From assembly GCF_000205025.1 (NCBI RefSeq), contig NZ_GL883695.1, positions 1 to 64,000 of the forward strand: a stretch of 64,000 nt of DNA. Reading direction: 5' to 3'. Source of the stretch: Parasutterella excrementihominis YIT 11859. GTDB taxonomy: Bacteria > Pseudomonadota > Gammaproteobacteria > Burkholderiales > Burkholderiaceae_F. Below the pieces are notes generated by a model that worked only from the letters and a program-made list of their open reading frames with translations, had not been told where the DNA came from and did not search any database. Below are positions 1-64,000 of the stretch, one piece after another (the stretch's first letter is position 1; the number at the start of each line of letters is the position of its first letter). The position numbers and the translations under genes were made by a program.

Positions 1-60
1 AGGGGTAGGTGAAAGCTTCCCCTACTCGATTTATTTGCGGTTCTCACGGAGGAGGTCGGC

Positions 61-837
61 ATGGCTTGTATTCTTTTTCCTTCACCAATCTTCGGACCGA
101 TTCATTCCAGACGCTTAGGTACTTCTTTAGGGATCAATCTTTTGCCGGCTGAAGCCAAAGTCTGCTCTTTTGACTGCGTGTACTGCGAATGCGGCTTTAA
201 TAAAGACCACGACGCCAAACGCAAGCTCCCTACGCGGGAAGAAGTTCGAACAGCTCTGGAAAAGAAACTTATTTATCTGCAGAAAACAGGCGTCGTTCCC
301 GATGTCTTTACTTTTGCCGGTAACGGAGAACCGACGTCTCACCCTGATTTTGACCTCATCATTGATGACACGATTGAGCTTAGAGATCGCTATTTTCCCA
401 ACGCAAAAATCAGCGTCTTAAGCAACTCTACCTTCCTTGCGCGCGAGAAGGTTGTTAAAGCTTTGGCAAAAGTGGACAACCCGATTATGAAGCTCGATAC
501 CGTAAACGCGGACTACATCAAGCGCATTGATCGTCCGAACGCCAAGTACGATGTAAAAGGTGTCATCGAGAAACTCAAAAACATGACGGTTCGTCCGATT
601 ATTCAGACGATGTTCATGAAAGGTGAGTTTGAAGGACAGTCCGTGGATAACACGACAGACGAGTTTGTAGATCCGTGGATTGATGTGCTGGAAGAAATCA
701 AGCCTCGGGAAGTCATGATTTACACCCTTGACCGCGACACACCGGCGGCCGGTTTAAAAAAGGCAGATAAAGAGTCACTTTGTAAAATCCGCGACAAACT
801 TGAAAGAAGAGGTTACCGCGTCATGGTAAGCGTCTAA
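61..837 (+). CDS. Radical SAM protein, function unassigned
   Basis: 258 aa. The cluster CSFDCVYC (Cys35, Cys39, Cys42) is the CX3CX2C motif that holds the 4Fe-4S cluster of radical SAM enzymes, and GNGEPT near residue 88 resembles the SAM-binding GGEP motif of the family. The protein is short and I see no added Fe-S or accessory domain, so the substrate cannot be named. The start has a good upstream GGAGG. It reads in the same direction as the genes that follow but is separated from them by more than 400 bases and a terminator, so it is probably its own unit. Family assignment is firm; reaction unknown. Confidence 0.85.
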   Translation: MACILFPSPIFGPIHSRRLGTSLGINLLPAEAKVCSFDCVYCECGFNKDHDAKRKLPTREEVRTALEKKLIYLQKTGVVPDVFTFAGNGEPTSHPDFDLIIDDTIELRDRYFPNAKISVLSNSTFLAREKVVKALAKVDNPIMKLDTVNADYIKRIDRPNAKYDVKGVIEKLKNMTVRPIIQTMFMKGEFEGQSVDNTTDEFVDPWIDVLEEIKPREVMIYTLDRDTPAAGLKKADKESLCKIRDKLERRGYRVMVSV

Positions 838-939
838 GGATAAACACTAAACTTTGAGATTTATCTCATTTTTGTCATAAAGCTGTCATATTGAATTACT
901 AAATTGGAAGGTGATTTCATAACAACCTTTGAGGACTAA

Positions 940-1092
940 ATGCCTGAATCTCTTCCAATGAAAACTCGTCTTTTATTAGCCGGGGCTTCTCTTCAGTTGA
1001 TCTCCCTTGCTAAGAAGTCTGAGAAAAAAGAGAAGAAGCAAAAAGTCGTTGCTGTTTCCGCAGGAATGACCCTGTCTAAGGCTACCGCCTAA
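940..1092 (+). CDS. Possible small protein, 50 aa
   Basis: An ATG at 940 follows GAGG (931-934) at good spacing and opens a 50-codon frame. The product has a short hydrophobic stretch (residues 11-23), then a run rich in lysine (KKSEKKEKKQK). It is followed by a terminator at 1146, so the transcript would be a compact monocistronic unit. I recognise no family. Evidence is the ribosome site, the terminator and the lack of any other gene in this gap; it could still be chance. Confidence 0.35.
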   Translation: MPESLPMKTRLLLAGASLQLISLAKKSEKKEKKQKVVAVSAGMTLSKATA

Positions 1093-1145
1093 TCTATTCG
1101 ATAGGACAAATAATTTCGTCGGCCGATTGCCGACATCGATGCACA

Positions 1146-1184
1146 GCCGCAGAGATTTAGCATACCTGCGGCTTTTGCTTTTTC
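1146..1184 (+). terminator. Intrinsic terminator
   Basis: GCCGCAG (1146-1152) pairs with CTGCGGC (1166-1172) and is followed by a T-rich tract. It would end rightward transcripts before surE. Confidence 0.7.
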
Positions 1185-1302
1185 GGGCGCCTCTAAAAAT
1201 TCTTTCCTCTGATAGTCCTCGGTCTGCGCTCGCGGCATTGGCTAAGAAGTCGGAAAATCGCGATAATTGAGGACTGAAAACTTCGGCTATCTGAGGAAAG
1301 CG

Positions 1303-2055
1303 ATGAATATTTTGATTTCAAACGATGACGGTTATTTAGCGCCCGGTATTCAGGAACTCGCCCGTCGTATCCGCCGATTCGGCAATGTCACAGTGGTTGC
1401 ACCCGAACAAAACCACAGCGGGGCCAGTAACTCCTTAACGCTTAACCGTCCGCTTTCCGTTCGTCAGGTTCAGGAAAATGTTTTCTTTGTGAACGGTACG
1501 CCTTCGGATTGTGTCCATATTGCTTTAACCGGCTTGCTGCCTCAAAAACCGGATATCGTTTTAAGCGGCATCAACTGCGGCCAGAACATGGGTGACGACG
1601 TGCTTTATTCAGGAACCGTCGCTGCCGCTATGGAAGGATTCTTGTTCGGTTGCCCGTCCTTTGCTTTTTCTCAGGTGCATTCGGGCTGGTCTTGTTTGGA
1701 TTCCGCCGCGGAGGTGGCCGAGTACATTGTGGACAACTTTATTAAAAGTCCGCTTCCTGCGCCGTTCCTTTTGAATGTCAATATCCCCAACACAACGATT
1801 GACCAGCTCTCTGGGTTAGTCGTGACACGTCTCGGTCGTCGTCACGCCGCCCAATCCGTGATTGAGCAGGTTAATCCGCGAGGCGAGACGATTTATTGGC
1901 TCGGCGCCGCCGGTGACGCGCGTGACAGCACTCAGGGAACCGATTTCTGGGCAACATCGCACAATTACGTCAGCGTTACGCCGCTTCAAGTGGATATGAC
2001 GAATTACGGGATGCTGGATACCGTTCGGACGTGGTGTAACAGCTTTCAGTCCTGA
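1303..2055 (+). CDS. surE: 5'/3'-nucleotidase SurE
   Basis: 250 aa from the ATG at 1303, which has GAGG nine bases upstream; an earlier in-frame TTG at 1267 would add an atypical N-terminal tail and is rejected. The N-terminus MNILISNDDGY carries the metal-binding Asp8-Asp9 pair of SurE, and GINCGQNMGDD with SGTVAAA marks the conserved active-site region. SurE dephosphorylates nucleoside 5'- and 3'-monophosphates in the cytoplasm. It is followed 86 bases later by an nlpD-like gene, a pairing seen in many proteobacteria. Length matches the family. Confidence 0.95.
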   Translation: MNILISNDDGYLAPGIQELARRIRRFGNVTVVAPEQNHSGASNSLTLNRPLSVRQVQENVFFVNGTPSDCVHIALTGLLPQKPDIVLSGINCGQNMGDDVLYSGTVAAAMEGFLFGCPSFAFSQVHSGWSCLDSAAEVAEYIVDNFIKSPLPAPFLLNVNIPNTTIDQLSGLVVTRLGRRHAAQSVIEQVNPRGETIYWLGAAGDARDSTQGTDFWATSHNYVSVTPLQVDMTNYGMLDTVRTWCNSFQS

Positions 2056-2141
2056 GAATAATTCGATTTGTTCTGACGATTAGGACGGTTTTTACTTAAA
2101 ATCTGTTCGGTAGAGAAATAAAAGAGGCTCATGGAGGAGTT

Positions 2142-2906
2142 ATGAATTGCAGTAAGTATCTTTGGCCGATGGTGTTTGCTTCGGTGATAGCCGGCTGTTC
2201 GTTTACCGGAGGCAATGCCCCGATAACGGACGGTTCAGCGACGGCATCCGTCTATACCGTTAAGCCCGGAGACACGCTGTATGCGATTTCCTCCCGCTAC
2301 GGCCTCGATCCCGCCGTGGTTGCGCGCGAAAACCACTTGACGAATCCGTCCCACCTATTGGTCGGTCAGAAACTTCGCTTGTCCGTATCGTCTTCAACGG
2401 ACGCCAATATCCGCAGAGTTGAAGCCAACACCAAGACACAGACGAGTTCGAGCAGTTCTGCTAAGCCCTCGACCTCTTCAAGCGCTGCTCCTGCCGCATC
2501 TGCAAGTACTACCCAGACCGCTTCTTCAAGTAGCTCTGTCGGCAGCGCAAACGGCACCTACGGCTGGCCGGCTTCAGGAAAGATTATTCAGAATTTCGGC
2601 GGCTTGAATAAAGGTATCGATATCGCTGGATCCGAAGGCGAAAAGGTTCACGCTGCTGTGAACGGTACGGTGCTTTTTGACGGTCAGGTCCAGGGTTACG
2701 GTAAGGTCGTGATGATTCGCGATAAAGACGGCTGTGTTTCTGTCTATGGCCGGGTGAAATCGATCTCGGTAAAACAGGGCGATCAAGTTCGTAAGGGCCA
2801 GGCGATTGCCGTGATGGGAACAACGGATGTTTCTCCCCGTGTCCATTTTGAAATACGTAAAAACGGCAAACCGATCGATCCTCTTACAATGCTCCAAAAG
2901 CACTAA
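2142..2906 (+). CDS. nlpD: NlpD-type lipoprotein, LysM and degenerate LytM (amidase activator)
   Basis: 254 aa. A lipobox (VIAGC, Cys19) predicts an outer-membrane lipoprotein. A LysM domain spans about residues 38-80, then a Ser/Ala-rich linker (about 95-140), then an M23/LytM fold (about 145-250). The metal ligands of active M23 peptidases are missing: the expected HxGxD reads NKGID and the HxH reads RVH. This is the pattern of NlpD/EnvC proteins, which do not cut peptidoglycan but activate cell-division amidases. The start is fixed by GGAGG at 2133. Being next to surE supports the name. Confidence 0.87.
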   Translation: MNCSKYLWPMVFASVIAGCSFTGGNAPITDGSATASVYTVKPGDTLYAISSRYGLDPAVVARENHLTNPSHLLVGQKLRLSVSSSTDANIRRVEANTKTQTSSSSSAKPSTSSSAAPAASASTTQTASSSSSVGSANGTYGWPASGKIIQNFGGLNKGIDIAGSEGEKVHAAVNGTVLFDGQVQGYGKVVMIRDKDGCVSVYGRVKSISVKQGDQVRKGQAIAVMGTTDVSPRVHFEIRKNGKPIDPLTMLQKH

Positions 2907-2926
2907 GTTAGTAGTTAGGAAAATTC

Positions 2927-4378
2927 ATGGCACGAGCTAAAAAAGAACGGGCAAAGTATGTCGCCGTTATTGAGTCTCTGGATCAGGAAGGCCGCGGTGT
3001 CGCACGCCGTGACGGTAAAGTCGTTTTCATCGAGGGGGCGCTCCCCGGCGAGAAAGTCGAATACGAGGTCTACCGCAGCAAACCTTCTTTTGAATTAGGA
3101 CTGACAACCGAAATTTATAAGGAATCCCCGCTTCGCGTTTTGCCGAAGTGCCCTCACTTCGGCGTCAAGGACGGCAGCTGCGGAGGCTGCGCCATGCAAC
3201 ATCTCGAGGCCCATGCTCAGGTGGCCATGAAGCAAAAGGTTTTGATGGACGCCTTGTGGCATATCGGCAGAGTCCGCCCTGAACAGGTTCTGGCACCGAT
3301 CTACGGCTCTGCATGGAGATACCGTCATCGTGCCCGTCTGTCTGTGCGTGAAGTCGCGAAAAAAGGAACCGTGCTCGTGGGCTTCCATGAAAAGCGTTCC
3401 AGTTTTATCGCAGACATGAAGAGCTGCGAAATTCTTCCCAAGCGTGTCAGCGATCTTTTGGTTCCCCTGCGCGAACTCATTAACTCTTTATCGCTTCGCA
3501 AGAAGCTTCCTCAGATTGAATTGGCCGTGACAGATGAAGCGCTGGCTTTAGTGCTTCGTGTCTTGGAAAAACTGACGGCTGATGATGAAGCAAAACTCAG
3601 ACAGTTCCAAAAAGACTACGGCGTCGATTTTTGGTATCAGCCGAAAGGCCCGGATTCCATTTATCCGATGGACCCTGAAAATGCGACTCGACTGAAACTG
3701 CACCATCGAGAAACCGGTGTGGAAGTCGTCTTCAGACCGACAGACTTCACTCAGGTAAATCATCGCTTAAATGAAGTGATGGTCACCAGAGCGCTTCGTC
3801 TGCTGCATCTTGAACCCTCGTCCAAAGTCATTGATTTCTTCTGCGGTCTCGGCAACTTTACGCTGCCGCTGGCGACAAGATCAGCAAAAGTTCTCGGTAT
3901 CGAGGGAAGCACCGAACTGGTTGATCGTGCCCGTGCAGGTGCAAAAGACAATAATCTCGCAGACAAGACTGAATTTGAGGCTCGTAACCTGTTTGACTGG
4001 ACGCTGGACGATTGGGATGCCGTCTGGAACAAGCTTGGCGGCGTGGATCGTGTTCTGATCGATCCGCCTCGTGAAGGCGCTATGGCGCTTTGCCGCTCGC
4101 TCGCGGACACGGATAAGCGTCCCGCTCGTTTGGTTTATGTTTCCTGCAATCCGGCAACGCTGGCCCGCGATGCTGCGCTGCTCGTAAGGGAAGGCGGCTG
4201 GAAACTGCTGTCTGCCGGCGTGATGAATATGTTCCCGCATACGGCGCACGTTGAAAGCATTGCCGTTTTTGAACCGGGTCCTAAGCCGGAAAAAATCGAC
4301 GAAATCGATGAAATCGAAATCGGCGGAATGACTGAAGAGGCTGAGCAGGAAGCTCGATCCGAGGAACCGAAGATTTAA
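2927..4378 (+). CDS. rlmD: 23S rRNA (uracil-C5)-methyltransferase RlmD
   Basis: 483 aa. An N-terminal TRAM domain (about residues 8-65) precedes the Fe-S cysteines Cys75, Cys85, Cys88 and Cys167. The C-terminal SAM-dependent domain shows DFFCGLGNFTLPLA (SAM site), LIDPPREGA and the catalytic loop VYVSCNPATLARD. These are features of the TrmA/RlmD family; the four-cysteine cluster and length favour RlmD, which methylates U1939 of 23S rRNA. An acidic tail of about 40 residues after the catalytic domain is unusual. It starts 20 bases after nlpD. Confidence 0.9.
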   Translation: MARAKKERAKYVAVIESLDQEGRGVARRDGKVVFIEGALPGEKVEYEVYRSKPSFELGLTTEIYKESPLRVLPKCPHFGVKDGSCGGCAMQHLEAHAQVAMKQKVLMDALWHIGRVRPEQVLAPIYGSAWRYRHRARLSVREVAKKGTVLVGFHEKRSSFIADMKSCEILPKRVSDLLVPLRELINSLSLRKKLPQIELAVTDEALALVLRVLEKLTADDEAKLRQFQKDYGVDFWYQPKGPDSIYPMDPENATRLKLHHRETGVEVVFRPTDFTQVNHRLNEVMVTRALRLLHLEPSSKVIDFFCGLGNFTLPLATRSAKVLGIEGSTELVDRARAGAKDNNLADKTEFEARNLFDWTLDDWDAVWNKLGGVDRVLIDPPREGAMALCRSLADTDKRPARLVYVSCNPATLARDAALLVREGGWKLLSAGVMNMFPHTAHVESIAVFEPGPKPEKIDEIDEIEIGGMTEEAEQEARSEEPKI

Positions 4379-4383
4379 CGGAA

Positions 4384-4926
4384 ATGACGTCTTTGGTTTT
4401 TCAGATCGTAATTCTGTTTGTAAAAATTTTGGCGGAGCTGCTGGTCATCATTCTAGTGCCGGCCTTCGCCCTAAAATTTTTCAAGAAGGACTTAAGTTTC
4501 GGTCTGGCATTTTCTGCCTCTATTTTGATGATCCTTTTGCCCGTGCTCACGTACGTGAATAACGCCGAGCTCAACAACACGATGCTGCCTTTTGCATCCT
4601 GGGGGGTGGGTTCGGTACTGACGCTTTCTTGGATGAGCTGGGGACTGTCGACCGGGGCCATCATTTCTTTTTTGTATGCGGCTTACCTTATCGTGGAAAG
4701 CCGCGCCCGCGGGACGATAAATTTAGTCCTGCTCTTCACGGGTCTCGGCTACCTCTTAAATCTGGTGTCTCAGGCAGCTGCGCCGTATCTGCTGTTCGGA
4801 TCTTTCGGAGTAAATCTTGCCAAAGAAGACCTACCGTTCTTATGCCTGTCGCTGGTACTTGCCTTAGGCGTGGGTATTTACGTAAAGTATTCTGAGGCCG
4901 CTGGAAAAACATTCAGCAACGAATAA
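4384..4926 (+). CDS. Inner-membrane protein, unknown
   Basis: 180 aa, begins five bases after rlmD. I see about five hydrophobic segments (roughly residues 5-30, 38-56, 72-103, 112-131 and 149-167) and no catalytic motif. It is the first of three consecutive membrane-protein genes (4384-6108) of similar size that look co-transcribed. I do not recognise a family. Confidence 0.75.
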   Translation: MTSLVFQIVILFVKILAELLVIILVPAFALKFFKKDLSFGLAFSASILMILLPVLTYVNNAELNNTMLPFASWGVGSVLTLSWMSWGLSTGAIISFLYAAYLIVESRARGTINLVLLFTGLGYLLNLVSQAAAPYLLFGSFGVNLAKEDLPFLCLSLVLALGVGIYVKYSEAAGKTFSNE

Positions 4927-4952
4927 ACAAATAAAAACTAAGGAGAAAGAGA

Positions 4953-5573
4953 GTGGAAGAAAGCGGAGTATTTGAGTACTGGTTTGCTTTTTTGTTTGCA
5001 TTGGGCTTTTGTGTCTGGTTTCCGACCTATGTCGTCAAAACCAAAGGGCAGGGCATCTCGACGTGGGGGCTGGCGCTTTGTATTGTCTTCCTGTTTATTG
5101 GACTGCCGCTCCTTTCAATTAGTCTGATTCGCGATGTTCTTCCTTCTCTGTGGCTGAGCTTTACCAGCGCCAATTACGAGTCTCCGAGCATATCGCTGCT
5201 TTACGGAACCATTCATAAGATGGCCACGCTGGACCAGCTGTATGTGGCGCTCGCCATGATTTGTATTTTGGTTGCCATCGGTCAAAGCATTTTTGCTTCT
5301 TGGCTGCTTTACATCCGTCACAACCGCGAAAGCCTGGTTCGGGCACTGAGAATCATGTGGTCCTCGGCTTTCTTTATTGTGTTGGCAGCCGGCATTCTGC
5401 CGCTCATTATCTTGGGCTCTCACGGATTTACGGTGGCGATTCCTGCCGGATATACGATGGGTGCTTATATTGCAGTGCTCATGGTGATCACTGCTTACCT
5501 GAGAATGAGTCCGCAGGTAGCGGATAATTATCCCATTAGTCACCAGCCGAAGAAAGATCGGGAAAAGAAATAG
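4953..5573 (+). CDS. Inner-membrane protein, unknown
   Basis: 206 aa from a GTG at 4953 with AAGGAG at 4940. About five membrane segments (near residues 7-22, 32-56, 92-118, 129-150, 156-175) and a basic C-terminus (PKKDREKK) likely facing the cytoplasm. No motif suggests an enzyme or transporter class. It is in the middle of the three-gene membrane set. Confidence 0.75.
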   Translation: MEESGVFEYWFAFLFALGFCVWFPTYVVKTKGQGISTWGLALCIVFLFIGLPLLSISLIRDVLPSLWLSFTSANYESPSISLLYGTIHKMATLDQLYVALAMICILVAIGQSIFASWLLYIRHNRESLVRALRIMWSSAFFIVLAAGILPLIILGSHGFTVAIPAGYTMGAYIAVLMVITAYLRMSPQVADNYPISHQPKKDREKK

Positions 5574-5583
5574 GAGTGAACGC

Positions 5584-6108
5584 ATGGAATTTCTTATGGC
5601 TGTCCGCACACTGATTGCAACAACTGTGATGCTGTTTTGCTCATTATGGCTGGCGCGGCAGTTAAAGATCCATCGTCCGAGACTTCCGGTTTCTGCTGTG
5701 CTGATTTTGTCTTTAATCATGCTGTTTGAACCGGGCATGCTGGCTTTCTTGGTTTGGGTAGTGCACGATATCGCTTCGGTAAACGGAGGACTGATGATCC
5801 ACGCCTACACATTTGTCAAAGCTTCTGTCGCGATCTATCTGCTTTTTATCCTTCCCTCGATTTGGTTTGCCAGAAGCTTCTATGTCGAAAGCAAACTCGT
5901 GACCCTCAAAGCACTTCGCTTCGCGATCATTCTTCCGGTCGCATTTACCGCCGTAGTTTTTATTGAAGTTCCGAAAATGATCTGGCAGGATCGCGCCACA
6001 GAACTTGTTTCTTCCGGTTTGGAGACGTTCATCGTGGTAGCTGTGATTAACTTGATCCTGCTCGGCCTGACCTACCGTTTCAAACCTTCGAATACGCCTG
6101 CACCTTGA
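5584..6108 (+). CDS. Inner-membrane protein, unknown
   Basis: 174 aa, ten bases after the previous stop and preceded by AGGAG. About five hydrophobic helices (near 6-22, 34-62, 72-93, 108-127, 143-163). It closes the three-gene set; the 177-base gap to ndk holds no gene I can support. Function unknown. Confidence 0.75.
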   Translation: MEFLMAVRTLIATTVMLFCSLWLARQLKIHRPRLPVSAVLILSLIMLFEPGMLAFLVWVVHDIASVNGGLMIHAYTFVKASVAIYLLFILPSIWFARSFYVESKLVTLKALRFAIILPVAFTAVVFIEVPKMIWQDRATELVSSGLETFIVVAVINLILLGLTYRFKPSNTPAP

Positions 6109-6285
6109 CCGGTTGCAGGAAACCTTGCACAGCGGAAAACTAAGTAATCAGGCGTTTCAGCCTCTCGTAAAACCTTAGTCCTTAATCCCTGCATGATAAA
6201 ATCAACCGATTGTCTTTTAGACAAAAAGAAGTGCGGAATCCTCTGCATTTCTATTTTTTACTTTTTTCGTTTTTAAGAGATTGAA

Positions 6286-6714
6286 ATGGCTATTGAACGC
6301 ACACTTTCGATTATTAAACCCGATGCAGTTGCCAAAAACGTTATCGGTCAGATTTACTCCCGCTTTGAATCTAACAACCTCAAGATTGTTGCTTCCAAAA
6401 TGAAGTGGCTTTCCCGCCAGGAAGCCGAAGCTTTCTACGCTGTTCACCGTGAACGCCCCTTCTTCAAAGATCTGGTTGACTTCATGGTTTCCGGTCCCGT
6501 TCAGATTCAGGTTCTCGAAGGTGAAAATGCCATCATGAAGAATCGTGAACTCATGGGCGCTACCGACCCGAAGAAGGCTGCCAAGGGCACCATCAGAGCC
6601 GACTTCGCTCAGTCTATCGACGCTAACGCTGTTCACGGCTCCGACAGCCCTGAAACAGCTGCCGTTGAAATCGCTTTCTTCTTCCCGCAGATGGACATCT
6701 ACGCCGGCCGTTAA
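6286..6714 (+). CDS. ndk: Nucleoside diphosphate kinase
   Basis: 142 aa, the normal family length. It carries the N-terminal [12 protein letters not shown] strand and the active-site [10 protein letters not shown], in which His117 takes the phosphate during transfer from NTP to NDP. Cytoplasmic housekeeping enzyme. It heads the conserved Burkholderiales run that continues with rlmN and rodZ. Confidence 0.97.
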
Positions 6715-6751
6715 TCGACCGCGCATGTAGTTTAGTTAGCGATGTAAAGAA

Positions 6752-6773
6752 TATCCCCGCGCAAGCGGGGATA
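6752..6773. repeat. Perfect hairpin between ndk and rlmN
   Basis: TATCCCCGC pairs with GCGGGGATA over nine bases with a four-base GCAA loop. No T-tract follows on either strand, so it is not a standard terminator. It may stabilise the ndk mRNA end or tune read-through into rlmN, which starts 10 bases later. Confidence 0.6.
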
Positions 6774-6783
6774 ACACCCGATC

Positions 6784-7953
6784 ATGACAGAAGAAAAGTT
6801 GCCTCAGAAAGTGAACCTCCTTGGATTTGATGCCGAGGGGCTGAAGAAGTTTTGTGAAGATCTCGGAGAGAAGCCTTTCCGTGCGAAACAGCTTGAGCGT
6901 TGGATTCATCGCCGCGGAGCACGCGATTTTTCTGAAATGACGGATCTCGCCAAGTCCTTCCGAGCCAAACTCGAGAAGGTTGCTGAGATTCGGGGTCCCG
7001 AAATCATTCGGGATAAAACAGCTGCTGACGGAACTCGTAAATGGCTGCTTGACGTCGGCAGCGGTAACGCCGTTGAGATGGTTTATATTCCTCAGGACGG
7101 CCGCGGCACGCTTTGTGTCTCTTCTCAGGCCGGCTGCGCAATGAACTGTCTGTTTTGTTCGACGGGTAAGCAGGGCTTTAACCGTAATTTGAAAGCATCG
7201 GAAATTATTGGTCAGCTTCGGCATGCCGAACACACTTTAAGAAAAGATCTCGGTATCACCGATGAAAACGAAAGAGTAATTTCCAATGTTGTCATGATGG
7301 GCATGGGTGAGCCGCTCCAGAATTTGGACGCTGTCATCCCGTCCCTGAAACTGATGCTCGACGATAACGCCTACGGCTTATCCCGCCGCCGCGTTACCGT
7401 CTCCACTTCCGGCCTGGTCAGGCAGATGGATAAGCTTGCCGAACAGTGTCCGGTCGCATTGGCAGTAAGTCTCCATGCTCCGAACAATGAGCTTAGAGAC
7501 AAGATCATGCCGGTCAACCGCAAGCATCCGCTCGAGCAGCTGCTCGCGGCCTGCAAGCGTTATTTGGAACACGCCCCGAGAGATTTCATCACCTTTGAAT
7601 ATATTCTCATCGGCGGCGTGAATGATTCACTCGCACAGGCCAAAGAACTGATTACTTTGGTTCAGGACATTCCCTGCAAGTTCAACTTGATCCCCTTTAA
7701 TCCCTTCCCGGGATCCGGTCTTGAGCGCAGTAAGCCCGAAGAGGTTAAAGCTTTTGCCGACCGACTGAACGGCGCAGGTATTGTCACTACTGTGAGAAAG
7801 GTCCGCGGTGACGATATCGATGCGGCCTGCGGTCAGTTGGCCGGGGAAATTAAAGACCGTACTAAGCTCGCAGAAAAGAGAGCAAATCGCGAGATAATCA
7901 TCAAAGAGATTAAGAGCCCGGCAAAGGCAACAGGAGGCGAGAAAAATGTCTGA
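6784..7953 (+). CDS. rlmN: Dual-specificity RNA methyltransferase RlmN
   Basis: 389 aa radical SAM enzyme. The motif [14 protein letters not shown] gives Cys118, Cys122 and Cys125 for the 4Fe-4S cluster, and the C-terminal [11 protein letters not shown] holds the resolving cysteine. RlmN methylates C2 of A2503 in 23S rRNA and A37 in some tRNAs. The C-terminus has a basic extension. Its 3' end overlaps rodZ by eight bases, which suggests translational coupling. Confidence 0.96.
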
Positions 7954-9040
7954 GAACAATATCAACTTGGAAGCCAAAGACCAGCCGTCTGAAGCAACGA
8001 CGTACGGCGGCTTGTTGCGTATTGCTCGTGAAAATAAAGAATTGAGTATTGATCAGGTATCTTCTCAACTAAGAATTTCACCGGATCAGATCGAAGGATT
8101 GGAGTCGGACAACTATAAAGTTTTTCCGACCCCTGTTTACGCTCGCGCCCACCTGCGCAGCTATGCCCGTTTGTTAGGCGTCGATGAAGCCAAGATCATT
8201 TCGCTCTTTAATGCGGCATTGGCTCCGGACGATAAAGATCCGCGTACGTTCATCCGCCGCACGACTCAGGAGCTCGCTCCTTATCACGATGCTCAGCCGA
8301 AAAACTTTGTCGGTAAGTTTATTGCCGGACTGCTTTTCTTAGCAGTTGTAATCGCATTGGGTTGGATCGGCTACAACTACTACATGAGTCAAAAAACCGA
8401 AAAAGCTGCCGAAGTTCCTCAGGCAGAGGCTACACAGCCGGCTGAGGCAGCCGCTCCGGCTTCTGAACTTGCAAAGACTCCTGAAGCCGTTCCTGTTTTG
8501 GTTTCCAACACAACGGTTGAACCCGCTCCTCAGCCCGCTGCCGCTGCTTCGGCTCCGGCCGCAGCAGAAGCTCAGACACAGGCTGATCGGGATGCCGCAT
8601 TAAAAGAAAAACTGCAAAAAGAAGCTGAGGCAGCAGCCGCAGCGAAAGTTGCTGAAGAAAAGCGCTTAGCAGAAGAGGCCAAGAAGGCAGCTGCCGCTGC
8701 AGCGCTGGCAGCTGCTGCTCCGTCTAAACTGCTGACGCTGACTCATAACGAAGCTGAAGGCCGCTGGGATCTCGTGGTTCCGAAATCCGCCAACGGAACG
8801 TACAAAGTGACGATCGGTGCCGAAGGCGGGGAATGCTGGTTCGGTGTTTACCAGGACAAGAAGCTCGTTCACAATGCTCAGTTAAAGAGCGGTGAAACTC
8901 GGGATTATGAAGTTCCGTATCCTTTCAAAGTCTCCGTCGGCAACCGTGCTAAGGGCTTTGTGAAAGTTGACGGCGCACCTGTTGATCTGAATATCAATAA
9001 TCGCGCGACTTCCACCGTGTTTACTTTGGTTCAAAAATAA
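7946..9040 (+). CDS. rodZ: RodZ-like HTH membrane protein
   Basis: 364 aa. N-terminal helix-turn-helix domain (about residues 20-90, with [17 protein letters not shown]), one membrane helix (about 125-147), a long Ala/Pro/Glu/Lys linker and a C-terminal DUF4115 beta domain (about 260-364). RodZ links the MreB cytoskeleton to the inner membrane in rod-shape maintenance. Placement between rlmN and ispG is the standard context. The linker is low complexity and its exact length may vary. Confidence 0.9.
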
Positions 9041-9043
9041 CGA

Positions 9044-10276
9044 ATGTCCTCTTCACAAAAAGAACCGATGATTGTCCGCTGGAAGGACAATATCGTTGAG
9101 ATCGGCGCCGGCCGCCCCGTAGTGATCCAGTCCATGACGAACACGGATACGGCCGATGTCGAATCCTCGACTAAACAAGTTTTAGAGCTCGCTCAGGCAG
9201 GAAGCGAGCTTGTTCGTCTTACGGTCAACACTCCGGCAGCTGCAAAAGCGATCGCTGAAATTCGCAGGAGGCTGGATGAAGCAGGCTGCTTTGTTCCGCT
9301 GGTAGGCGACTTTCATTACAACGGCCACAAACTGCTGAACGAATATCCCGAATGCGCCGAGGCGCTTTCTAAGTATCGAATCAATCCCGGCAACGTCGGA
9401 AAAGGCGACAAGCAGGAAGAAAATTTCCGCACAATGATTGAGCTCGCGAAGAAGTATGACAAGCCCGTTCGAATCGGCGTCAACTGGGGCTCGCTCGACC
9501 AAGATCTTTTGGCCCGCATGATGTCGGAAAATCAAAAGCTCGAGAATCCGCTCGACGCAAAAGAAGTACTTCGTGAGGCCTTAGTAAGAAGCGCGGTTGA
9601 AAATGCGGATCGAGCTGTTGAGCTCGGTATGAAGCCCTCTCAGGTAGCTATTTCCGCGAAAGTGAGCGGCGTCAAGGATTTGATCGCCGTTTACCGTGAG
9701 CTCGAGGCTCGCTGTGCTTATCCTCTGCATCTCGGTTTGACCGAGGCCGGAATGGGACTTAAAGGTACGGTTTCTACGACCGCTGCACTCTCCGTGCTCC
9801 TGCTGGAAAATATCGGAGATACGATCCGTGTTTCGCTGACACCGGAACCGGGCCAGTCTCGTACAGCGGAAGTCGAACTTGCGTGCGAGATCCTGCAGGC
9901 TCTCGGGATGAGGAACTTCACGCCTCAGGTTGTTTCCTGCCCGGGCTGCGGACGCACGACCAGCTGCCTCTTCCAGGAGCTGGCAAAGGAAACTCAGGAT
10001 TTTATTAAGTTGAGAATGCCGGATTGGCGCAAGCATAATCCGGGTGTTGAAAACATGAATGTGGCGGTGATGGGCTGTGTCGTGAACGGCCCCGGAGAGA
10101 GCCGTCATGCAAACATCGGTATTTCTCTGCCGGGCTCAGGCGAGGCGCCGGTTTCTCCCGTCTTTATCGACGGTAAGAAATGGGGGTCTTTGAAAGGGCC
10201 GAAGATGAGCGAAGAATTCCATTCGCTCATCGAAGAGTACGTTCAGAAAAATTACCAAAATGCTAAGGAACAATAA
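9044..10276 (+). CDS. ispG: 4-hydroxy-3-methylbut-2-enyl-diphosphate synthase IspG
   Basis: 410 aa. The cluster ligands lie in [11 protein letters not shown] and in [11 protein letters not shown], the signature of IspG (GcpE). The enzyme converts MEcPP to HMBPP in the MEP isoprenoid pathway using a 4Fe-4S cluster. It starts three bases after rodZ and its stop shares a base with the hisS start (TAATG). Confidence 0.97.
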
Positions 10277-11553
10277 TGGCGATTGAAAAGATTCAGGCAA
10301 TTCGCGGCATGAGCGACATGCTGCCGGAAGATGCCCCTCTTTGGCACTTCTTTGAAAAAGAAGCTTCCTCTCTGGCGAAACTTTACGGTTATCAGCACAT
10401 TCGTACTCCGATCGTCGAACAGACTCGTCTGTTTAAACGCGGTATCGGCGAAGTGACTGATATCGTTGAAAAGGAAATGTATTCCTTCGTCGATTCCTTA
10501 AACGGCGACGAGCTTTCTCTGCGTCCGGAAAACACGGCCTCTGTCGTACGTGCCTGTATTGAACACAATCTTCTTTATGAAGGACCGAAGCGTCTTTGGT
10601 ACATGGGCCCGATGTTCCGTCACGAACGCCCCCAGAGAGGACGTTATCGTCAGTTCCATCAGTTCGGCATGGAAGCCATGGGTTTCAAAGGCCCGGATAC
10701 GGATGCCGAACAGCTGCTGATGCTTAACCGCCTCTGGAAGCGCCTCGGAATTGCTCCGGTTCGCCTTGAACTCAACTGCTTAGGCCAGCTTGAAGACCGC
10801 AAAGCCTATAGAGAAGTATTGATCCAATACTTCGAGGCTCACAAAGATATTCTGGACGAAGACGCTTCTCGTCGTCTTTATTCCAACCCGCTGCGCATTC
10901 TCGACACCAAGAACCCCGACATGCAGGACTTGGTCAATAATGCGCCGAAGCTCTATGACTCCTTAGGCGAAGAATCTAAACAGTTCCTTGCAGACCTGGA
11001 AGCAATTTTGAAAGCCGAAGGTATCGACTATGTTGTCAATCCGAGACTGGTCCGCGGTTTGGACTATTACAACCTCACGGTCTTTGAATGGGTGACCGAT
11101 AAACTCGGTGCTCAGGGCACAATCTGCGGGGGCGGCCGCTACGACCCGCTCATCGGAATGCTGGGCGGACGCGATGCTCCGGCCTGCGGTTTTGCCATGG
11201 GCATTGAACGCGTGCTTGAACTCATGAAGGAATGCGGCGTTAAGCCCGAATCCAGAGAATGCGACGTTTACGTCGTTTGGGACAAGGCGCTTTACCTTAA
11301 CGCACTGTCTGCAGCTGAAAGACTCAGAGATGCTGATATCGCGACGATCATCCACAGCGGCAGCATGAAGTTCGGCAACCAGATGAAGCGCGCCGATGCT
11401 TCAGGAGCTCTTTATGCATTGGTGATCGGAGCCGACGAAGCGGCGGCCGGAAAGGTCGGCCTCAAAGCACTTCGTGAAAACCTTGAAGGTTACGGTGAAC
11501 AGAAGACGCTTACGATCGACGAAGCGGTCTCGTTACTCGGCCAGCACGTTTAA
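10276..11553 (+). CDS. hisS: Histidyl-tRNA synthetase
   Basis: 425 aa class II synthetase. Motif 2 is seen in [18 protein letters not shown], the HisA signature in RLVRGLDYY, and the C-terminal anticodon-binding domain from about residue 330. It charges tRNA-His in the cytoplasm. Its one-base overlap with ispG implies coupled translation. A terminator follows. Confidence 0.97.
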
Positions 11554-11597
11554 AAAGAAGAGGGAACCGGCGTCCCCTTACGTTTACTTCTTTTTTT
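11554..11597 (+). terminator. Intrinsic terminator after hisS
   Basis: AAAGAAG and CTTCTTT form an outer stem around GGGA/TCCC, followed by a T-run. It may be partial, because the yfgM gene follows in the same direction. Confidence 0.6.
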
Positions 11598-11642
11598 AGA
11601 AATTGAATTTAGAACCTTTAAATAGACCGGGAGATACATTAC

Positions 11643-12278
11643 ATGGCCTATGACTTAGAAGAACAAGAGTCCCTTGCCGAGATTAAGGCTTGGTGGGAGA
11701 AATGGGGTAACTTAATTTTGACCGTCGTGACGGTCGCCTGCTTATGCGCCGCCGGTTTTCAGGGCTGGCGCTGGTATCAGATGAAAGAATCGACGGATGC
11801 CGGTGTTCTGTACGCACAGATGATTCAGGCAAGCAATATGAAGGATGAGGCTCGCGTTCAGGCAATCGCCGGCCGTCTGCACGAAAGCTATGCTTCGACG
11901 ACGTACGCCGGAATGGGGGCTCTGCTTGCTGCGCATAATGCGGAAACCGCCGGTAAGTATGCCGAAGCAGAAAAAGCACTCAAGTGGATCGTTGATTCCG
12001 ACAAGTATCCCGAACTCAAGCCGCTCGCTTCTGTCCGTCTGGCTGGTGTTTATCTTGATGAAGGCAAATATGATCAGGGCCTGACTGTTCTCAATGCAGT
12101 TAAAGACGCTAAAGGCGAAGAAGTTCCTGTTTATGACCGTATGGGCGACCTCTATCTCGCCAAAGGCGATGTTGCCGCTGCTCGTAAAAGCTGGGAAGAC
12201 GCCTTGCGTCATGCGCCTATGACCAATCCGCTGGTCGGCGTCATCGAAATCAAATTAAATTCTTTACCCAAGGAATAA
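11643..12278 (+). CDS. YfgM-like periplasmic TPR membrane protein
   Basis: 211 aa. Short cytoplasmic N-terminus, one membrane anchor (about residues 22-42), then helical TPR-like repeats. E. coli YfgM is a Sec-translocon ancillary factor working with PpiD, and its gene sits between hisS and bamB, as here. Assigned from architecture and position more than from motifs. Confidence 0.88.
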   Translation: MAYDLEEQESLAEIKAWWEKWGNLILTVVTVACLCAAGFQGWRWYQMKESTDAGVLYAQMIQASNMKDEARVQAIAGRLHESYASTTYAGMGALLAAHNAETAGKYAEAEKALKWIVDSDKYPELKPLASVRLAGVYLDEGKYDQGLTVLNAVKDAKGEEVPVYDRMGDLYLAKGDVAAARKSWEDALRHAPMTNPLVGVIEIKLNSLPKE

Positions 12279-12281
12279 TTC

Positions 12282-13397
12282 ATGAGTACAAAACTCAAGA
12301 TTGCGGCCGCAGTCGCTGCAGCAGTTCTGCTTTCGGCTTGTTCCAGTCCTAAACATGAACCCATGCCGCTGGTGAAATTTACACCGAGCATGGAAGTCAC
12401 CGAGGTTTGGTCCAAAGGACTTTCCTCTGCCGAAGGCTTCTTAGTTCCCGCGGTATATGACGATATGGTGTTTGCAGCCGGCGGAAAGACGCTGACTCGT
12501 TTAAATGCCAGGACTGGTGAAACCGAATGGTCCGTTTCTTTTAACAGCCCGATTACCGGGGGTGTCGGCTCTGACGGCTACGTTACAGCTGTCGGTCTTT
12601 GGGACGGCAATCTGGAAGTTGTGGATGCCGAAGGCAAGGTCAGCTGGGAAAAGAAACTGACAACGGAGCTGGCTTCTCCTCCCGTGGTTTCTCACGGCCT
12701 AGTGATCGCCCGCACGATGGATACCCGAGTCTCTGCTTTTGAAGCTTCCTCCGGCGAACTGCAGTGGACTTATCAGAGAAGTCAGCCCGCTTTGACGGTC
12801 CGTTTACCCACAAGAATGCTGGCTCATGATAACTTTTTGTTAGTCGGACAGCCGAACGGCCATATCGTGATTTTGGATATTGCCTCCGGAAAACCGATGT
12901 TTGAATTCCAAGTCGCCCAAGCGAAAGGCGTGACCGAAGTCGAACGTTTGGTTGACGTTGTCGGGGCGCCGGCCTTCAGCGACAACTTAGTTTGCGCCGC
13001 CGCCTTCCAGGGCGCTGTAACTTGTGTGGACAGCACCAACGGACAGACGAGATGGACGCAAAAGATTGATGCCGTCGCAGGTCCTGCCATTGACGAAGAC
13101 AACGTTTATGCCGTCAGCGTCAACGGAGAAGTCCAGGCCTTCTACCGCGAAAGCGGAGAACAGCGCTGGTCCAATAAGACCATGCTCTACCGCGGACTTT
13201 CCGCGCCGGTCGTATTCCCGGGCGCCGTGGCTGTCGGTGATGAAGACGGTTATGTTCATTTCCTTTCGCCGAGAACCGGTGAAGAAATGGCGCGTGTTCG
13301 TTTGAGCGGTCCGATCGTAACGCAGGCACAGCCTTTTAGTGCAGGCGCTATTTTCCAAACCAGTAAAGGCGACGTTGCTTATTTGTCGAATAGATAA
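12282..13397 (+). CDS. bamB: Outer-membrane assembly lipoprotein BamB
   Basis: 371 aa. Lipobox LLSAC (Cys20) and a beta-propeller of PQQ-like blades with recurring W and G-rich strands (for example [13 protein letters not shown]). BamB scaffolds the BAM complex that inserts outer-membrane beta-barrels. Context yfgM-bamB-der is conserved across beta- and gammaproteobacteria. It starts three bases after yfgM. Confidence 0.94.
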
Positions 13398-13402
13398 GAA
13401 TT

Positions 13403-14734
13403 ATGGTTCCAGTCATTGCGCTTGTTGGTCGTCCGAATGTCGGAAAGTCGACCTTGTTTAATCGCCTGACGCGTTCGAGAGACGCTTTAGTGGCAGACTT
13501 CCCGGGTCTGACCCGAGATCGTCATTACGGCGACGGTCGTATCGGCGATAAACCTTACTTAGTCATCGATACGGGCGGTTTTGAACCGATCCGCACCGAA
13601 GGCATCGTCAAAGAGATGACCGGACAGGCGCAGTTGGCGATTACCGAATCTGACGTCGTCTTGTTCTTAGTGGACGGACGCGCCGGCTTAACGCCGCAGG
13701 ATCAGCGAATTGCCCAGAATTTGCGCGAGTCCGGTAAGAAGACCTATCTCGTCGTCAATAAGGCCGAAGGTTTAACGGAAACGGCTAAGGCCGAGTTCTA
13801 TGAACTGGCCTTGGGCGAGCCTTACACCATCTCCGCCGCCCACGGCGAAGGGGTCAAAGCCTTGATGGACCTTGTTTTGGAACCTTTCCCGACCGAAAAG
13901 GAAATCGATGAGGAAGAGGATTTCAAACATAAGATTAAAGTTGCCATTGCGGGCCGTCCGAACGCAGGCAAGAGCACGCTGATCAATGCTCTGATCGGTG
14001 AAGATCGTCTGATTGCTTTTGACATGCCCGGAACCACTCGCGATGCGATCGAGGTCGAGTTCCAATATAAAGATCGTGATTACACCCTGATCGATACCGC
14101 CGGCCTTCGCCGTAAAGGCAAAGTGTTTGAGGCAATCGAAAAGTTCTCTGTGATTAAAACGCTTCAGGCAATCGAAAGCTCCAACGTGGTTGTGCTTCTT
14201 CTCGATGCGCACGCCGGTATTGCCGAACAGGATGCCAACATTGCGGGCTACATTCTCGAAAGCGGTCGTGCCTTGGTGGTCGGTGTCAACAAGTGGGACA
14301 GCTTGGACGATTACGAAAGACGCCGCGTGAAGGAAGAACTTGAACGCAAGCTGCACTTCCTGCGCTGGGCCAAGATTGTTTATATCTCCGCGTTGGAAAA
14401 ACGCGGTCTGCATCACCTGCTCAACGCAGTCAACGATGCCCATACCGCTGCGTTTATGAAGCTCTCTACACCGAAGCTGACACGCGCTTTGATCGAAGCC
14501 ACGACTCGTCAGCTGCCGCCGAGAGCCGGCGGAGGACGTCCGAAGATGAGATATGCACACCAGGGCGGTCAGAATCCTCCCGTTATCGTGGTTCACGGAA
14601 ACGCGCTTCAGGATGTTCCGGAAAGCTACCGTCGATATCTGGAAGGCTGGTTCAGAGATAAATTCAAACTCGAGGGCACACCGCTCCGAATCGAATTTAG
14701 AACGAACAAGAATCCCTACGCCCAAAAGGCCTAA
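13403..14734 (+). CDS. der: Ribosome biogenesis GTPase Der (EngA)
   Basis: 443 aa with two GTPase domains in tandem: P-loops GRPNVGKST (residues 8-16) and GRPNAGKST (about 188-196), plus a C-terminal KH-like domain. This doubled layout is unique to Der, which works in 50S subunit maturation. A terminator follows. Confidence 0.97.
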
Positions 14735-14740
14735 TCGAAG

Positions 14741-14767
14741 AATTCCCGCCGAGTGCGGGAATTTTTA
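14741..14767 (+). terminator. Intrinsic terminator after der
   Basis: AATTCCCGC (14741-14749) and GCGGGAATT (14755-14763) form a perfect stem with a five-base loop, followed by TTTAT. Confidence 0.85.
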
Positions 14768-15053
14768 TAAGGAGCCGCGATTGAAGGACGCTGCCCGTTC
14801 TGTGCCTCAAATAAGCATTAACAATGATCTTTCCTGACGGCATTTACAGCTAAAATAGTTACTGTAGTAAGAGAATCTGCTGCGGAAACACAGCTCCACA
14901 AGGGGGTTGTCGCCCAACAAGAGTCCTTCGATCATAGAAGTGCAGAAGAATTAAATGTGCGCCCAAAATGATTAATACAAAGAACAATTTCGGTGTGCCG
15001 CAGCTAGAATTTATTCAGATTTATGAGCGGAAATTTCCGTTTGGAGAAAAACA
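14768..15053. other. Intergenic region upstream of hfq, no gene seen
   Basis: No supported reading frame. It should hold the promoter of hfq-hflX. A short palindrome CGGAAATTTCCG (15028-15039) lies just before the hfq ribosome site (GGAG at 15043) and could affect initiation. I could not fix a -35/-10 pair. Confidence 0.4.
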
Positions 15054-15305
15054 ATGACAAAAGGGCAATTGTTACAAGACCCATTCTTAAACAGTCTTCG
15101 TAAGGGACGTATCCCTGTTTCCATCTATTTGGTGAACGGTATCAAACTGCAGGGACAGATCGAATCTTTCGACCAGTATGTCGTTCTGCTTCGCAACACC
15201 GTAACTCAGATGGTTTATAAACACGCTATTAGCACTGTTGTTCCGGCTCGCGCCGTACCGCTGGGCAATGAACAGCAGGGAACTGAAGAAGCAGAAACCG
15301 TATAG
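15054..15305 (+). CDS. hfq: RNA chaperone Hfq
   Basis: 83 aa. Sm1 motif region [19 protein letters not shown] and [19 protein letters not shown], then Sm2 core YKHAIST. Hfq forms a hexamer that pairs small RNAs with mRNAs. The tail is short, as in other betaproteobacteria. Its TAG stop shares a base with the GTG start of hflX. Confidence 0.97.
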
Positions 15306-16468
15306 TGGATTATCAATATCAAAAGGGAGACGAGACACCCGGAAAGGTGTGGCTCGTCTCTGTCATTGTGGGCCGCGAAATTCATCGAGACGCGGCACTT
15401 GAATTATCAGAATTAGCGACATCCTGCGGCTTCCAAGTTGCAGGTCTGACTGAAGCAAAACGCGATCGTCCGGACCCTAAAACTTTCCTCGGAAGCGGCA
15501 AAATCGAAGAAATTAAAAGTGAAGCGCTTGCTAACGGGGCAAAGGCGCTGATTTTTGATGTCGCTTTATCTCCCGCGCAGCAGCGCAACATCGAAAAAGC
15601 CGTCGGAATTGAAGTCCTTGATCGGACCAATCTGATTCTGGAAATTTTCCGCCAAAGGGCAAAGACCAGAGAAGGCCGCCTGCAGGTCGAACTTGCTCGA
15701 CTGACTCACTTGTCGACACGTTTGGTCAGAGGCTGGACGCACTTGGAACGCCAGAGAGGCGGTTTGTCCAAGACCGGCGGTCCTGGTGAAAAGCAGATCG
15801 AACTTGACCGTCGAATGATCGCGACGCGCGTCAAAGCGTTAAGAGAACAGCTTAAGAAACTTGAGCGCCAACGCAATACTCAGCGCAAATCTCGTCAAAG
15901 AGGCGAGGTGCTGACTGTCGCACTGGTCGGCTATACCAATGCTGGTAAGTCAACGCTCTTTAATCGTCTGACTCGAGGCGGTGTTTACGCGGCCGACCAG
16001 TTGTTTGCAACGTTGGATACGACCGCCCGCAGATGCTTTGTCGGCGGAGATGTGGAAGTCGTCTTAAGTGACACCGTGGGCTTTATCCGCGGATTGCCGC
16101 ACCAGCTGATCGAGGCTTTTAAATCGACACTGGACGAAGCGGCCCAGGCAGACCTTCTGCTCCATGTCGTCGACTCCTCGACGCCGGCCAGAGAAGAACA
16201 GATGACGGAAGTCAATAAAGTCTTAGAAGAAATCGGCGCTAAAGATATTCCGCAGCTGCTGGTTTTCAATAAGATCGACCTGGAAGGCAGGAGTCCGTTT
16301 ATCACTTGTGCCGAGGACGGAACGCCGAAAGCTGTCGGTATCAGCGCCGCAAACGGTGAGGGCATCGATCTTCTCAAAGACGCCATTCGTCAAATAGCAG
16401 AAAAAGAGCCGGAAGAGCCCCAAGAGGCTCCCGATAATGAGGACTGGCTCGCTGAATTTGAGCGGTAA
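15305..16468 (+). CDS. hflX: Ribosome-associated GTPase HflX
   Basis: 387 aa, GTG start inside the hfq stop. N-terminal HflX domain with nucleotide-binding and coiled-coil parts (to about residue 190; GGPGEKQIELDRR), then a G domain with P-loop GYTNAGKST and DTVGFIRGLPHQL. HflX splits stalled ribosomes under stress. The hfq-hflX-hflK-hflC order is standard. Confidence 0.96.
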   Translation: MDYQYQKGDETPGKVWLVSVIVGREIHRDAALELSELATSCGFQVAGLTEAKRDRPDPKTFLGSGKIEEIKSEALANGAKALIFDVALSPAQQRNIEKAVGIEVLDRTNLILEIFRQRAKTREGRLQVELARLTHLSTRLVRGWTHLERQRGGLSKTGGPGEKQIELDRRMIATRVKALREQLKKLERQRNTQRKSRQRGEVLTVALVGYTNAGKSTLFNRLTRGGVYAADQLFATLDTTARRCFVGGDVEVVLSDTVGFIRGLPHQLIEAFKSTLDEAAQADLLLHVVDSSTPAREEQMTEVNKVLEEIGAKDIPQLLVFNKIDLEGRSPFITCAEDGTPKAVGISAANGEGIDLLKDAIRQIAEKEPEEPQEAPDNEDWLAEFER

Positions 16469-16643
16469 TTCCTTCGGGGCCTTCTTTGAAAAAGATCGGC
16501 CGCGATTAGCTCTTTGTTAAATGTAATAAGTCTTTAATCTTAAAAATATTATTATTTTTCAAGTGCTAAAATTCTCTGCTCTCTTGTCTAACTCACTCGG
16601 ACAAGTTCCCTATGTCCTGTGATTTTTAAGGAAATATTCGACA

Positions 16644-18143
16644 ATGTCGCTTAATGACCCCCGTTGGGGCCGAAAAGGCTCGGAGGATGATTCCTCCCAG
16701 AAAGAAAACGAAATCAAAGAGCCTCCCAAAGAGACTGATGAAGAACCGAGAAAAGCTGAACCGAGCAAAAACGAAATGCCCGGACGCTTTGCTCAGAACA
16801 ACAATGACGGAGATTTAGAAGAGCTTTGGAAACAGTTCAACGATCGTCTGAACTCGATGTTGGGCACCAAAGGCAATCAAAATCGCAATGCTCAGAAAGA
16901 AGAGCCGTCAGCTTCTTCTCAGACACAAAATCAGAAAAACGAAGACTACGACTTCGACGAACCCCCGTTGCGCAAAGACCACGAATTCAAAAATCAGCAG
17001 AATTCGTTCGGCAATGGCGGCGGCAATGGAAACGGCGGCGGAAACTCTTTCCCGCAGTTTAAAGTTCCGTCTTCATTCTCCGGCGGAATGGCTGTTTCCG
17101 CCATTGTTATCGCTTTGGCCGCTTGGCTCGCTTCCGGTTTCTACATTGTTCCGGAAGGTCAGAACGGCGTCGTGACGACTTTCGGCCGCTACACCGAAAG
17201 TACCAACGCCGGTTTCCGCTGGCACCTGCCTTATCCGATTCAGGACGTTGCTTTGGTCGACGTTTCTTCCGTCCGTAAGGCTGAAATCGGTTTGAGAGGC
17301 GGTACACAGCGTCTTAAAGAAGCGCTCATGCTGACCGACGACGAGAACATTGTTGACGTGATGTTCAATGTTCAGTATCGAATTAAGCAGGGCAACGGCG
17401 CTGAAGAGTTCTTGTTCCGCACCCGCGATCCGATGGGTGCAGTTGTTCAGACTGCCGAGTCCGCCATGCGCGAAGTGGTCGGCCGCAAGAAGATGGACAG
17501 CGTTTTGTTCGAGTCCAAGCAGGAAATTGCAGAAGAAGTTAAAAAGCTGATGCAGGAAATGCTGGACCGCTACCACTCAGGTATTCAGGTTCTGTCCGTC
17601 GCCATTCAGAATGCTCAGCCGCCTGAACAAGTTCAGGCCGCTTTCAATGATGCCGTTAAGGCCGGTCAGGACCGAGAACGCCAGATTAATGAAGGAGAGG
17701 CTTACGCCAACGATGTTGTGCCTAAGGCCCGCGGTCTGGCAGAACGACTTCGTCAGGAGGCTGAAGCTTACAAGTCTCGTGTTGTCTCTCAAGCCGAAGG
17801 TGACGCAAACCGCTTCAATCAGGTCTACGCACAGTATGAGAAAGCTCCGAAGGTGACCCGCGACCGTATGTACGTGGACACCATGCAGCAGATCTTCAAC
17901 AACACGACCAAGGTAATGGTTGACAATAAGTCTTCCAATAACCTGTTGTACCTGCCGTTGGATCAGTTGGCTAAACGAGCTGCTCCGGCACCGGCGCCTG
18001 CAGCTGCGGCCGCACCTGTGCAGCCGAACGTTCCTGCTTCATCTGCCCAGCAGACGCATAATCTGCCCGGCGGAGATCAGCCGCCTTTAACACCGGACGC
18101 GAGTCAGCCTACTTCCCGTCTTTTATCCCGCACTTTGAGATAA
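16644..18143 (+). CDS. hflK: HflK, FtsH modulator subunit
   Basis: 499 aa. Long charged, Gly/Asn-rich cytoplasmic N-terminus (about residues 1-145), one membrane helix (about 150-170), then a band-7/SPFH domain (IVPEGQNGVVTTFGRY onward) and a Pro/Ala-rich tail. HflK and HflC form the periplasmic cage that regulates FtsH. At 499 aa it is longer than the roughly 420 aa E. coli protein because of the N-terminal extension and the tail. Confidence 0.94.
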   Translation: MSLNDPRWGRKGSEDDSSQKENEIKEPPKETDEEPRKAEPSKNEMPGRFAQNNNDGDLEELWKQFNDRLNSMLGTKGNQNRNAQKEEPSASSQTQNQKNEDYDFDEPPLRKDHEFKNQQNSFGNGGGNGNGGGNSFPQFKVPSSFSGGMAVSAIVIALAAWLASGFYIVPEGQNGVVTTFGRYTESTNAGFRWHLPYPIQDVALVDVSSVRKAEIGLRGGTQRLKEALMLTDDENIVDVMFNVQYRIKQGNGAEEFLFRTRDPMGAVVQTAESAMREVVGRKKMDSVLFESKQEIAEEVKKLMQEMLDRYHSGIQVLSVAIQNAQPPEQVQAAFNDAVKAGQDRERQINEGEAYANDVVPKARGLAERLRQEAEAYKSRVVSQAEGDANRFNQVYAQYEKAPKVTRDRMYVDTMQQIFNNTTKVMVDNKSSNNLLYLPLDQLAKRAAPAPAPAAAAAPVQPNVPASSAQQTHNLPGGDQPPLTPDASQPTSRLLSRTLR

Positions 18144-18153
18144 GGACAGAAAG

Positions 18154-19047
18154 ATGAAAAAATTACTTTCCTTAGTTATTGTTATTCTTTTTGGCGCCTT
18201 GCTCGCGAGAACCTGCCTTTACACGGTCAACGAGCGTGAGTACGCCTTAGTCTTCATGCTCGGTGAATTAAAGAGCGTTGTTTCTACACCGGGTCTGCAT
18301 GTCAAACTGCCGTCACCGCTTCAGAATGTTGTCTATTTGGACAAACGTATTCTCACAATCGACACGCCCGCAGCGGACTTGGTTCAAACCAGCGAGAAGA
18401 AGAACCTGATGATTGATTCCTATGTCAAGTGGCGTATCAATGATCCGCGCCGCTACTGGGTTTCCTTCCAGGGCAGCGAGCGCGCTGCGGACGACCGTAT
18501 GTCTGCGCTGCTTCGTGACGTGCTCAACCAGGTTGTAAACCGCCGCACGGTAAACGACATCACGTCCAGCGACAGAGCACGCGCAATGGCAGAAATCTCT
18601 GAAGCGCTCCAGAAGCGCGTTTCCGACTTAGGTATTGAAGTTGTTGACGTCCGACTCAAGCGAGTTGATTTCACACCGGAAATTTCTGAGTCTGTCTATC
18701 GCCGCATGGAAGCCGAACGTAAGCGCGTTGCCAGCGAAGAACGCTCCAAGGGTGCTGCTGAAGCCGAAAAGATCAAGGCTGACGCCGATCGTCAAAGAAC
18801 CGTTGTTTTGGCCGAAGCTTATCGTGACGCTCAGAACATTAAAGGTTCCGGCGACGCTCAAGCTAACGAACTTTACGCCAAAGCATTTAGCAAAGATCCG
18901 GAGTTTGCGAAGTTCTACCGTTCACTGGATGCTTATCGCCAGTCCTTCAATAAACCTCAGGACATGATGGTGGTGGATCCGAGCAGCGAATTCTTCGACT
19001 ATCTCAAGAATTCCCGCGGTGAAGCTCAAGCCAATAAACAACCATAA
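18154..19047 (+). CDS. hflC: HflC, FtsH modulator subunit
   Basis: 297 aa, ten bases after hflK. N-terminal membrane anchor (residues 4-22) and SPFH domain (VNEREYALVFMLGELKSVV) with the charged helix rich in Glu/Arg/Ala (about 185-235). Partner of HflK on the periplasmic face of FtsH. Length matches the family. Confidence 0.95.
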   Translation: MKKLLSLVIVILFGALLARTCLYTVNEREYALVFMLGELKSVVSTPGLHVKLPSPLQNVVYLDKRILTIDTPAADLVQTSEKKNLMIDSYVKWRINDPRRYWVSFQGSERAADDRMSALLRDVLNQVVNRRTVNDITSSDRARAMAEISEALQKRVSDLGIEVVDVRLKRVDFTPEISESVYRRMEAERKRVASEERSKGAAEAEKIKADADRQRTVVLAEAYRDAQNIKGSGDAQANELYAKAFSKDPEFAKFYRSLDAYRQSFNKPQDMMVVDPSSEFFDYLKNSRGEAQANKQP

Positions 19048-19066
19048 ATTTTTTGTGATCTAAATC

Positions 19067-19258
19067 ATGAAGGCCTTCTTGTACGTACTGGGTTTCTGCT
19101 TTGTACTTGAAGGCCTTTTACCTATGTTGGCTCCTGATTTATGGAAGCGCGCCGTGAGATTTATCTCACGATTTCCTAGCGAGAAAATCCGTTATATCGG
19201 GTTAGAAAGTGTAGTCTTAGGGCTGGTGCTCGTTTGGGCCGGTTCATTGCTTTTTTAG
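19067..19258 (+). CDS. DUF2065 family small membrane protein
   Basis: 63 aa with two hydrophobic segments (about 3-23 and 45-62) and the short basic loop between them typical of DUF2065 (YjeT-like) proteins, which lie after hflC in many genomes. Function unknown. Confidence 0.8.
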   Translation: MKAFLYVLGFCFVLEGLLPMLAPDLWKRAVRFISRFPSEKIRYIGLESVVLGLVLVWAGSLLF

Positions 19259-19269
19259 AAAGGATCTTT

Positions 19270-20436
19270 ATGTCAGTATGGCTGCTACCTGAAAATATCG
19301 CGGATATGCTTCCACGAGAGGCGAGGGCCATAGAGCATCTTAGAAGTTCTTTCCTAAAACTGGTGACAAGCCACGGTTTTGAAGTCGTCCGTCCTCCTCT
19401 GGTGGAGTACGTTGACTCTCTTCTGACAGGAACGGGCGGAGATCTGGATCTCAGAACTTTTAAAATCGTCGACCAGGTAACTGGAAAGACGATGGGCATC
19501 CGCGCCGATATGACGCCGCAGGTTGCTCGAATCGATGCTCACATTCTCAATCGTTCGGGTGTATCCCGCCTCTGCTATGTTGGAAGCGTTCTCCATGCAC
19601 GTCCTCTGCATCCTCTTGCTTCGCGCCAGCCGTACTTGGCCGGTGTTGAAATGTTCGGCTCTTCCAGTGTGGAAAGCGAACGTGAAGTGATCTGTTTGGG
19701 AATTGAGTCTCTGCGTCAATTCGGTCTTGAAAATATTTTCTTAGATTTAGGCCACACCGGTGTGGTCAAGGCAATTCTGGACAGTGATCCTGTAAGTGAA
19801 GTTGTTCAGGACCAAATTCTCTTTGCTTTGAGTCATAAGGACCGCTCTGCACTTGAGGAGCTCAGAGGTGTTCTTAAAGAGAAAACCGTTGATGATTTAA
19901 TTCGCCTGACGATGCTCTTCGGTTCGGAAGACGTTCTCAATCAAGTTATCGAAGAATTTTCCGATTATCCGGAAATTCCGGAAATTCTGGAAAGCGTCCG
20001 CAGACTCGGTCGTGAATCCGGCGCAGATATCGTCAGCTGTGATTTCGCTGACGTTGCCGGTTACAACTATCACACCGGCGTGACTTTCAGCGTCAATATT
20101 CCCGGCCGTTATCAGCCGATTCTGCGCGGCGGTCGTTACGATGATATCGGTGAGCGTTTCGGACGCAAACGTCCCGCGGTCGGTTTTACGTTATACCTGC
20201 GCGAGATTATCGCCGTGATGGACACAAAGCGTCCTTATGCGATCTTGGCGCCCAACAGGCTGGACGATGCCGCCCTGCAGTCCCGCATTCGTGAACTTCG
20301 CGAAAACGGCGACATCGTGATTGAAAAACTGCCTGAAGACAATGTTGCTTCGCTGGAAGAATCTTTCCGCTTGGATGAAGAATTAGTTTGTATCAATGGT
20401 GTTTGGACGGTAGCGGCCCGTACGTCGAACCGTTAA
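19270..20436 (+). CDS. hisZ: ATP phosphoribosyltransferase regulatory subunit HisZ
   Basis: 388 aa from the ATG at 19270, preceded by GAAAGGA; an earlier in-frame start would overlap the DUF2065 gene and is rejected. The fold is that of a class II histidyl-tRNA synthetase catalytic core (MGIRADMTPQVARID, GGRYDDIGERFG) with no anticodon-binding domain, as in HisZ. It supports short-form HisG in the first step of histidine synthesis. Context before purA is normal for Burkholderiales. Confidence 0.94.
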   Translation: MSVWLLPENIADMLPREARAIEHLRSSFLKLVTSHGFEVVRPPLVEYVDSLLTGTGGDLDLRTFKIVDQVTGKTMGIRADMTPQVARIDAHILNRSGVSRLCYVGSVLHARPLHPLASRQPYLAGVEMFGSSSVESEREVICLGIESLRQFGLENIFLDLGHTGVVKAILDSDPVSEVVQDQILFALSHKDRSALEELRGVLKEKTVDDLIRLTMLFGSEDVLNQVIEEFSDYPEIPEILESVRRLGRESGADIVSCDFADVAGYNYHTGVTFSVNIPGRYQPILRGGRYDDIGERFGRKRPAVGFTLYLREIIAVMDTKRPYAILAPNRLDDAALQSRIRELRENGDIVIEKLPEDNVASLEESFRLDEELVCINGVWTVAARTSNR

Positions 20437-20453
20437 TTTTTTAAGAGGATGAA

Positions 20454-21746
20454 ATGAGTAAAAATGTAGTCGTTGTCGGCGCTCAGTGGGGCGACGAAGG
20501 CAAAGGCAAGATCGTTGACTGGCTCACCGAAAGTGTACAAGGCGTTGTCCGTTTCAACGGCGGCCACAATGCAGGCCACACACTCGTGATCAACGGCCAG
20601 AAAACGGTTCTTCGTTTGATCCCCTCCGGTGTTATGCATCCTCACGTCAAGTGCTACATCGGTAACGGTGCAGTTGTTAGCCCCGAAGCAATGCTGAAGG
20701 AAATCGACGACCTGAAGGCTCACGGAATGGATGCCGAAGATCGTATTTTTGTCTCCGGTCAGTGTCCGCTGGTTCTCCCGTACCACATCGCGCTCGACCA
20801 CGCTCGTGAAAACGCCTTAGGCGATAAGAAAATCGGTACGACCGGCCGTGGCATCGGGCCGGCCTACGAAGACAAGATCGCTCGCCGCGCTGTCCATGTC
20901 AGAGACTTGGCAGAACCGAAAGTCTTTGCAGAAAAAGTTCGTGAAAACTGCAAGCTCATCAACTTCCTGCTGGCGAACTATTACAACAGCGAACCTGTCG
21001 ACGTCGAAAAGATGATCGAAGATACGCTGGCAATGGCTCCGAGAATTGTTCCGAAGATTCGCGACATTTCTCACATTCTCAACACTAAGATGAAGGAAGG
21101 CGAACAGTTCCTGTACGAAGGAGCTCAGGGAACCATGCTCGACATCGACCACGGAACTTATCCGTTCGTCACTTCCAGCAACACCGTTGCAGGCTTTGCC
21201 AGCCCCGGATCCGGTGTCGGCCCTCAGAAACTCAATTACATCCTTGGTATCACGAAGGCTTACTGCACACGCGTCGGTTCAGGTCCTTTCCCGACCGAAC
21301 TCTTTGATGAAGTCGGCAAGACCATTGCTAAGAAAGGAAATGAATTCGGTGCAGTGACCGGTCGTCCCCGCCGCTGCGGCTGGTTCGACGGTGCTGCTCT
21401 TCGCCGCGCTGTTGAATGGAACGGCTTAAGCGGTCTGGCTGTGATGAAGCTCGACGTTTTGGATGGCTTTGAAACCGTTCGTTTGGGCGTCGGCTACGAA
21501 TACAAGGGCGAAAGGATCGACATCATGCCTGTCGGCGCTGAAGAAGTTGCTCAGTGCAAAGTCATTTACGAAGACTTCCCCGGCTGGAAAGAACCGACTT
21601 TTGGTATTACAAAGTGGGAAGATTTGCCCGTTAACGCTCAGAAGTATTTAACTCGTCTGTCCGAAGTTGCCGGCTGCCCGATCGCAGTTGTTTCTACCGG
21701 CCCGGATCGTGCTCAGACAATTTTGCTTCATAACCCGTTTGAATAA
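20454..21746 (+). CDS. purA: Adenylosuccinate synthetase
   Basis: 430 aa. [14 protein letters not shown] is the N-terminal GTP-binding signature, and the conserved [14 protein letters not shown] follows. It joins IMP and aspartate using GTP in AMP synthesis. Ribosome site AGAGGA precedes the start. Confidence 0.98.
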
Positions 21747-21758
21747 TTAGGAATAGGA

Positions 21759-22286
21759 ATGAAAGATCTTCACGTTTCTTGGGAAGAATATCGCCGCCTT
21801 ATTGAGACTCTGGCTTTTAATGTCTATGACAGCGGCTGGAAGTTTGATTCTTTGCTTTGCTTAGCTCGAGGCGGCCTTCGCCCCGGAGACATCCTCTCTA
21901 GAATTTTCGATATGCCGCTGAACATTTTGTCGACCAGCTCCTATAGAGAAGCTGCCGGCACGATTCAGGGAAGTTTGGACATCGGTAAGTACATTGCTTC
22001 CAGCCGTCCTGACTCTCTCAAAGGAAGAGTGCTATTGGTCGACGACTTGGTCGATTCCGGACTGACTTTGAAGAAGGTTGTTGAGCACCTTCAGAACAAC
22101 TATCCGGGCGTGACCGAAGTTCGCACTGCTGTTTTGTGGTGGAAAGGCTGCTCTCAGGTTGAACCTGACTACTATGTCGAATATCTCGGAGATAATCCTT
22201 GGATTCACCAGCCGTTCGAAGAGTACGACACAATGCGCCTCGGACAGCTGGTAGCCAAAGTAGAGGGAAAAAGAAAACCCGAATAA
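21759..22286 (+). CDS. Phosphoribosyltransferase, purine type
   Basis: 175 aa. The PRPP loop is clear in VLLVDDLVDSGLTL (about residues 90-103) and the N-terminal part holds LARGGLRPGDILSR. The family includes hypoxanthine/xanthine-guanine phosphoribosyltransferases; position directly after purA, 12 bases away, fits purine salvage. The exact base used cannot be read from the sequence. Confidence 0.85.
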   Translation: MKDLHVSWEEYRRLIETLAFNVYDSGWKFDSLLCLARGGLRPGDILSRIFDMPLNILSTSSYREAAGTIQGSLDIGKYIASSRPDSLKGRVLLVDDLVDSGLTLKKVVEHLQNNYPGVTEVRTAVLWWKGCSQVEPDYYVEYLGDNPWIHQPFEEYDTMRLGQLVAKVEGKRKPE

Positions 22287-22350
22287 TGATGGTGTGACAG
22301 GGCCTTGAAAACCGTTTGCCTTGAGGATAAATAATTTTGCGGCTTACTGT

Positions 22351-22419
22351 GCCCGGGTGGCGAAATTGGTAGACGCACTCTTCGCGGGCGTGCTGGTTCG
22401 AATCCATTCCCGGGCACCA
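22351..22419 (+). pseudogene. Truncated tRNA-Leu at the prophage left end (likely attL)
   Basis: Acceptor arms GCCCGGG (22351-22357) and CCCGGGC (22409-22415) pair perfectly and are followed by ACCA. The D-arm (GGCGAAATTGGTAGACGC) is typical of tRNA-Leu and a T-arm loop TTCGAAT is present. Only 15 bases separate the D-arm from the T-arm, too few for an anticodon arm plus the long variable arm, so no anticodon can be placed. The T-stem GCTGG/CCATT is also imperfect. It abuts the integrase gene, a usual attachment site. Confidence 0.75.
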
Positions 22420-22506
22420 GACCTACTTGTCATATTCCGTCAAGCCTCGGTTTTACGGGATTTTTTGTTGTCCGTTTTGGCATATCTCGTTATATTCAGG
22501 TTTAGA

Positions 22507-22538
22507 TAACGGAAATTTAACGGAAACGCTAACGGAAA
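22507..22538 (+). repeat. Three direct repeats TAACGGAAA upstream of int
   Basis: Copies at 22507-22515, 22518-22526 and 22530-22538 are spaced 11-12 bases, about one helical turn. Placed between the attachment site and the integrase start, they are candidate arm-type sites for integrase or excisionase. Confidence 0.55.
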
Positions 22539-22552
22539 TTCTCGAGGCGGAT

Positions 22553-23629
22553 ATGGCAGGAATTAGAAAAACTCCTTGCGGTACGTATGAAGTTTACGGA
22601 TACAGACTTCAGGCGGACGGAAACAAACAGCGATTCTCCAAAACATTTAAAACACGTTCTGAGGCGAGACGATTCAGCGCTGAGTTAGAAATTAGCGCAG
22701 AGGAGCGATCCTCTTCAATCACGCTGGCCGCACTGATAGACGAATATATTTCAGAAGTCACTTCACAGAAACGCTCCAAACGTACAGAAGAAATCCGACT
22801 GAGACGCCTCCAGAGAGATAAACTGGCGGCTAAAACTCTATCTTCTTTTACAAACAGAACGATTGAGAACTACATTGAACGTCGCCTCAGCGAACGTGCC
22901 AAAAACCGAGACAACTATATTTCACCGTCCACTGTTAATAGAGAGCTGACAATTCTCTCTGACGTTTTTCAATTCGCTATTAAAAACGAACTCACAGATG
23001 TGAATCCTTGCCGGGGTGTGGAGAAACCACGGGAGCCAGAGCACCGCGAGAGAGTTGCTTCAGACGAGGATATAGAGAAACTTTTGCAGGCTAGCGGTTG
23101 GGACGGCCACACAGTGCCAAAGAACAAAATGCAACTTGCGGTAGCAGCCTTCCTTTTTAGTTGTCAAACAGGAATGCGAGCAGGGGAGCTTTTAAAGATT
23201 GAATATTCTTGGTTAGGTGACAATGTGCTACATGTGCCGGCAGAGGCTACAAAAACATTGTCAAGAAGAGACGTGGCCTTGTCTGCAAGAGCTCGGGAAA
23301 TTCTTAAATTAGTTATGGAGCTCGAGTATGAACCACGGATTTTTGGCGGACTTAACGATCACAACAGAGATACGTTATTCCGAAAAGTTCGGGATAGAGC
23401 CGGCCTTGGACCTGAATATGATTCTCAAAACCGACTAATCAAAGAAGGGCTGAATTTTCATGACGGCCGCGCAACTTTTGCGACTTGGGCCGCCAGCCCT
23501 GATCCAGAAACAGGGGCGCCCCGTTTAGATGTCCTGGCGCTTGCTAGACAAACGGGGCACAAAGATTTAAAGATGCTCCAGAGATACTACAGAGCGAGCG
23601 CAGAAGAAATTGCTAAGCGGCTGAAATAG
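22553..23629 (+). CDS. int: Tyrosine-type phage integrase
   Basis: 358 aa from the ATG at 22553, preceded by GAGGCGG; an upstream in-frame start would run through the att-side repeats and add a non-family tail. N-terminal arm-binding domain (AGIRKTPCGTYEVYGY), SAM-like core-binding domain (about 65-165) and catalytic domain with Arg in TGMRAGELL, His and Arg in FHDGRATF, His in TGHKD and the nucleophile in QRYYRAS. It catalyses integration and excision at the adjacent tRNA site. Its 3' end overlaps the opposing excisionase-like gene by 17 bases. Confidence 0.95.
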   Translation: MAGIRKTPCGTYEVYGYRLQADGNKQRFSKTFKTRSEARRFSAELEISAEERSSSITLAALIDEYISEVTSQKRSKRTEEIRLRRLQRDKLAAKTLSSFTNRTIENYIERRLSERAKNRDNYISPSTVNRELTILSDVFQFAIKNELTDVNPCRGVEKPREPEHRERVASDEDIEKLLQASGWDGHTVPKNKMQLAVAAFLFSCQTGMRAGELLKIEYSWLGDNVLHVPAEATKTLSRRDVALSARAREILKLVMELEYEPRIFGGLNDHNRDTLFRKVRDRAGLGPEYDSQNRLIKEGLNFHDGRATFATWAASPDPETGAPRLDVLALARQTGHKDLKMLQRYYRASAEEIAKRLK

Positions 23630-23912
23630 CGAGCTTGGCTCGGGCGTGTCTTTTGCTTTCCATGTAATCGTCAATGTCTTTTGTGTACCAACGATCGCGC
23701 CCGTTCTCGGAGAATGCGTCAGGCTTAGGGAACTTCGGATCCTTCATTACTTCACGAGCGGCAGAAGAGCCAGGAGCAAAACCGATCCTAACCTCTACTT
23801 CTGGACGAGAGAGTGTGAGCTTTGTTGTTTTCTGAATCAGTTTTTCAGCGATCTGGCTGGAGACTTTATCTGCCACCATGCTGGACAATTTGTCATAGTC
23901 AATGTCATTCAT
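23613..23912 (-). CDS. AlpA/excisionase-like small DNA-binding protein
   Basis: 99 aa, convergent with int and overlapping it by 17 bases. The C-terminal half (RIGFAPGSSAAREVM, then GRDRWYTKDIDDYMESKRH) looks like a winged MerR/AlpA-type fold used by excisionases: an aromatic W-x-x-x-D-I-D-x-Y stretch after a short loop. Likely directionality factor for excision. It is the last gene of the leftward early operon. Confidence 0.6.
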   Translation of the reverse strand: MNDIDYDKLSSMVADKVSSQIAEKLIQKTTKLTLSRPEVEVRIGFAPGSSAAREVMKDPKFPKPDAFSENGRDRWYTKDIDDYMESKRHARAKLAISAA

Positions 23913-24414
23913 AGCTAGATACCTTTACTCCGTTATACGCACCATCCGGGCGCGTCATTAAGTTTTTTGTTTTGTTCCAGAATTTGATAATGAGTTTTGG
24001 ACTGTCTTTAACAATTTCCTCCATTACCGGGAGGAAGAACGTGACAGCCTCCTGAATCGTTTTGAGCTCCTCTCCGGTCGGAACGTAGAACTTAGCTTTG
24101 TTCTTGTATGTCCGGAGATATAACGATGTCAGACTATCTGAGAGAGCACACTGCAGCTCATTGGAAGAAATCAGATCTTCCTCACTCAAACGATCCTCCC
24201 CCAGTTCATTGAATGTCACGCCTGTCAGATTGCTGAAATCTGCTAGAGCTCTCATATCATCTCGATCAAACGTGCCATTGGGCAATTTAAGTTCAACTGA
24301 GAATCCGACATTCGTCATCGTGTCGATAATCACATCAATTCGTTCTTCAGAAATGCGCGGAATCTCAATCCTTCGACAGGTGAATTTTTTCCGAGGTTTC
24401 TTGTTCCTGGGCAT
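23905..24414 (-). CDS. Phage hypothetical protein
   Basis: 169 aa with a basic N-terminus (RNKKPRKKFTCRR). No family recognised. Its stop overlaps the next gene by eight bases and it lies two bases after the preceding gene, so it belongs to the leftward operon. Confidence 0.7.
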   Translation of the reverse strand: MPRNKKPRKKFTCRRIEIPRISEERIDVIIDTMTNVGFSVELKLPNGTFDRDDMRALADFSNLTGVTFNELGEDRLSEEDLISSNELQCALSDSLTSLYLRTYKNKAKFYVPTGEELKTIQEAVTFFLPVMEEIVKDSPKLIIKFWNKTKNLMTRPDGAYNGVKVSSYE

Positions 24415-24416
24415 TG

Positions 24417-24689
24417 TCAGAACCTCACGCGATCGTTGATGATCATGTCAGCAAACTCAACGTAGTAATCACAGTCAGGACGAGCGAATCTCACGTGAAA
24501 ACGAAGCGTGTATTTAGTTCTGGATTCGTCCGTGATGCCGAGTGTTTTGAAAAACAGCCAGTAGATTTGCTGTAGTTTTTTCTCTGAGTACGGTGCCGTG
24601 GTGTCTGCGTGGATGACAATCGTCTTCGCCCAGTCGGGAATTTGAATGTTTTCGGTTGTGTGCTTCAGGCTGATTCTAGTAATGTTCAT
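24417..24689 (-). CDS. Phage hypothetical protein
   Basis: 90 aa, overlapping the MazG-like gene start-stop by four bases. Predicted alternating strands, no known motif. Function unknown. Confidence 0.65.
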   Translation of the reverse strand: MNITRISLKHTTENIQIPDWAKTIVIHADTTAPYSEKKLQQIYWLFFKTLGITDESRTKYTLRFHVRFARPDCDYYVEFADMIINDRVRF

Positions 24690-25024
24690 TTTGCTTCTTC
24701 CTTGATTCTTGATAACTGGCGGTCGGCTTTTTCGTTCATTAGACGAGTGATTTTTTCGTCATATTCCGGGGCCTCAAGCAACAGATATTCCATTTGCCGA
24801 GACACTAAGAGAACGTCAGCTATTTCTTCGTCCGTTTTTTCCATGGCCTCAGTCCGTTTTTGAGCGATGGATTCACCGCCTTCACCGTTTTCTTGCTGAA
24901 TCATGAGACCGACGTTCTTCAACGTAGCAGCGGCTAGTTCTGCGCCTTCTTCGGCCAGTTTGATGGCCTGAAGGTCCATGCCGTAATGGTTCGCAATAAC
25001 TTGTAGCTTTTCTTGTAAATTCAT
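24686..25024 (-). CDS. MazG-like nucleotide pyrophosphohydrolase
   Basis: 112 aa, all-helical. LAEEGAELAAATLK and TDEEIADVLLVSRQ provide the paired acidic motifs (EExxE and ExxD) that bind Mg in MazG/HisE-type NTP pyrophosphatases. Phage copies are thought to hydrolyse nucleotide alarmones or house-clean dNTP pools. It overlaps both neighbours by four bases. Confidence 0.75.
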   Translation of the reverse strand: MNLQEKLQVIANHYGMDLQAIKLAEEGAELAAATLKNVGLMIQQENGEGGESIAQKRTEAMEKTDEEIADVLLVSRQMEYLLLEAPEYDEKITRLMNEKADRQLSRIKEEAK

Positions 25025-25413
25025 TTGATGAGTCCTTGTTTTCTAAGCCGTTCTCTGACTTCCTGTTTGATCTTTTCTGATCGTTCGCGCCTTGCCTGTC
25101 GTTCTTCCGGTGTTAACGTCAATTCCTTGTAAGCATTGGTGATGGCTTTGGCGGCTGCTTCCCTTGTAATGGGGATTGGTTTCCCGTCGTCTGAGTAGCC
25201 TGTAGAGTGAATAAAAGGACGCCAGGGATAGTCGTAGCATTCATCCATGTAGACATCAGAGGCTTCGCAAAAATAGGAGTTGAATGCCTGAGCCCAACAT
25301 GCCATAGGAGGGCTCCAGTAGTTTCTGAACTCAACCCTGATTCGATACTTCCCGACCACTTGTTGAAAGACTGCTTCTGTAAATTCCATCGGTTCTGTCA
25401 TAGCTTTATCCAT
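25021..25413 (-). CDS. Phage hypothetical protein
   Basis: 130 aa. Charged C-terminal helix (PEERQARRERSEKIKQE). The first ATG lies directly against the T-run of the terminator at 25414, leaving no ribosome site; an internal ATG ending at 25401 has GGA upstream and may be the true start. No family recognised. Confidence 0.65.
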   Translation of the reverse strand: MDKAMTEPMEFTEAVFQQVVGKYRIRVEFRNYWSPPMACWAQAFNSYFCEASDVYMDECYDYPWRPFIHSTGYSDDGKPIPITREAAAKAITNAYKELTLTPEERQARRERSEKIKQEVRERLRKQGLIK

Positions 25414-25444
25414 AAAAAAAGAGCACCCGGGAAACGGATGCTCT
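25414..25444 (-). terminator. Intrinsic terminator (leftward)
   Basis: On the minus strand AGAGCA...TGCTCT with a 13-base centre is followed by seven T. It ends the rha-like transcript and its T-run touches the next ATG. Confidence 0.75.
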
Positions 25445-25462
25445 GAGGTTTGATTTGTTCAT

Positions 25463-26017
25463 TTAGTGCGGCACTTCGATTAGGATTGAATCGAAAGGAA
25501 GGGACATCTGTACGTCTTTTTGATATTCGTCCATTTTTAAAAGCATCACTTTCTTTTCATCTTTCCATTTGGCGAGAGAAGAGGCGCAGAAACTAATCTG
25601 CCGTTTTCGTTCGTCGAACTTTGCCTCCAGTCGAAGGGCCTTTTGATACGTCGACAGGTTGATGTTCTGTAAAGCCTTCACCGCTGCTTCGAAGGCTTGA
25701 GCAAATCTGATTTGATACCTTTCCGCTCTTTTTCCGGACAACTTCATCGCCAGAATATTGAATCCCGTTTGATTCATTCTGAATGCTGGAGACTCAATAA
25801 AGACATCCGGATTTTTAGGATGTGGACGGCTTGTGGTTGTCTCCTGAAAATATAGGAGACATAAAAGCTCCGAATTTCGAGCTATCAGGCCTCTAATAAT
25901 CTGGAGCAAGTTGTCATGGCGGTATCCAAAATAATCCGCCACGACAGTTGACAGGACGGTGGGCACTCCATCAATAATTTCTAATGTCGGTGGCGGTAAA
26001 GTGGTTAATTCATTCAT
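25463..26017 (-). CDS. Rha-family phage regulatory protein
   Basis: 184 aa. VVADYFGYRHDNLLQIIRGL and the later FRMNQTGFNILAMKLSGKRA match the Rha domain (DNA-binding, found as pRha in phages), followed by a coiled-coil tail. Rha proteins modulate phage gene expression, and in some phages interfere with infection when IHF is absent. GGAAA lies upstream of the start. Confidence 0.8.
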   Translation of the reverse strand: MNELTTLPPPTLEIIDGVPTVLSTVVADYFGYRHDNLLQIIRGLIARNSELLCLLYFQETTTSRPHPKNPDVFIESPAFRMNQTGFNILAMKLSGKRAERYQIRFAQAFEAAVKALQNINLSTYQKALRLEAKFDERKRQISFCASSLAKWKDEKKVMLLKMDEYQKDVQMSLPFDSILIEVPH

Positions 26018-26031
26018 TTTGTATTTCCAAT

Positions 26032-26056
26032 AAAAAAGCCCCTCAATTTGAGGGGC
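26032..26056 (-). terminator. Intrinsic terminator (leftward)
   Basis: GCCCCTC and GAGGGGC pair around a five-base loop, then six T on the minus strand. It lies 15 bases upstream of the Rha-like start. Confidence 0.8.
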
Positions 26057-26109
26057 GCAACCGTGTTTGTTGGTTTCTTACTGTAATTGGGTTCTTTAGG
26101 TGTGAACTA

Positions 26110-26433
26110 TTACCGCACTATTGGAACTGTCTTTATAAAGTTGTCCCTTGTCTCGTAGCGGTAGGTTCCTTCTATAGTCGGTTTAGGAATGGTTACTTTA
26201 ATCCCGTCATAAAAAGGTTTTTCTCTTTTAGCAAGTAGAGCTACATCCCCATAACAGTATTTGTCGTATTCTGAATCACATTCGACGGCCAAAGCATTTC
26301 CATCCGGCAAAACTTGAAAGACTCGATAGGTTTTTATTTCATTAAACCAAAATGTCTGACCGTCGACAACAGTGCAACTAGTTAAAGTTAAGAAGCTTAT
26401 GGGTAGCAACAAAAGGAGTTTTTTCATTTTCAT
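26110..26433 (-). CDS. Small putative lipoprotein
   Basis: 107 aa. N-terminal signal with lipobox LTSC (Cys20) predicts lipid attachment and export; the rest is a compact 87-residue domain with three further cysteines. Phage-encoded lipoproteins can act in lysis or superinfection exclusion, but nothing here decides it. Confidence 0.7.
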   Translation of the reverse strand: MKMKKLLLLLPISFLTLTSCTVVDGQTFWFNEIKTYRVFQVLPDGNALAVECDSEYDKYCYGDVALLAKREKPFYDGIKVTIPKPTIEGTYRYETRDNFIKTVPIVR

Positions 26434-26477
26434 TGGGTGTTTGAACTGGTGAGAGGCCCAACCATCTGAGAAAAAGT

Positions 26478-26681
26478 TTAGCGACTTTCATGGCGATCTG
26501 TAAAGGAATTCCGATTTAACTGGGTGCTTTTAACCTGTTTCTGCAGGTCACGCAGTTCGTCCAAAATCATCTTGAAAGCGAACCGGACATGCTTGCTTAA
26601 GAGGTAAAGCTGGTAGGAAAAGCAGGCCACGCATACGCAGAAACAGCTTAGTAAGAAAACGCTTTGAAAAGTGAAGGTCAT
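26478..26681 (-). CDS. Small membrane protein with coiled-coil tail
   Basis: 67 aa: one Cys-rich membrane segment (about residues 7-28) then a helical tail (LDELRDLQKQVKS). Resembles the 56-aa product of the next gene upstream (26717-26887), so the two may be a tandem duplication. Function unknown. Confidence 0.55.
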   Translation of the reverse strand: MTFTFQSVFLLSCFCVCVACFSYQLYLLSKHVRFAFKMILDELRDLQKQVKSTQLNRNSFTDRHESR

Positions 26682-26716
26682 TGTTTTAGCCCCAGATAGA
26701 GAATAGGCTACTTGGC

Positions 26717-26887
26717 TTATTTCTTTATTTCCTTCAGAGTCGTTTCAACGGATTCCAATCGCTTGATGACGTTGCTTAATAATCCGCAAATACGTTGAGA
26801 AGAGAAAAAAACAAGTCCGGAAAAACAGGCAATGCTGACGACCAGACACAAAATATCGAAAACAAGTTCAGTGGTTGAAAAGTTCAT
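26717..26887 (-). CDS. Small membrane protein with coiled-coil tail
   Basis: 56 aa: membrane segment about residues 9-29 and a helical tail (VIKRLESVETTLKEIKK). AGG nine bases before the ATG. Shares segment order and a CFS motif with the 26478-26681 product. Confidence 0.55.
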   Translation of the reverse strand: MNFSTTELVFDILCLVVSIACFSGLVFFSSQRICGLLSNVIKRLESVETTLKEIKK

Positions 26888-26909
26888 TTAAGTACCTAAA
26901 GAGAAGAAA

Positions 26910-26963
26910 GCTCCTCGGTCCTAGAATTGAGATTGTCAAGAAATCAATCTAAAACCAAGGAGC
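26910..26963. repeat. Inverted repeat 1 in a divergent gap
   Basis: Arms 26910-26925 and 26948-26963 pair over 16 positions with three C-A mismatches on the plus strand; all three become G-U pairs in leftward RNA. On that strand the stem is followed by a T-rich stretch. The right arm holds the AAGGAG ribosome site of the rightward gene at 26969. Confidence 0.75.
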
Positions 26964-26968
26964 CTAAG

Positions 26969-27436
26969 GTGGAGTTTTTATTAACTTTTATCGGAACGGT
27001 GGCGGCGATCATGGCCTCTTTCTTTTCGTGGCTCGGATATGTCATTAGCAAGCGCGCTGAGGAGCGAGCCAGACCTTGCATTGGCGAAACCTTGTGGACA
27101 GAGAGGTCAGACAGCTATTTTGTAACCTTGAAAATATTTCCGGGGCAGTATTTCGTACAAACAAAATCGATTGAAGTTGCTGGTGCGAAACTGTCGTATG
27201 CAAGAGATGTCTCTGGGAATGGACGTTTACTCTCCTCAGGAGAGGAAGTATCGTGCCTTCCTTACACTGTTTCCGTTCCGGTCAATAGAGATATTGTCGA
27301 GCTCAAGGTTTGCATAACTCCTAAGCTGAAAGTACCTTTTGAAATCAAAGTAAATTTGGCCGGAGATCACAAACCATTGGTTTACCACGTGTACGAAAAT
27401 CCTTTTACCTCCCGTACACCCGCCGATAAAGTTTGA
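26969..27436 (+). CDS. Rightward membrane-anchored phage protein
   Basis: 155 aa from GTG 26969, chosen because AAGGAG lies six bases upstream; a longer frame would start inside inverted repeat 1. One membrane helix (about residues 2-24), then a soluble beta-rich domain. It opposes the surrounding leftward operon, which suggests a separately added gene. No family recognised. Confidence 0.65.
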   Translation: MEFLLTFIGTVAAIMASFFSWLGYVISKRAEERARPCIGETLWTERSDSYFVTLKIFPGQYFVQTKSIEVAGAKLSYARDVSGNGRLLSSGEEVSCLPYTVSVPVNRDIVELKVCITPKLKVPFEIKVNLAGDHKPLVYHVYENPFTSRTPADKV

Positions 27437-27518
27437 TAATCATCCAGGTGTTAAACATACTGGCGATTGCAAGTGCAAGAATGCTGATGCCAATGCATGA
27501 CAATAAAAGTGAATCCAT
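27405..27518 (-). CDS. Small membrane protein, 37 aa
   Basis: ATG with GAAGGA six bases upstream. One membrane segment (about residues 4-30) and a basic end (KLYRRVYGR). Overlaps the 3' end of the rightward gene by 32 bases in antisense. Small but with a strong ribosome site. Confidence 0.5.
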   Translation of the reverse strand: MDSLLLSCIGISILALAIASMFNTWMIIKLYRRVYGR

Positions 27519-27586
27519 ATTTTTCCTTCGGTAAGTTATTGGCAAAAATAAAATTGCTTAATTGGCGCCGGTGTGGTCATTCCATT

Positions 27587-28216
27587 TCAAAGTCCCGCAA
27601 AAAGAGGTTCGTTCCGGATGTCCATTAAAGCCTCCATAGCTTTCCTTTCTCGCTCTGCTTTCTCAGCAGCTCTCTTTTGACACCTGATCCTAAATTCTTC
27701 TGCTGAAAAATTCTTCTCGTTTGCACGGAATTGCTTGATGTCTTCGCATAACTTTTTGTCTTCTTCAGACAACTCTGTCGGGACCCCTAGGCTGAGTAAA
27801 TACCGAACTGCTTCCCCTGGAGTCATGAGGTCGGTAAATTCTTCAGCTCTTTTGTTTAGTTCAGCCTCATCAACCTGAGATTTCCCGGCAAAATATTCTG
27901 GCCGTTGCTGAAGTTCTTTCTTCTCAAATTCATCAGCAAACAGTGGAGCTGTCTTTTCAACTCTCGTTTGCATCCTCTTTCTTCTCATGGATGCTCGTTT
28001 TTCTTCGTCCATCTTTCTTTTTGGTTTTGGATGCTCGAAGTAGATGCCGATTGCCCATGCGTTGATTCCCCAGTTCGAAGCTATGATCCAAGGAAGTGTC
28101 AACTCTTCCTCGAAAGGACTGCTGCATAAAATCTTCGGAAGGCCCGCAGGTCTCGGTTTATATGGATTCCTCCAGGTTACCGTGTACCTGAGATCAGAAA
28201 CTCTTTGATCTTTCAT
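27587..28216 (-). CDS. Phage hypothetical protein
   Basis: 209 aa, highly charged and largely helical after residue 65, with lysine/arginine-rich runs. No enzyme motif. The GATC-rich start region has no strong ribosome site. Function unknown. Confidence 0.65.
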   Translation of the reverse strand: MKDQRVSDLRYTVTWRNPYKPRPAGLPKILCSSPFEEELTLPWIIASNWGINAWAIGIYFEHPKPKRKMDEEKRASMRRKRMQTRVEKTAPLFADEFEKKELQQRPEYFAGKSQVDEAELNKRAEEFTDLMTPGEAVRYLLSLGVPTELSEEDKKLCEDIKQFRANEKNFSAEEFRIRCQKRAAEKAERERKAMEALMDIRNEPLFAGL

Positions 28217-28226
28217 ATCTCACAAA

Positions 28227-28250
28227 ATAAAAAGGCCCTCCGAAGAGGGC
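28227..28250 (-). terminator. Intrinsic terminator (leftward)
   Basis: GCCCTC and GAGGGC pair around CGAA; CCTTTTTATTTT follows on the minus strand. It starts right after the stop of the 28254-28529 gene. Confidence 0.8.
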
Positions 28251-28253
28251 ACG

Positions 28254-28529
28254 TTATTTTTCAACTTTGAACGTCACTGGCTCCCAGGCGTCGTATGGAA
28301 GATTTTTTTGATCTTCCTCGGAGTATTTGCCTTTATAGAAGTACCCGAAGTCGGTTCCCGGAATTGATAACGTCGCATAGTCATCTCTTTTGATATGGTG
28401 CAGAAGCAAGACTTTTCCGTTGTGACGCTTTATACAAGAATCTAAATTGCACATTCGACATAGAAACAGACTGTGATCCGGATAATCATCAAACGGGATC
28501 GGACCCGAGTGAGTCAATGCGATTTCCAT
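28254..28529 (-). CDS. Phage hypothetical protein, Cys/His-containing
   Basis: 91 aa from the ATG at 28529, which has AAGGAG upstream; a longer frame upstream lacks a ribosome site and overlaps the previous gene. CRMCNLDSC suggests a possible metal site. Function unknown. Confidence 0.6.
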   Translation of the reverse strand: MEIALTHSGPIPFDDYPDHSLFLCRMCNLDSCIKRHNGKVLLLHHIKRDDYATLSIPGTDFGYFYKGKYSEEDQKNLPYDAWEPVTFKVEK

Positions 28530-28533
28530 TGGT

Positions 28534-28746
28534 TCACTCCTTATTTTCGTCTTCGTAATCTTCATAAGTCCCGATGACATCCTTAGCCTTGAATACTCTT
28601 GTGTATTCATCCATGAGCGGCTCTCCTGGCAAGTAAGATCCTGCTTGATCCAAAGCGTCGACCCAACTGTCCAAAAGATCATAAACTTGGTCTTCGAAAC
28701 GCTCTCTGAGCTGTTTTACGATCTTGATTTGTTCATCTCTATCCAT
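28534..28746 (-). CDS. Phage hypothetical protein
   Basis: 70 aa from the ATG at 28746 with AAAGGAAAG upstream, overlapping the previous gene by eight bases. Acidic C-terminus (YEDYEDENKE). Helical. Function unknown. Confidence 0.6.
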   Translation of the reverse strand: MDRDEQIKIVKQLRERFEDQVYDLLDSWVDALDQAGSYLPGEPLMDEYTRVFKAKDVIGTYEDYEDENKE

Positions 28747-29158
28747 GTTTTCTTTCCTTTTTATAAGGGACTGGTAGTTCTTTGAATCCTTGAATCTGGG
28801 CTTGTATTTCTCCAACCCATTCTCCATCTCCGCCAACAATTCCCCAACGCCCGATTCGAACTTCTGATCGCTCACCGATTTTTACCGTGATGAGGTATTC
28901 ACCTTCCTCCGGAGGAAGGATTTCCGGATACGGGTTCCAAGCCTCTTGCTGATAATCTTCGCAGAGAGAAAAGGCGGAAGAGTTGACCACAAAGGTCATC
29001 GATAAGAGTGGATTTATCTCTCTATAAAAACCGATAATCTCAGGAAACTCACGCCGATCAATGTCTGCACGGAAATTCTCGTCAATCTCTTTTTCGCTGA
29101 AGTTTCTTCTGAGAACGTTTGCAACCCTGAGGTCGTTTGGTCTCCATTTCATTGCCAT
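28739..29158 (-). CDS. Phage hypothetical protein (paralogue of 30109-30510)
   Basis: 139 aa. Shares FSEKEIDENF, WNPYPEILPP and a C-terminal LPVPYK with the 133-aa product at 30109-30510 (FTDKEIHEEF, WNPYPTVTPP, LPAPYQ). GGAGAAC precedes the start. The paired copies look like an in-operon duplication. Function unknown. Confidence 0.7.
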   Translation of the reverse strand: MAMKWRPNDLRVANVLRRNFSEKEIDENFRADIDRREFPEIIGFYREINPLLSMTFVVNSSAFSLCEDYQQEAWNPYPEILPPEEGEYLITVKIGERSEVRIGRWGIVGGDGEWVGEIQAQIQGFKELPVPYKKERKHG

Positions 29159-29895
29159 ATTTGTTCTCCGTACCGGTAGGCCCTGTCAGGGCTGTAATCG
29201 ACATAACAGAACTGTCCCGGATAAGTGAGGCTCCGAGCCACTGCGTTCACCAGTTCCGTTGTTTTCCCGTCTGCGGGCAGCCGCATTGCTTTTTTGACGA
29301 TCTTTGTTGTGCCGTCATCCATAGCAGCTATGACACCGGCACAAATAGGATTAGCGGGGGCAGGTGTTGACATTCTTGATTGTGGACGACAATGGAGAAT
29401 GAAATCACACCATCTGCAAAGTCCGTCTTTGACACACTGATTGTGGTCTTTCAGGTAGGCAGCGATCTTCACGGCTGTAGGTTCGTCCGCAAGAATGTAC
29501 ATCCTGTTTAAAAAGTCCATATAGGACGGCCATTTTTTATCTGTCCGGAAATCATCCCAGCAGGATTTAATTTCAATGCCGCAAAGCTCCATACCGTAGC
29601 CAATTCCCAGCACGTCTAGTCGGTGCTCATAACCGTTGCGGTAAGAGATTTCCGTATTCCAAACACCGCCGGAAACAAGATTTTCATTGAAAAATACATC
29701 TTTCTCTATCGCTTCTCGAAGTTCGTTACCCGGGTGAATACGATATTCAAACGTCCTGTGGATAGTGAATTGCGGGATTGCTTTGAAACCACGTTCGCCG
29801 AGGTAATTTTGTGCAATTTCGGTTAAAAGCCGTTCTTTTCTACCTCTTTCGGCTTGAGAGATATTGAGGATTGGATCTTCATCATTACACATCAA
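29149..29895 (-). CDS. MmcB-like nuclease-fold protein
   Basis: 248 aa. RLDVLGIGYG, then GIEIKSCWDDFRTDKKWPSY matches the PD-(D/E)xK pattern of the MmcB DNA-repair family (Asp, then E-x-K and DFR-D-KW). It sits in the recombination part of the early operon. Catalysis is inferred from residues only. It overlaps both neighbours by about ten bases. Confidence 0.7.
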   Translation of the reverse strand: MMCNDEDPILNISQAERGRKERLLTEIAQNYLGERGFKAIPQFTIHRTFEYRIHPGNELREAIEKDVFFNENLVSGGVWNTEISYRNGYEHRLDVLGIGYGMELCGIEIKSCWDDFRTDKKWPSYMDFLNRMYILADEPTAVKIAAYLKDHNQCVKDGLCRWCDFILHCRPQSRMSTPAPANPICAGVIAAMDDGTTKIVKKAMRLPADGKTTELVNAVARSLTYPGQFCYVDYSPDRAYRYGEQIWQ

Positions 29896-30112
29896 TTTTC
29901 TCCCATCTCATCAATTCCGGGTCAGGGAAGGGAGCATCAAAATCAAACAACTCACAGCCGTGACCACCAAAAACAAAATCACCGTTTACGTAAGTCAGGA
30001 TTTCATAGAACTGCTCGCCTGTCTCTGGATTGTTCAAAAGCACAATGATTTGTTCTAAATCCTCAAAGTGGTGATTTCGAGGATCGTCAGTGTGTTCAAG
30101 TTCTAGTTTCAT
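29885..30112 (-). CDS. Small acidic phage protein
   Basis: 75 aa, acidic, overlapping both neighbours by 4-11 bases. No family recognised. Confidence 0.6.
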   Translation of the reverse strand: MKLELEHTDDPRNHHFEDLEQIIVLLNNPETGEQFYEILTYVNGDFVFGGHGCELFDFDAPFPDPELMRWEKIDV

Positions 30113-30510
30113 TTGTTCGTCTCCGGTTGATATGGAGCGGGGAGGGATCTGAATGCAACGATGAGTCTGTCGTCATGGTCCTCCCAGGAGTAATCGATTC
30201 CTTCTTCAAACGAGCGTGCAAATGATCGTATAGCTAAATTTCCGTCTTCATCCTGCGTAAGCCACTTTTTCCCGTCAACCGGGGGCGTTACAGTCGGATA
30301 TGGGTTCCAGTCGTTTTCTTGATACTCAGGAACGAATTCAACTAACTCTTTTTCGACTGTGATAGTTACACACAGACCTTTTTTGTTAACGGTAGATAAT
30401 CGGAAGTAGTTATATAAATCGGTGTTTTTTTCAAATTCTTCATGAATTTCTTTATCCGTGAAGAATTGATTCACCTTCGCTTTTAATTCAGGGTCTTTAA
30501 TCTTCCACAT
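30109..30510 (-). CDS. Phage hypothetical protein (paralogue of 28739-29158)
   Basis: 133 aa. Same FTDKEI-WNPYP-LPAPY layout as the product at 28739-29158. Starts upstream of MmcB-like and the 75-aa gene in the same transcript. Function unknown. Confidence 0.7.
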   Translation of the reverse strand: MWKIKDPELKAKVNQFFTDKEIHEEFEKNTDLYNYFRLSTVNKKGLCVTITVEKELVEFVPEYQENDWNPYPTVTPPVDGKKWLTQDEDGNLAIRSFARSFEEGIDYSWEDHDDRLIVAFRSLPAPYQPETNK

Positions 30511-30520
30511 TTATTTCTCC

Positions 30521-30548
30521 AAAAGAAAAGCCCCGCTCTCGCAGGGCT
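30521..30548 (-). terminator. Intrinsic terminator (leftward)
   Basis: AGCCC...GGGCT stem with a GC-tctc-GC inner part, then TTTTCTTTT on the minus strand, six bases after the recT stop. Confidence 0.7.
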
Positions 30549-30553
30549 TATGG

Positions 30554-31399
30554 TTACTTATTTATTGTCTCCGCCGGAGCGTCCTGAGATGTTCCAACGA
30601 CCTCGGCATCTTCAATATCCTTGAAGTCTTCGACGGAGATAGCATTGATGTCGATCACATCGTTCGGGTCGATCCTTTCTCCGGCTTCCCGCTTAGCATC
30701 GACATTTGCAACTTGCAGGGCCTCGATTGAAACAGGCAGATATTTAAATAGGCGGCGGATGACAGTTTTCAGGGCCATCTGTTCAAAATACGTGTTCCAG
30801 ATATTCTTTGACTTGGCCTTTGCCTTAACCGCTTCAACCTCGGCGCGAGACATGACCTCGAACTGATATCCGCCTCCCTTGAGGTTAGCGACTGCGTAGA
30901 CAAAGGTGATCGGTTTTTTAACCCGATCGGCTTCACAACTCGGCACGTGATGAATATCCGGATGGAGGCCGAGCTGGTAGCTGAACTCGTCACCTTCGCG
31001 GACAGCGAAAGCTGAGAGTGACAAAACCTGTCCGGAGCGACGAGCCAAATCAATCATGCCGCGGTATCCCAAGATTAGCTGGCACTGGTTGCCATAGGGC
31101 ACGAGATAAGCTTGACCAAGGGCGGAACCGGGCTCCAAACCTAATTGAGCAGACTGCATGACCGCTCCGAGGAACGAGGCCGGTGTGGTATTGAGAAGGG
31201 CTGGAGTTTTACGCAGTTCGGTCGCGGCAATTCTTGCCATTCTGTCCGGGCTTAAATGCTTTGGCACGGCGAGAGCCAGTTGTTTTTTGAACTGGTCGGA
31301 CAGAACCTGCTGGACGATTGCCGGAGCTTTTGTCTTTGGTTTGGCTACTGGTGCAGAAGGTGCGCCGACTGCTGCGGCGAGTTGGTCGGATGTACTCAT
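30554..31399 (-). CDS. recT: RecT-family single-strand annealing protein
   Basis: 281 aa. The core from about residue 28 to 225 (LGLEPGSALGQAYLVPYGNQC, YRGMIDLARRSGQV, NIWNTYFEQMALKTVIRRL) is RecT-like. RecT pairs single strands in phage recombination and works with a 5'-3' exonuclease, here the YqaJ-type gene at 31878. Start has AAGGA upstream. Confidence 0.93.
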   Translation of the reverse strand: MSTSDQLAAAVGAPSAPVAKPKTKAPAIVQQVLSDQFKKQLALAVPKHLSPDRMARIAATELRKTPALLNTTPASFLGAVMQSAQLGLEPGSALGQAYLVPYGNQCQLILGYRGMIDLARRSGQVLSLSAFAVREGDEFSYQLGLHPDIHHVPSCEADRVKKPITFVYAVANLKGGGYQFEVMSRAEVEAVKAKAKSKNIWNTYFEQMALKTVIRRLFKYLPVSIEALQVANVDAKREAGERIDPNDVIDINAISVEDFKDIEDAEVVGTSQDAPAETINK

Positions 31400-31416
31400 G
31401 TTTTTTCCTTATATGT

Positions 31417-31438
31417 AAAAAAGCCCCAATAAAGGGGC
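31417..31438 (-). terminator. Intrinsic terminator (leftward)
   Basis: GCCCC and GGGGC pair around AATAAA, then six T on the minus strand. It lies between inverted repeat 2 and recT, so recT needs its own promoter or antitermination. Confidence 0.75.
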
Positions 31439-31465
31439 GTTACTGTTTATCCATCTCTTGAAAAA

Positions 31466-31540
31466 GTTACCTCCTGGTGCAAGTATCTAAAGGTCATGCC
31501 TGCAACGTATGACTTTTATTAACTTTTACCAAGAGGTAAC
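31466..31540. repeat. Inverted repeat 2 in a divergent gap
   Basis: Arms GTTACCTCCTGGT (31466-31478) and ACCAAGAGGTAAC (31528-31540) pair with one C-A mismatch (G-U on the leftward strand); the match continues inward as AGT, TAAA and GTCAT blocks to about 31497/31509, giving a 75-base imperfect hairpin. A T5 run follows it in leftward RNA. The right arm carries AAGAGG, the ribosome site of the gene at 31542. Confidence 0.75.
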
Positions 31541-31541
31541 A

Positions 31542-31754
31542 ATGCAAAAGTTTTCTTATGAAGATGCTTCAAAGATCATCCTTGAACTTATTAAGTCCAA
31601 TGGAATAACTCTTCCTACCATGGGGAGTAAGTACAACGTAAACAATCCTGCGCCTTCGTCTGCGGAACGGAACAAAGACTTAGCGCAAACTCAGGCTGCT
31701 TACTTGAAAGAGTTGTATGACTCTTTGACTACTTACAAGACTGAAGAGTCTTAA
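31542..31754 (+). CDS. Small rightward phage protein (family shared with 33774-34139)
   Basis: 70 aa, starts two bases after inverted repeat 2. Its blocks IILELIKSNGITLP and QAAYLKELYDSL match ILIALINQGKIELP and DAEYLKTFLDVL of the gene at 33774, so the two are paralogues. Function unknown. It lies in the recT/YqaJ gap against the operon direction. Confidence 0.65.
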   Translation: MQKFSYEDASKIILELIKSNGITLPTMGSKYNVNNPAPSSAERNKDLAQTQAAYLKELYDSLTTYKTEES

Positions 31755-31860
31755 AGGCTCGAATCAAGCTTTCTAAATAACTCTCGGGGTCTTTAATGGC
31801 CCCGCTAGCAGTTCCTTTCAGGAGGGCCTTCTTAATTCGTTTTTTCAATTTCTTCTTCAT
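31729..31860 (-). CDS. Small basic protein, 43 aa
   Basis: Lys/Arg-rich N-terminus (MKKKLKKRIKKALLKG) and an amphipathic C-terminal helix. AAGG about ten bases before the ATG. Overlaps the rightward gene at 31542 by 26 bases in antisense. Possible nucleic-acid binding; function unknown. Confidence 0.45.
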   Translation of the reverse strand: MKKKLKKRIKKALLKGTASGAIKDPESYLESLIRAFKTLQSCK

Positions 31861-31877
31861 GTTTTCGCCTTTATTTG

Positions 31878-32894
31878 TCATGCGCATACTCGCATTACGC
31901 GAGTTGTGCTTTCTTTCAGATAGTCAAAGTAATCATTCAAGTGTTCCTGCTTGAAGGAGTCTGAGTCGAAGCGCTTGGATGTCTGGGTCTTGTACGTCAA
32001 AACCTTCTTGCCGTCCAAAGTCAGAATTTCGTTGTCCTTCATGTCGATCGCGATCTTGGCTTTAACCGCGTCTTGCTGCTTCTTGAGCTCCTTAATTTCG
32101 CCATTAAGACGAGCATATTCGCCGTAGTTAATAGCCAGATCACCTTGAGCTTCGATAGCTTTACCATTTGATTTCCCATAGAGCTTCAGAACATCTTCGA
32201 TATTTATCGGTTCAGGAGGCGTTTTAGTTAGAACATAGTTGTTCCAGAACGCAGAGCATTTTTCTTTGATGACTTGGAATACATCCGGGCGAGCATCGAT
32301 CCAGTACATCCTGTAATCTGACCCGCCTATTAAAACTGCCAGGTACATACCGCGAAGCCGAAGGATGCCGCAATACCATTGAATTTGCGTCTCGTAGTAA
32401 AGCGGGATTTCGTGCTCTGTTCTCAGATTGTTTTGTTTGATCTCAAGTTCCTGCGAAGGGCCCCAAAGATCAGCTGTGAAGGCATGGGCTGTTTTGGCCT
32501 CAAACGCAATGTCTGTCGTGATGGGACGATTGCCATATTTGGCGATTTCTTTTTCGGTCATCTCCAGCGGACGAACTCGCTTAGCAATATCCGGATTGAT
32601 AATCGCTCTGTCGATATTTGCGATTGCCCAGTCATTTTCCGGATCAACAAACTGGTGATTGACGTTTTGCAGTTTGAAGCCTGTTCTAAGTGCGAACTCC
32701 TTTGCGACAACTTGCTCTAATGTCGTCCCCCAGTAGAGGGAAGAGGTCATCTCATGTTCCGGAGAAAGTCCGAGTTTGTCGTTCCAAACATCTAAAGGAG
32801 TTCTCCACGGGCTCAGCTGAAGAACAGCTGCTACATCAGAACCGCCGATACCCCGGCGCCGGCCTTCGAGCCATTGTTGTTTGTCTTTTGTCAT
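31878..32894 (-). CDS. YqaJ-family phage exonuclease
   Basis: 338 aa. The N-terminal half has GIGGSDVAAVLQLSPW, then the metal-site pattern of YqaJ/lambda-exo nucleases including FEAKTAH and YYETQIQWY. Pairs with RecT as the 5'-3' exonuclease that makes single-stranded tails. Helical C-terminus (about 235-338) with a coiled coil. Not identical to lambda exo; YqaJ domain fits best. Confidence 0.87.
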   Translation of the reverse strand: MTKDKQQWLEGRRRGIGGSDVAAVLQLSPWRTPLDVWNDKLGLSPEHEMTSSLYWGTTLEQVVAKEFALRTGFKLQNVNHQFVDPENDWAIANIDRAIINPDIAKRVRPLEMTEKEIAKYGNRPITTDIAFEAKTAHAFTADLWGPSQELEIKQNNLRTEHEIPLYYETQIQWYCGILRLRGMYLAVLIGGSDYRMYWIDARPDVFQVIKEKCSAFWNNYVLTKTPPEPINIEDVLKLYGKSNGKAIEAQGDLAINYGEYARLNGEIKELKKQQDAVKAKIAIDMKDNEILTLDGKKVLTYKTQTSKRFDSDSFKQEHLNDYFDYLKESTTRVMRVCA

Positions 32895-32896
32895 GT

Positions 32897-33079
32897 CTAT
32901 TCCTTGTGTGGTGAGTTAGTGAAATTAAAAAGTGCTGAAAATGGTATTGGGAGCAGGGTTGACTTCAATTTTTCCCACTCTCGTTCGCGTTTCTTCCTCG
33001 TAGCTTGCTCTCGATATCGAGCGCGCTTTCTGGCGAGAATTTCTTCATGATCAGGAGAGTTATGTTGTTCTTTTTTCAT
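32897..33079 (-). CDS. Small basic phage protein
   Basis: 60 aa, very basic helix (ARKRARYREQATRKKRERE). Its start overlaps the 33076 gene by four bases. Possible RNA- or DNA-binding helix; no family. Confidence 0.5.
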   Translation of the reverse strand: MKKEQHNSPDHEEILARKRARYREQATRKKREREWEKLKSTLLPIPFSALFNFTNSPHKE

Positions 33080-33270
33080 AGATTCGCAAGCATTCCCGGG
33101 ATAAAGAGCAGCAAAATGAGGACAGCGGCGAACAGGATGAAGGCGAAAGCAACTGCTAGAAAATTTTCACCGTCCTCGGTCTTTGCTTTCAAGACACGTC
33201 CGATCACTGTTAGTAACAAAACCCATGCGGAAGTGAATATTGCTAACTGGATTCCATTCATTCCTCTCAT
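33076..33270 (-). CDS. Small two-helix membrane protein
   Basis: 64 aa, hydrophobic segments about residues 6-24 and 37-60. Overlaps the gene downstream by four bases. Function unknown. Confidence 0.55.
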   Translation of the reverse strand: MRGMNGIQLAIFTSAWVLLLTVIGRVLKAKTEDGENFLAVAFAFILFAAVLILLLFIPGMLANL

Positions 33271-33283
33271 GATGATTTCTCCA

Positions 33284-33308
33284 AGAAAAAAGCCCCTTCG
33301 ATGGGGCT
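33284..33308 (-). terminator. Intrinsic terminator (leftward)
   Basis: AGCCCC and GGGGCT pair, then TTTTTTC on the minus strand, 14 bases before the 33270 start. Confidence 0.75.
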
Positions 33309-33348
33309 TCTAGTAGTTATCTATGTGAAAAAGACAACAACAAAATAA

Positions 33349-33585
33349 TTATTTGTTGCAGTTGATTATTGTCTCGATCACGTTATCGAGCTCCTTTCTC
33401 GTAGCTCTGAGATAAAAATTGATTGCTCTGAGTTGATCAACGTCTGAGCAGTCGTTTGCGTAAAATCCTGTAGAACGTAATCTGGTTATCACTTCTGTGA
33501 TTTGTTCCTCAACGGTGTAAATTTTTTCTTTGGCACCTTGCAGCGCTAGGATTTTTTCAAAGTCTTCTTTTTTAATCTTTATCAT
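33349..33585 (-). CDS. Small helical phage protein
   Basis: 78 aa, mostly helical (VEEQITEVITRLRSTG). No family recognised. First leftward gene downstream of inverted repeat 3. Confidence 0.55.
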   Translation of the reverse strand: MIKIKKEDFEKILALQGAKEKIYTVEEQITEVITRLRSTGFYANDCSDVDQLRAINFYLRATRKELDNVIETIINCNK

Positions 33586-33604
33586 TGGCGTTCCCTAATA
33601 AAAA

Positions 33605-33691
33605 AGACCACATTTCGGAGTCCCCCTAAGCTACAAAAATTGGAACTAACAAAGTTTGAGAAAAAGCCCGAGGGACTCAGAAAGGTGGTCT
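33605..33691. repeat. Inverted repeat 3 in a divergent gap
   Basis: Arms 33605-33626 and 33670-33691 pair over 22 positions with four mismatches, beginning AGACCAC and ending GTGGTCT. In leftward RNA the stem is followed by six T, so it can act as a terminator. Confidence 0.75.
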
Positions 33692-33692
33692 A

Positions 33693-33725
33693 AAGAAGTC
33701 CCCGTCTTTCCGGGGTGTCACCTCT
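33693..33725. other. Conserved hairpin element, copy A
   Basis: AAGAAGT, then stem CCCCG (33700-33704), loop TCTTTC, stem CGGGG (33711-33715), then CACCTCT. The leftward RNA reads CCCCG-GAAAGA-CGGGG followed by ACTTCTTTA. Copy B at 35463 keeps the loop and flanks but has a different, still paired, stem. Confidence 0.65.
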
Positions 33726-33773
33726 GCGAGATAATTAATTTGCGACTTTTTAACTATCTTTTTGGAGGAAAAA

Positions 33774-34139
33774 ATGTCTGAACTTAAGCTCGATCAAAAT
33801 CAAGCTGTTTCTATACTCATTGCCCTTATCAATCAGGGGAAGATTGAGTTGCCTTGTCTTAAAGAGTTCAATAAATTCCGAGAATGGGAGCTTAGTCAGT
33901 CAAGGCCTGACGGCAGCCGATTTAATCCGGTATTCGGTTACGACCTTGACGAGCATAGAAACGCCATTTGTAGACAAGCGGCAGCCCTCGATGCGGAATA
34001 TCTCAAAACTTTCTTAGATGTTCTTATGTTGGAGAGGACATCTCGGGATAGGTCACTTGACGCTTGGAACCTTGTAAATTCACTAAGGTTAATCAGAGAT
34101 AAGATAGAAGCTAACTCTCTTGAGCCGATTCAGAAGTAA
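33774..34139 (+). CDS. Rightward phage protein (family shared with 31542-31754)
   Basis: 121 aa from the ATG at 33774 with GGAGG upstream. N-terminal and C-terminal blocks match the 70-aa product at 31542; the middle is an insertion. It reads against the operon and overlaps the leftward gene at 34111 by 29 bases. Function unknown. Confidence 0.65.
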   Translation: MSELKLDQNQAVSILIALINQGKIELPCLKEFNKFREWELSQSRPDGSRFNPVFGYDLDEHRNAICRQAAALDAEYLKTFLDVLMLERTSRDRSLDAWNLVNSLRLIRDKIEANSLEPIQK

Positions 34140-34365
34140 TTTGCTCAAGAATAACGCTGGCTTCCACTGCTTGAGATGACAGCTCATGGATTCTTTTGGC
34201 TCTATCTATGGCTGTCATTTCAGCGTTTCTCTCAGGAAAACTAATTAAGTTCAACTTTCGATCTATTAAAGTCTTTAACAGATCAGCCATTTCTTTCTTA
34301 CTCATTGGAATAGTGAGGTTCCCGTAACAAATCGCGCACGGTACATCTTGCTCTTTATCTGTCAT
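34111..34365 (-). CDS. Phage hypothetical protein
   Basis: 84 aa, AAAGGAG before the ATG. CAIC near the N-terminus is not enough for a zinc site. Helical. Overlaps the rightward gene in antisense at its 3' end. Confidence 0.6.
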   Translation of the reverse strand: MTDKEQDVPCAICYGNLTIPMSKKEMADLLKTLIDRKLNLISFPERNAEMTAIDRAKRIHELSSQAVEASVILEQITSESAQES

Positions 34366-34387
34366 TGTTGTCTCCTTTGACGGTCAA

Positions 34388-34464
34388 TTCATTCAGAAAC
34401 CTCTTCCGCTGCCGTTCAGTGAACAGAAACAAGGGATTTGGCAGAGAAGAGGTTTGTGAATGAA
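34388..34464. repeat. Inverted repeat 6 in a divergent gap
   Basis: Arms 34388-34413 and 34440-34464 pair over about 24 positions with one G-G mismatch and one bulge. The right arm includes AGAGG before an ATG at 34460 that opens a 17-codon frame. It separates the leftward gene ending at 34365 from the structured non-coding stretch to the right. Confidence 0.75.
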
Positions 34465-34509
34465 CTTGTTCAAAAAATGTACAAGTTGGTGTGCCGTTTA
34501 TAATGAGGC

Positions 34510-34635
34510 CTGACGGACTGGATCAAGCCGACCCAAGAGATCGGACCCAGCCGGAATGCAGTGTGAGAACACTGAGAAATGCGTCCCAGTGGCGGGCGCC
34601 GGAAACTGTCCTAGCGGCAGGCCGGCGCTTTTGAT
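34510..34635 (+). ncRNA. Candidate small RNA with terminator
   Basis: A consensus -10 TATAAT lies at 34499-34504, although I see no good -35. The stretch after it has no gene but several hairpins: CCGA/TCGG near 34528-34544, CAGTG/CACTG at 34559-34574, and GCGCCGG (34596-34602) with CCGGCGC (34622-34628) followed by TTTT, a clear rightward terminator. The product would be about 120 nt. Antisense action on the leftward operon is possible but unsupported. Confidence 0.5.
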
Positions 34636-34636
34636 T

Positions 34637-34855
34637 TCATTGTTCGTCCGTACGAACAATTTCTTTACCAGCAGAAATGCAATCCTCTAAATATTCATCT
34701 ACGGCCTTTTGAAACGCCTTTTCTAGGTCTTTTATACTGGCGGATTCGTAAAGAACTAAATCCAATACATCCAGAATTTTTCCATAAAAGCAATCATCTT
34801 CGACGCTCTTCTCAATCGAGCCTTGGAATCCTTTATAAGGCCCTAAGGTTTTCAT
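34637..34855 (-). CDS. HicB-like protein
   Basis: 72 aa from the ATG at 34855, which has GGGAG upstream. GPYKGFQGSIEKSVEDDCFY-GKILDV is the N-terminal partial RNase H-like fold of HicB antitoxins. No HicA-like partner of about 60 aa is adjacent; instead a 137-aa unknown gene overlaps its start by 23 bases. Confidence 0.65.
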   Translation of the reverse strand: MKTLGPYKGFQGSIEKSVEDDCFYGKILDVLDLVLYESASIKDLEKAFQKAVDEYLEDCISAGKEIVRTDEQ

Positions 34856-35246
34856 TGCTAACTCCCTTCCAAGACAAATATTCTTCAAACGTGACAAAGC
34901 TTGAAGAGAACTTTATGGCCTGTTCAATCAAATCCAGTTTGGTATCGCAATAAGTATCGAACGGCCGGCCAAGCTTGAACCCGCTGAGTATTAAGCCGTC
35001 CGCACTAAATTCTCCGCTTTTATTCAAAGCATCGATGACGAAATCAATAAATTCTTGAGCTTGAGGACTTGCCGGGAAAAGGCGCTTGAGCGTTTCGTCC
35101 GGCAAAATTCTCTCTGCGAATTTGGAGTTGTTGAACTCGCCACAAATGCCTACAAATAGAACATCCTCTCCGCAAGTTACGGGAGTGAATAGAACAGGAA
35201 TCCAGCGGGCCTGATACTTCGGAAGACTGGGGAAAGGTATTTTCAT
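34833..35246 (-). CDS. Phage hypothetical protein beside HicB-like gene
   Basis: 137 aa from the ATG at 35246 (GAGAA upstream); a longer frame overlaps the previous gene without a ribosome site. Compact globular sequence with no motif I know. It overlaps the HicB-like start, so they are likely translated together. Whether it is a toxin partner is unknown. Confidence 0.6.
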   Translation of the reverse strand: MKIPFPSLPKYQARWIPVLFTPVTCGEDVLFVGICGEFNNSKFAERILPDETLKRLFPASPQAQEFIDFVIDALNKSGEFSADGLILSGFKLGRPFDTYCDTKLDLIEQAIKFSSSFVTFEEYLSWKGVSNENLRAL

Positions 35247-35253
35247 AGGATTC

Positions 35254-35448
35254 TCAGCAATACCTGCGCAGGTAGTTGTAGATTTCATCAACTTCCCAGC
35301 CGCGTCCGAACTCGCAGGCATAATCCCAACAGTTCCCATAGTCGAACTCATTTCGTTTGGCCAACTCGTCACAGTAGGCCTTGGCAGCTCTTTTCTGCTC
35401 CAGTAATTCGAGCCGTTGTTTCTTCGTTAATTTCTTCGGTTTTTCCAT
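35254..35448 (-). CDS. Small basic phage protein
   Basis: 64 aa from the ATG at 35448 with GGAG upstream. Basic N-terminus and an aromatic/Cys C-terminus (NCWDYACEFGRGWEVDE). Function unknown. Starts just left of conserved hairpin copy B. Confidence 0.6.
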   Translation of the reverse strand: MEKPKKLTKKQRLELLEQKRAAKAYCDELAKRNEFDYGNCWDYACEFGRGWEVDEIYNYLRRYC

Positions 35449-35462
35449 GGTTATCTCCAGAG

Positions 35463-35496
35463 AAGAAGTGCTCGTCTTTCCGAGCCGCCACCCTCC
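35463..35496. other. Conserved hairpin element, copy B
   Basis: AAGAAGT, then GCTCG (35470-35474), loop TCTTTC, CGAGC (35481-35485), then CACCCTC. Compared with copy A at 33693, two of the stem pairs differ by double (compensatory) changes while loop and flanks are kept. Confidence 0.65.
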
Positions 35497-35533
35497 TAAA
35501 ATTGAAGTGTCTAAGCTCAATTTCTAAGGAAGG
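35491..35533. repeat. Inverted repeat 4 in a divergent gap
   Basis: Left arm 35491-35504 and right arm 35518-35533 pair with two bulges and one C-A mismatch. The right arm carries AAGGAAGG, the ribosome site of the gene at 35537. Confidence 0.65.
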
Positions 35534-35536
35534 AAA

Positions 35537-35845
35537 ATGAATGTCTTTAACAAGTACATCCTCTTGGTCTCTGCTATCAAAGAGAAGAGGATCGTGACCT
35601 TTAACTACGATGGTCTGGATAGAGTCGTTGAATGCGCGACACTCGGCTACACCACCGCAGGAATGCCTGCCGTTCGTGGGTACCAAATAGAAGGAGATAC
35701 GCATTCAGGAACAGTCCCTTGCTGGCGGCTGTTTTTGATCGACAGAATCCGCGGACTAGTTTTAACCGAAGAGCATTTTTACAGCGAGCCGCCTTTTTAT
35801 AAAAAATCTGACCCATCATTCTCACGTATCGACGCTGAGCTCTAG
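35537..35845 (+). CDS. WYL-like small protein
   Basis: 102 aa. A small beta-barrel-like sequence (RIVTFNYDGLDRVVECATLG, then WRLFLIDRIRGL) that resembles WYL domains, ligand or nucleic-acid sensors in bacterial regulators. Reads rightward against the operon, with a strong ribosome site inside inverted repeat 4. Confidence 0.6.
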   Translation: MNVFNKYILLVSAIKEKRIVTFNYDGLDRVVECATLGYTTAGMPAVRGYQIEGDTHSGTVPCWRLFLIDRIRGLVLTEEHFYSEPPFYKKSDPSFSRIDAEL

Positions 35846-35930
35846 CTTCTGCTCCGCAATCACAAGGGCCGGCGGGAAAGGCTGGCTCATTGTTTACAGC
35901 ACAGTCGCTGTCGTGGACTATCTCTTTCAT
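35601..35930 (-). CDS. Possible small phage gene, probably shortened
   Basis: ATG at 35930 with CTGGAG upstream. The first 30 codons (DSDCAVNNEPAFPAGPCDCG) resemble a small Cys-rich phage protein. After codon 29 the frame lies fully antisense to the WYL-like gene, so its real extent is doubtful; insertion of that rightward gene may have replaced its end. Confidence 0.35.
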   Translation of the reverse strand: MKEIVHDSDCAVNNEPAFPAGPCDCGAEARAQRRYVRMMGQIFYKKAARCKNALRLKLVRGFCRSKTAASKGLFLNAYLLLFGTHERQAFLRWCSRVSRIQRLYPDHRS

Positions 35931-35946
35931 TATTGCTCCAGTAAAT

Positions 35947-36020
35947 AAACAAAAACTCCCTCCGGAGTGTTGACACGCTAGGACGGATACATTCAGAAGA
36001 TCCGGAGGAAGTTTTTGTTT
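35947..36020. repeat. Inverted repeat 5 in a divergent gap
   Basis: Arms 35947-35966 and 36001-36020 pair over 20 positions with one C-A mismatch (G-U on the leftward strand). A-tract and T-tract on either side let it act as a terminator in either direction. Confidence 0.75.
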
Positions 36021-36400
36021 GCGCTCTACAGTTTCTCTTGCGAGAGCGCTTAGCTCACCCAGTTCACGAGACTGGGACGCCCGAGTTTCTGTTCTTGGTT
36101 TTGATTTCCTCATCTGGTTAGCTTCTCGGGACCTCAACGCAGGTTTGCTGTTCTTGATACTGCGTGCATCTCAAATGCCTTTATTTGTCAGAGGTCTCTA
36201 GCTGAAAAGTGCTTCGTGGCTACCGTTTGCCTTACTCATTCACTTCACTGACTGCTGGTGTTCGATTGTCTTCCTTCGCGTGACCAGCACCGCCTGCATC
36301 GGCCGTTTCGAATTTTTTCACTAGCAGGCTCTTTTTCTACCTGCTGCGTCGGCGTTTAGTTCTCCATGGCGCCGATTCTGAAATTGTGGGTATTAGAGGA
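36021..36400 (-). other. Structured leader of the leftward early transcript
   Basis: No convincing gene. Several hairpins can form: GCGCTC/GAGAGCGC (36021-36049), CCAGT/ACTGG (near 36058-36074), CCCGAG/CTCGGG (36080-36131), TGCTGGT/ACCAGCA (near 36252-36289) and AGCAGG/CCTGCT (near 36324-36345). It lies directly downstream of the left promoter, where lambdoid phages carry antitermination sites. A frame on the minus strand (start near 36113, Arg-rich) lacks a ribosome site. Confidence 0.45.
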
Positions 36401-36406
36401 ACATTG

Positions 36407-36495
36407 TTTACCTGAGTTAATAAATCGATGAGCAAATATTAACCTAGGTAAACTAAAAAGTAAAGCAAATCGTTAAGTATTTTTACTTAGATAAA
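36407..36495. promoter_or_regulatory. Left operator cluster (three sites)
   Basis: TTTACCTGAGTTAA (36407-36420), TTAACCTAGGTAAA (36439-36452) and TTTACTTAGATAAA (36482-36495) match the palindromes in the right cluster at 41005-41086. They overlap the leftward promoter, so repressor binding here would shut the early operon. Confidence 0.8.
36436..36464 (-). promoter_or_regulatory. Left early promoter (PL-like)
   Basis: On the minus strand TTTACT (36459-36464) and TAATAT (36436-36441) are separated by 17 bases. The middle operator lies inside the spacer and -10 box. Confidence 0.65.
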
Positions 36496-36529
36496 TTTTT
36501 TAGTAAAAAAGGCTGCACAAACGACAACA

Positions 36530-36573
36530 AAAAAGCCGCTCTCGCGGCCATAAAAAACCGCCCGGGGGCGGCT
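36530..36573 (-). terminator. Tandem intrinsic terminators after rhuM-like gene
   Basis: Two stems on the minus strand, CCGCCC/GGGCGG (36558-36571) and GCCGC/GCGGC (36535-36548), each followed by a T-run. They insulate the left promoter from the lysogenic transcript. Confidence 0.8.
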
Positions 36574-36590
36574 TGTAAGTTATGGGTAGA

Positions 36591-37583
36591 TTATTTCTTT
36601 AATTTTTTAACTTCGTTTAGGAAGTTCTTAAAGTCTCTGCCTATCGGCTGAGTTTTGTTGAAAATTTCGTATTCTTTGTGAGCTTTTTCTTCAGCCTGCT
36701 TTTTAGAAACCTGTCCGTTTCCTTCTAAAACCGGGAGGTCATTGAACGCCAGGAACTTGTCTACAGACTGGCGCAGCTCGAGCATACTAAAATTCTTCTT
36801 GCGTTCAATCTGTCCTTCAATGTAATCAAAATAACTGTTGACGGAACGCTCTAATGACTTGAGCTCCTTTTCGTCCAAATAGTTTTTTGCAATTGTCGTA
36901 TCTGATTTATTGACACGCCCCTCCGGGCTGTTAGACCACGTTTTCAAACCCATGTGTGGCTTCGTGTGGTCTGCTCTGGCATGAATAATCTCGGCGGCAG
37001 TTTGATTGTTGATGGCAAAGTGAAAACGGTTCTGAACAGTTGCAAAAAAGCGTCTTGCTTCCAATGAATGACTGTCGTAGTCGATGCTGCATTCCTTGAA
37101 TATTTCAGTAACTTGAAGCCAGATCCGCTGTTCGCTTGCTCGGATGGAGCGAACTCGTTCCAATAATTCTTGAAAGTAGTCTTTTCCAAGAACAGTCTTA
37201 GCTTGCTTTAGGCGATCATCATCCAAGGCAAATCCTTTGATAATGTATTCCTTGAGAACTTTCGTTGCCCACTGACGGAAATGGGTCGCTTGAATACTGT
37301 TGACCCTATAGCCTACGGCGATAATCGCATCTAAGTTGTAATGCATTACGTTATACGATTTGCGATTTGTAGCAACTATTCGGAAATTCCGAATAGTTGA
37401 ATTTTGCTCTAATTCGCCAGATTCAAATACGTTTTTAAGATGTTCATTAATTGTTGTGAGAGAGACGTTAAATAGCTCAGCCATTTGTCTTTGAGAGAGC
37501 CATAGTGTTTCATTTTCAACTACTACAGCCACAACGGGACCGTCATCAATATTTCCGTAAAGGACGATATTCTTTTCTTCCAT
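36591..37583 (-). CDS. RhuM-family protein
   Basis: 330 aa. The N-terminal WLSQRQMAELFNVSLTTINEHL and RNFRIVATNRKSYNVMHYNLDAIIAVGYRVNS are typical of RhuM (first described on Salmonella SPI-3), with a C-terminal helical region and PIGRDFKNF. Members are common on mobile elements; the molecular role is not settled. Placed downstream of the repressors, it is likely expressed in the lysogen. No clear ribosome site upstream. Confidence 0.85.
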   Translation of the reverse strand: MEEKNIVLYGNIDDGPVVAVVVENETLWLSQRQMAELFNVSLTTINEHLKNVFESGELEQNSTIRNFRIVATNRKSYNVMHYNLDAIIAVGYRVNSIQATHFRQWATKVLKEYIIKGFALDDDRLKQAKTVLGKDYFQELLERVRSIRASEQRIWLQVTEIFKECSIDYDSHSLEARRFFATVQNRFHFAINNQTAAEIIHARADHTKPHMGLKTWSNSPEGRVNKSDTTIAKNYLDEKELKSLERSVNSYFDYIEGQIERKKNFSMLELRQSVDKFLAFNDLPVLEGNGQVSKKQAEEKAHKEYEIFNKTQPIGRDFKNFLNEVKKLKK

Positions 37584-37727
37584 AATTTTTTGAAAGTCGA
37601 TGTTTTGTCAGCCACTTATTTTAAGACTGGTTAAAAAGGAATAAGTTTTATCGTTACCGATTTTGGTAGCGGGGTTTTACCCAATAAGTAATCTTGGTTG
37701 AAGCTGTATTAACGCCTTAAAAATAAA

Positions 37728-37754
37728 TAAAAAAAGTAAGCCGCCCGGAGGCGG
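37728..37754 (-). terminator. Intrinsic terminator (leftward)
   Basis: CCGCC and GGCGG pair around CGGA, with a T7 run a few bases further on the minus strand. It separates the P63C gene from rhuM-like. Confidence 0.65.
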
Positions 37755-37774
37755 TCAAAAAGTGAATTCAGTGT

Positions 37775-38740
37775 TTATTCATCAAATTCAAAGGGCAACT
37801 GTCCTCCGAAAGCTAAAGAGAACCTTCGTTCGTATTCTTCCACAGACTGGCTGGTTTTGGCGATTCCGACTACTTGCCAAATATGTGCACGCAAAGCTGT
37901 TAAGCCAATTTCGTTGAGGAATTGGTGAAGCTTGTCGTATTTTTTGCCCTTTGATTCTTTTTTAGCTTCCTTGAGCAATGCAAGAAGCTTGCCGTTGCTC
38001 TTGGCCAAAGGAAGGTAAATAAACTTCAAAGTTAGATGGTAATGCTCCCAGTTACGACCGCGGACTGGTACGGGAATGTCATAAAGTCGCTGCCATTCTG
38101 CGTATAAGTCGTCTGGGAACTCTTTTGACCATTTTCTTGCCTCCTCAAGAATGTATTGCCTAAAGGCTGCAATAACAGCCTCTTTCGTAGAGTTGTATCC
38201 AGCGAGCTTATAAACAAGTTCTCTAATACCTAGTTTGGCAGAGGCTTGAAGAATTATCGAAGCATTTTTTACTAAAAAAGCCTGGTTTGATTTAAGTTGA
38301 TTATTGTCATTTGCCCTGATTATTGCTTGGCAGATGTCAATCAGAATCGTCACGTCATATCCATAAGCCTTCCGCCCGGAACCAGTCTGATCTAGTTTAA
38401 AAACAATGGGTTGGTCTGTTTTTTTGGAAAGTTCGGAACCAATATACGGAAGCATAGACTGAGAGCTTAAGAACTTTTTTATAGCCGTTCCGCCCCCTGT
38501 CGCAAAACCCAACGCTTCAGCGATTCCTCTTTGGCTCATAACGGCCGTATGGTTTGAGTCGTTTAGGACGTAGCAGGGGATATCGACACCAATCACCTCC
38601 TTGAAGTTCCCTTTATGAAGGGCCTTAAAGCCACCGCTTTTTACTAATGCTGCGTCCCGGGCAATTTCAGATCTACGCTCGGGAGAGAGTTTCTTAGCTC
38701 TTTCCAAACCGCCTTTGGACTGCTTAGTTTTACTATCCAT
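37775..38740 (-). CDS. P63C-domain protein
   Basis: 321 aa from the ATG at 38740 (AGG eight bases upstream). The C-terminal half (KEFPDDLYAEWQRLYDIP, then FIYLPLAKSNGKLLALLKEA) matches the P63C domain found in phage and mobile-element proteins. N-terminal basic segment (SKGGLERAKKLSPERRSE). Function unknown; often beside immunity genes. AT-rich 190-base gap to rhuM-like. Confidence 0.8.
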   Translation of the reverse strand: MDSKTKQSKGGLERAKKLSPERRSEIARDAALVKSGGFKALHKGNFKEVIGVDIPCYVLNDSNHTAVMSQRGIAEALGFATGGGTAIKKFLSSQSMLPYIGSELSKKTDQPIVFKLDQTGSGRKAYGYDVTILIDICQAIIRANDNNQLKSNQAFLVKNASIILQASAKLGIRELVYKLAGYNSTKEAVIAAFRQYILEEARKWSKEFPDDLYAEWQRLYDIPVPVRGRNWEHYHLTLKFIYLPLAKSNGKLLALLKEAKKESKGKKYDKLHQFLNEIGLTALRAHIWQVVGIAKTSQSVEEYERRFSLAFGGQLPFEFDE

Positions 38741-38833
38741 AGCAAGCACCTAAAAATATAATTTGCTTGCTTGATTGTAACTGATTTTATGCTTAATTAT
38801 TGCAGGCTAATTTTGGTGATCCCATACAAGAAG

Positions 38834-38849
38834 GCCGCCCGGAGGCGGC
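38834..38849 (-). terminator. Hairpin, probable weak terminator
   Basis: GCCGCC and GGCGGC around CGGA; only a short T-rich stretch (CTTCTTG) follows on the minus strand. It sits just after the 38855-39154 gene. Confidence 0.5.
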
Positions 38850-38854
38850 GTTTG

Positions 38855-39154
38855 TTATTTTTTTAATAATTGAACAATTACGATCGACCAACCTATGATG
38901 GCAACAACCAGCGGCACTAGGATTGCTCCTACTATCCATTTTGTTTGCTTTCCAATGGCCTCGGAAACATGGGTGAGTGTACGTTGATCGGATACGGCAA
39001 TTTTTCCTTCCAGATCTTTTATGTCGGCTTTGGTTGCAAAGCTTTCCAGTCTGCCTTCTATGTACCCTAGACGAGTCTCATGTCCCATCATTATGCCCAC
39101 CGAGTCTTGATCTCTTTGAGCTAATTTTATCTTATTCCCCTGATCGGCTTCCAT
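38855..39154 (-). CDS. Small coiled-coil membrane protein
   Basis: 99 aa: helical coiled-coil region (about 20-65) and a C-terminal membrane helix (about 73-96). Tail-anchored layout. Phage proteins of this shape occur in exclusion and lysis roles; neither is shown. AAGG upstream. Confidence 0.65.
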   Translation of the reverse strand: MEADQGNKIKLAQRDQDSVGIMMGHETRLGYIEGRLESFATKADIKDLEGKIAVSDQRTLTHVSEAIGKQTKWIVGAILVPLVVAIIGWSIVIVQLLKK

Positions 39155-39159
39155 TGCGT

Positions 39160-39507
39160 TTACCTTACTTGGTTATTTTTCCAGGCCTTGGCTTTTTTGA
39201 TTAACTGGAAGTAGTCGAATCTCAATTCACAGCTGCAAACGTTGCACCTTAAACGCATGTAAACACTAGGAGGTTCATCTGAGGGCTTCAGGATAAATTT
39301 TGCGTCTCTCACTCCTTCAGTAACAGGAGGAGTTGTATACCTGACGGAGTTGGCCATTTCCAATGCTGGTTCTCCGACGCACATGGCCGAGCTCTCCGTG
39401 ATCATGCTCCAGTCATTACTTTTGCACCAAGGGCAAGAAGACCTATTGATTGCATTCAGATACTCAACGACTAATGGTGCATCACAAGAAAGAAATTGTT
39501 CTGTCAT
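39160..39507 (-). CDS. Phage protein with possible zinc-binding cysteines
   Basis: 115 aa from the ATG at 39507 (GGAG upstream). CPWC near the N-terminus and CNVCSC near residue 95 could form a four-cysteine zinc site. No family recognised. In the lysogenic transcript below the repressors. Confidence 0.6.
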   Translation of the reverse strand: MTEQFLSCDAPLVVEYLNAINRSSCPWCKSNDWSMITESSAMCVGEPALEMANSVRYTTPPVTEGVRDAKFILKPSDEPPSVYMRLRCNVCSCELRFDYFQLIKKAKAWKNNQVR

Positions 39508-39620
39508 AGCACATTTCTCCAATTAATAATATTTGCAGATTTTTTCCAAAGTTCTCAGCAAGGGAAGTTCCATATCGGCTCCTGCTATCCATTCAGTCGT
39601 ATCTTTTGAGGTTCATCGGA

Positions 39621-40295
39621 TTAAACCGATCCAGATCTTTCTATGACTTCTCCAATGATCTGGACTTGCTCAGTGTCGACTGGTTTTATTGTTTCGTCCT
39701 CAAAATTTGGATTTTCTGAATGAACCACTATTGAGCCGTCAATCTTTCTATAGAGCCTCTTAACACGTAAGGCATTCCCAAAAACAAAGGCGTAGATTCG
39801 ACCATCGATAATCTCTGTTTTTGAACAGTCGACCAGGACAACATCGTGGTCGAGCAAAAGAGGCTCCATAGAGTCCCCCTTTACTTTGAACCGTTTGCAG
39901 TCTTCTGGGTTGATGTTTTTTCGCTGAAACCAAGATCGGCGATAAGCAGCCTTATATTCAGAAGCAAGTTCTTCTAATGTTGAATTTTGTTCAAATCCTG
40001 CCGCAAACCGAATTTTGTATTCTGGAATTTCTACCCAATCGTCGTCATCACAGACTTCTTCCGTCACCAAAACATTTGGGGACTTCATTGGACCGTTACC
40101 GGTTGCTAACCACGTTGAAGAGACGCCAAGCAATTTGGCAACTTTAGGAAGGTAAATAGATTTGATGCTTTTCGACTTGCCAGTAAACCAATCAGAAACC
40201 GAGGCCGGAGAGATCGAACATAACCTAGCGATGTCACTTTTCTTTAGTCCGGAATCACTTAGCGCCAAGGTTAAACGCTCTGCCAATGTTTTCAT
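39621..40295 (-). CDS. S24-type phage repressor (second of tandem pair)
   Basis: 224 aa. N-terminal HTH (KSDIARLCSISPASVSDW), possible autocleavage site AAG in RFAAGFEQN, and S24 catalytic serine in GDSMEP with lysine in ALRVKR. This is the CI/LexA layout: RecA-stimulated self-cleavage lifts repression. Starts one base after the other repressor. Confidence 0.85.
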   Translation of the reverse strand: MKTLAERLTLALSDSGLKKSDIARLCSISPASVSDWFTGKSKSIKSIYLPKVAKLLGVSSTWLATGNGPMKSPNVLVTEEVCDDDDWVEIPEYKIRFAAGFEQNSTLEELASEYKAAYRRSWFQRKNINPEDCKRFKVKGDSMEPLLLDHDVVLVDCSKTEIIDGRIYAFVFGNALRVKRLYRKIDGSIVVHSENPNFEDETIKPVDTEQVQIIGEVIERSGSV

Positions 40296-40296
40296 T

Positions 40297-40977
40297 TCAA
40301 ATGTCCACGAGTTTCAAACTTTTGATTACGCGTCCGATGATGCGGACCTCAATATCAGAATCAAGGCTGATTTCAATGTCCTTATATGCTTTATTCGTTG
40401 AAAGGAGTGCGATCTTCTTGCCTATTAGTTTTTGTACTCGTTTGATATAGGCTTCTCCATCAACCACTAACAGGTATATACCATCCCTTAAGGTTTCTTT
40501 GTCTGTTATGTCAATGAACACGGCGTCCCCGTCACGGATCTCTGGCTCCATGGAGTCACCAAGCGCAGTGATGATCTTCACGTCTCTTGGGTTGTAGAAA
40601 GCAAAGTTCCGAGAGAACCACGCTGGAGTAACTTGAAGGGTCTTGATTTCCGGATAGTCCTCGAAATTCATCACTCCGACACCGCAAGAGCCATAAAAGT
40701 CAACTTGTTGGATGGAGACCATGTTGGCAGCAGGCATGGTTTTGTCGTTGATTGAACCAATGCCTTTCATGAGCCATTCCGTGGTGATGTCCAAGAATGA
40801 ACAAACAGCAAAAACGTCATCGAATTTCGGCTTTGAGACATCGCCATCGATCCATTTTTTGATTCCGGCAGGTGTGATGCCGGTTGCCTTTGATATGTCC
40901 GCCGGAGATTTTCCGCGCAACGCTAAAGCCTCATTTAAGCGGTCTGTCCACGTTTTTTGAGAGTCATTTGTTCTCAT
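40297..40977 (-). CDS. S24-type phage repressor (CI-like, operator-proximal)
   Basis: 226 aa. HTH (ADISKATGITPAGIKKWI), possible cleavage site CG in GSCGVGVM, S24 serine in GDSMEP and lysine in EAYIKRV. First gene of the leftward lysogenic transcript, preceded by GGAGG and by the operator cluster. Likely the main maintenance repressor, by position. Confidence 0.9.
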   Translation of the reverse strand: MRTNDSQKTWTDRLNEALALRGKSPADISKATGITPAGIKKWIDGDVSKPKFDDVFAVCSFLDITTEWLMKGIGSINDKTMPAANMVSIQQVDFYGSCGVGVMNFEDYPEIKTLQVTPAWFSRNFAFYNPRDVKIITALGDSMEPEIRDGDAVFIDITDKETLRDGIYLLVVDGEAYIKRVQKLIGKKIALLSTNKAYKDIEISLDSDIEVRIIGRVIKSLKLVDI

Positions 40978-41014
40978 ACGTTCCTCCGTCTGTGTGAGAT
41001 AAATTTAACCTAAG

Positions 41015-41043
41015 TTAACACTGAATTGGTTTACCTAGGTAAA
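41015..41043 (-). promoter_or_regulatory. Repressor maintenance promoter (PRM-like)
   Basis: On the minus strand TTTACC (41038-41043) and TGTTAA (41015-41020) with a 17-base spacer. Weaker -10 than the rightward promoter, as expected for an activated promoter. Confidence 0.5.
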
Positions 41044-41058
41044 TTTTTAAGTTAATAT
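41030..41058 (+). promoter_or_regulatory. Right early promoter (PR-like)
   Basis: TTTACC (41030-41035) and TAATAT (41053-41058), 17-base spacer. Drives the cro-like gene and replication genes. The middle operator covers its -35. Confidence 0.65.
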
Positions 41059-41089
41059 ATAGGAGTTAATTTTTAACCTAAGTAAAATC

Positions 41090-41281
41090 ATGAAAAAACT
41101 TGAAGAGCAGGTTTTTGATGAACTTCTGGGTGAGTTCAAACGGAAGTCTGTAATTGCAAAGACCTTTGGGTTAAGTGCTGCCGCCGTCACTAAGTGGTCG
41201 AAGAACGGAGTTCCTCTTGGAAGGCTCCCTTACCTTCGGCTCGCGTTTCCACATTTCAAAGCTTGGAAAAAATCCAAATAG
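41090..41281 (+). CDS. Cro-like small HTH protein
   Basis: 63 aa. FGLSAAAVTKWSKNG is a helix-turn-helix of the Cro/YdaS type. First gene rightward of the operators, divergent from the repressors. No ribosome site sits at normal distance: AGGAG is about 25 bases upstream and the gap is filled by the third operator. Confidence 0.8.
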   Translation: MKKLEEQVFDELLGEFKRKSVIAKTFGLSAAAVTKWSKNGVPLGRLPYLRLAFPHFKAWKKSK

Positions 41282-41290
41282 GGGGCAACC

Positions 41291-42322
41291 ATGGCGATCT
41301 ATAGAAAGATCGACTGCCGCATCAGCAACGATAAGAAGTTCAGAGAATTGTCTGTAGAGGGCAAGCTGGCTTGGTACACAATCCTAAGTCGCCGTGACCT
41401 TGCGCCTATTGGTGCATTCAAAGCTTCATTTGAATCTCTGGCTATCGAGCAAAGAGGCAATGAATATCTAAACAAAGGGTTTGAGAAAGCCTTTGGAGAA
41501 GCCTTTCTTGAAGCCTTGTATGAACTCTCTTCAAAGGGTTTAATAAAGTACGATCCGGAAGCTTTTTTGATATATGTTCCGAACTTTTTGCGGTTCAATT
41601 TTCCAGAAAATCCCAATGTTGTTAAATCATGGAACAGCGTCCTGGACTCCCTTCCTGAATGCGATCTAACTAATTACGCTCTTGCAAAGTCGACTGAAAT
41701 TATTCTTAATAGTCAAAAAGATAGTTTCTTCAAAGCATTGCCTAAAGAGTTTGTGGAAGCCTTTGAGAAAGGCTATGGCAAAGGCTTTCCGGAAGACTTC
41801 GGGAAGGGTTTGGCAAAACAAGAACAAGAGCAAGAACAAGAACATAAAAGAAAAGAAAATATAAAAGAAAAAAATCCGCCGACTACTTCTGGGCTTGAAA
41901 ACCAATCCGAAGACGAACTTCCATTTTCAGAACCAGAAAACCAATCTATTTCCAAAACGGAAACAGTTGAGAAAAAAGCGAAGCGGAAAACCAAAGCTAA
42001 ACAACCGTGTCCGTTTAATGACGGAGACGTTATTCCGGAAGATTTTTTGAAGATAGCTGAGCAATACCTCATTGCAAATCCTCAGCTGCTCTTCCAAAAG
42101 ATGATTTCGTACTGCAAATCAAACGGGAAAGAGTACGTCGACTACAAAGCCGCTTTCCGAACATTCTGCATACAAGATCAGGAAAGGAATCGCGGTAAGC
42201 CAAGCTCCGGAACCAACAGCAACAACTCAGCACCTATGCCTTATGAGCCTCCGGGAGGTTTTACGGAGGACTACTACAGAAAGGGCTGCAAATTCGATGA
42301 CAAAGGGAACATTCTGCTATGA
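41291..42322 (+). CDS. Phage replication initiator (O-like)
   Basis: 343 aa. N-terminal winged-helix-like part (about 1-115), a low-complexity linker rich in Lys/Glu/Gln (QEQEQEQEHK) and a C-terminal part (about 245-343). Position before a DnaC-like loader with a four-base overlap matches lambda O-P or DnaA-like/DnaC pairs. Repeated AAGCCTTT motifs lie inside the gene. Assigned by context and architecture. Confidence 0.7.
   Translation: MAIYRKIDCRISNDKKFRELSVEGKLAWYTILSRRDLAPIGAFKASFESLAIEQRGNEYLNKGFEKAFGEAFLEALYELSSKGLIKYDPEAFLIYVPNFLRFNFPENPNVVKSWNSVLDSLPECDLTNYALAKSTEIILNSQKDSFFKALPKEFVEAFEKGYGKGFPEDFGKGLAKQEQEQEQEHKRKENIKEKNPPTTSGLENQSEDELPFSEPENQSISKTETVEKKAKRKTKAKQPCPFNDGDVIPEDFLKIAEQYLIANPQLLFQKMISYCKSNGKEYVDYKAAFRTFCIQDQERNRGKPSSGTNSNNSAPMPYEPPGGFTEDYYRKGCKFDDKGNILL
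41485..41788. repeat. AGCCTTT repeats inside the initiator gene (possible origin)
   Basis: GAAAGCCTTT at 41485, GAAGCCTTT at 41498, GAAGCCTTG at 41510, then GAAGCCTTTGAGAAAGGCT (41756-41774, inverted pair) and AAAGGCTTT (41780-41788). An A-rich stretch (about 41817-41875) follows. Iterons plus AT-rich DNA inside O mark the lambda origin; here it is a hypothesis. Confidence 0.4.
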
Positions 42323-43158
42323 CAACATTCGTATCAATCGGGAGCCTGACTGGTTCCATCCATCCGTCTCTTTCCGGAGTTTTAACTAAACGCAAGACGG
42401 TTCTCAATTGCCCGATCCATGGTGATTATGAGGCTGAGGGAATCTACCTCGGTTCCATTCTCAAGACTCAAACAAAATGCCCGCAGTGCGAAGAAGATCA
42501 ACGGGAAGCAAGAGAGGCCGTCGAAGCTGTAATGAGACAAGAGGCCATCAAGAAAGAGGTTGAGGAACGAGTTGCAAAGTCTCGTGTTCCGCTCGAGTAC
42601 AGAACCAAATCCTTTGACAGTTTTCGAGTTCTTAATGCTGAGCAAGGAAAGGCTCTTGAGCTTTCAAAGCGTTTCGTCCGAGGCTGGGAGAAGGCAAAAG
42701 CGGGAGGCTATGGCTTGCTTTTCCTTGGAAGCTGCGGGACTGGCAAGACTCACCTTGCCTGTTCGATCGTGGCTGCTCTTATTGCTAACCACCAGTTTCT
42801 GTTTCCGAAGTATTACCGAACATCCGAGATTTTCTCGGCAGTTCGGAAAAGTTACGTTCCTGGCTCCCAGACAAGCGAAGACGAAGTTCTCAACTACTTC
42901 TCCGGAATCGAACTGCTCGTTATCGATGAGGTCGGGGTTCAGAAAGGCTCCGATGCAGAAAGAAGGATCTTGTTTTCGATTCTGGACACCCGCATGACTT
43001 CCAACAAGCCAACCATTCTGCTGAGCAACCTTAGTGCTGAGGGTTTGTGCTCTCTGCTCGGTGATCGTCTCTATGACCGTGTTCGCTCCAAATGCGTTCC
43101 GGCGCTGTTTGTAGGTCAGTCCATGAGAAAGCCGGCAACACCTGATTTATTCGACTGA
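42319..43158 (+). CDS. DnaC-like helicase loader ATPase
   Basis: 279 aa. N-terminal zinc-like cysteines (CPIHGDY, CPQCEED), Walker A GSCGTGKTH (about residue 137) and Walker B LLVIDEVG (about 196). Loads the replicative helicase at the phage origin. Starts in the stop of the initiator gene (ATGA). Confidence 0.9.
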   Translation: MTTFVSIGSLTGSIHPSLSGVLTKRKTVLNCPIHGDYEAEGIYLGSILKTQTKCPQCEEDQREAREAVEAVMRQEAIKKEVEERVAKSRVPLEYRTKSFDSFRVLNAEQGKALELSKRFVRGWEKAKAGGYGLLFLGSCGTGKTHLACSIVAALIANHQFLFPKYYRTSEIFSAVRKSYVPGSQTSEDEVLNYFSGIELLVIDEVGVQKGSDAERRILFSILDTRMTSNKPTILLSNLSAEGLCSLLGDRLYDRVRSKCVPALFVGQSMRKPATPDLFD

Positions 43159-43166
43159 GGTGCGAG

Positions 43167-43334
43167 ATGTCAGAGAGTGCATGGCAGCTATTGATGATCA
43201 TTTTGGCGCCGGTGGTGTTCATCAATTTGGTGCTGTTTGGGTTGCTGGTGAGAGCGGCGTTTGAACTACGAGGGGAGAAAAAGAATGCGAATTTACAGAA
43301 TCAAGGAAGAGGAAGTTCTACGTTTGACTGCTGA
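43167..43334 (+). CDS. Small membrane protein, 55 aa
   Basis: ATG 43167 with GAGG upstream. One membrane segment (about residues 7-31) and a charged tail. Overlaps the next gene by 50 bases. Function unknown. Confidence 0.5.
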   Translation: MSESAWQLLMIILAPVVFINLVLFGLLVRAAFELRGEKKNANLQNQGRGSSTFDC

Positions 43335-43509
43335 GGGATACGAGGACCTATACGGGGAATCCATATCTGAGTGGTTCAATTGGGTTAATGAATCTGCTGA
43401 CCCGGATGAAGTCAGGAAGGCGACTCTTAAGGCCTGGGGCTTGTTGAAGCGCAATTCTGATTTAACCGGTGAACAGTCGAACCGGGAGGAATGGAAGTAT
43501 GAGCTTTGA
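43285..43509 (+). CDS. Small acidic phage protein
   Basis: 74 aa from the ATG at 43285 (GGGGAG upstream). Helical and acidic. Its end overlaps the following gene start at 43499. No family recognised. Confidence 0.55.
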   Translation: MRIYRIKEEEVLRLTAEGYEDLYGESISEWFNWVNESADPDEVRKATLKAWGLLKRNSDLTGEQSNREEWKYEL

Positions 43510-43672
43510 TTCTAGAAGCTTCGTTCTATCGCTCAGTTGCATCGGCGGGATCCTCTACTTAGCAGATATTTTCTGGTTTACATGGAGTGGGTCGAACATA
43601 GATTACTGCATGGCCTAGGTTGTCGGAATCTTTATCGGAGCCGTTATCGGCTCAATCAGGTGGCGTAAATGA
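43499..43672 (+). pseudogene. Two-segment membrane protein gene with in-frame amber codon
   Basis: The ATG at 43499 opens 39 codons with one membrane segment, then TAG at 43616-43618. The same frame continues for 17 codons (VVGIFIGAVIGSIRWRK) to TGA at 43670, with a second membrane segment and a stop that overlaps the next ATG at 43669 in ATGA fashion. The overlap implies that the full 56-codon frame was the original gene. Confidence 0.55.
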
Positions 43673-44007
43673 GTGGCTGCTGCCTCTACTGCATTCATGC
43701 TCAGGCCTTTTGGATAGGAACTGACGGGAAGAAGCATTTGCCTCCCAAACAGTCCTTTGGGGACATGTACATCTACTGCCACCATCCGAAGAAAGGCGCC
43801 GGTATCGAGTGCTATCCGGTCTCGTTTGCTCGATGCTCCGTGTTCGAGCAGGCAGGAGACGAGCAAATTCAACGCAGGAGAGACTTCTTTTCACAGTTTG
43901 AACGTTGGCCTTCGCACGCTCAGATCATCGCTCAACGGAACTCTAATGTTCTGGAAACAGCATCAAAGAATTCAATCAAACCACACAAACTCAATCAGGA
44001 GGGATAA
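43669..44007 (+). CDS. Cys-rich phage protein
   Basis: 112 aa. CCLYCIH and YCHH with later cysteines may bind a metal ion. Start overlaps the amber-split gene. Function unknown. Confidence 0.6.
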   Translation: MSGCCLYCIHAQAFWIGTDGKKHLPPKQSFGDMYIYCHHPKKGAGIECYPVSFARCSVFEQAGDEQIQRRRDFFSQFERWPSHAQIIAQRNSNVLETASKNSIKPHKLNQEG

Positions 44008-44364
44008 ATGAAAAGGTTTTTACAAGCAAAAGGACGGCTCAAGGTCGGTGAAATGAACCGAACTGAGGCCGCCTATCGAGATTACCTGGAACAACAGAAA
44101 AACTCTGGGTTAATTCTCAAATACTGGTTCGAGCGGTTCACATGGAAGATTGCCTCAAACCGATGCTCATACACGCCTGATTTTTTGGTCATGCGTCCGG
44201 ATAGATCTCTTGAACTCCACGAGGTCAAAGGTTCCCTGAAAATCTTTGCAGATGACAGCAAAGTTAAATGCAAGGTTTGCTCGGATGAGTGCCCGATTCC
44301 GCTGTTTGTCGTCACGCCTAAACCGAAGAAAGAGGGAGGGGGCTGGAATGTATTGGCCTACTAG
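44008..44364 (+). CDS. DUF1064-like nuclease-fold protein
   Basis: 118 aa. TPDFLVM followed by LELHEVKG gives the D...E-x-K core of the PD-(D/E)xK fold typical of phage DUF1064 proteins (Holliday-junction or restriction-like nucleases). Directly follows its neighbour with no gap. Confidence 0.7.
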   Translation: MKRFLQAKGRLKVGEMNRTEAAYRDYLEQQKNSGLILKYWFERFTWKIASNRCSYTPDFLVMRPDRSLELHEVKGSLKIFADDSKVKCKVCSDECPIPLFVVTPKPKKEGGGWNVLAY

Positions 44365-44527
44365 CACTGAAGGTTATGTTTTCTGGATGATCAATTGCTA
44401 CGTCGCGATGTTCGTCTTCCTTTGGATCTTCAAATGGATTACGGATTATTTAGAACGCCGCGACAAACTCAGAAAAAAGGTTGAGTTCTGGGGGCTATCA
44501 GCTCTCGGGATTATTTATCTCACGTGA
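44348..44527 (+). CDS. Small membrane protein, 59 aa
   Basis: ATG 44348 with GGAGGGGG upstream, overlapping the DUF1064 gene by 17 bases. Membrane segment about residues 11-31, basic stretch, second short hydrophobic end. Function unknown. Confidence 0.5.
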   Translation: MYWPTSTEGYVFWMINCYVAMFVFLWIFKWITDYLERRDKLRKKVEFWGLSALGIIYLT

Positions 44528-44537
44528 GGACTCTTGG

Positions 44538-45029
44538 ATGACAGAAACAGAACAAAAACTCATTGATGATCTCAGACCTCGTTTGGACAATTGGCGCCGG
44601 GCATATCGTGACCGTGTTGTCAAAAACGTCTCAATTGCCTACGCAGTGGAGAGAGCTCTCGCATTGACGAGAAACAAGACGGATTTTTCTGAGGACTACA
44701 CAGACGACAATGGCGAAAACGGTCTGAGTTCCTGCGAAATCGACATGAAAGATGCGGACTTCCTCAACACCGTTTGGCAAAACTTCTCGGCGCCGGGAAC
44801 CGAAGTTCTCTCTATCGGAACCCATGGTCTGAATGTCCGGACAGCGAAACTGATTGTTCTGCTATATGTGTTTGGCTCCCAGTCTTTATTGAGCAAGGCA
44901 GGTAAGCGAATCTGGAACATCAAGCGGAGAAAGCTTGATCTGTGGACTGAAGATGCCTTGATATTTTTCGCTTTTCGAATTCGATATTTCGAACAAATCA
45001 ACGAAAGGAAGGTTAAAAATGCGACTTGA
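44538..45029 (+). CDS. Phage hypothetical protein
   Basis: 163 aa from the ATG at 44538 (GAGG upstream); an upstream frame start is rejected. Basic C-terminal half (KRIWNIKRRKLDL). Its place before the late genes would suit a late regulator, but no motif supports this. Confidence 0.55.
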   Translation: MTETEQKLIDDLRPRLDNWRRAYRDRVVKNVSIAYAVERALALTRNKTDFSEDYTDDNGENGLSSCEIDMKDADFLNTVWQNFSAPGTEVLSIGTHGLNVRTAKLIVLLYVFGSQSLLSKAGKRIWNIKRRKLDLWTEDALIFFAFRIRYFEQINERKVKNAT

Positions 45030-45444
45030 TTGGAATTTGATAAGAACGATTCTCGCTCACGTTGAAGCTGAGACGATCAAAGAGTTTTTACAGGATATGG
45101 ATAGCCTTTCTATATGGGGTGAGGGTAAATCACCGTGGGAAAGGCTAGACGAGAAGCAGAAAACTCTTAAAAGTGTGCTAGGTCATTTTGAAATCTTGCT
45201 AGATGCGGGAATCCTTAAAAACGGACAAGTAACGCGACGCTCGGATGGGAGTTTTGAATTTTGGGACTTTCAAGGGGTCTACATATCGATGTCCGGGCAT
45301 GACTTACTTGACGCTTTGCGAGATAAAACCATTTGGGAAAAAATTAAAAGAATGTCAAAAAGAAGCGGCGTCTCCCTCTCTTGGGAGTTCATTAAAGCGG
45401 CTATCCCTATAGCAATTCAGCAGGCACTTAAAAATGTTTCTTAA
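45019..45444 (+). CDS. DUF2513-family protein
   Basis: 141 aa, overlapping the previous gene by 11 bases. MRLDWNLIRTILAHVE and SGHDLLDALRDKTIW-EKIK are typical of DUF2513, a small phage and mobile-element family of unknown role. Confidence 0.7.
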   Translation: MRLDWNLIRTILAHVEAETIKEFLQDMDSLSIWGEGKSPWERLDEKQKTLKSVLGHFEILLDAGILKNGQVTRRSDGSFEFWDFQGVYISMSGHDLLDALRDKTIWEKIKRMSKRSGVSLSWEFIKAAIPIAIQQALKNVS

Positions 45445-45487
45445 GATGGACCTATTTATTTTTTCTTCTATTCAGGCTAAACTTTTC

Positions 45488-45660
45488 GCAAGTGCTCAAA
45501 ACACTTGCCATCTAGCGTCGCCGTTGCGTTAATTTACGGACTTTTTTATGCCCGAGTGTGAGGCTAATACAATACCCTCGCGGAAATACGCCCGCAGACT
45601 AGATGCTGTTTTGAGCACTTGGGCTCCTAACTCAAAATTAGGAGATTTATAAATATTCAT
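45488..45660 (+). promoter_or_regulatory. Structured leader of the BRO-N gene with alternative foldings
   Basis: GCAAGTG (45488-45494) pairs locally with CACTTGC (45502-45508), but CAAGTGCTCAAAACA (45489-45503) is also a perfect 15-base complement of 45607-45621, and CATCTAG (45509-45515) of 45599-45605. The two foldings exclude each other. CCGT/ACGG (45521-45539) followed by T6 could be a weak terminator between them. Another hairpin CTCCTAA/TTAGGAG (45624-45644) sits near the start. No gene in this 230-base gap. Confidence 0.5.
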
Positions 45661-45674
45661 CTAGGAGATAGTCG

Positions 45675-46514
45675 ATGACTACTCAAGCTCTCACAAACTT
45701 CACGTTTGAAGATTGTTCTATTCGCGTTTTTGGCGATTTCATTAAACCTCTTTTTGTGGCCGCCGATGTTTGCAAAGCTCTAAGCATTCAAAACGTCACA
45801 CAAGCTCTACAGTCATTAGCTCCATTTGAACGGTCTATGTTAAACATAGGGCGTCAGGGGAATGCCAATGTCGTAACCGAAAGCGGTCTCTATACTTTAA
45901 TCCTCCGTTGCCGTGACGCGGTTAAAGAAGGAACCTTCGCTTACCGTTTTCGCGTTTGGGTCACTAACGAGGTTCTCCCGGCAATTCGAAAACAAGGTTT
46001 TTACGCAGTTCAGAAAGAGCAGAACAGCTCCCTGATCACTAACGCCCAACAAGTTGCCATCCAACAGGCAGTAGCAAGACGCGCAAAGAAAACGGCTGTG
46101 TACTATCAGACGATCTACCGCGCGATCAAGGTACGCTACCAAATCCCACGCTACACAGAACTCAAACAGTCGCAATTCGAGGACTGCCTGCGCTTTATTG
46201 AAACGGTTGACTTGAGCGTACCTGAAGCACCAGCCTCTGAGCCTACCAAGACTGAAAGACAACGATACGTTGTTTACGCGGATTTCTTGAAGACCCTGCA
46301 AGTGTTCTGCTACTACCAGCGCTACCTTTTCAGAAAACCTCTGATGCAGGCAATGCGGGTCATGCTGGCGTTGGATGTACCCGACGCAAGTAAACTTTGG
46401 GACGTTGTGAACAACCTTAATTTTGTTGAGCTCGAACGCTCGCTCGATGATCTCGGATTTTCAGTCAAAGACCTTGACTGTTACAAGCATTGGGCGTTGA
46501 CGCACGCTGCCTAA
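45675..46514 (+). CDS. BRO-N domain protein, antirepressor-like
   Basis: 279 aa. N-terminal BRO-N domain (VAADVCKALSIQNVTQALQSL; residues 5-115) and a C-terminal helical domain like ORF6C-type regions (RAIKVRYQIPRYTEL, about 165-190). Many phage BRO/antirepressors counter the CI-type repressor or regulate late entry. AGGAG precedes the start. The structured leader upstream suggests controlled expression. Confidence 0.8.
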   Translation: MTTQALTNFTFEDCSIRVFGDFIKPLFVAADVCKALSIQNVTQALQSLAPFERSMLNIGRQGNANVVTESGLYTLILRCRDAVKEGTFAYRFRVWVTNEVLPAIRKQGFYAVQKEQNSSLITNAQQVAIQQAVARRAKKTAVYYQTIYRAIKVRYQIPRYTELKQSQFEDCLRFIETVDLSVPEAPASEPTKTERQRYVVYADFLKTLQVFCYYQRYLFRKPLMQAMRVMLALDVPDASKLWDVVNNLNFVELERSLDDLGFSVKDLDCYKHWALTHAA

Positions 46515-46534
46515 CAATCGAAATTTGAAACTCC

Positions 46535-46563
46535 GCCCCTCCAGCCCGAGGGGCTTCTTTTTG
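46535..46563 (+). terminator. Intrinsic terminator after BRO-N gene
   Basis: GCCCCTC (46535-46541) and GAGGGGC (46548-46554) with a six-base loop, followed by TTCTTTTT. Confidence 0.85.
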
Positions 46564-46566
46564 GTG

Positions 46567-46720
46567 TATAGTCACAAGTAGACAATTTCAAGCCTGTTTG
46601 CCAGGCCGCCTAGAGGCTTAAAGATGACGGTTCCTTGCGGAGGAACCGGTGTGTCCAGAGAGAAGAGGATGCAAAACTTAAGCCAGGCGAATATGAGAGC
46701 TCCGATTTCGGGGCTTTTTT
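46567..46720 (+). ncRNA. Candidate structured non-coding RNA
   Basis: TATAGT at 46567-46572 may be a -10 box (no clear -35). Hairpins follow: AAGCC/GGCTT enclosing CCTG/CAGG (about 46590-46619), CGGTTCC/GGAACCG (about 46628-46648) and a terminator AGCTCCG/CGGGGCT (about 46698-46715) then T6. No reading frame with a ribosome site fits. Length about 140 nt. Not recognised as a known RNA class. Confidence 0.45.
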
Positions 46721-46759
46721 GTTATCTGTTGCCTCTCAGAGGTCAACAACGGAACTTTT

Positions 46760-47245
46760 ATGATCGAACCCAATAAGTACGACATCCAGACTGCATCCAT
46801 CCTTATCGATACCGCCAAAGCCGAACTGGATAGAAAAATTATCGCCGAGCTTCCGGAGCAAACCAAGCGGCTAGCCTTCTACCAAGGCTTCTGCGTCGTG
46901 GTTCTCGGTGTCCTGTTTTATCTATTCGACAACCATTTCTTCCAAGGCTGGAGTTTGTGGCTGGCAGTTGTTTCCGGTGCTTTAGGCTTTGCGTCCTTGC
47001 TGATGTCGATTATCTTTTCAAGCGGCGCTGCTTATCCTTCCGGAATTTGCAAGGATTACCTGAGATGGCTGAACACTCATTACCAAGATGATGTGCCAGT
47101 TCTATCCGTCCAGAAGGATTTGCTCAAACAGTATCAGCGCTCGATTGATGCTCTGAACGCTATTCATAACAGACGAGGATATGCGCTCCGGACAATCAAT
47201 TTTTTGTTGATTCTGTCAATTATCTTGGGGTGCTTGGCCCTTTGA
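46760..47245 (+). CDS. Phage membrane protein
   Basis: 161 aa with three hydrophobic segments (about 40-60, 67-90, 142-160). No motif of holin families is decisive. Flanked by terminators on both sides, so it may be a separately transcribed moron-type gene. Confidence 0.6.
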   Translation: MIEPNKYDIQTASILIDTAKAELDRKIIAELPEQTKRLAFYQGFCVVVLGVLFYLFDNHFFQGWSLWLAVVSGALGFASLLMSIIFSSGAAYPSGICKDYLRWLNTHYQDDVPVLSVQKDLLKQYQRSIDALNAIHNRRGYALRTINFLLILSIILGCLAL

Positions 47246-47333
47246 TTTCTTTAGCGGTTTCATTGTTGTCCACAACGTTTATCGACAAACCGCACAGCCT
47301 CTCGGTGGGCTTAAGCACCGAGCCAAACAAAGC

Positions 47334-47369
47334 AAAACCCCGACAGTTGCGAGCTGTACGGGGTTTTTA
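47334..47369 (+). terminator. Intrinsic terminator
   Basis: AAAACCCCG (47334-47342) and CGGGGTTTT (47359-47367) with ACAG/CTGT inside. A strong two-way terminator after the 46760 gene. Confidence 0.85.
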
Positions 47370-47432
47370 GTGTCAACCTAGAACCAGTAGGTCGATATGG
47401 AGATTATATCAAAGCACTGTAGGAAGCTAGTC

Positions 47433-47552
47433 ATGGAACTATTAGACCGTTATCCGAAATGGTCCTTTTTTCTCCGTTGGGGTTTCTCCATCATTGCGAT
47501 GATGTGCATGACCGTCATATCTTTTGCCTTCGCTTACTCGCTGATTAAGTAG
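47433..47552 (+). CDS. Small membrane protein, 39 aa
   Basis: AGGAAG about ten bases before the ATG. Basic N-terminus and one membrane helix (about 17-38). Enclosed by terminators at 47334 and 47690, so independently expressed. Function unknown. Confidence 0.5.
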   Translation: MELLDRYPKWSFFLRWGFSIIAMMCMTVISFAFAYSLIK

Positions 47553-47689
47553 TCAAGCGACAAAGTTACAACATCCAGCAAGCCTAGACTCCCAACGGGA
47601 AGATGCTCACTCCGCTGGATTTCTAATTCTCCTGACGAGAATGTCGGAGAAAACCGCCTTAACAAACTATCTCCTTGGGGTTGGTTGGA

Positions 47690-47727
47690 GTGCGCTCGGC
47701 TGAAAATGCTGGGCGCACCTTTTTTTA
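47690..47727 (+). terminator. Intrinsic terminator before packaging genes
   Basis: GTGCGC (47690-47695) and GCGCAC (47713-47718), then CTTTTTTT. It ends four bases before the ParB-like start, so the late genes need their own promoter or antitermination. Confidence 0.8.
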
Positions 47728-47730
47728 ACT

Positions 47731-48309
47731 ATGAAAGAATCTGAACTCAAAATTCTCTACAGGCCGGTCAATGACCTGATTCCGTATGCAAACAATGCCC
47801 GGACGCATTCTGAAGAACAGGTGAATCAAATCGCCAGTTCGATCAAGGAATTTGGGTTCAACAATCCAATCCTTGTGGATGAACAAGGCGGAGTGATTGC
47901 CGGACATGGACGCTTAAAGGCGGCCAAAAAGCTTGGTCGTAAGTTTGTTCCGACCATCGAGCTAAGCGGATTATCCGATCCGCAGAAGAAAGCCTTTATC
48001 CTCGCAGACAATCGAATTGCTCTTAATTCCGGCTGGGATATTGATCTCCTGAGAATTGAGCTGCAGGAATTGCAGAATACAGATTTGGCACTGGTCACTG
48101 GTTTCTCCGACGAAGAGTTGAATGCTTTGTTGTGTGGAACCACCGAACTCGCTGAGGAAGAGGAAGAACCGGAAAAAGAGGAGCCCGAGGCAGACCGCTT
48201 TAATCTGACGCTCTCAATTCCGATCGAATACAAAGAGCAGGTTCAGGATTTCGTTAAGAGTTTCGGACCTGAGGATTTAATTCAGAAGATCATCGATGTG
48301 ACCAGTTAA
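47731..48309 (+). CDS. ParB-like N-terminal domain protein
   Basis: 192 aa. ARTHSEEQVNQIASSIKEFGF, GGVIAGHGRLKAAKKLG and ILADNRIAL are the ParB/Srx-fold signature. No methylase domain is fused, unlike many phage homologues. The C-terminus is acidic (EEEEEPEKEEPE). Position just before terminase suggests a role at the packaging site, by inference. Confidence 0.8.
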   Translation: MKESELKILYRPVNDLIPYANNARTHSEEQVNQIASSIKEFGFNNPILVDEQGGVIAGHGRLKAAKKLGRKFVPTIELSGLSDPQKKAFILADNRIALNSGWDIDLLRIELQELQNTDLALVTGFSDEELNALLCGTTELAEEEEEPEKEEPEADRFNLTLSIPIEYKEQVQDFVKSFGPEDLIQKIIDVTS

Positions 48310-48328
48310 CCAAAAGAAGGTTGAAGGC

Positions 48329-48778
48329 ATGGAAGAAAAAGTTCAAAAGAAGCGGACTCGTCCACGCATTCAGATTGATCTGGAGAAGGTTGAACAACTG
48401 GCTCAGGTTTGTGACAACGAGGAAGAGATTGCTCTCGCGCTCGGGATTAGTTATCGAACCTTGAGAAATCGAAAAAAAGATTTTGCCAATTTTGCCACCG
48501 CCATAAAAAAGGGAAAGGCTAAGGCCAACGCCTTTGTTGGTGGCAAGTTGATGGCTCTCATCCGAGAGGGAAATCCGGCAGCGACCATTTTTTACATGAA
48601 GAGTCGCTGTGGGTGGAAAGAGACTGACCGTAAGGAAATTACCGGCAAAGATGGAGAGCCGGTTAAAGTCGACAAGGTTAACCAGCTGGATCTAAGCAAG
48701 CTCACCTTGGAACAATTAGACGCGCTGGAGGGTATTGTGAATGCGGCTTCCAACGATACAGGAGATCAGACTAGCTAA
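48329..48778 (+). CDS. Terminase small subunit
   Basis: 149 aa. N-terminal HTH (NEEEIALALGISYRTLRNRKK) that recognises phage DNA, and a helical C-terminus, followed by the large subunit with a 38-base overlap. Name rests on the HTH and position. Confidence 0.8.
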   Translation: MEEKVQKKRTRPRIQIDLEKVEQLAQVCDNEEEIALALGISYRTLRNRKKDFANFATAIKKGKAKANAFVGGKLMALIREGNPAATIFYMKSRCGWKETDRKEITGKDGEPVKVDKVNQLDLSKLTLEQLDALEGIVNAASNDTGDQTS

Positions 48779-50189
48779 GGCCCGAAAGGGCTTGTCTTAC
48801 TTCACATTGCACACAAAACCTGACTACCTGCTCGGCTGGGTACACAAAGAAATTTGTGATGAGCTAGACAGGTTCCTGCAGGACGTGGCGGACAAAAAGT
48901 CTCCTCGGCTAATTATCACGATGCCTCCGAGATCCGGGAAGAGTGAGCTTGTTTCTAGGCGCTTTCCGGCTTTTGCCCTTGGGAGAAATCCGGAGCTTCA
49001 AATCATCGCAACATCGTATTCTTCAGACCTATCACAGCGCTTCAACAGAGATGTTCAGCGCGTAATAGATGATGAGAAATACTTTGACCTGTTTCCGAAT
49101 ACTCGGCTCAGCAATTCGAGAGTGCGTACCGACTCCCGGGGATCCTATATAAGAACCTCTGACCTCTTCGAGATTGTTGGTCATGCCGGCGCCTATCGTT
49201 CTTGCGGTGTGGGTGGGGGCATAACAGGTCAGGGTGCCGATATCCTGATTATCGATGACCCGATTAAAGACCGAGCTCAAGCAGGTTCTAAGACTATTCG
49301 AGACTCCATTTGGGATTGGTACACATCGACCGCATACACCCGACTGTCTCCCGGAGGAGGCGTCATCGTAATGGCCACCCGTTGGCACACAGACGATCTG
49401 ATTGGTCGATTGATCCAGAGAATGGGAGAGGGAGATACATTCCGGATCGTGAATTATCCGGCAATTGCGGAGCATGACGAATTGCACCGCAAAGCTGGGG
49501 AAGCCCTGCATCCTGAGCGGTATCCGCTCTCAACTCTGCTGCAGATCCAGAAAACGATCGGCAGTCGTGACTGGGAGGCACTGTATCAGCAGCATCCGGT
49601 TCCCGATGGCGGTGCTTTATTCAAGCTCGAGTGGTTTAGAAGATGGACAGCAACAAGCCTTCCGCCAGAGTTTGACCATACGCTCATGTCGTGGGATATG
49701 ACGTTCAAGGATTCCAAAAACTCCGACTATGTGGTCGGTCAAGTGTGGGGCAAAAAAGGACCGAATTTTTACCTGCTTGATCAAGTACGGGGCCAATGGG
49801 ATTTTGTGAAGACAAAAGAGATGGTCCGAGTTCTTGCCCATAAGTGGCCGCGTGTTGTCCGGAAGCTGGTTGAAGATAAGGCGAACGGATCGGCGGTGAT
49901 CTCTGAGCTGAAATCTACGGTTTCGGGATTTGTTCCGATAACGCCCACTGAATCGAAAGAGGCCCGGGCATCGTCCGTCACTCCTTATTTTGAGGCAGGG
50001 AATGTTTTTATTCCGGAAGACAGTGCAGCGCCTTGGGTGCCGCATTACGTCAGTGAGTTGCTTGAGTTTCCCGCAGGTTCTCACGATGACCAGGTGGACA
50101 GCACAACTCAGGCATTGAACTATTTCCGCAACGGCTCAGGCGTCATTCTGACCCGAGAGCAGATGCAGCAGGCACGTTTTAGATTTTGA
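48741..50189 (+). CDS. Terminase large subunit
   Basis: 482 aa. Walker A in MPPRSGKSE (about residue 64), Walker B in ILIIDDP (about 170), and nuclease acidic residues in SWDMTFKD and HDDQVDS. This is the ATP-driven packaging motor and DNA cutter. GGAGGG upstream of the start. Confidence 0.95.
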   Translation: MRLPTIQEIRLAKARKGLSYFTLHTKPDYLLGWVHKEICDELDRFLQDVADKKSPRLIITMPPRSGKSELVSRRFPAFALGRNPELQIIATSYSSDLSQRFNRDVQRVIDDEKYFDLFPNTRLSNSRVRTDSRGSYIRTSDLFEIVGHAGAYRSCGVGGGITGQGADILIIDDPIKDRAQAGSKTIRDSIWDWYTSTAYTRLSPGGGVIVMATRWHTDDLIGRLIQRMGEGDTFRIVNYPAIAEHDELHRKAGEALHPERYPLSTLLQIQKTIGSRDWEALYQQHPVPDGGALFKLEWFRRWTATSLPPEFDHTLMSWDMTFKDSKNSDYVVGQVWGKKGPNFYLLDQVRGQWDFVKTKEMVRVLAHKWPRVVRKLVEDKANGSAVISELKSTVSGFVPITPTESKEARASSVTPYFEAGNVFIPEDSAAPWVPHYVSELLEFPAGSHDDQVDSTTQALNYFRNGSGVILTREQMQQARFRF

Positions 50190-50194
50190 AAATC

Positions 50195-51772
50195 ATGAAT
50201 CAACTGGACGAAAACAAACGCCGAAAGATCAATCAAGAGATTCTCGACGCGGCAGGCTCTCGCTTCGTGCCTCCTAGAACATCGTTCTCTTCGGAAGATG
50301 CTAAAGCGCTCTTTTATCCTCCGATCACTTTGAACACCAAAGAGCCGGAGAAAGAGGAGTCTCGCTTCACGAACGATGCCGCGATTGGCTCGAGTTTCAA
50401 CGCGTACTATGCATCTTTGACACAGCACGCTTTGGACCTAGGACAGTTCCCGATGACATCGTTTGTCGGTTACGGTGTCCTTCAGAATATCGCCCAAAAC
50501 GGCATGATCCGCACCTGTATTCAGACTGTCGCGGATGATATGTGCCGGGAATGGATTCAGGTAGAGGGCGGTGAAGACGAATCGGCGGATAACGTTAAGC
50601 AGCTCCAAGATCTGCAGGAGAACAAGTATCGACTGAGACGGCTTTTTAATGAAGCCCTGAGCCTCGTCGGCTTCATGGGAGGATGCTTCATTTTCGTTGA
50701 CACAGGAGTCGAAGGAGAGGCTCTAAAGCTCCCTCTTAATTTCTCTGACAAATCAGCAGAACTGGTTGGCGAGGATAAGTCGGTCAAATTTATTGTCATT
50801 GATCCGGTAAATGTCTCGCCTGGTTTTTACAACGCCAACCAGCCGCTCAAAGATGATTACCTTAAGCCAAAGTCTTGGTTTGTTTTTGGGCAAGAGGTGC
50901 ATGCATCTCGTCTTATTCGACTGGTTGACAATGAGCCCCCTTTACTTCTGAGACCAGCCTATAACTTCCTTGGAATCCCACAGGCTCAGATCTTATGGGA
51001 CTATGTGCTGCACTGGAACAAGGCCAGAGAAACGGGCGTCAGCATTCTGGAGAAACTCAACCTCACGGTATTCAAAACAAATTTTGCTGAGGCTTTTGAA
51101 GCTGGCGGGATTGAGCAGTTAGACGCGAAGATGATGCTCTTACAGCGTTATCGCTCTAATGAGGCCATTTTTGCCTGTGATTCTTCCGAGGATCTGCAGA
51201 ACATCACACTGACGATCTCAGGAGTTGAAGGCATTATTCGTCAAGCTCTGGAATTCATTGCGGCCATTAACCGTACACCGGCGGTCAAGCTGCTCGGAAT
51301 CTCTCCGAGCGGTTTCAACGCTACCGGTCAGAGCGACATCCGGAATTACTACGACCATATCAAATCAAAACAAGAGCTCAATCGAGACGCAATTCAAACT
51401 GTCTTGAAAGCTATCCAGTTGGTGGAATTTGGACACGTTGATCAGTCCATTACATTCAAATTCAACGAACTTGGAGAGGCAGATGCCGCGGCCACAGCAA
51501 TCACGGCCAAGACGAAGGTCGACATGTTGGCTGTTCTGCAGGACCGCAATGTTCTGAGTGCTGAAGAGGTCCGTGAGTTTGTCCGACGCGATTCCGATAT
51601 GGGTTTGGACTTCATTCCGGAAGAATTGCCGGAAGGGATGGAGGGAGAGCTCATGACCGATGATCCCAGTCAGCAGAATGAGCTGATGAACAACTTCCTG
51701 AAACAGCGCTCGGCCGAGAACGTGGCGCCGGCGCCGAAGGTTGATGAAGACAAAGCTGGAGAGATTTTCTAA
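50195..51772 (+). CDS. Portal protein, DUF1073 family
   Basis: 525 aa from the ATG at 50195 (weak ribosome site; an in-frame TTG nine bases earlier is possible). MTSFVGYGVLQNIAQNG and the following MIRTCIQTVADDMCREWI match DUF1073 portals. Forms the head-tail entry ring. Confidence 0.88.
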   Translation: MNQLDENKRRKINQEILDAAGSRFVPPRTSFSSEDAKALFYPPITLNTKEPEKEESRFTNDAAIGSSFNAYYASLTQHALDLGQFPMTSFVGYGVLQNIAQNGMIRTCIQTVADDMCREWIQVEGGEDESADNVKQLQDLQENKYRLRRLFNEALSLVGFMGGCFIFVDTGVEGEALKLPLNFSDKSAELVGEDKSVKFIVIDPVNVSPGFYNANQPLKDDYLKPKSWFVFGQEVHASRLIRLVDNEPPLLLRPAYNFLGIPQAQILWDYVLHWNKARETGVSILEKLNLTVFKTNFAEAFEAGGIEQLDAKMMLLQRYRSNEAIFACDSSEDLQNITLTISGVEGIIRQALEFIAAINRTPAVKLLGISPSGFNATGQSDIRNYYDHIKSKQELNRDAIQTVLKAIQLVEFGHVDQSITFKFNELGEADAAATAITAKTKVDMLAVLQDRNVLSAEEVREFVRRDSDMGLDFIPEELPEGMEGELMTDDPSQQNELMNNFLKQRSAENVAPAPKVDEDKAGEIF

Positions 51773-52668
51773 TGAAGACTGCTCGTGCTGTTCAGCCGAA
51801 TCTAGGCAGACAGGCAAAGTTCAAAAAGAAGCTCGACACCTTCTTGCGGTCCTTTAGAAATAGGATTCTCAACGAGATTCTCCTTTATCTGTCCGATGCT
51901 GGAGGATTGACCGAGGACGCTTCCTTAACGTTCCGTCCGGACGATCCTCTCGATCGCGCACGGCTGCGGAATATCAAGGAACGAATTAACCGCTTGGTTC
52001 TTCGTGATCCGGATAGATTCCGTCGCAATGTTGATGACTTCATAGCCCGTAACATGGGCAACTGGATAAGAACGGCGGATCGGGAAACACGCCAGATTGC
52101 TGAGTGGTACGTGAAAAACCTTGCCGCCGATGTCTCGACAGCCCAAAAGGCATCGCTCAAGGCGGCGGGCATTCCTGATTCCGTTTTTGCTTATGAGATG
52201 AGGCAGACGCGCAAGCACTTCTTCATCACGCCTCAGGCAATAAATGAACTACCGGGAATGGTCGCCGACACGACGAGCCTCATCAGCAACATCACAACAT
52301 CCGAGCTGACAAATATTCGCTCTGCCTTTATGGATGCTTACGAAGGTCATGGCACGTATTCGCAGATTGTGGAAGCCCTTGGACGATCTTCTTCATTTAC
52401 GGCTCAACGAGCTCAGCGTGTGGCAATTGACCAAACGCTGAAACTGAATCAGCAGATTCAGCAGGCCAACTGCAAAGGTTTAGGGATTACTCGAGGGGTT
52501 TGGATTCATGTCCCTGGCAAGTACACCAGTCGAGAAAGCCACATTGAGATGAACGGAAAAGAGTTTGATCTTTCTAAAGGCCTGTACGACAAGGAGGTCG
52601 GTCGGAACGTGATGCCCGGTGAGCTTTATTGGTGCAGATGCCAGTTCAGAAGCATCCTTCCGGATTAA
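51772..52668 (+). CDS. Phage head morphogenesis protein, MuF (Mu gpF-like)
   Basis: 298 aa. The C-terminal third with RAQRVAIDQTLKLNQQI, SRESHIEMNGKEFDL and PGELYWCRCQFRSI is the MuF domain. A minor head protein, often injected. Overlaps portal stop (TAATG). Confidence 0.88.
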   Translation: MKTARAVQPNLGRQAKFKKKLDTFLRSFRNRILNEILLYLSDAGGLTEDASLTFRPDDPLDRARLRNIKERINRLVLRDPDRFRRNVDDFIARNMGNWIRTADRETRQIAEWYVKNLAADVSTAQKASLKAAGIPDSVFAYEMRQTRKHFFITPQAINELPGMVADTTSLISNITTSELTNIRSAFMDAYEGHGTYSQIVEALGRSSSFTAQRAQRVAIDQTLKLNQQIQQANCKGLGITRGVWIHVPGKYTSRESHIEMNGKEFDLSKGLYDKEVGRNVMPGELYWCRCQFRSILPD

Positions 52669-52688
52669 ACATTTTCGAGGTTATTACT

Positions 52689-54140
52689 GTGGGAAATCTA
52701 AAACGCACGGTTGCAATTGATTCTGTGAGTGTTCGATCTGTGGACGACAACGGTTTCCTCCATGTCCAAAAGTCTCCGCTGACAAGAGTTCAAGTTGCTC
52801 CGTATTACGGGAAAGAGATTGCAGGCTGGCGAGAGCTCGGATTAGACCCTGAAAGGCTCTATCACGCCTATCGACCGCCTGAAGAACTTAGTTCTCCCGA
52901 AACTATTCAATCAATTAACGGTATCCCGATTCATCTGGAGCATCACGATGATCACGGAGCCCCCGAGAACAAACAAACCCGTGTGGGTACTACCGGAACG
53001 GACGGAGCTTTTGAGGCTCCGTTTTTAGTTAACTCTCTACATATTTATGACCAGGACGCACGCAGCAGGATCGAGGACGGTTCAATGCGTGAGTTGAGCC
53101 TGGCATATACGTTCGAGCCCGACTTCACGCCGGGAGAGACACCTGATGGAGAGAAATACGACTATGTGCAACGCCGGATCAGAGCGAACCATCTGGCGCT
53201 TGTGGAAACTGGGCGCGCTGGGCCTGAGGTAAGAGTTCGCGATTCTAATAAGGACTTTCTCAATATGGAAAAAGATGACGCTGTTGAGCAGGCTGAAGTG
53301 ACGTTAGCAAAGGCGATTATCGATTTGCATTCCGTTGATCCCAACGGAAAAATCGTTGACGGCGCTCAAGATGATGACAAAGACGCGATGATTCAAAAAA
53401 TCATCGAAGGACTGAAGGCAAAAGGCCTGACGGACGAAGAAGCTGAAAAGCTTAAGACAACTCTGTCTGACCTGGCTTACTCTCAGGCTACAGGAGACGA
53501 AGATCCCAAGCCTGATGATCAAAAAGAGGCACAGGACGACGATCCGGAGCTCGATGAAAAAATGAAGGATCCGAACTTCAAGGCTGGTTTTGAAGCTGGC
53601 GTCCTTTATGGCGAAAAACGTGAGAAGGACGATCCTAAACGCCTCGATTCTGATCACGAACGCGAAGGCGAAGAACGCTATCTCGAAAAAGAAGCAGAAG
53701 ATGCACTGAAATCCTGTGGTCTTGATGAAGCTTCTGAAGAAGAGAAGAAGGCTTTTGCTGCCGGATTGAATTACGCCCAGAAGAAAGATGAAGGCGCACA
53801 AGATGAGGATCCGAAACCTGATGATGGCAAAGAAGAAAAGAGTTCTGCCTCTGACTCCATGAAGATTCTCCGAAACGCCATCTACTCTGAACTGGCCGCA
53901 ATCGAAGAAGTCAAGCCGGTGTTAGGTGTTATCCGTGCCGGATCCTATGACTCCGCAGGTTCCATCTATGTGGCAGCACTCAAGGAACTCGGTTTGAAAA
54001 ACATCCCCGCATCCGAAGCTCGTTCTGCGTATCGCGCCTACATGCAGGGTCGAAAGGCCTTAGCTGGTGCGAAAGACTCCGGCGCCAAGGTGACCGAGAA
54101 GCCGACTGCCGTCAGCGCAATTTTGAACAATGTTAAATAA
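52689..54140 (+). CDS. DUF2213-family head protein (protease/scaffold-like)
   Basis: 483 aa from the GTG at 52689 (GAGG eight bases upstream); a longer frame overlapping MuF is rejected. N-terminal DUF2213 domain (about 1-190; IPIHLEHHDDHGAP, ELSLAYTF) then a long acidic helical region (about 205-390), as in protease-scaffold fusions of capsids. A prohead-protease role is inferred. Confidence 0.8.
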   Translation: MGNLKRTVAIDSVSVRSVDDNGFLHVQKSPLTRVQVAPYYGKEIAGWRELGLDPERLYHAYRPPEELSSPETIQSINGIPIHLEHHDDHGAPENKQTRVGTTGTDGAFEAPFLVNSLHIYDQDARSRIEDGSMRELSLAYTFEPDFTPGETPDGEKYDYVQRRIRANHLALVETGRAGPEVRVRDSNKDFLNMEKDDAVEQAEVTLAKAIIDLHSVDPNGKIVDGAQDDDKDAMIQKIIEGLKAKGLTDEEAEKLKTTLSDLAYSQATGDEDPKPDDQKEAQDDDPELDEKMKDPNFKAGFEAGVLYGEKREKDDPKRLDSDHEREGEERYLEKEAEDALKSCGLDEASEEEKKAFAAGLNYAQKKDEGAQDEDPKPDDGKEEKSSASDSMKILRNAIYSELAAIEEVKPVLGVIRAGSYDSAGSIYVAALKELGLKNIPASEARSAYRAYMQGRKALAGAKDSGAKVTEKPTAVSAILNNVK

Positions 54141-54155
54141 ATAGGAGATTTTTTG

Positions 54156-54668
54156 ATGCTTCAAAAATCTGTAGGTCTCTATCCTGCTATCGGTATTCCG
54201 GGACAGCAGGTTGCATTCAATCAGGCCGTCTACACGCCTCAGAACTACTTGTCTGACGGTACTGTCCAGTGCGGTGGTTTTGCGTTTGCTGTAGCCGCCT
54301 CCACAACCGGAACAGCCGTGAAATTCCCAATCGCATCCTTGAAGGGCTCTGCAGGGGCCAAACCGATCGGTTTTGTTGAGCGCACGTTCACAGCGTCCAT
54401 CGAGCTGGGCACAGATACTCCGGACATTTATCCGAAAGGGGCTGAGCTGACGATTGCCGTTCGAGGTGACTACTACATCGTCGCACCTGCGGCCGCAACC
54501 ATCGGTCAAGCTGTTCTCTGTGATCCGACCACTGGCGCCATCACATTTGGTGCTGCCGGCGCCGCAAATGACACCGGTTGGACAGTTCAGACGGCTGGTG
54601 CAAAGGGCGACACGATCATCATTTCCAATCACGGCCTCGGTTATCAGCCTGCCGCGAGTGGATCCTAA
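54156..54668 (+). CDS. Head decoration/cement protein (Gp24-like)
   Basis: 170 aa from the ATG at 54156 (AGGAG upstream). Beta-rich and low in charge, between DUF2213 and capsid genes, which is the place of structural cement proteins; similar products are named Gp24-like. Based mainly on context and sequence style. Confidence 0.65.
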   Translation: MLQKSVGLYPAIGIPGQQVAFNQAVYTPQNYLSDGTVQCGGFAFAVAASTTGTAVKFPIASLKGSAGAKPIGFVERTFTASIELGTDTPDIYPKGAELTIAVRGDYYIVAPAAATIGQAVLCDPTTGAITFGAAGAANDTGWTVQTAGAKGDTIIISNHGLGYQPAASGS

Positions 54669-54681
54669 TCTGAGGTAAAAA

Positions 54682-55755
54682 ATGAACGATTTTGAATTAG
54701 CAAAGCAAAAAGGCGTGCATGGTGTGGAAGCAAAAGGATTCATGTCCTATTCCACAGACGCCAAAGGTAAGATCAACGTCGACTACGATGCAACGGTTAA
54801 GGCAATGGCTCGAGATGCCGCATTGCAGACTCCCGTGTCTGTCGGCGTCCCTTCCGTCTTCACGACATTCATTGACCCGCAGGTCGTCCCCATCCTGTTT
54901 GCCGCCCAGAACGCTACAAAGATTTTCGGCGAAGAAAGAAAGGGTGACTGGACAGATAACTTCTTCACCTTCCCGGTCGAAGAGTATGCCGGCAATGTGA
55001 CTCCTTACTCTGACTTCGCAGAGAACGTCTCCACAGACGTGAACGTTGATTACCCGACTCGCGAAAACTTCTTGTTCCAGACCGTCATCAAGTATGGCGA
55101 TCGTGAAGTCGGCCTTGCGGCCAAGGCCAAGTTGAATGTTGTTTCTTCTAAACAACAGGCTTCTGCTTACGTGATGGCGATGGCTCACAACAAGTTTGCG
55201 CTTTATGGCGTCGAAGGTAAGAAGGTCTACGGTCTGTTAAATGACCCGAACCTGAACGCTTCGATTTCTCCGATCTCCATCACCACGGGATCTACCGCTA
55301 ACTCTACGTGGACAGCAAAGTGCGCTGCACAGCCTGAGAAGACTGCCAACATTGTCTATAACGACATTAACAAGCTTTGGGCTGAAATTAGCAAGAATAA
55401 CGGCGGTTTGGTTGATCAGAACTCCCGCATCATTCTCGCTGTCAGCAACACCAGAGCTCCTTACCTGACCGAGCCGAACTCCTTCGGTCTTACGGCCATG
55501 ACTATGCTCAAGCAGTCATTCCCCAACATCGAGGTTGTTCAGCTTCCTGAGCTGACTACAACGGCTGGTGAAATGCTGTACATGACTGTTCCAGACCTGT
55601 TTGGCATTGAGACTGGTATCTGCGCATTCTCTGAGAAGTATTTCTTGGGTCGTGTGGTTCCGGAAATGTCAAGCTACAAGCAAAAGGTCGTTGGCGGAAC
55701 TTGGGGCGCTGTTATTCGCCGTCCCAGCCTCGTTGCCACGATGCTCGGCATCTAA
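54682..55755 (+). CDS. Major capsid protein, DUF2184 family
   Basis: 357 aa. Begins with a helical arm and holds FIDPQVVPILFAAQNATKIF and SYKQKVVGGTWGAVIRRP, typical of DUF2184 HK97-fold capsids. Main shell protein. A terminator follows. Confidence 0.88.
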   Translation: MNDFELAKQKGVHGVEAKGFMSYSTDAKGKINVDYDATVKAMARDAALQTPVSVGVPSVFTTFIDPQVVPILFAAQNATKIFGEERKGDWTDNFFTFPVEEYAGNVTPYSDFAENVSTDVNVDYPTRENFLFQTVIKYGDREVGLAAKAKLNVVSSKQQASAYVMAMAHNKFALYGVEGKKVYGLLNDPNLNASISPISITTGSTANSTWTAKCAAQPEKTANIVYNDINKLWAEISKNNGGLVDQNSRIILAVSNTRAPYLTEPNSFGLTAMTMLKQSFPNIEVVQLPELTTTAGEMLYMTVPDLFGIETGICAFSEKYFLGRVVPEMSSYKQKVVGGTWGAVIRRPSLVATMLGI

Positions 55756-55774
55756 CCTGAACTAACCAGCTACG

Positions 55775-55803
55775 GAGGCCCGATCTCTCGGGCCTCTTTC
55801 TTA
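55775..55803 (+). terminator. Intrinsic terminator after capsid gene
   Basis: GAGGCCCGA (55775-55783) and TCGGGCCTC (55788-55796) with a TCTC loop, then TTTCTT. Reduces expression of downstream genes relative to capsid. Confidence 0.85.
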
Positions 55804-55816
55804 GGAGATTGAAATA

Positions 55817-56290
55817 ATGGCTCGTACAAACACAACTCAGAAAGCAACATCCGGAAAGGTTGTCGCAGACAATTTCAGCAATACCCAGAAGAAGAGCACT
55901 GCTAAAACTCAGTCCACGGTGATCATTGCTTGCACTCTGGCACACGGCCTCAAATTTGATGATGTGCCGAATGGCAATGGCGGAACAAAAACGATCGTTT
56001 TTCCGGGCGTAAATGATTCGCTTAGAGGAAAACGTGACGGGATCCTGCTGGGCAAGGGAAACTCTGTCGCATTCCAGATCGATAAAGAGGACTGGGAAAA
56101 CATCAAGCGCATGCATGGTCAGGAGGCTGTATTCACAGGCGTGAATGGCGGTATTCCGTGCCTGCTTGAGATGAAATCAGTTCAAGAATTCAGAGGCCGA
56201 GAGGACGAATTAAAAGAAGCGTCTCACGGGCTCAATCCGATCGATCCTGAATCGGTCAACGTTGAAGAAGTTAAGAACGAAGAAGGTTAA
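55817..56290 (+). CDS. Phage structural hypothetical protein
   Basis: 157 aa. AGGAG before the ATG. Beta-rich, no family recognised. In the head-completion cluster, so probably a virion protein. Confidence 0.6.
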   Translation: MARTNTTQKATSGKVVADNFSNTQKKSTAKTQSTVIIACTLAHGLKFDDVPNGNGGTKTIVFPGVNDSLRGKRDGILLGKGNSVAFQIDKEDWENIKRMHGQEAVFTGVNGGIPCLLEMKSVQEFRGREDELKEASHGLNPIDPESVNVEEVKNEEG

Positions 56291-56294
56291 CAAA

Positions 56295-56723
56295 ATGGCT
56301 GTCGTCGTCTTTGATCCTGAAAAATTTCGAATCCTTCATCCTGCGTTTTCTGATGAAGTCAAATTCCCAGACGATACTCTGCAGTTCTACTTTGATTTGG
56401 CGGTGGAGTTCGTAGGAAATACGGACGCCGACAGCTTTGCTCCTTACGATCCGGATAACAAGATCTATACGAGGGAGCGACTCCTTGATCTTGTAACCTG
56501 CCACCTGCTGACACTTAGCCAGCAACCGAATGGTCAAGTTGGCAGGATTGCTAGTGCTACGCAGGGAAGTGTGAGTACTAGCTTTGACCTTCTGAAAACG
56601 AATACTTTTGTCGGAGATTGGTGGGCTCAAACCCAATGCGGCGCCATGTACTGGACGCTGACTGCCAAATACCGAATCGGCGGCAGAGTTTATCCCGGAA
56701 ATAATTATCACCCGTGGGGATGA
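56295..56723 (+). CDS. DUF4054-family head-tail protein
   Basis: 142 aa from the ATG at 56295. Opening FDPEKFRILHPAFSDEVKFPD and closing WALTAKYRIGG-like region fit DUF4054, a head-tail adaptor family found between capsid and sheath genes. Confidence 0.75.
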   Translation: MAVVVFDPEKFRILHPAFSDEVKFPDDTLQFYFDLAVEFVGNTDADSFAPYDPDNKIYTRERLLDLVTCHLLTLSQQPNGQVGRIASATQGSVSTSFDLLKTNTFVGDWWAQTQCGAMYWTLTAKYRIGGRVYPGNNYHPWG

Positions 56724-57316
56724 CGATGGGCATCAACATCACATCTAACAATGCGTTCAAAAAGCTGGCAGACAAACTTAAAGCTGAAAAAAATAAGAAG
56801 CTTGAAGTTGGAGTCATGATCCCTGATGTGGCGACCTATGCTATGTACTTAGAGTACGGTTGGGTGCAAAGGGTATCAGGGAAGCAAAATGCGTATTTAT
56901 CGGGGATATTAGACCTGCCAATCCATGATAAGGATGGAAATTACATCCAAAATTTTGGGACGTTGCATCTTCCGGCGCGCCCATTCATGAGAGATACCTA
57001 CGCTAAAAGGCGATCAGATTGGACTGCAAAATTCAAATCAAGGTTTCTCAAGACCTTCGATATTCAGCATTCCCTTGGAATTATGGGCCAAATGGCGACG
57101 GACGATATTAAGGAAACTATTCGAAATGCAGGTATCCCAGCAGGTTCCTTCGAAAAACGGTCCAAACTCACGATGGCTTTACTGGAAGCTCGCGGAGAAA
57201 TGGACAAGGCCAAAAAATCTAAAGGAAAAGGCCTTCTCCCTAACAACGTGATGACCACAAAGCCTCTGACGCTGAGTGGCGTCCTCCAGAGCTCCATAAC
57301 TTGGAAGGTTTCCTAA
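56720..57316 (+). CDS. Phage neck/tail protein, gp10-like position
   Basis: 198 aa from ATG 56720 (ATGA overlap with the previous stop). AMYLEYGWVQRVSGKQ and PARPFMRDTYAKRR resemble HK97 gp10-like/tail-completion proteins. Named from these blocks and position. Confidence 0.6.
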   Translation: MTMGINITSNNAFKKLADKLKAEKNKKLEVGVMIPDVATYAMYLEYGWVQRVSGKQNAYLSGILDLPIHDKDGNYIQNFGTLHLPARPFMRDTYAKRRSDWTAKFKSRFLKTFDIQHSLGIMGQMATDDIKETIRNAGIPAGSFEKRSKLTMALLEARGEMDKAKKSKGKGLLPNNVMTTKPLTLSGVLQSSITWKVS

Positions 57317-57798
57317 TGTCTCTCAACCTACACGCAATTGTCCGCCAGGCAATTAACGCCAACTATGCTGACGAAAAATTCAAGCTGTATCGATCGGTCG
57401 GCCAAAAGAATGTAGGAGGAATCGTCCAAGCGTATTACGCACCGCCTGAAGAGATTCAGGGGAATTTTCAAAGCGAAGGCGATAGCGCTCTTGACCATGC
57501 CAACTTAGCCGGACAGAACACCATCATCCGGCGCCTGTACCTCTACGCATCGAGCGACCAGAAGCAGCGGCCTTGGGCAATCTATAGGCCATTAGCGAGG
57601 TCGGGAGATTATGTCGAAGATTCCAAAGGAGGCCAGTGGTTGATCACTGCGGTGATCGAAGATTTTTCGGACGCAGGTTGGGAGGCGGTCCGCTGCACAT
57701 TCCAAACCACGCCTCAGAAGCTGAACATCGTAGAGGAAGAAGATGAAAGCACAAAATCTGACCCCGAACATCCGGACAGCGATCCAAGAATTTCTTGA
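57316..57798 (+). CDS. Phage hypothetical structural protein
   Basis: 160 aa, start overlapping the previous stop (TAATG). Beta-rich, no family recognised; likely head-tail joining. Confidence 0.55.
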   Translation: MSLNLHAIVRQAINANYADEKFKLYRSVGQKNVGGIVQAYYAPPEEIQGNFQSEGDSALDHANLAGQNTIIRRLYLYASSDQKQRPWAIYRPLARSGDYVEDSKGGQWLITAVIEDFSDAGWEAVRCTFQTTPQKLNIVEEEDESTKSDPEHPDSDPRIS

Positions 57799-58315
57799 GA
57801 TATTTGCAGTTCCGGAGGTGGCGCCGGAAAACATTTTCTACGGCAATCAGAACAATCTGGCATTGCCTCCTGAGGGGAACGATTACGTCATCTATTCCTA
57901 CATCTCCAGCGTTCGACACGGGACGAGTGCCGAGGACTGGGAGCAGGACCAAAACGATGACAACGTTTATCTCTCAACGACTACAGAGGTTTTGGTTCAG
58001 GTCGATTGCTACGCATCGACTTTAAACGGCTCGGACGGCATGAATGCGATGCTGAGAGCTCAGGCATTGGAGACTGTATGCAGGTCTCAAGTCGGCGTGC
58101 AGTTTTTCGTTGATAGAGGAATCAGCCTGCTTCATGCAGACGATCCGAGAGACACAACCATCGTCGGAGACTCCGATAACTATGTCCGAAGATCAACGCT
58201 GATGATTCACCTCAGCATGCAGAGCCAGATAAAGGTTTCGATGGGATTCTTTAGTGCGGTTGATGTTGACCTGAAAAACGTTGATGTGAGCTACCCGCCG
58301 AAGGAAAAGGAATGA
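57743..58315 (+). CDS. Neck/tail-completion-like protein
   Basis: 190 aa. Overlaps the previous gene by 56 bases, GAGGAAG upstream. VIYSYISSVRHGTS, then STTTEVLVQVDCYAS resemble phage neck (LIC12616-like) proteins. Moderate support. Confidence 0.55.
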   Translation: MKAQNLTPNIRTAIQEFLEIFAVPEVAPENIFYGNQNNLALPPEGNDYVIYSYISSVRHGTSAEDWEQDQNDDNVYLSTTTEVLVQVDCYASTLNGSDGMNAMLRAQALETVCRSQVGVQFFVDRGISLLHADDPRDTTIVGDSDNYVRRSTLMIHLSMQSQIKVSMGFFSAVDVDLKNVDVSYPPKEKE

Positions 58316-59226
58316 ACGAGCAACTTGCTTTCAAACTTGGGCGTGCATTCAAGCTAGGAGTGATGTACGGCTTGGGTAGGACCTATGCAGATCTTGGAAA
58401 AGCAAGGGATGCAGAAAAAGATCCGGAAGATTGGATAACGTCACACGGAACCCATATTCCTGTTGGAAAGTCAGGAAAGTTAGAAGGGAAAGTAGGGAAA
58501 AAGATTGAGAGGCAAGCTGAACAATCTAATCAGGAAAAGAATAACCAACAGAAGAGACCTAAACAGCCAACGTTTCCAAAGTCAGAGAAAAACCTTTTAG
58601 AAGAGCCTCCATCTAAAGACACAACAAGTTATGTGCGAAAGGCTCAAGGTAATTTAAATAAGGCAATCACAAACTATTACGACAATGAATTGCGTGGAGG
58701 AACAGTTCCAACAGTAGTTGAGCTAAATGGAAAAGAAACTCCTGCTGTTGTGACCTTTTCTAGCGAGGCAAGAAGCGAATTTAAAAAGTTTCAGCCAAAC
58801 TTAAAAGACATACTAAACGCCCTTCCTTACGTGCCAGAAGTAATAGAAAGCGGAGACTATCCCGGAAGAAGGGAAGAGCCAAACCACGGTAAGCAAGTGG
58901 CGTTCCATACCAAGATGAAAACCTTCAACATAAACGGGAAAGAGAAAACAATCTTTGTCGATATTGGAGAAACGAAATATGGAACGTTACATCCCTACAG
59001 TGTAAACACTAATGGGGTAGAGAGTTTTGAAAGTAAAAAGAGAAGATTTGAGACTGCAATGAAGAGGAAAAAAGAAAAGGCCGGAGACGCTGCGCTATTA
59101 CCATCCTCTAAGGATTCCGTGATGATTTTACACGGGTCACAGTCTTTGCTTCGACCTGTAAGAGGGAGACTACCTCAAGAAGATGAGGCAGTCAAGATGT
59201 CAGTCCTAAGAATAAGAATTTTATGA
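58312..59226 (+). CDS. Possible phage nuclease-toxin-like (BECR) protein
   Basis: 304 aa. N-terminal EDWITSHGTHIPVGKSGKL is like the short segment that precedes toxin domains in MuF-linked phage proteins. The middle is Lys/Gln-rich. The C-terminal part (ALPYVPEVIESGDY, then FHTKMKTF, DIGETKYGTLHPYSVN) looks like the phage Barnase-EndoU-ColicinE5/D-RelE (PBECR) nuclease domains. More AT-rich than its neighbours. Catalysis is inferred. Confidence 0.45.
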   Translation: MNEQLAFKLGRAFKLGVMYGLGRTYADLGKARDAEKDPEDWITSHGTHIPVGKSGKLEGKVGKKIERQAEQSNQEKNNQQKRPKQPTFPKSEKNLLEEPPSKDTTSYVRKAQGNLNKAITNYYDNELRGGTVPTVVELNGKETPAVVTFSSEARSEFKKFQPNLKDILNALPYVPEVIESGDYPGRREEPNHGKQVAFHTKMKTFNINGKEKTIFVDIGETKYGTLHPYSVNTNGVESFESKKRRFETAMKRKKEKAGDAALLPSSKDSVMILHGSQSLLRPVRGRLPQEDEAVKMSVLRIRIL

Positions 59227-59235
59227 AAAAAAATA

Positions 59236-59266
59236 GCCCCGATCAGTTGGTAGCTGAGCGGGGTTT
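59236..59266 (+). terminator. Hairpin after the toxin-like gene
   Basis: CCCCG (59237-59241) and CGGGG (59259-59263) with CAG/CTG inside; only TTT follows, so termination may be weak. Confidence 0.5.
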
Positions 59267-59297
59267 GAGTTAACTGATTGCAAGGGAATCAGTCAAT

Positions 59298-59447
59298 ATG
59301 AACATTTTACACGACTTAGCGGAGGCCCTAACCATGGTCACTGCCGTTCCTTTGTATGCAGCTCTTCCCGTTTACCTAATAGGTTACGGACTCGCAGTTT
59401 GGGTGATTGCGAAAGCGATTAAGGCTGTAAAGGATATTTTCAAATAA
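59298..59447 (+). CDS. Small membrane protein, 49 aa
   Basis: AAGGGA about ten bases upstream of the ATG. One membrane helix (about 16-38) and basic end (KAIKAVKDIFK). Enclosed by hairpins on each side. Function unknown. Confidence 0.45.
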   Translation: MNILHDLAEALTMVTAVPLYAALPVYLIGYGLAVWVIAKAIKAVKDIFK

Positions 59448-59495
59448 ATGAGTTCCTGGCGTGGCCTATAGCCACCCCATAAAAAATTATCGTCG

Positions 59496-59520
59496 GCGCC
59501 TTCTGGCGCTTTTTTATTTT
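59496..59520 (+). terminator. Intrinsic terminator before the sheath gene
   Basis: GCGCC (59496-59500) and GGCGC (59505-59509) with TTCT loop, then TTTTTTATTTT. A hairpin GTGGC/GCCAC (59461-59475) precedes it. Confidence 0.85.
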
Positions 59521-59530
59521 GAGGAAAAAC

Positions 59531-61027
59531 ATGTCAATCAATGCATCGCGACTCGTTTCTATCACTCCGAGAGTGATAAGCGCAGGGAGCGCCGATCTTG
59601 AAACAAATGGTCTGCTGCTGACCCAGAATGCTCTGATTCCTGCAGATTCTCCGGCACTTGAATTTGTGACTGCTGCCGCTGTCGGGAACTATTTTGGTGC
59701 CGAGTCTCCTGAGGCTGATTTTGCTAATCAGTACTTCTCCGGCGTGAACAATCAGCAGAAGTCTATCAATCGTCTCTTTGTGGCCCGCAGAATCAATGCA
59801 GATGCCGCCGCTTGGATTAAGTCTGCTCCAATTACGGCTCAACTTTCTGAACTGACAGCCATTAAGACCGGTTCTCTGACGATTTCGGTTAACGGCACGG
59901 AAAAAGAAGTCGTGAACCTCGACTTCTCCACGGCTAAGTCTTTCAGTGACGTTGCAACTGAGCTGGCCTCTGCTGTGGGAGCGGTTTCCGGCGCCTTTAA
60001 CTCTGATCAAAATGCCATCATCCTGACCACCACAGAGACAGGCGATACAGCTTCAATTTCCTTCGCGACAAAAGCGACCACAGGGACGGATGTATCTGCA
60101 TTACTCGGCTTGACGGAGGATTCCGGCGCCGTACTCTCTCAAGGTTCTGATGCCCTGACTCCGGCTCAGAATATGAACCTTGTCACTTCTGTTTCTCGCA
60201 ACTGGGTCGGATTCACAACGCTTTATGCGACAGAGGTGGTTGAGGCTTCCGCTTTAGCGGCTTGGGCCGACATTGATGATGACTACGTGTACTTTGATTG
60301 GTCCACAGACACAAAGATGCTGAATCAATCTACCCAGTCCACAACGAAAGCCGCCCAATTAGCTGAAAGTAATTACAACTGTTTGGCGATGGTTTACGGT
60401 ACCGCTCAGGATGCCGCGGCCTTCCTTGCAGTTGGCGCTTCTATTGATTGGTCCGCTATCCAAGGCATTAAGACGTGGTTCGCAAAATCGGCTTCCGGAA
60501 TTAAGGCTTCCGTTCTCAGTGACGAAGTTGCTGAAGCCTTGGATGATCTCAAGGTCAATTACGTGGGCGCATTCGCAACACGTAATGCTGAGTTTGATTT
60601 CATCAACCGAGGCTGTCTGCTTTCCGGTATTTATCAGTGGATCGATGCCCTCTACGGCATGATTTGGTTCAAGGCACGCATCCAGCGTCAGATCATGGAC
60701 GGGTTCGCGGCTATCAATCGCGCTCCCTATAACGCCACCGGATTTGCTTATATCGAGGCATGGTTGCTCGATCCCATCAACGATGCCAAGCGTAATGGCG
60801 TAATTGATACAGGACTGGCTCTGTCCAACTCGCAGGTTCAGCAGTTGCTGACGGAAACCAACAATCCGACGATTAAGCAAGACCTCTACTCTAAAGGCTA
60901 TTGGTATTTGATTGAGGCTCCTTCCGCAAATGTGAGAACCCAAAGAGGAAGTCCGAGACTTGGATTATTTTTCACCTACGCCGGCAGTGTCCAACGAATC
61001 GAAATGCCACTGACCGCTGTCATGTAA
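59531..61027 (+). CDS. Tail sheath protein, DUF3383 family
   Basis: 498 aa from the ATG at 59531 (GAGGAA upstream). SINASRLVSITPRVIS and the later RQIMDGFAAINRAPYNATG are typical of DUF3383 sheaths. Marks a contractile tail. Confidence 0.85.
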   Translation: MSINASRLVSITPRVISAGSADLETNGLLLTQNALIPADSPALEFVTAAAVGNYFGAESPEADFANQYFSGVNNQQKSINRLFVARRINADAAAWIKSAPITAQLSELTAIKTGSLTISVNGTEKEVVNLDFSTAKSFSDVATELASAVGAVSGAFNSDQNAIILTTTETGDTASISFATKATTGTDVSALLGLTEDSGAVLSQGSDALTPAQNMNLVTSVSRNWVGFTTLYATEVVEASALAAWADIDDDYVYFDWSTDTKMLNQSTQSTTKAAQLAESNYNCLAMVYGTAQDAAAFLAVGASIDWSAIQGIKTWFAKSASGIKASVLSDEVAEALDDLKVNYVGAFATRNAEFDFINRGCLLSGIYQWIDALYGMIWFKARIQRQIMDGFAAINRAPYNATGFAYIEAWLLDPINDAKRNGVIDTGLALSNSQVQQLLTETNNPTIKQDLYSKGYWYLIEAPSANVRTQRGSPRLGLFFTYAGSVQRIEMPLTAVM

Positions 61028-61048
61028 TCGAATTTCACAACCGCAAAG

Positions 61049-61070
61049 ACCCGTCGTGAGGCGGGTTTTT
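61049..61070 (+). terminator. Intrinsic terminator after sheath gene
   Basis: ACCCG (61049-61053) and CGGGT (61062-61066) with a short loop and T5. Confidence 0.7.
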
Positions 61071-61090
61071 CATTTAGGAATGAATAAAAA

Positions 61091-61525
61091 ATGAAACCGA
61101 AATTAGACATCACATCAGCCAATGCGTCAGCAGTGATGACGATTGAAGAGCTGTATCCGAACGGTCTGAAGCTGGAAAGATTCTCCACAGATGCGGCTAT
61201 CGTTGCTGATTCCCAGCAGGTTGCCGAGACCCGTATGGGCGTAGATGGCTTTATGGCAGCGGGCGTTACTCCGAACATCTACCCTGTAACGATCACACTT
61301 GAAGCAAACTCTCCGACTGCGACAGCATTCACTACGCTTTACGAAGCAATGAGCGCCAACAAACAGCTCTATGTTTGCAATCTGACAGTCAAGATCCCGT
61401 CTATCGGCAAGACCTACCAGTTCTCAAATGGTGTGCTGCAGACGGCAAATCCGATGCCGGCACTGAATAAAGTTCTGGCGCCGACAACTTGGGTATTCCA
61501 CTTCGAATCCATGGAGCGTATCTAA
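61091..61525 (+). CDS. Tail tube protein (probable)
   Basis: 144 aa, directly after the sheath gene. Beta-rich with VTITLEANSPTATAF. Position between sheath and tail chaperone is that of the tube; similar small proteins are DUF3277-like. Context-led. Confidence 0.7.
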   Translation: MKPKLDITSANASAVMTIEELYPNGLKLERFSTDAAIVADSQQVAETRMGVDGFMAAGVTPNIYPVTITLEANSPTATAFTTLYEAMSANKQLYVCNLTVKIPSIGKTYQFSNGVLQTANPMPALNKVLAPTTWVFHFESMERI

Positions 61526-61528
61526 AAA

Positions 61529-61927
61529 ATGAAGGAACCAAAAGTTATCAAATTGGAAGACGGCGGTAATCAGCTGACCTTCAAGATTTATCCGTTTCCT
61601 GCAACTAAAGCTGAAGATCTGATGATCCGAATTGCTTTGATGACGGGCAAGAACCTCGATATTGAGAGCGAAATGGGATACAGAGACGTGATCAAAGCGC
61701 TTGTAAGTGTTCCTCATGTAGAAGCTAAGGCTCTTTTAGACGAGCTGCTTTCCGAGGTCTACAAGGTGGATGGTAAGAGCGAGATCAAATTCTCCTTCGA
61801 TGACGCAGACGGTTATATCTCCAGTCCGTTGACCATTCTCAAACTCAGAATCGAGAGCTTCAAGGCGAACTTCGGTTTTTTTCCCGACTTGATACGCCAG
61901 TTCTCCCCCGCCGTGCAGAATTCTTAG
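61529..61927 (+). CDS. Tail assembly chaperone, zero-frame product
   Basis: 132 aa (G-like). Ends shortly after the slippery site at 61876. Helical chaperone domain of the tail-assembly family (position before the tape measure, small, acidic). The longer frameshifted form is described separately. Confidence 0.75.
   Translation: MKEPKVIKLEDGGNQLTFKIYPFPATKAEDLMIRIALMTGKNLDIESEMGYRDVIKALVSVPHVEAKALLDELLSEVYKVDGKSEIKFSFDDADGYISSPLTILKLRIESFKANFGFFPDLIRQFSPAVQNS
61876..61882 (+). other. Slippery site T TTT TTT for -1 frameshift
   Basis: In zero frame the codons are GGT TTT TTT CCC, so T TTT TTT allows both tRNAs to slip back by one. In the -1 frame the reading continues open for 78 codons to TAA at 62116. 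Confidence 0.75.
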
Positions 61928-62118
61928 CCGATTGTGCCAAGGTTAGAGGCGTAGCAGTCACAACTCAGCTATCGCCTCTGATCTCTCGTTTAATCAACGG
62001 CGGCATGGCGTCCTTGGTCGAGCTTCAGACACAACTAACGCTGGAAGATGCCTACGCATTAGACGAGGCACTTTTGATTAAGAACTACAACTCGTGGGTG
62101 GCGCAAAAGAGCGCTTAA
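61882..62118 (+). CDS. Tail chaperone -1 extension (T-like)
   Basis: In the -1 frame from 61882, 78 codons to TAA at 62116-62118, with LTLEDAYALDEAL typical of the second part of tail chaperones. Together with 61529-61882 it makes a fusion of about 196 residues. No ribosome site of its own, consistent with frameshift-only expression. Confidence 0.75.
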   Translation, partial: SRLDTPVLPRRAEFLADCAKVRGVAVTTQLSPLISRLINGGMASLVELQTQLTLEDAYALDEALLIKNYNSWVAQKSA

Positions 62119-62122
62119 GAAC

Positions 62123-63847
62123 ATGGCTCAAAAGACCGACTCTTTAGTAATTGACGTATCCGTCAACTCGAATGACGTAGTTAAATTCTTCGAGCTAATG
62201 TCTGAGAAGCTGAATCAGTTGCTCGGATTTGCTCAGGAGGCAGGCGCAAAGCTTGACGCTCTGGGAGAAGGCTCTGACGGTATCAGAGAGGTCTCTTCTT
62301 CAATAAATGAGGCTGGACAAAACGCCAAGAAAACCTCTAAAGATTTAGAGAACGTTGGAACGAGCGGTAAGAAAGCAGGGAAGGATGTTTCAAAGGCTTC
62401 AAAGGATGCCTCGAAATCTCTTTCTCAGCTGGATTCAATGGCGAAACAAGTCTTTTCCGCCATTAAGAGTTACGCTGCTCCGCTGGCCGCTATGTTTGGT
62501 GCCAAATTCATGTTTGGCAATTACATAGATGAAGGCGCAAAGCTTGACGACTTCTCTAAAAAGGTCCGGATGAATGTGTCCGAGATTGATGCATGGCGAA
62601 AAGCGAACGTAGCAGCAGGCGGAAGCGCCGAGGCATTCACTCAGGCCATGCAAGCGTTTACTGAGCGCACCGGAGCAAGCGGAGAAGTTTTCCTTCGTAT
62701 GGGAAAACAGCTCAATGGCATGACCGGCGCCCAAGCAAACTACGCTCTGAAATACCTCGGACTGACCCGCGAAAGCGCGGCTGTTTTTCTGCAAAACAAT
62801 AAGCAGATGGGAGAGCTGGTAGAGACATATCGAAAACTCGCTTTAACGCCTAAGGATGCAGAGAATGCCAGACGCTTCAAAATTTCGTGGCAAGTGACCG
62901 GAATGGCGATTCAAAGTATCGGTAATGGAATTGCGAAATTTTTCCTTCCGTACATTGAGAAGGCCGTCAAGGTTTTCGGCGACGCCTCTTTGTTTATTGG
63001 AGAGCATAGCCAATTTATCAAAATTGCGTTAACCAGTATTGCTACAGCAGCGGCATTGGCGTTTGGGCCTAAATCTGCCCTCATGATGGCGGGCAAGCTG
63101 CTCGGTCTTCTAGCCAGTCCGATTGGTCTTCTTATTGCAGGAGTTCTCCTGCTTGCCGGGGCTATCGATGACTTAATTGTCTTCGCCAAAGGCGGACCGA
63201 GCGTATTTGAAGATTTCCTGAAATCTGTAGGCTATACGGACGATCAGATCAAAGGAATCCGCAAGTCGTTTCAGGACGCTTGGAAGTCAATCTCAGACCT
63301 TTTAGACAAACTTTCACCGCTCAAAGACATGTTCCTGCAGGCCTTCGGGGACGTGGTTGTAGCGGCGATTACGGCTGTCGTAGGGTTTATCGGAGATTTG
63401 GCTAAAGATATCGCGAACCTGATAAATACCATCCCAAAGATGAAGGATAACTTCATTAAGGCGTGGGAGGACATTGAATCCGGATGCAAAAGAATTTTCA
63501 AATGGTTGGAAGACAAAATGAAGTTTTTCACCGATTGGAAATTACCTGACTGGGCTTCTAAATCGATTGGCACAGTGGGCGGATGGTTTGGCTTTGGTGA
63601 CGATAAGAAGGCTCCGATTAAAGCACCTCCGGGAGCTCAGGCCGGCGCCGCCGCTTCGATTGTTCCTAGGGCTTCCTCTTCTGTTATCAACGCGCCGATG
63701 AAAACGGATGTCAGCATTACGATTCAGGGTAACGCCGATCCTAAAGCCGTACATGACGCCGCCTACCGTGCGGTAATGGAAGGTCAGGGCGATTATGAGG
63801 ATATGCTCCAGAATGCGGCCAGTGGATATCGTCAAGGTGGTGGTTAA
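62123..63847 (+). CDS. Tail tape measure protein
   Basis: 574 aa, long helical N-terminus (about 1-115) with Lys/Asp/Ser repeats, a central membrane-spanning-like segment (LLGLLASPIGLLIAGVLLLAG, cut at 20 residues here, near 325-346), and a Gly/Ala-rich end. Sets tail length and is injected. Fairly short for a tape measure, so a short tail is likely. Confidence 0.85.
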   Translation: MAQKTDSLVIDVSVNSNDVVKFFELMSEKLNQLLGFAQEAGAKLDALGEGSDGIREVSSSINEAGQNAKKTSKDLENVGTSGKKAGKDVSKASKDASKSLSQLDSMAKQVFSAIKSYAAPLAAMFGAKFMFGNYIDEGAKLDDFSKKVRMNVSEIDAWRKANVAAGGSAEAFTQAMQAFTERTGASGEVFLRMGKQLNGMTGAQANYALKYLGLTRESAAVFLQNNKQMGELVETYRKLALTPKDAENARRFKISWQVTGMAIQSIGNGIAKFFLPYIEKAVKVFGDASLFIGEHSQFIKIALTSIATAAALAFGPKSALMMAGKLLGLLASPIGLLIAGVLLLAGAIDDLIVFAKGGPSVFEDFLKSVGYTDDQIKGIRKSFQDAWKSISDLLDKLSPLKDMFLQAFGDVVVAAITAVVGFIGDLAKDIANLINTIPKMKDNFIKAWEDIESGCKRIFKWLEDKMKFFTDWKLPDWASKSIGTVGGWFGFGDDKKAPIKAPPGAQAGAAASIVPRASSSVINAPMKTDVSITIQGNADPKAVHDAAYRAVMEGQGDYEDMLQNAASGYRQGGG

Positions 63848-64000
63848 ATGGCTAGTCTAAACTCTGTAATGTCCATGGGCTGGGCGGTAGTTGGCAACAA
63901 CCTTCTGCCATTCGTTCCGTACACTTCTATTGGCGCAGTTGATGCAGATAAATCTTCAAGGGTTCCGACAGAGCCTATTGAAAATGGTCAGCTGGCTGCA
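63847..64000 (+). CDS. Tail/baseplate protein, partial
   Basis: ATG overlaps the tape measure stop (TAAATGG). Only 51 codons before the window ends. Position suggests a baseplate or tail-tip component; no family recognised. Confidence 0.55.

Follow-up and report, generated by a model that had tools for sequence, protein, structure and literature searches.

What is carried in the slot behind the repressors of this phage, and how are the genes in it controlled? In the window, a 64,000-nucleotide stretch of DNA from Parasutterella excrementihominis YIT 11859, four genes on the minus strand lie downstream of two S24/HTH repressor genes: a gene for a 115-aa protein with two CxxC motifs (39160-39507), one for a 99-aa tail-anchored coiled-coil protein (38855-39154), a P63C-domain gene (37775-38740, 321 aa from the ATG) and rhuM (36591-37583, 330 aa). 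The repressors, likewise on the minus strand and recognized by Pfam and PHROG matches, are encoded at 40297-40977 (the first, adjoining the right operators) and 39621-40295 (the second), and a gene for a Cro-like protein of 63 aa is read from the plus strand at 41090-41281 (weak matches: P22_Cro, 0.021, below the cut-off; phrog_8008, 3e-6). The ORF calls and the profile matches agreed on the order and strand of the four genes and the two repressors, as the preliminary description had them.

A motif scan for TTWACCTARGTWAA-type sites placed three operator-like palindromes on the left, at 36407-36420, 36439-36452 and 36482-36495, and three on the right, at 41005-41018, 41030-41043 and 41073-41086, an OL/OR-like arrangement in which the middle site of each set has no mismatch on either strand and the last right site stands just before the start codon of the cro-like gene. 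Strand matches to this motif numbered 15 in the window against a mean of 1.46 in shuffles, and 15 was reached in 0 of 100 shuffles; twelve of the matches come from the six sites and the other three are single two-mismatch ones elsewhere. The left sites firm up the earlier claim of a left control region next to the block, and with triple operator sets on both sides the four genes indeed lie inside the OL-OR interval. This is the location of RexAB-type genes, which in the OL-OR interval follow the repressor gene on its strand; with E up to 0.1, the Pfam and PHROG matches found for the block proteins, all four considered, included no Rex family.

The same description held the block to be one insulated unit. 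It does end in tandem minus-strand terminators, a stem behind rhuM at 36558-36571, read from the sequence as CCGCCCCCGGGCGG and then a T run, and a second at 36534-36549 found by the terminator scan. However, the scan also detected minus-strand terminator-like stems inside the block, at 37741-37754 behind the P63C gene (same stem family as CCGCCCCCGGGCGG) and at 38834-38849 after the gene for the tail-anchored protein (its T tract on the minus strand is weak); rhuM and the P63C gene are each preceded by such a stem. With these internal stems, the genes seem to form three units, each with its own terminator, rather than one. Terminator-like sites between 33.5 and 42.5 kb numbered 23 on both strands against 9.4 expected, and sigma-70-like sites in this range numbered 11 against 13 expected in shuffles, with no convincing separate promoter in the block. 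The 14-mer CCGCCYCCGGGCGG occurs in three copies in the 2.83-Mb genome, every one inside the block, and in 1 to 4 copies in 3 of 10 other genomes checked.

RhuM is a member of Pfam family PF13310 (E 3e-101, 338 bits, curated cut-off 33.7) and matches PADLOC PDC-S05, a candidate defence gene, over residues 3-327 of 330 (E 4e-143). The P63C protein is a member of PF10546 (E 4e-11, 44 bits, cut-off 26.1) and matches phrog_2384 over residues 4-316 (E 8e-84). The idea that the two are sequence relatives was rejected, as a profile comparison gave a probability of 0.4%. Sequence searches of solved structures returned none for RhuM and a best E of 0.8 for P63C. The 99-aa protein matched only XhlA, below threshold (E 0.011), and the 115-aa protein matched phrog_4293 (E 2e-6) and was found in one of 150 related genomes, its own; neither had a match in the phage collection (E up to 0.01). 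Their earlier designation as tail-anchored and zinc-like fits a C-terminal hydrophobic stretch in the former and the CxxC motifs of the latter, which are zinc-ribbon-like.

The most informative feature of the block is a palindrome inside rhuM, CAACTATTCGGAATTTCCGAATAGTTG at 37373-37399, the proposed binding site of RhuM. It measures 25 bp around a one-base centre and occupies one fixed codon position, in the wing-strand codons after the recognition helix (wing strand 1, residues 62-71). A structure model of RhuM (mean pLDDT 85) predicts a winged helix (about residues 17-82), with the recognition helix at residues 42-55 and wing strands at 64-70 and 76-82, and a helical C-terminal part. Model and covariation together place the codons of the predicted recognition helix at 37419-37460 on the minus strand.

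RhuM genes were compared in a set of 117 nonredundant members, obtained from 170 by removing near-duplicates (leaving 120) and dropping genes unaligned at codon 58. At the fixed position, without a search for the best centre, at least 9 of the 12 arm pairs were complementary in 108 genes and fewer than 9 in the remaining 9, compared with 3.4% of RhuM genes at the best among 839 other offsets. Paired positions totalled 1209 of 1404 over the set, against a mean of 711 and a maximum of 778 in 1000 permutations. When synonymous codons were permuted, the mean excess was 2.97 pairs at the palindrome and 0.92 at the next best position, and in 95 of the 117 genes the observed pairing was reached by at most 5 of 100 shuffles. 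The shuffled genes already paired 7.8 of 12 positions on average; the amino acids therefore fix much of the palindromicity, and protein and DNA constraints are entangled. The arms covaried with a score of 0.843 over 60 sites, against 0.259 when shuffled and at most 0.212 when slid, although these sites were hand-picked from 109 and are mostly good palindromes, which leans the score towards structure, whereas the 117-gene count is unselected. Further pair types in the 60-site check showed no excess (28 against 28.4 in shuffles). By the fixed-position count, the synonymous shuffles and the covariation, the palindromicity of the gene exceeds what the RhuM protein sequence demands. The possibility that such a palindrome is a property of any gene of this kind was rejected with 149 nonredundant P63C genes as a control, in which the largest excess was 0.66 pairs. 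A RhuM-Fic fusion also carries the palindrome, and the exact inner site is present once in the genome to which the window belongs, with a one-mismatch copy (one-N spacer) on another contig.

Does the sequence of the palindrome follow the protein that might read it? The inner half-sites fall into 33 kinds (k3-k7) among the 117 RhuM genes. The set used for helix coupling was reduced from 120 to 109 by dropping genes off the main centre or with an unreadable helix. In a Mantel test, residues 43-47 and the inner half-site had a partial correlation of 0.63 given C-terminal divergence, a value reached by 0 of 2000 permutations (largest, 0.08). Coupling was 0.36, 0.48, 0.27 and 0.55 at residues 43, 44, 46 and 47, near zero at 45, weaker at 40-42 (0.17-0.22) and only -0.06 to 0.12 at residues 48-62, which are nearer the palindrome than the helix is; some was also seen outside the recognition helix, at residue 21 (0.15). 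Correlation with the inner half-site was 0.68 for the helix, 0.03 for residues 49-61 and 0.09 for residues 17-39. Helix and C-terminal domain were nearly uncorrelated (r 0.10), suggesting that specificity changes as a unit.

The coupling also had predictive value. With one gene left out and partners more than 50% diverged, the helix predicted 4.46 of 6 bases, the C-terminal neighbour 2.37 and a random choice 2.34; with partners more than 55% diverged the helix prediction fell to 3.65 (random, 2.25). For RhuM genes fetched later, of which 22 of 28 loci were parsed, the helix predicted 5.36 of 6 bases against 2.28 at random. A freer search of the six unparsed loci (L401, L405, L410, L411, L414 and L416) found palindromes with 10-12 of 12 pairs in all but L401, where there is none at this position. 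RhuM sequences share descent, an effect that the controls reduce and do not remove. Statistically, site specificity matches the DNA-reading helix, and because the palindrome changes in step with this helix, RhuM probably binds its own gene, a prediction for which the in silico support is strong.

The best explanation of the locus, and as a whole a likely one, is that the block is made up of accessory genes with terminators of their own, placed where a lambda-like immunity region has its rex slot, and that RhuM has as its target the 25-bp palindrome inside rhuM, where it would bind and most likely repress its own gene. A RhuM dimer would sit on the palindrome, each recognition helix reading about 6 bp per arm, and the bound protein would be a roadblock about 200 bp into rhuM, stopping further transcription. 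Lying at the end of a transcription unit, the palindrome would here regulate only rhuM itself. The C-terminal domain, RhuM-type or Fic, may be an effector that is kept in check. Since the target is inside the gene of its own reader, we propose that target, reader and effector travel together and can work in any insertion slot. In the literature searched, neither an established molecular function for RhuM nor an intragenic self-site of the family was described.

We extend this only tentatively to the possibility of a self-addressed module in the winged helix of RhuM, with occupancy of its own gene setting the state of an interchangeable effector. The codons of the reader would then hold the address, and reader and address could change together as dozens of specificities arose. 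Such a one-gene switch might allow RhuM to tell its own allele from a foreign one, or to sense loss or invasion of the locus.

A related explanation, which strikes us as rather unlikely, is that RhuM binds the palindrome as a mark of self and not for repression: the own site would hold the effector inactive or licensed, and the effector would act on incoming elements with or without a matching site. This fits the status of RhuM as a PADLOC defence candidate, the high diversification of its half-sites, and its occurrence both in prophage slots and, for 5 of 8 plasmid records hand-picked among 40 of 125, within type I R-M operons. However, no other targets were found near rhuM in 58 loci, where 7 second sites in 6 loci against 3.8 expected were not convincing and indicated no promoter target, and two genes of one genome (L403 and L404) share a specificity.

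The preliminary description had proposed that all four genes of the block were selected together for lysogenic conversion, as a defence island, which now appears improbable. Common direction, slot and terminators speak for it, but the component units have their own terminator-like stems, no relatives of the two small genes were found in the phage collection, nor of the CxxC gene in the other related genomes, and RhuM and P63C occur together in no other phage among the loci examined. Among 190 P63C-labelled and 126 RhuM-labelled loci, with DNA of varying length per locus, both genes were present in nine, every one of them this phage, so that the pairing expected in other prophages failed to appear. 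While the four genes do not behave as a conserved set, the slot claim stood. Among 12 named phage records examined of 39 with a P63C match, P63C lies directly behind an annotated or placed repressor in four (ST104, Kuwabara, Midgardsormr38 and SI8) and has Arc/Ant-type regulators as neighbours in another two (611R6 and Pkon1). RhuM is flanked by an HTH regulator and the integrase in two Streptococcus satellites, a placement absent in the other three RhuM phage records examined (Sidious, Bakery and WO).

It is very unlikely that the palindrome instead works as a hairpin in the rhuM mRNA, serving translation control or processing and coupled to the helix only indirectly. The site is transcribed, and covarying arms are also typical of an RNA helix, but the centre is a single base, arm mismatches did not clearly favour the G-U type (G-T 30, A-C 22, other 44), and a hairpin leaves the residue pattern of the coupling, confined largely to 43, 44, 46 and 47, unexplained. 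About equally unlikely is mere linkage, with neighbouring helix and palindrome exchanged as one cassette among alleles: the two are about 50 nt apart and specificity does change independently of the C-terminal domain, but the linker residues nearer the palindrome show little coupling and cassette exchange does not explain the match between the arms.

Structure comparison gave one lead. DdrC of Deinococcus radiodurans (8u0g, 7udi and 8u1j) was the top VIA-align row for both RhuM (Z 8.6, rmsd 14.3 over 206) and P63C (Z 7.0, rmsd 14.4 over 191), and the RhuM N-terminal domain aligned with 8u1j at Z 8.0 and rmsd 3.3 over 95. These Z values are middling, and the shared top row is therefore only a lead. 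Foldseek matched RhuM with DdrC at E 3.6e-3, and for P63C DdrC was absent among the best 50 rows, the best being another protein at E 2.2. No sequence relation to DdrC was found, and DdrC is described as a DNA-binding protein that lacks sequence specificity (PMC5436757), the opposite of what we infer for RhuM.

RhuM genes occur widely, in prophages, on plasmids and within restriction-modification operons, and the palindrome supplies for each RhuM a site where it is predicted to bind and a pattern, open to reading, that relates residues to bases. If the proposal is true, rhuM would be a clear case of a coding sequence under double constraint, as reader and as the thing read, and the family would offer natural, mutually different DNA-binding domains. 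In the phage block, rhuM would carry its own control, which would suit a mobile gene landing in many slots.

The rexAB slot of lambda and the sieA slot of P22 hold lysogen-expressed exclusion genes. The present block resembles them in lying between OL and OR behind a repressor, and the two P63C relatives beside Arc/Ant-type regulators recall the same slots; unlike them, it has two repressors and separately terminated units and shows no rex or sie homology among its matches. Its RhuM is a full-length member of the RhuM family (PF13310, PDC-S05), which includes RhuM-Fic fusions and has type I R-M operons as a frequent home. With autoregulating HTH repressors and toxin-antitoxin operators, a DNA-binding protein recognizes a palindrome at the locus that encodes it, as RhuM is predicted to do; unlike theirs, the RhuM site occupies a fixed codon position within the codons of the DNA-binding domain itself and varies together with the recognition helix.

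The four genes follow two tandem S24/HTH repressors (39621-40295 and 40297-40977; similar in length and 27% identical over their local match) on the minus strand and are ordered as in the preliminary description: rhuM (36591-37583), the P63C gene (37775-38740), a gene (38855-39154) for a tail-anchored protein of 99 residues that has a hydrophobic C-terminal stretch, and a gene (39160-39507) whose 115-residue product carries two CxxC motifs. A palindromic operator, consensus TTWACCTARGTWAA, occurs at six sites, three at 36407-36495 and three at 41005-41086; counted by strand, the window holds 15 matches against 1.46 expected, and 15 was reached in 0 of 100 shuffles. The two triple sets flank the repressor block on both sides in a lambda-like manner, and the block therefore occupies the interval between OL-like and OR-like sets. 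We also observed an inverted repeat, CAAAAACTCCCTCCGGA ... TCCGGAGGAAGTTTTTG, at 35950-36020, to the left of the left operators, where a long stretch lacks clear genes.

The block ends in tandem terminators, as previously described. The 14-mer terminator stem CCGCCYCCGGGCGG has three copies in the 2.83-Mb genome, all within the block, and the near-identical stems are placed one per unit, behind rhuM (36558-36571), P63C (37741-37754) and the tail-anchored gene (38835-38848), so rhuM and P63C each seem to be cut off from the preceding gene. The three stems might also be exchange points. The stem is not private to the phage, being present in 1 to 4 copies in 3 of 10 other genomes checked. A sequence scan of the block found no promoters above chance.

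The preliminary description had regarded the four genes as one insulated, lysogen-expressed set, possibly protecting the host, and suggested looking for RhuM-P63C pairing near repressors in other prophages. Such pairing was not found elsewhere: among 190 loci labelled P63C and 126 labelled RhuM, nine hold both, and all nine are this same phage. P63C was found in 8 and RhuM in 40 of 150 related genomes; the only one besides the window's own with both (G033) has them on different contigs. The CxxC protein was seen in 1 of the 150, namely its own genome, and a search of 50,697 phage records gave no match to either small protein at E up to 0.01. The block is thus not a unit; what other phages have in common is the slot, and this part of the earlier view stands. 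A P63C match occurs in 39 phage records, and the neighbourhood was read in 12 of them. In four of the 12 (ST104, Kuwabara, Midgardsormr38 and SI8), P63C lies directly behind a repressor; HTH and S24 domains are present in this neighbour in the last two, and Kuwabara gives only a sub-threshold HTH match. P63C has Arc/Ant-type regulators next to it in another two (611R6, Pkon1), is near integrase or placed between it and a regulator in five (Javan441, Barco, Petra, DC1, Lodos), and has none of these placements in SEN34. RhuM lies between an HTH_3 regulator and integrase in two of five phage records (Javan67, Javan332) and not in the other three (Sidious, Bakery, WO). A crude count on viral contigs, limited to same-strand genes, placed a repressor-like gene at most six genes upstream in 11/63 P63C and 15/60 RhuM loci; an integrase was downstream in 0/63 and 15/60, respectively. 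In Gordonia phage Sidious (L059:1-1154), RexA/RexB-family genes lie within the leftward cluster holding its RhuM gene. The closest P63C relative found (L350:7205-8176, about 54-57% identical) precedes a glutamine-synthetase-like gene; no prophage genes are obvious beside it.

The rhuM gene holds a perfect 27-bp palindrome at 37373-37399, and other RhuM genes have palindromes at the same place with a different sequence. The best palindrome was centred on the same codon position in 110 of 120 nonredundant genes (from 170). With the position fixed and no search for the best centre, at least 9 of the 12 arm pairs (k1 to k12, numbered from the centre) were complementary in 108 of 117 alignable genes, in total 1209/1404 pairs against a permuted mean of 711 and maximum of 778 (1000 permutations), while the best of 839 other offsets reached 3.4% of genes. 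Each of k3 to k7 was complementary in 107-112 of the 117 genes, with three or four pair types apiece in the 110-gene table. When synonymous codons were permuted with the protein kept, mean pairs fell from 10.76 to 7.79, an excess of 2.97 (next best position, 0.92). Wobble positions of one arm face those of the other; where both are fourfold degenerate, matching is complete at k6 (27/27 pairs; permuted mean 13.9, maximum 23) and at k12 (106/106; maximum 96), with no clear excess at k9 (45/53 vs 42.0, maximum 48) and three cases only at k3. At 60 hand-chosen sites the covariation score was 0.843, whereas shuffling gave 0.259 and sliding no more than 0.212; further pair types there (28) were not above shuffles (28.4). 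No comparable palindrome was found in 149 P63C genes (largest excess 0.66).

The RhuM model (mean pLDDT 85) has a winged helix with a recognition helix at residues 42-55 and wing strands at 64-70 and 76-82, the first of which is encoded by the palindrome. Distances between helices (residues 43-47) and between inner half-sites (k3-k8) were correlated at 0.63 in 109 genes, and still at 0.63 with C-terminal divergence removed, a value reached in 0 of 2000 permutations (largest 0.08). Among 1966 gene pairs whose C-terminal parts differ by more than 52%, the 11 with identical helix residues differ on average at 0.45 of 6 bases and the 214 with all five residues different at 4.40. Partial correlations with the site were 0.36, 0.48, 0.02, 0.27 and 0.55 at residues 43 to 47, 0.20, 0.17 and 0.22 at 40-42, between -0.06 and 0.12 at 48-62, and otherwise at most 0.15 before the helix (residue 21); residues 64-69 also correlate, being encoded by the site itself. 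In the mutual-information map the links run in order, joining 47 with k3-k5, 44 with k4-k5, 43 with k4-k6, and 42 and 46 with k7-k8. Typical helix and half-site pairs are T-I-x-E-H with CGGAA, T-I-N-Y-H with CGAAA, P-A-I-S-K-H with TTTCCA, S-x-I-S-R-H with TTGCAA, and D-N-I-S with CCGAGA. The outer four bases, mostly AACT or AGTT, showed no association with the recognition helix residue by residue; they track residues 63 and 70, which they help encode, and wing residues 73 (0.79) and 77 (0.75). One locus (L015) has two adjacent rhuM genes with both helices and sites different, and two genes of one other genome (L403 and L404) have their specificity in common.

The helix also predicts the site. 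In leave-one-out prediction of the 6 inner bases, 5.30 were correct from the nearest helix, against 3.09 from the nearest C-terminal part and 2.42 from a random partner; restricting partners to those more than 50% diverged in the C-terminal part gave 4.46, 2.37 and 2.34, and beyond 55%, 3.65, 2.28 and 2.25. For later-fetched genes (28 loci, 22 parsed), including 20 genome loci (L400-L419) picked mostly because their match was limited to the first third, the helix gave 5.36 of 6 against 2.28, with at least 9 pairs in 21/22 and the exact place in 21/22. A RhuM-Fic fusion (L426; PF02661, E 2e-12) carries the palindrome as well, so this self-site appears, from these sequences, to belong to the winged helix regardless of the domain behind it.

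An RNA hairpin would be one reading of the palindrome. Mismatched pairs at k2-k12 (30 G-T, 22 A-C, 44 others) show no clear G-U preference, which fits such a hairpin less well than duplex DNA contacted by a dimeric protein. Judging from k3-k8, about 11 bp, or one helical turn, would separate the half-site centres. The exact inner site has one copy in the window's genome, with one single-mismatch copy elsewhere, and second copies showed no clear excess in 58 loci (7 vs 3.8). On the simplest reading of the DNA site, RhuM would act on rhuM itself, with a dimer bound about 200 bp into the gene blocking transcription. Such a roadblock would suit a mobile gene that can count on no operator upstream, and also an effector, in the C-terminal part, whose level must stay low. 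In 5 of 8 plasmid records examined, RhuM is found within a type I restriction operon, and there the roadblock could also reduce downstream genes.

In the literature searched on RhuM, P63C, PDC-S05, intragenic operators and DdrC (PMC3710099, PMC12629846, PMC6536676, PMC6529018, PMC5436757), we found no description of the self-site, which is weak evidence of novelty as most subscription journals and bioRxiv lie outside this coverage. A toxin role for RhuM has been proposed from gene neighbourhoods (PMC3710099), and the RhuM part of a RhuM-Fic protein is reported to be dispensable for the host-cell effects studied (PMC6529018); PADLOC has RhuM as a candidate defence gene only. Profile comparison found no relation between RhuM and P63C, and DdrC of Deinococcus was absent from the best 50 Foldseek rows for P63C (RhuM vs DdrC, E 3.6e-3). 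DdrC is the top VIA-align row for both models, with middling scores: Z 7.0 over 191 aligned residues (rmsd 14.4) for P63C, Z 8.6 over 206 (rmsd 14.3) for RhuM, and Z 8.0 over 95 (rmsd 3.3) for the RhuM N-terminal domain.
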